DNA of 10,672 bases from Desulfobacterales bacterium (lineage in GTDB: Bacteria; Desulfobacterota; Desulfobacteria; Desulfobacterales; JAUCGF01), in assembly GCA_029940345.1 (NCBI GenBank), contig JAOZRC010000124.1, positions 1 through 10,672 of the forward strand, read 5' to 3'. Below are positions 1 through 10,672 of the stretch, piece after piece. The translations under genes and the position numbers were made by a program. The notes below the pieces were generated by a model. It saw only the letters and a program-made list of their open reading frames with translations, was not told where the DNA came from and ran no database searches. Position 1 is the first letter of the stretch; every line of letters starts with the position of its first letter.

Positions 1-370
1 CCACCATAAGTGTCAATCCTCCCCAAGGGGCTGCACCAGGGTCTTTTATAATGCCAAATGCTACAACATTATTCGCATCGTTGTAAAACTGAAAAATAAA
101 TTTATAACCTGTACCACTACCAAAAGACCCGTCATCACCGCCACTAAGTCCGGCTTGCAGCCATCCCTCGGTAGGCAGTAAAGACGTCATCGTTGCTCCG
201 CCCACATAGTTGAAAGCCCCGGTGCCCCATGCTCCGTCCGAGGCCCGCACGCCGTGTACATAAAAACCATTTAGACTTTGTGATACAGTCAATTCAGCAC
301 TTGCGACAGGTGCTAATAAAAACATCGCAATAGTAATTGTGAATACAACCGATAACACTTTTCTTCTCAT
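1..370 (-). CDS. Exported protein of unknown function, 5' part only
   Basis: This is the first 123 codons of a minus-strand gene that leaves the window at its left edge, so the C-terminus is unseen. It starts at ATG 368-370, with a strong AGGAGG Shine-Dalgarno 7-8 nt upstream. The N-terminus is a classic Sec signal peptide: MRRK, then a hydrophobic stretch (about residues 5-20), then a likely signal peptidase I site after the ASA at about residues 23-25. The mature part is rich in Gly, Ala and aromatic residues (motifs such as GAWGTGAFNYVGG and DDGSFGSGTGYKF) and has no cysteine. This suggests a beta-rich secreted or surface protein, perhaps a lectin-like or PEP-CTERM-type sorted protein, but the sorting tail would lie outside the window. 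I do not recognise the family. Export is well supported; function is unknown. Confidence 0.8.
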   Translation of the reverse strand, partial: MRRKVLSVVFTITIAMFLLAPVASAELTVSQSLNGFYVHGVRASDGAWGTGAFNYVGGATMTSLLPTEGWLQAGLSGGDDGSFGSGTGYKFIFQFYNDANNVVAFGIIKDPGAAPWGGLTLMV

Positions 371-435
371 CTTAATACCTCCTTTAGTCATTCATTCGTT
401 AATAATTTGGTATCGAACTCACGCTAAGACAGAGT

Positions 436-463
436 TTTATGGCACTTAATCTCAGCTTTTCAA
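436..463 (-). promoter_or_regulatory. Candidate sigma70 promoter for the exported protein
   Basis: On the minus strand TTGAAA (458-463) is followed after 16 nt by CATAAA (436-441). Transcription would start near position 429, giving a leader of about 60 nt before the ATG of the exported-protein gene. The match is fair rather than strong. Confidence 0.3.
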
Positions 464-629
464 AGATTTTTTCCTTTCGTCAGACCTCGTAAATATTGCA
501 TTTTGATTTAAGGACATTAGAAATGATATCAACTGCTTATGGTAAAAGTGGACAATCAGGAAGTCACTTTAACGACAATTTTGCTGTAGGAATCAGCACC
601 TGCGGCGATGACTAACTGTGCAATGGATC

Positions 630-648
630 GTAGGGGCAGGCTCCTGCG
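630..648 (+). repeat. REP-like GTAG hairpin
   Basis: The sequence begins with GTAG and folds into the perfect short hairpin GCAGG-CT-CCTGC (stem arms 636-640 and 643-647). A GTAG head followed by an imperfect palindrome is the known layout of REP sequences mobilised by RAYT (Y1-type) transposases. No RAYT gene is in the window, so the assignment rests on shape only. Confidence 0.5.
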
Positions 649-734
649 AAAAAGGCCATTTCGTTGTCCAAAATATTGCCCTTTTTCAACTTCAGTTTAC
701 GATGTCTGGAATCAGAATATAATAGCCCGTTTTT

Positions 735-760
735 AGAATGGTCAGAATTCTGTTCATTCT
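735..760. repeat. Extended palindrome downstream of the membrane protein gene
   Basis: A perfect 10-bp palindrome, CAGAATTCTG (743-752), is flanked by AGAATG (735-740) and CATTCT (755-760), which also pair. Only the 2-bp spacers at 741-742 and 753-754 fail to match. It lies about 30 bp beyond the stop codon of the minus-strand membrane protein gene. No U-run follows on the minus strand, so it is not a standard intrinsic terminator, though it could act as a 3' stem or a protein-binding site. Confidence 0.45.
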
Positions 761-761
761 T

Positions 762-779
762 TAATCCTGTTAATCCTGA
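762..779 (+). repeat. Tandem 9-nt repeat (TAATCCTGT)2
   Basis: TAATCCTGT (762-770) is followed directly by TAATCCTGA (771-779). From memory, short arrays of this AATCCTGTT-like unit are common in intergenic DNA of Desulfobacterales and some other bacteria. With only two copies it is a minor feature. Confidence 0.4.
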
Positions 780-791
780 TTCAGACAGTTT

Positions 792-2222
792 TTACTTTTC
801 AGCTTTAGCGCCTGTTTTTGTGTCAGCCGTCAGTTTATCGCTATCAGATTTTGAATCAACCTGTTTTTCATCTTTTGAGGCTGCGGAATCCGTAATATCC
901 GTTTTTTCTTCCGCTGTGTCAGATTTTACAGGTGCCTGGTCTTTTTCGCCTTTTTCAGATTCAGCTTTTTCAGGTGATTGTTCCGTCGGTTTGGCTTCTT
1001 CCGCCAATGTCTTTTCATTTTCCGTATCACCGGTGGGAGATTCTTCCAATTCGGCGGCTACAAGCCGTACGGTTTCAAGTTGCCGCTGAATACGTTCTTC
1101 CTGATTCTTATTGGTCGCCAGAAGCATCGCTTTTTCCAGATATTCGGCGGCGGTTTTCAAATCAATCGCAGTTCCTTTAAACAGCGCAATATCGGCTTTA
1201 TAGAGAAGAAAAAGTTGATTCAGTCCATTCAGCCGGCTAATTGCGGCTTTGCGATTTTGGTCACTATCGGCATATTGCAACGCCAGATTTAGCAGGGTGT
1301 CCATCTTTTTGACATCCGGTATGCCTGATTGCTCGATAACAATATCCGCCGCTTTCAAAAAATGATCGAAAATAAAATTGAAAATTTCAGCGCGTGCATA
1401 GACTTTTTTTACTGGCGACGGTGCCTGAACACCCGGGATAGCGATTAGCAATTTTGTACCTAAAGGCGAAAAGCAGCCTTGCCACACCTCAACCGCTGCG
1501 GGTGTGGATTTCACATAATAGTTGTGTGTATTAATAACGCTTGCGCTGATGATAAGCGCGTAAATAAACAATATAGCTGCAACAGAAATAATAATTCCTT
1601 TTTTCGCTGCTGTTGATGTTTCCATTTCAACCTCCGATCCATAGTTTATAACCACCTTAGAAGACTCAGGCCTGTCAAGGGCTGGTTGGGGTGGGTCATT
1701 TTTTCCGTCAATTGTTTCTGTGTTTGTCAAATGGGTTGCTTCTGATTCATCTTTAGCGTTGCTTTTTGATGTCTCAGCGCCTGTCGTGTTCTTTTTGATG
1801 TTATCCATCATTTTTTCAGCATCATTTTCATTTGCATCCGGTTTGATAACGCCTGTTTCAATTGGTTTGCTATCTCCCTTTTGATTTGTAAGCGGCTCAT
1901 GATTGTCCGTTTCCACGGTTTCAGGTTGGCGCTTTATTTTTGCCGGCGTGCTGTTACCTGTTTTTTCTGCTGATGATTTGACGTTTATATCTGTTTTAGC
2001 GGCAGTCAATTTTTTTTCTGACTTTACCGCCGTTGCCTTTTCAGATAGATCTGTTTCAGGTTGGTTGGCATGATTCACCGCTTTTACGGCGATCATTTTT
2101 TCAGCATCAGCCGCTGCAACCGCCCTTTTTCCAGATTTAGCTGCCAATTTGGGTTTGGGGTTGCCTAATCCGGTTTTTCTTTTTTTTTTGGAAGTGGATC
2201 TGAACAAAGTTTTTTTTCCCAT
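792..2222 (-). CDS. Single-pass membrane protein with long disordered tails, unknown function
   Basis: This 476-residue protein starts at ATG 2220-2222, with an AAGAGG Shine-Dalgarno 5 nt upstream. Residues 1-200 are low-complexity and rich in Lys, Ala, Thr and Glu, with a strongly basic head (KKK/KRK in residues 11-17). One transmembrane helix spans about 209-231. The next segment (about 232-395) is the only part with folded character: mostly helical, TPR-like in feel, including NLALQYADSDQNRKAAISRL near 312-330 and a later helix pair. Residues 396-476 form a second acidic, Lys/Glu/Ser/Asp-rich tail. The positive-inside rule puts the N-terminus in the cytoplasm and the helical domain plus acidic tail outside. 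It ends a series of four minus-strand genes. I do not recognise the family; a scaffold or envelope-anchoring role would be speculation. The low-complexity tails probably evolve fast. Confidence 0.85.
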   Translation of the reverse strand: MGKKTLFRSTSKKKRKTGLGNPKPKLAAKSGKRAVAAADAEKMIAVKAVNHANQPETDLSEKATAVKSEKKLTAAKTDINVKSSAEKTGNSTPAKIKRQPETVETDNHEPLTNQKGDSKPIETGVIKPDANENDAEKMMDNIKKNTTGAETSKSNAKDESEATHLTNTETIDGKNDPPQPALDRPESSKVVINYGSEVEMETSTAAKKGIIISVAAILFIYALIISASVINTHNYYVKSTPAAVEVWQGCFSPLGTKLLIAIPGVQAPSPVKKVYARAEIFNFIFDHFLKAADIVIEQSGIPDVKKMDTLLNLALQYADSDQNRKAAISRLNGLNQLFLLYKADIALFKGTAIDLKTAAEYLEKAMLLATNKNQEERIQRQLETVRLVAAELEESPTGDTENEKTLAEEAKPTEQSPEKAESEKGEKDQAPVKSDTAEEKTDITDSAASKDEKQVDSKSDSDKLTADTKTGAKAEK

Positions 2223-2277
2223 AGAAACCTCTTTGAATGAAATCTGATTATCAATAAATATATTTAAACAGTATGTT

Positions 2278-2306
2278 TGTATATCGAATCAATTTGTATT
2301 TGTAAA
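2278..2306 (-). promoter_or_regulatory. Candidate sigma70 promoter for the membrane protein gene
   Basis: On the minus strand TTTACA (2301-2306) and TATACA (2278-2283) are separated by exactly 17 nt. The start point would be near 2271, about 50 nt before the ATG. With the 96-bp gap to the previous gene, this suggests the membrane protein gene can be transcribed separately. Confidence 0.4.
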
Positions 2307-2318
2307 TGCTTTTACGCC

Positions 2319-2873
2319 TTAGGATTCAGATTTAAACATCTGAATAATTCCTCGGCTGGCACCTTGAGGAACAATCAGCCACAAACGTTTCAATCCGCCC
2401 GGAGGGATACGCTTTAAAGTATCTTTGAGCAAATTAACGAACCGTTGAATGTCAAAGGTGCCGAAAACCGCCCCTAAAAGCGGAAGAGCGACGGAATGCA
2501 AGTTGCGTGTTGCAGTTTCTCTGAAAATCAGGTCCAAAGCCCGGGAAATCCAATCTTCACGCCATGAAGTCTCCCGGTTCAGATCATGGACGATGGCAAG
2601 CAAACGTACGGGGCAGCCACTTTTTACCACCACGCTTCCCGGCGTAACCGGTAAAGTTTCAATAATCTTGGTCATAGTACGAATAATATGTTCAGACGGC
2701 ATGCGCACTGTTTTTTCGGCACTCAAGACCAGAAACGTGTCTTCTTCCGCGGCAATCGCATCAATGCTAAAAGGCTGCGCATGTTGCGGTGCGGCTACAA
2801 TGTGCACATATCCCCAAAAGGTTTCACTTTGCAGACCGCCTTGAATCACTTTTAATTTAGGCTTGGTTGGCAT
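2319..2873 (-). CDS. Macro-like domain protein (reduced form)
   Basis: I start this gene at ATG 2871-2873 (184 residues). The frame also opens at a TTG seven codons earlier, inside a heptanucleotide array, which I think is less likely. Neither start has a Shine-Dalgarno. Residues 76-170 resemble the second half of a macro domain: a GSVVV strand, an AIVHDLN strand with His96, a helix (RALDLIFRETATRN), the SVALPLLGAVFG loop (127-138) equivalent to the SIALPALGTG phosphate loop, then a helix and the final LKRLWLIV strand. The N-terminal macro hallmarks (GDIT, and the VNAAN loop that contacts ADP-ribose) are not visible. It may therefore bind a nucleotide ligand differently or have lost catalysis. 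It is soluble, with no signal peptide. Macro-like fold is my inference from pattern; ADP-ribose binding is not shown. Confidence 0.7.
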   Translation of the reverse strand: MPTKPKLKVIQGGLQSETFWGYVHIVAAPQHAQPFSIDAIAAEEDTFLVLSAEKTVRMPSEHIIRTMTKIIETLPVTPGSVVVKSGCPVRLLAIVHDLNRETSWREDWISRALDLIFRETATRNLHSVALPLLGAVFGTFDIQRFVNLLKDTLKRIPPGGLKRLWLIVPQGASRGIIQMFKSES

Positions 2874-2878
2874 GTTGT

Positions 2879-2899
2879 GAGTTTTAAGTTTCAAGTTTC
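2879..2899 (-). repeat. Heptanucleotide array ending 5 nt before an ATG
   Basis: Read on the minus strand there are three 7-mers, GAAACTT, GAAACTT and AAAACTC (2893-2899, 2886-2892, 2879-2885). They are followed by 5 nt and then the ATG of the macro-like gene. The array sits where a Shine-Dalgarno should be. It belongs to the same NNAACTT family as the arrays at 3015-3049 and 7286-7313. Confidence 0.6.
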
Positions 2900-3014
2900 A
2901 AATTATTTCATAACATGTTGTCCAAATCGGATATGGCATTGAAACTGAAAATTTTAGCTATTTTACAGTATTAATAATTTCAGTAACTTACAAAAACTTA
3001 TGACTGATGAGCTT

Positions 3015-3049
3015 ATAACTTTAAACTCGTAACTTAAAACTTGTAACTT
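3015..3049 (+). repeat. Five-copy heptanucleotide array
   Basis: On the plus strand five consecutive 7-mers run ATAACTT, TAAACTC, GTAACTT, AAAACTT, GTAACTT. The array lies just beyond the 3' end of the 313-residue protein gene. It overlaps an imperfect inverted repeat, CTTTAAACTCG (3019-3029) with CGAGTTAAAG (3051-3060), which could fold in the minus-strand transcript after that gene. The unit is shared with the arrays at 2879-2899 and 7286-7313. Confidence 0.6.
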
Positions 3050-3062
3050 TCGAGTTAAAGGT

Positions 3063-4004
3063 TCATTTTTGATAAATACCGTCAATATCACGCCAGAAAT
3101 CTCCATCCGGTGTTTTGACAATGATATACCAATCAGATTTTGTAACCATATTTTGCTTTTGTTTCAAAAATGCTTGAGCAATGATGCCATTGGGCGCCTC
3201 GTAGATCGAATAGAACTCGGTCTGTCCGGAATTCAACTGCGAATATTCCCTGATTTTGGTTACACGTTCAGATAACGTCATCCCGCGTTCGTACTTTAAA
3301 TTGAACTCCGTATCAGGCCGTTGTTCATTTTTAATCCGGCCATTATGCACTGCGAAGCTTTCCCTGGCGGCCTTCCAAAAAGGCAGGGTCAAGTGCCGGC
3401 CGCCAATGTAAGCTTCATATTTTCCATTTTCCAGACGGTAGTACCCAAAGGTAAGCGGTTCAGTGCAGATCAGGTTGCCGGTATCCTCCGCTTCATGGAT
3501 AAAATTCAGTCCCAACAAAGCATCACGAGCATCTTCACCGCTTGTGAACAGGTAACGAATATACGGTTGGAACTGTTGTTGCGCCTCTTTTTCAAATGGT
3601 GCGTTTTTAAAATTTTCAGAGTCCGCCTCAGTCATGCTCCGAATTCGGATTCCCAGGTTATCTTTTTCACAAAACCGATTTCGCACAATCTGATCCGGAG
3701 GTTGCAACCGTTGTCCCAGATCCATTTTAATATTTTCATAAGCACTTTTATATTTTGAGGCATTTTCACTCTCCGAAGCAATCGCAGTTGAATGGCTTTT
3801 GGCATCATCATGCCCTTTTTCAGACGAGCTGTCAGCTTCATCTGTATCTGCTTGAAAAGAATTATCCGATTTTTCTTTGTCTTTATCGGATTTCACGGAT
3901 GCACTTATTAAGGAAGCCGGGTTCTGCGATGATTCATATTGAAATGGGGCTGTTTTACTTTTCGGCTTTTTGGCTTTTCTTTTTAAAATATCGAACATAC
4001 CCAT
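3063..4004 (-). CDS. Hypothetical protein with charged disordered N-terminal region
   Basis: This 313-residue protein starts MGMFDILKRK at ATG 4002-4004, with an AGGAG Shine-Dalgarno 6 nt upstream. No signal peptide or transmembrane helix is visible. After a short amphipathic basic head, residues 20-90 are low-complexity and rich in Ser, Lys, Asp and Glu, hence likely disordered. Residues 90-313 look folded, with several aromatic-rich strands (LTFGYYRLENGKYEAYIGGRH, split here by position about 184-204; DWYIIVKTPDGDFWRDIDGIY at the C-terminus). The last part resembles a beta-rich binding domain, but I do not recognise the family. It follows the histidine kinase by 147 bp on the same strand and precedes the macro-like gene. 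Its layout (disordered charged head plus compact domain) echoes the 476-residue membrane protein in the same series. Confidence 0.85.
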   Translation of the reverse strand: MGMFDILKRKAKKPKSKTAPFQYESSQNPASLISASVKSDKDKEKSDNSFQADTDEADSSSEKGHDDAKSHSTAIASESENASKYKSAYENIKMDLGQRLQPPDQIVRNRFCEKDNLGIRIRSMTEADSENFKNAPFEKEAQQQFQPYIRYLFTSGEDARDALLGLNFIHEAEDTGNLICTEPLTFGYYRLENGKYEAYIGGRHLTLPFWKAARESFAVHNGRIKNEQRPDTEFNLKYERGMTLSERVTKIREYSQLNSGQTEFYSIYEAPNGIIAQAFLKQKQNMVTKSDWYIIVKTPDGDFWRDIDGIYQK

Positions 4005-4151
4005 GAATGGCTCCTATGGATGTTATTTAAGCACATGTTTGATAAGTCGTTCTTATTCGTTTGAAGCTAGTTGCTGACTTTTCAAACAGGCTCGAAGATA
4101 TGTCATCTGGCAGGTTATTTCCCGAAAATCTATATGATAGAACAAAAATGG

Positions 4152-5525
4152 CTATTCATCATTGAAGCGAACCGGTAGCTTAATTATAAAAACAGCTCCG
4201 CCTTGAGGTGAATTTTCAGCTTTGATAGTTCCGTGATGGTCTTCGATAATGCCAAAACTCACCGACAGGCCGACGCCAATGCCCATACGTTTTTTATTGG
4301 TAAAAAAAGGATCAAACAGATGCGCCATCGCTTCGGTTGCGATCCCAGGCCCGTTATCCGCAACCCTGATAATTATATGCCCATGGTCTGATAATGTTCG
4401 GATCGTTATTTGGCCGATAGTTCCGGTCGTATCCGCTTGGATTTGGGGGCGCTTACTTTCAGTCGCATCAGAAAATCCGCAAATCGACTCATTGGCATTA
4501 TTAATCAAATTTAACAAACATTGCGTTAACTGTTGAGGAGATGCGATTAAGATAGGAAGGTTCGGGGAGAGGTCCGAAATCAGCTTTATTTTGGCATTTT
4601 TCAATTGACTTTTCACCAATGACATCGTTTTTTCAATAATTTTATTAATGTTCACGGGCTGTTTTTTTTCTTGGGAAGGCCGATTGAGATCAAGCAATTT
4701 TTGAACGGTGTTGCGAATATTATGGACTGCGCCTTTGAATATCTCAAAGCTGCTTAGTAGTTCATGGTCAGTTTGGTATTCAGACATCAAGGTGGAAAGC
4801 AAAGTTGTAATTGCCTGGAGAGGGGAATTGATTTCGTGTGCGATGAAGGCGGCCAATTGCCCGGTGGCGGCCAGTCTGTCCGAACGAAGAAGTTGGCGTT
4901 GCAAAAGCTTACGGTCTTCAATCTCCTGGCTTAAACGGGAATTACTCTCAACTGACTCGGCCGTACGCGCCGTTACCCGCTGTTCCAGTTTGGCATTAGC
5001 CTGTAAAAGCGCTTTTTCCGCTTTTTCCCGTTCTTCGACTTCCTGATGCAACTGTTCACAGGTCAAAGTTAATAAGTGATTGCGTGCTTTCAGATCTTCT
5101 ATATAGCGTTCATTACTTTCCCGAACCTTGTCAGATATGGACCGCATGATTGAAAGCGAAATCGGATTGGACGCTTTTATCACCCGGTTGAAATCATCCC
5201 GGGTGATATATAGCAAATCAGATGGTTTGTGCGTCACTACCGTTGCACAACGCGGGTATTGATCAATCAGCGCCATCTCTCCGAATAATTGGCCGCGTCC
5301 ATAGGCCGCAACGAGATCCTGTTCAGGAGTGCCATAGTGTTTCCATATTTCCACACCACCTTTAATAATGATATAAAAGTTATTTCCGACCGAACCTTCG
5401 GAAATTACGATTTCACCGGCCAGATACCGTTTCTCCCGACAAACACTCTGAATCGCTTTGATATCGTCATCAGAGAGCATGTTGAAAAAAAATACTTTTT
5501 TTAAAATATCTTGATAACTGCTCAT
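4152..5525 (-). CDS. Soluble histidine kinase with N-terminal cyclic-nucleotide-binding domain
   Basis: This 457-residue cytoplasmic kinase has no membrane segment. Residues 10-118 form a CAP_ED/cNMP-binding domain with the phosphate-binding cassette FGEMALID..PRCATV (81-96; Glu83 and Arg92 present), so real ligand binding is plausible. Residues 130-212 are a long helical coiled coil that would carry the signal. The HisKA dimerisation helix follows, with phospho-acceptor His230 in AAFIAHEINSPLQ. The HATPase_c domain has an N box (NLINNANESI, from Asn339), G1 (DNGPGI, 390-395), F box (LFDPFFTNK) and G2 (GIGVGL, 415-420). All catalytic elements are intact. The gene starts at ATG 5523-5525 with only a weak Shine-Dalgarno (AGAAAG). 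It lies divergently from the roadblock/ODP/regulator cassette, whose response regulator has no other kinase nearby, so the two may be partners; that is inference. Confidence 0.95.
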   Translation of the reverse strand: MSSYQDILKKVFFFNMLSDDDIKAIQSVCREKRYLAGEIVISEGSVGNNFYIIIKGGVEIWKHYGTPEQDLVAAYGRGQLFGEMALIDQYPRCATVVTHKPSDLLYITRDDFNRVIKASNPISLSIMRSISDKVRESNERYIEDLKARNHLLTLTCEQLHQEVEEREKAEKALLQANAKLEQRVTARTAESVESNSRLSQEIEDRKLLQRQLLRSDRLAATGQLAAFIAHEINSPLQAITTLLSTLMSEYQTDHELLSSFEIFKGAVHNIRNTVQKLLDLNRPSQEKKQPVNINKIIEKTMSLVKSQLKNAKIKLISDLSPNLPILIASPQQLTQCLLNLINNANESICGFSDATESKRPQIQADTTGTIGQITIRTLSDHGHIIIRVADNGPGIATEAMAHLFDPFFTNKKRMGIGVGLSVSFGIIEDHHGTIKAENSPQGGAVFIIKLPVRFNDE

Positions 5526-5751
5526 GAATCGCTTTCTGTACTAAATAACGGCTGCCCGCATAAATTGTTGAATATTTGAAAGCCTATACCACCAAAGCTA
5601 ATTATGCCCGAACATATTAAGTTTAATGGTTTACCGGTATTGAAAAAATAGGGCTAATAGCCAGATGAAAAGTTCGTTAACCGGAACACTCCCATGCAGG
5701 AGGATGAAAAGGCGGGACGTTCATTTAAAGTTTAGGAACATAACATAAAGC

Positions 5752-5767
5752 GGGCTAAATTTAACCC
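5752..5767. promoter_or_regulatory. Near-perfect 16-bp palindrome, possible operator
   Basis: GGGCTAAATTTAACCC matches its own reverse complement at 14 of 16 positions. It sits in the divergent region about 70 bp upstream of the candidate plus-strand promoter. It could be a dimeric regulator site, but nothing identifies a regulator. Confidence 0.3.
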
Positions 5768-5836
5768 TTAACAATTGAACTGAATTGATAATTTTCTTTT
5801 TCTTTAGCACTCATTTAAACAATTGTCAAATTCCTC

Positions 5837-5865
5837 TTGAAATAGTATCTGTTAGTGTGTACGAT
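5837..5865 (+). promoter_or_regulatory. Candidate sigma70 promoter for the roadblock/ODP cassette
   Basis: TTGAAA (5837-5842) and TACGAT (5860-5865) are separated by exactly 17 nt. The transcript would begin near 5872, giving a leader of about 175 nt before the roadblock ATG. A second -10-like TATACT at 5940-5945 has no good -35 partner. Confidence 0.35.
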
Positions 5866-6048
5866 TGAATATTGATGAGCAGGGCTTATACGCTATTTGA
5901 AAAAGGCGTTGTGAATAAATCGCATCGTCGAATAATTACTATACTGGTCTGATTTTGATTTTTCCGGAATAGCGGTGTGCGAGATTCAGCTTGCAGGCGC
6001 AGCCTGGAAAAACCAATATCAGAATACTATGATTATCAGGAGGGATTC

Positions 6049-6417
6049 ATGTCACGCACGGATGAATTAAACACTGCACTTTCCGATCTTCAATCAAGCA
6101 GCGCCGACATTGAGGCTTGCGCTGTGGTTTCCGAAGATGGCCTGATCATTGCGAGTTCATTGCCCCAGGGACTCGAAGAGACGCGTATCGCAGCCATGAG
6201 CGCGGTGATGTTATCCATGGGCAGCCGAACCGCAATGGAATTGCAACGGGGTGAATTACAGCAGATTTTTGTTAAAGGGGAACACGGCTATATTATTATA
6301 ATGAATGCCGGAGATCATTCTGCCTTGCTGGCCATGACGCGTAAGGAAGCGAAACTAGGTCTTATTTTTCTTGACTTATCACGCGCGGCCGAAAAAGTTA
6401 AAAATATTTTATCTTAA
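6049..6417 (+). CDS. Roadblock/LC7 (MglB-like) protein
   Basis: I start this gene at ATG 6049 (122 residues) because a strong AGGAGGG (6038-6044) lies 4-5 nt upstream; the frame could extend back to a GTG at 5977 but without a ribosome site. The whole protein is one roadblock domain: a leading helix (TDELNTALSDLQ), strand ACAVVSEDGLIIAS, a long helix (TRIAAMSAVMLSMGSRTAMEL), strands LQQIFVKGEHGYIIIMNA and SALLAMTR, and a final helix ending KVKNILS. Roadblock proteins of this type form homodimers and act on small GTPases (MglB is the GAP of MglA in Myxococcus polarity control). No MglA-like GTPase is in the window. It is the first gene of the plus-strand cassette and is followed 26 bp later by the diiron protein gene. 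Confidence 0.92.
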   Translation: MSRTDELNTALSDLQSSSADIEACAVVSEDGLIIASSLPQGLEETRIAAMSAVMLSMGSRTAMELQRGELQQIFVKGEHGYIIIMNAGDHSALLAMTRKEAKLGLIFLDLSRAAEKVKNILS

Positions 6418-6443
6418 CACCTTACATTCTATGAGGTAACCCC

Positions 6444-7199
6444 ATGAAAACGTTGTTTGAAACCGGCAACCATAAAAATGTGATGGTCGACGATTTATCC
6501 ACCGGGACGATGGTGCAGTCCAATCAACATCTCATTGTCAACAGTGGTAAAGGTATGCTTCTTGATCCTGGCGGACACAAGATTTATTCCCAATTGCTGC
6601 CGCAAGTCGCCTCCGTTATTCAGATAAATAATTTACAGTACCTGTTTTTTTCCCATCAGGATCCGGATATTTTAGCGGCAGCGAACGGATGGCTGATGAC
6701 AACGGATGCAGATGCTTTTCTTTCAACGCTATGGATGCGCTTTATTCCTCACTTCGGTGTTGAGGAACTTGTCGTTAATCGGATCAAACCGATTCCGGAT
6801 GAAGGCATGACGGTAACCTTGGGGGGTGATCCGCTTATGATCATCCCCGCTCATTTCCTCCATTCGGCTGGTAATTTCCAGGTGTATGATCCGATTTCAA
6901 AAATTCTTTATTCTGGCGATTTGGGTGCATCATTGGGAAATCTATATGACACCGTTGATGACTTTGATGCGCATATCGACTACATGGAAGCATTTCATAA
7001 ACGGTATATGCCGGCAACCAAGGCGCTTAAAATGTGGGTGAGTACGGTTAGAACGATGGATATCGATATAATCGCTCCCCAGCATGGCGCTATTTTTCCC
7101 GACAAGGAGATGGTAAACCGTTTTATTGAATGGGTCGATACGCTTGTTTGCGGCATTGATCTGATGGAAGATTTTTTTTTCATTCCCAGTGATGACTGA
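6444..7199 (+). CDS. Stand-alone oxygen-binding diiron protein (ODP type, MBL fold)
   Basis: This 251-residue cytoplasmic protein starts at ATG 6444, with GAGGT 6 nt upstream. It is the metallo-beta-lactamase-fold half of a flavodiiron protein with no flavodoxin domain. The six expected iron ligands are visible: His71, Asp73 and Asp75 in SHQDPD, His140 in HSAGNF, Asp159 in YSGDLG, and His214 in PQHG. Compared with the flavodiiron HxExDH motif, Glu is replaced by Asp and the trailing His is absent (Ile76). Lacking flavin, it cannot by itself run the usual NADH-linked oxygen or NO reduction. Known stand-alone relatives (ODP of Treponema denticola) bind oxygen at the diiron site and feed a chemotaxis system. 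In this cassette, between a roadblock protein and a response regulator, a sensor role is the natural reading. Diiron and sensor function are inferred from the family. Confidence 0.9.
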   Translation: MKTLFETGNHKNVMVDDLSTGTMVQSNQHLIVNSGKGMLLDPGGHKIYSQLLPQVASVIQINNLQYLFFSHQDPDILAAANGWLMTTDADAFLSTLWMRFIPHFGVEELVVNRIKPIPDEGMTVTLGGDPLMIIPAHFLHSAGNFQVYDPISKILYSGDLGASLGNLYDTVDDFDAHIDYMEAFHKRYMPATKALKMWVSTVRTMDIDIIAPQHGAIFPDKEMVNRFIEWVDTLVCGIDLMEDFFFIPSDD

Positions 7200-7214
7200 T
7201 AATCAGGTGACTGC

Positions 7215-7237
7215 AACGTTTCGTTTAACGAAACGTT
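7215..7237. promoter_or_regulatory. Perfect 23-bp palindrome between the ODP and regulator genes
   Basis: AACGTTTCGTT and AACGAAACGTT pair perfectly over 11 bp around a single T (7226). It lies 16 bp after the ODP stop codon. The stem is AT-rich with a 1-nt centre and no clear U-run, which suits a dimeric DNA-binding protein better than an intrinsic terminator. Confidence 0.5.
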
Positions 7238-7285
7238 TCTAAAGCCATAAGTTCTTGTAAGTTACCGGTTGTTATGGAATAGCTT

Positions 7286-7313
7286 AAAACTTTACACTTA
7301 AAACTTTACACTT
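7286..7313 (+). repeat. Heptanucleotide array ending 5 nt before the regulator ATG
   Basis: Four 7-mers, AAAACTT, TACACTT, AAAACTT and TACACTT, form two exact 14-bp units. They end at 7313, and after 5 nt (GCTTT) the ATG of the response regulator begins. No Shine-Dalgarno is present. Unit, orientation and spacing match the array before the macro-like gene. Confidence 0.65.
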
Positions 7314-7318
7314 GCTTT

Positions 7319-8221
7319 ATGAGTGGCTATACGATTCTGATTGTTGATGACGACCCGTTACAGCATGAGATGCTTGGAGGCTACCTCGGACTTGCCGGTT
7401 TTAAAATCCTGAACGCCTTAAATGGTGTTGAGGCATTAGAGATGCTGGAAACCCAAAAGGCCGAAATTGTTTTATTAGATATTCAAATGCCGGTAATGGA
7501 TGGATTTAAAGCCCTTGAAGAGATACGTAAAAGATCGTCTTTAAAAGATATTCCTGTCATTATTTTAACCTGTCTGAATCAACAATATCTTAAAATAAAA
7601 GGCTTGGAACTCGGTGCGGACGATTATATCACCAAACCGTTTAATAGTGCTGAACTTCTGGCACGCATCAAAGCCGTATTGCGGCGCACAGAACGTTATC
7701 AAAGATCTGAAGGCGTTATGAATGGTGATCTTGCGGATATCAACCTGGTTGAACTGATGCAAAATATGGAAGTTGGCATTAAAACGGCTGTTATTCACCT
7801 GAAAGATATGAAAGGCGAAATTTTTATTGAAAAAGGCCAGCTCGTTTTCGCTCGTTATGGTGATTTCACCGATAAACAAGCCCTTTATCGCTTGTTTTTG
7901 ATTGAAAAAGGGGTTTTTTCGGTTGATTTCGATACATTGCCTGGCAAAATTACAAAAGCACCACGACCCATAATGAAAGAGCTAATGAATGTGCTTGCTT
8001 ATGTGGATGAAATTAAAGACATTCTTAAACACATCAGGGGCAAAAACAGCCCGCTGCAATTTGCTTATGATTTATCTGCTTTCCCTTCAATTGAAAAGTT
8101 TAAAACAAAATCGGTCGTCACTTTTTATGATATGTTAATTATGATGGAAGATGATTTAAAAGAAAACCTCAATGTATTGATAGCAGCTACTAAAAAAGGG
8201 AAGCTTAAAGCATTGAAATAA
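7319..8221 (+). CDS. Response regulator: receiver plus PATAN (DUF4388) domain
   Basis: This 300-residue protein begins at ATG 7319 with no Shine-Dalgarno. Residues 1-125 are a complete CheY-like receiver: acidic pocket Asp10-Asp12, phospho-acceptor Asp54 (VLLDIQMP), Thr84 and Lys106 (ITKPF), so phosphorylation should work. Residues 135-235 form a PATAN/DUF4388 domain (NGDLADINLVELMQNM, then KTAVIHLKDMKGEIFIEKGQ by position, then ARYGDFTDKQALYRLF). The rest is helical and unassigned. PATAN regulators such as cyanobacterial PatA and PixG do not bind DNA; they act through protein contacts, in phototaxis and pilus control. A signalling switch acting on polarity or motility machinery is likely here. 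The kinase upstream on the other strand is the only candidate partner in view. It follows the ODP gene by 119 bp and precedes the ATPase gene by 27 bp. Confidence 0.93.
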   Translation: MSGYTILIVDDDPLQHEMLGGYLGLAGFKILNALNGVEALEMLETQKAEIVLLDIQMPVMDGFKALEEIRKRSSLKDIPVIILTCLNQQYLKIKGLELGADDYITKPFNSAELLARIKAVLRRTERYQRSEGVMNGDLADINLVELMQNMEVGIKTAVIHLKDMKGEIFIEKGQLVFARYGDFTDKQALYRLFLIEKGVFSVDFDTLPGKITKAPRPIMKELMNVLAYVDEIKDILKHIRGKNSPLQFAYDLSAFPSIEKFKTKSVVTFYDMLIMMEDDLKENLNVLIAATKKGKLKALK

Positions 8222-8248
8222 CTGTTTTTCCTACGGATGGAGATAATG

Positions 8249-9058
8249 ATGAATAAAATTATTGCAATCGCCAGCCATAAAGGCGGTGTTGGTAAAACAA
8301 CAACGGTGCTGAATCTTGGCTTCAGTCTTAATCAACTGGGTCAAAAGGTTATGATTATAGATGGCGATCCTCAAGGAGGGATCGCGGTTGCCAGCAATTT
8401 AAAAAAACGTACGAACTTAGGTATTATCAATCTTATTAAAAATGATGCCAGTCCGAAGGATGTTATTATTCCGACCAGGGACAAAACCATGTCTGTGGTC
8501 GGTATCGGAGCAATCGAACCGGAAGATGTGCTTTTTATGGAAAAAGAAGCATTGCGAGGCAACCTAGGACGCATTATCCAATCTATCTCCAAAGGGTTTG
8601 ATTATATTCTATTAGATTCACCCGCCGGCTTAGGAGGTATTGTAACGGCTCTTTTGACAGTGAGCCATAGCATCATTATTCCGATTAACTGTCGTAGCAT
8701 CGTTGTAAAAACAATCCCCAGTTTCCTGAAACTGATCAATCGGGTTCGGGATAAACTCAATCCGTCTCTGCGCATCGAGGGTATGCTGATAAATATGTTT
8801 ACCGGAAATAAAACATCGGAGACAGAAGTTTACAACGAAATTATGAAACAGTTCCCCCCTACGGTATTTTTTAACACGCTGATACCTTTTGATGAGAAGG
8901 TTGAACAGGCCAGTATAAAGGCGATTCCCGTGGGTTTGCTGCCCGAGGCGCAAAACATCGCTCGCGCTTATATTGATTTGGCGACCGAATTAAAAATAAG
9001 GGAAATTCAGAAAAATATGGGAGGTGTTGGCGATGAATACGCTGAAGGACTCTTCTGA
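8249..9058 (+). CDS. ParA/MinD-family ATPase
   Basis: I start this gene at ATG 8249 (269 residues) because GGAG (8239-8242) is 6 nt upstream; ATGs at 8237 and 8246 are in frame but badly placed. The deviant Walker A KGGVGKTT spans residues 11-18 with signature Lys11 and catalytic Lys16. The switch I/A' motif MIIDGDPQGG (Asp38, Asp40) and Walker B DYILLDSPAG (Asp123) are present, so ATP-driven dimerisation should be intact. A C-terminal amphipathic MinD-type membrane helix is not obvious; the tail is charged and ends GDEYAEGLF. No parB or parS-like neighbour is seen, which argues against plasmid or chromosome partition. Orphan ParA proteins next to signalling genes often position chemosensory arrays or polar complexes, and that is my inferred role here. 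It overlaps the next gene by 26 bp, indicating translational coupling. Confidence 0.93.
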   Translation: MNKIIAIASHKGGVGKTTTVLNLGFSLNQLGQKVMIIDGDPQGGIAVASNLKKRTNLGIINLIKNDASPKDVIIPTRDKTMSVVGIGAIEPEDVLFMEKEALRGNLGRIIQSISKGFDYILLDSPAGLGGIVTALLTVSHSIIIPINCRSIVVKTIPSFLKLINRVRDKLNPSLRIEGMLINMFTGNKTSETEVYNEIMKQFPPTVFFNTLIPFDEKVEQASIKAIPVGLLPEAQNIARAYIDLATELKIREIQKNMGGVGDEYAEGLF

Positions 9059-9629
9059 GATTTATGAAGCCGTTACGCTTCTTGGGAATCTGATCGATCA
9101 GGCCGCGGTGGCGACGCCTTATTACCATCAACTGCCTGCATCGACAATTCCCCAACAATATGCTGACGTACCAAAAATGCGGGTGCCCCAATCGGCTCCG
9201 ATAGCGTCAACACAGCCCGTTTATACGACTCCGGAACCAATGAGCGATGAGCCGCTTTACCGAGGCGATTTGTTGGAAAACACCGTTGTGGCCATGTGCA
9301 AGCGGGGCGGATTCAGCGGGGCTGTGGTTGCGGATTCCGATGGCCTCTCTTTAGCTGTTTTTAATAGTCCGGTGGATGAAGATGCTTTAGCCGCCTTTAC
9401 GGTTGTGCTAGGGGATGCCTTGGAAAAAGCCGGCAAAGTACTCAATCAACAAGATGCCAGCTATATCTCCATGGACATCAATTATACCGATAAAGTTGTA
9501 CTGCGCCGCTTTTTGCTTGATGATGAAAGCCCGTTTTACATGATGGTGATCTGTCGGCAGGAAATAGACGAAAAAGATGAGGTGGAACTTTCTATTGATC
9601 AGATCAGAACTATTTTGAAAGGCAAATAG
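9033..9629 (+). CDS. Roadblock/LC7 protein with N-terminal extension
   Basis: I start this gene at ATG 9033 (198 residues), 8 nt after GGGAGG (9019-9024), inside the end of the ATPase gene. The frame also opens at a GTG at 9024, which overlaps that ribosome site and is less likely. Residues 1-25 form a predicted helix (SSEIYEAVTLLGNLIDQAA). Residues 26-75 are a Pro/Ala/Thr-rich flexible linker. Residues 80-195 are a divergent roadblock domain: LLENTVVAMCKRGGFSGAVV, then a DGLSLAVF strand, helix ALAAFTVVLGDALEKAGKVL, strands YISMDINYTDKVVLRRFL and PFYMMVICRQ, and final helix SIDQIRTILK. The short N-terminal helix could tether it to the coupled ParA protein, much as short peptides from cargo adaptors stimulate ParA ATPases. 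That link is inference from coupling and layout. Confidence 0.88.
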   Translation: MNTLKDSSEIYEAVTLLGNLIDQAAVATPYYHQLPASTIPQQYADVPKMRVPQSAPIASTQPVYTTPEPMSDEPLYRGDLLENTVVAMCKRGGFSGAVVADSDGLSLAVFNSPVDEDALAAFTVVLGDALEKAGKVLNQQDASYISMDINYTDKVVLRRFLLDDESPFYMMVICRQEIDEKDEVELSIDQIRTILKGK

Positions 9630-9722
9630 GAAACACTTTGATAAATGAAGGTACGCTGAATATCGTGTTTAAAAAAAATCGGAGTTCAATGCAGGCTGGG
9701 AAACGCATGCGGCTATGAACGA

Positions 9723-9741
9723 CGCGGGACAGCTTCCCGCG
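9723..9741. repeat. GC-rich REP-like hairpin flanked by direct repeats
   Basis: CGCGGGA (9723-9729) and TCCCGCG (9735-9741) pair perfectly over 7 bp around the loop CAGCT. CATGCGGCT occurs 9 bp before the stem and 12 bp after it. It may end transcription from both converging genes, though no T-run follows. Confidence 0.5.
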
Positions 9742-9769
9742 CCACACACTCACATGCGGCTGCGATCAT

Positions 9770-9793
9770 GTAGGGCGGAAAGCCGTTCCGCTC
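9770..9793 (+). repeat. REP-like GTAG hairpin
   Basis: The element begins with GTAG (9770-9773) and has a perfect 6-bp stem, GCGGAA/TTCCGC (stem arms starting at 9776-9777 offset by the G run and ending at 9791), with the 5-nt loop AGCCG. It shares the GTAG head with the hairpin at 630-648 but not the stem sequence. Confidence 0.5.
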
Positions 9794-9798
9794 AGAGG

Positions 9799-9817
9799 GG
9801 GGAGTAAACGGTTACAT
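9799..9817 (+). repeat. Left copy of a 19-bp inverted repeat around the feo genes
   Basis: GGGGAGTAAACGGTTACAT here matches the reverse complement of 10584-10602 at 18 of 19 positions. The repeat overlaps the TAA stop codon of the Cys-rich peptide gene (9812-9814), so the last codons of that gene may come from the repeat. Confidence 0.5.
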
Positions 9818-9985
9818 TTTTTTGCCGCATTCGTCTGACAAATTTTGGGGGATGTTACAAGATGAGCAACCGCAATTACAGCTATTACGGTCTGAATGTA
9901 TCGTTTGCTGATATTTTTGATAAAAAAGTCGACCAAGATAGACAGCGGCGGCTCCGATTACAATAAAAACAATAAAATTTTCCAT
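9812..9985 (-). CDS. FeoB-associated Cys-rich membrane peptide
   Basis: I start this gene at ATG 9983-9985 (57 residues), 5 nt after GAGGTGA; a GTG three codons earlier overlaps that ribosome site. Residues 3-22 are a single transmembrane helix (VFIVIGAAAVYLG core). After a short basic stretch comes a cysteine cluster at residues 36, 38, 40 and 43 (CNCGCSSC), with a further Cys53. This is the pattern of the FeoB-associated Cys-rich membrane protein family, normally encoded right after feoB and thought to help ferrous iron uptake, perhaps by metal handling at the inner membrane. Here feoB is absent and feoA lies 59 bp upstream. Its stop codon lies inside an interspersed repeat. Confidence 0.82.
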   Translation of the reverse strand: MENFIVFIVIGAAAVYLGRLFYQKYQQTIHSDRNSCNCGCSSCNIPQNLSDECGKKM

Positions 9986-9990
9986 AAAAA

Positions 9991-10044
9991 TCACCTCACA
10001 AGCACTCCCATTGTATTTCCGACGAAAGCAATGGCAGCACCCTT
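9991..10044 (-). pseudogene. Possible feoB remnant between feoA and the Cys-rich gene
   Basis: Directly after the feoA stop codon, in the same frame, 17 codons stay open to a TGA at 9991-9993. They read KGAAIAFVGNTMGVLVR. IAFVGN resembles the start of the FeoB G1 motif (IALVGNPNSGKT), and the hydrophobic run could equally be a FeoB C-terminal tail. The position is exactly where feoB is expected. The run is very short, so chance is a serious alternative. Confidence 0.25.
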
Positions 10045-10281
10045 TTATTCATCCACTTCCACGTCAATGAAATCCGCTTCGCTGTTGCGTAACGTTAACG
10101 TGAACCCCATTACGCGCAAGGCCACCGGATCATATAGTGGCGCACGCCCCTGGATTTTAATCGGGGTTCCGGGCACCAGACCCATATCGCGAATTCTTTG
10201 ACCCAATTCACTATTGGTACGAATGGCTTTAATGACACCCGATTGGTTATCTCGCATTTGCCGCATGTTTAGTTTTAGCAT
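10045..10281 (-). CDS. feoA: FeoA-family ferrous iron transport accessory protein
   Basis: This 78-residue protein starts at ATG 10279-10281 with a weak Shine-Dalgarno (AAGGG, about 9 nt upstream). It is a complete small SH3-like FeoA domain: LGQRIRDMGLVPGTPIKIQG (26-45), APLYDPVALRVMG (47-59) and the terminal strand ADFIDVEVDE. FeoA is a cytosolic partner of the ferrous iron permease FeoB. Its length is normal for the family and no frameshift is visible. The usual feoB does not follow; instead the FeoB-associated Cys-rich peptide gene comes 59 bp later. It may serve a feoB elsewhere in the genome, or be left over from a deleted feoAB operon. The two genes share strand and are probably co-transcribed. 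Confidence 0.92.
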   Translation of the reverse strand: MLKLNMRQMRDNQSGVIKAIRTNSELGQRIRDMGLVPGTPIKIQGRAPLYDPVALRVMGFTLTLRNSEADFIDVEVDE

Positions 10282-10328
10282 ATTTTAAATCCCTTAACCA
10301 AATTTTTTCGCTTAAATATATTGAGTTT

Positions 10329-10355
10329 GGTATACGAAACATTTGCTGATGTCAA
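10329..10355 (-). promoter_or_regulatory. Candidate promoter for feoA
   Basis: On the minus strand a perfect TTGACA (10350-10355) is followed after 15 nt by TATACC (10329-10334). The spacer is shorter than ideal. It would give a leader of about 40 nt before the feoA ATG. Confidence 0.35.
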
Positions 10356-10409
10356 TAAAATATAACTATTATCCGAAATATTTCAACCTGTGCAATCGCA
10401 CTTTTTTTT

Positions 10410-10529
10410 GTAGGGTGGGCAAACGTTTTCGCACTCACCTGGTTTATAGATAATGATTATGCAAAGCCATAGACTTCGTTAACGGAACAAGCCTTTTGCC
10501 CACCTTTTAATAAAAACCGGTGGGCAAAG
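10410..10529. repeat. GTAGGGTGGGCAAA-type interspersed repeat
   Basis: The element begins GTAG, then GGTGGGCAAA (10414-10423). The same 10-mer recurs inverted at 10495-10504 and direct at 10519-10528. The last two form a perfect 10-bp stem with a 14-nt AT-rich loop, and weaker pairing (TTCGTTAA with TTAACGAA) extends outward. GTAGGGTGGGC repeats are widespread in proteobacterial intergenic DNA. No transposase is nearby. Confidence 0.55.
10449..10460. promoter_or_regulatory. Fur-like palindrome
   Basis: GATAATGATTAT contains the perfect palindrome ATAAT-G-ATTAT, the core of the classic Fur box half-sites. It lies about 170 bp upstream of the feoA start, further than usual, and inside the repeat element. 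A role in feo regulation is possible but unproven. Confidence 0.25.
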
Positions 10530-10583
10530 TCCGTTTCTTTTAACGAAATAATTTGCCAGGCCTGATCATCATTTACAAACAGG

Positions 10584-10602
10584 ATGTAACCGTTCACTCC
10601 CC
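10584..10602 (-). repeat. Right copy of the 19-bp inverted repeat around the feo genes
   Basis: ATGTAACCGTTCACTCCCC is the reverse complement, with one mismatch, of 9799-9817. The two copies face each other and enclose feoA, the Cys-rich gene and the REP-like material upstream. Confidence 0.5.
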
Positions 10603-10639
10603 ATTTAAAAGGATGTCGTTATTTTTATAAAAATGAATA

Positions 10640-10662
10640 ACCCCGCCGCAAGCGGACGGGGT
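10640..10662 (-). terminator. Terminator-like hairpin for a gene beyond the right edge
   Basis: On the minus strand ACCCCG pairs with CGGGGT and CCGC with GCGG, around a 2-4-nt tip with a single bulged base. It is followed by the T-rich TTATTCATTTTT. This suits the end of a leftward transcript from outside the window. It could instead be another dispersed hairpin repeat. Confidence 0.5.
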
Positions 10663-10672
10663 ATCGACAAAG

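Follow-up and report, generated by a model that had tools for sequence, protein, structure and literature searches.

The genes of the cassette

The window (i.e. the whole stretch of DNA that was analysed, 10,672 nt of a 6.05-Mb assembly) contains five plus-strand genes between positions 6049 and 9629, all five of which are present at the coordinates listed in Table 1. They had been described as one unit in the first-pass annotation of this DNA, of which the intergenic gaps (26, 119 and 27 nt) and the 26-nt overlap between the last two genes were all reproduced. The protein families it named are confirmed by Pfam matches and, for Robl2, by a structural model.

Table 1 Features of the cassette and the main evidence for each
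Feature	Description	Position	Strand	Evidence
Robl1	Roadblock/LC7 protein, 122 aa	6049..6417	+	PF03259, E 3.7e-17
ODP	Diiron oxygen-binding protein family, 251 aa, proposed sensor	6444..7199	+	PF19583, E 2.9e-71
RR-PATAN	Receiver and DUF4388/PATAN domains	7319..8221	+	PF00072, 1.5e-29; PF14332, 2.4e-12
ParA	ParA/MinD-type deviant Walker ATPase	8249..9058 (alternative ATG 8237)	+	AAA_31, E 3.3e-35
Robl2	N-terminal helix, poorly ordered linker and roadblock domain; proposed ParA partner	9033..9629	+	AlphaFold2 model, MglB match
ParA/Robl2 overlap	26 nt read in two frames (ParA ...EGLF-stop; Robl2 MNTLKDSSE...)	9033..9058	+	

The ODP protein spans positions 1-194 of the 194 in its Pfam family, and Robl1 shows a mean column identity of 70% in an alignment of 37 sequences. 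RR-PATAN has no DNA-binding domain by Pfam; its phospho-acceptor D54 is invariant in an alignment of 30 sequences, and residues 1-128 of its AlphaFold2 model (mean pLDDT 89.2) match solved receivers. Promoter and terminator prediction was uninformative, with 10 and 2 found versus 10.9 and 4.3 expected from shuffles. A divergent cNMP-kinase gene (4152-5525) was considered as the source of the cognate kinase and rejected, the sister species lacking it at the matching place; besides the window's own copy, its N-terminal part finds weak matches in L097 and L102 alone.

Conservation of the cluster

A scan for ODP with one genome per species yielded 278 relatives, of which the best 80 loci were studied, with neighbouring genes called as stop-to-stop frames and scored with profiles made from the window proteins and their matches in the same loci. 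Within these best 80 of 278, Robl1 lies at most 1.5 kb from ODP in 61 loci, and 54 loci have at least 6 kb of downstream DNA. Robl1 was found in 42 of these 54, a kinase in 29, RR-PATAN in 22, ParA in 28 and Robl2 in 25; ParA and Robl2 are both near ODP in 24, and Robl1, RR-PATAN, ParA and Robl2 are all near ODP in 20, a recurrence that puts the gene arrangement beyond chance. Conserved synteny in relatives, which had been set beforehand as the check on the five-gene unit, is thus borne out, and the conserved cluster is real. Robl2 went undetected in four of the 28 ParA-bearing loci with enough DNA (L067, L091, L105 and L111).

The 29 loci that have both ParA and Robl2 all fall, along with the window, into a single, modestly supported group of 44 rows (86/84) in the ODP tree. 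The only loci of this group that lack the full set but have at least 6 kb of downstream DNA are L051, L057, L062 and L080, of which L062 has Robl2 and a weak ParA. The 29 full loci are labelled Thermodesulfobacteriota, Myxococcota, Nitrospirota or Pseudomonadota, or carry no phylum label, and many are metagenome bins; the gene order is common to loci across phyla. Such a patchy, phylum-spanning distribution fits gene transfer, and 26 of the 54 loci with enough downstream DNA have no ParA, as would be expected if unrelated signalling genes had been kept together by chance or co-transferred without a joint function. That explanation is nevertheless very improbable, given an order shared over large distances, the overlap of genes and the several different fusions between the parts (see below).

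In a phylum sample of 297 genomes, the window's own (G000) included, Robl2 matches at E < 1e-60 occur in four (G000, G093, G151 and G326), which are exactly those with an ODP of at least 65% identity, the two genes being about 1.8-4.6 kb apart. Random coincidence of a strong Robl2 with a close ODP in the same four of 297 has a probability of 3e-9 if kinship is ignored. As the loci L037, L038 and L045 apparently belong to G093, G151 and G326 (the PilB scores are the same), this result demonstrates exclusivity and not new loci. In five further genomes of the 297, Robl2 is matched more weakly (E 1.6e-28 to 2.3e-11) and no close ODP is present.

Additional genes in related clusters

Among the 29 full loci (from the best 80), RR-PATAN immediately precedes ParA in 25, a kinase is encoded between ODP and ParA in 19, and a second receiver-PATAN-like protein follows in 14. 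The kinases scanned are PAS-HisKA-HATPase proteins, to which tandem HD domains are added in L037 and L061; the L044 kinase has no HD domain by Pfam, and in some loci (L106, L033, L036 and L038) the HD part is a separate gene. The window cassette contains neither the PAS kinase nor the second response regulator. The five genes that the first-pass annotation took to be a system are therefore conserved as such, but in a reduced version, since the cluster is enlarged in many relatives by a PAS kinase, HD domains and a second regulator; there could well be a signalling module, widespread and apparently without a name, of which the cassette is a reduced member. That no named system was known to join these families had already been remarked in that annotation and agrees with the open-licence literature searched, where the combination is not named in titles or abstract openings among the papers listed.

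The HD domains raise the possibility of a different output, in which oxygen is sensed and c-di-GMP changed via HD-GYP as part of a stress response, with ParA and Robl2 serving as an ATP-dependent scaffold for the HD-GYP enzyme and not acting on pili. All nine cluster proteins chosen for inspection do have tandem HD domains, the second of which carries an HD...HHE...GYP motif in eight and GFP in the ninth. However, the window, the sister species (L032), L046 and L048 keep ParA and Robl2 without any kinase or HD gene between ODP and RR-PATAN, and with the L044 kinase also lacking the domain, HD-GYP seems dispensable for the core, which makes this an unlikely explanation.

Probable pairing of ParA with a second roadblock protein

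Pfam does not detect Robl2 at E <= 0.001 (a loose scan gives E 0.012, under the curated cut-off). Nevertheless, it can be regarded as a roadblock protein, because Robl_LC7 is matched at E <= 0.1 by 18 of 28 aligned homologues (best 1.3e-4) and because its AlphaFold2 model (mean pLDDT 84.9) matches MglB (6hjm; Foldseek E 3.5e-8, TM 0.82 by target length). The order of elements in the model (helix, two strands, helix, three strands, helix) is that of a roadblock domain, preceded by a helix at residues 8-25 and the poorly ordered linker. In a collection of 5.8 billion proteins, from which the best 8,000 candidates were taken, Robl2 has at least 134 relatives at E 0.001, and a precomputed Pfam roadblock domain is present in only 2 of the 120 relatives among the matches listed.

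The ParA and Robl2 genes overlap in 25 of the 27 loci where this could be measured, with a median of 20 nt (range -25 to 29) counted from the last possible start, so that the true overlaps may be longer. In two loci (L047 and L059) they are a single gene, and the ParA-Robl2 fusion is found in at least nine proteins (P0001-P0009) among the 120 matches listed, P0001 being that of L059 itself. The fusion in genome G301, with no close ODP, adjoins a PATAN-roadblock protein and an uncharacterised protein of 205 aa, and weaker profile scores (46 bits for the Robl2 part) indicate this arrangement in G235 too. The ParA of L067 was not counted as a roadblock fusion, its C-terminal roadblock match being weak (probability 25%). 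Elsewhere, Robl1 is fused to PATAN (L065, L081 and L082) or to an AAA_22 ATPase (L070, L085 and L100), and taken together these fusions show that roadblock, PATAN and P-loop ATPase have been joined repeatedly. From the gene overlap, the fusions and the MglB fold, Robl2 looks like ParA's own partner. This pairing is absent from the first-pass annotation.

The N-terminal SE-I helix of Robl2 is missing from the junction in each of 13 fusion proteins (L059 counted twice), which is what would be expected if the helix tethers Robl2 to ParA and becomes needless once the two are fused. The conserved C-terminal tail of ParA (GLF) was set aside as a docking motif, since the shared nucleotides encode DSSE of Robl2 in the other frame and the conservation of either could be a by-product of the other; the helix, which extends past the overlap, is the better docking candidate.

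The nearest solved relatives of ParA are ParA/Soj proteins, and the signature lysine of its deviant Walker A box is nearly invariant (alignment of 30 sequences). Opposite two arginines of the ParA structure 8ray, at positions which we take to be the canonical nucleoid-binding sites of chromosomal ParA, the family consensus is non-basic, and although other basic residues could still serve, movement over the nucleoid should therefore not be assumed. No ParB domain was found among the ten window proteins scanned, and the gene that overlaps ParA encodes a roadblock protein instead. The cargoes of other orphan ParA proteins include chemoreceptor clusters and carboxysomes, and it is conceivable that ParA and Robl2 likewise place an oxygen-sensor complex containing ODP in the cell. 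The nearly invariant lysine would fit such a system, as would the possible cargo genes that adjoin ParA, as they do in other orphan systems. Yet the two presumed nucleoid-binding positions are unconserved and no chemoreceptor gene was found among the proteins scanned, so that we consider positioning of this kind improbable as well.

As for the type of switch, no Ras-like GTPase is encoded beside the cassette roadblocks (ten window proteins and ten neighbour proteins scanned). A Ras-like GTPase is encoded elsewhere in the window's genome (contig C110), where it is paired with a roadblock gene of its own, and Robl1 and Robl2 are therefore not the obvious MglB of that GTPase.

The input signal

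The ODP protein closely matches solved oxygen-binding diiron proteins (PDB 6qrq, E 3.6e-71 over residues 3-245; 6qnm, E 5.9e-64). The motifs that presumably hold the iron ligands are conserved throughout the best 80 of 278 loci (H.D.D and QHG in 80/80, [ST]GD in 77/80, H[FY].HS in 76/80). A protoglobin gene is present in five of these 80 loci and is Pfam-confirmed in L065, L067 and L105; four of the five lie outside the ParA and Robl2 group of the ODP tree or have no detected Robl2, and the gene is missing from all 29 full loci. Judged by homology, the most plausible signal acting on ODP is oxygen.

Of the oxygen- or redox-responsive positioning or polarity module that was originally proposed, the oxygen part is thus favoured by the structural matches, the motifs and the protoglobin genes, whereas the positioning or polarity part stays conjectural. 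An oxygen-defence island was rejected as the general neighbourhood: with single-sequence queries at E <= 1e-8, relatives of cydAB, rubrerythrin, desulfoferrodoxin and Rrf2 were found in L037 alone of the best 80 loci, and a Fur relative in L036 as well as L037.

Candidate outputs

Cyanobacterial PATAN domains are reported to bind the pilus motor PilB (PMC10519157). PilB scores over the curated cut-off in 26 of 30 cluster bearers versus 170 of 293 non-bearers (p 0.0016, kinship ignored), a comparison in which the bearers come from several phyla and the non-bearers from the one-phylum sample; with bearers included, 172 of the 297 genomes of that sample are over the cut-off. Under the cut-off, a related ATPase of some kind is present in every one of the 30 bearers and in 292 of the 297 genomes of the sample. 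Downstream of Robl2 in the sister species, at ~5 kb and past an opposite-strand gene, is an operon for GspH, PilW, a further pilin-like protein, PilX and PilY1; no other locus among the best 80 of 278 has a prepilin-like open reading frame in its flanks (at most 8 kb per side), a stricter pattern giving 0/80. The neighbour representatives scanned contain no motility or chemotaxis gene families, whose vicinity had been suggested as further support for a system. Flagella were rejected as the output: 17 of 30 bearers have FliG over the cut-off, and neither the window's genome nor that of the sister species gives a match. Type IV pili are the leading candidate, although the link is weak, consisting of a single neighbourhood and a modest co-occurrence.

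Comparison with known systems

The components of the cluster are known; what is new is the pairing of ParA with a roadblock protein and the coupling of this pair to an oxygen-binding protein. The ODP of Treponema denticola (TDE2498, with TDE2496) belongs to the same oxygen-binding diiron family, but its target is CheA and its genetic coupling is with a chemoreceptor homologue, whereas the cassette ODP adjoins roadblock proteins, PATAN regulators, ParA and often a PAS kinase. No CheA, CheW or chemoreceptor was found among the window proteins scanned, and the four kinases scanned from related clusters carry HisKA domains. The MglA/MglB(/RomR) system of Myxococcus also combines an MglB-fold roadblock beside the gene of a P-loop NTPase with a receiver protein, the NTPase being a Ras-like GTPase there and a ParA ATPase here. 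PixG, PilG and TaxP2 of cyanobacterial phototaxis share the receiver and PATAN domains, but in those proteins PATAN is N-terminal, while in the cassette it follows the receiver, ParA and ODP are added and no CheA/CheW was found. Finally, the orphan ParA systems McdAB, ParC/ParP and PomXYZ resemble the cassette in having a ParA ATPase with an adjacent co-encoded partner; they differ in that the cassette partner is a roadblock protein and that the canonical nucleoid-binding arginines (at the positions assumed above) are unconserved.

Proposed mechanism and implications

The conserved cluster, the overlap and fusion of ParA and Robl2, the roadblock fold and the homology of ODP are direct observations, from which we infer the following order of events. 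ODP would bind oxygen or report redox, its state being passed on with its frequent partner Robl1. A PAS histidine kinase, present in many relatives and often carrying tandem HD/HD-GYP domains, would phosphorylate the receiver-PATAN regulator; for the window cassette, which lacks one, the kinase would have to come from elsewhere. PATAN would then carry the signal to the ParA-family ATPase, whose cycle may be set by the co-translated Robl2 much as MglB sets the GTPase cycle of MglA, and the ATP state of ParA-Robl2 would control how a surface machine (most likely type IV pili) is assembled or placed. The preferred reading is thus an oxygen-linked phosphorelay whose target is a ParA ATPase under roadblock control and which perhaps steers type IV pili; we assign it a probability of about one half, as a joint figure for the whole explanation including the reduced nature of the cassette.

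A broader proposal, put forward somewhat more tentatively, is that roadblock proteins regulate ATPases of the ParA/MinD class too. The result would be a distinct class of ATP-driven cellular switch in which the roadblock protein is the activator or exchange factor of the ParA dimer, the input comes from a gas sensor (ODP, sometimes protoglobin) and surface behaviour is directed either to oxygen or away from it. Those AAA_22-roadblock fusions that occur beside ODP in Pseudomonadota would then represent a similar solution, reached in parallel with a different ATPase. Bacterial roadblock proteins are mainly known as partners of Ras-like GTPases, and a ParA-roadblock pair which is conserved and in some cases fused points to a second major class of nucleotide switch under the control of this fold. 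The natural ParA-Robl2 fusions are single-protein reagents for direct tests of this idea. If it is true, anaerobes would also be able to link an oxygen-binding protein to a spatial or surface response with no need of a chemoreceptor array.

Related gene sets around ODP

A further set of ODP (the diiron oxygen-binding family), Robl1 (the first roadblock protein) and RR-PATAN lies on a second contig (C814) of the window's own genome, with ODP first and Robl1 next, and its ODP shares 57% identity with that of the window; no ParA is visible up to the end of this 3-kb contig. In three pseudomonadotal loci (L085, L100 and L070), the Robl1 reading frame directly upstream of ODP encodes an AAA_22 ATPase-roadblock fusion, and downstream, as also in L066 and L069, there is a gene of the OmpA family together with a further roadblock gene. 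At six loci (L089, L090, L093, L094, L095 and L099), most of which carry two tandem ODP genes, ODP is adjoined by a conserved protein family, whose member in L095 is an M23 peptidase.

A module without ODP occurs in two genomes, where it consists of a PATAN-roadblock fusion, a protein of ~205 aa (without a Pfam match in L122) and, on the opposite strand, a ParA-Robl2 fusion.

Genomic surroundings

The L123 cluster, apparently the L037 locus of Desulfatibacillum alkenivorans, is surrounded by rubrerythrin, Fur-family, Rrf2 and flavodiiron genes and, by eye, cydAB-like genes. Among the best 80 of 278 ODP relatives (single-sequence queries for rubrerythrin, Rrf2, Fur and cydAB, E <= 1e-8), this setting was not detected at the other 79 loci, except for a Fur relative in L036. 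Three other window proteins have no Pfam match, and each has an apparent counterpart (by eye) in the sister species (L032).

Coordinates of the loci and window genes described
Feature	Locus	Position	Strand
ODP-Robl1-RR-PATAN set	L121	157-2519	
Module without ODP	L122	3971-6776	
Module without ODP	L125	5413-8080	
D. alkenivorans cluster and surroundings	L123	470-15356	
Pfam-less protein	window	2319-2894	
Pfam-less protein	window	3063-4004	
Pfam-less protein	window	792-2222	minus
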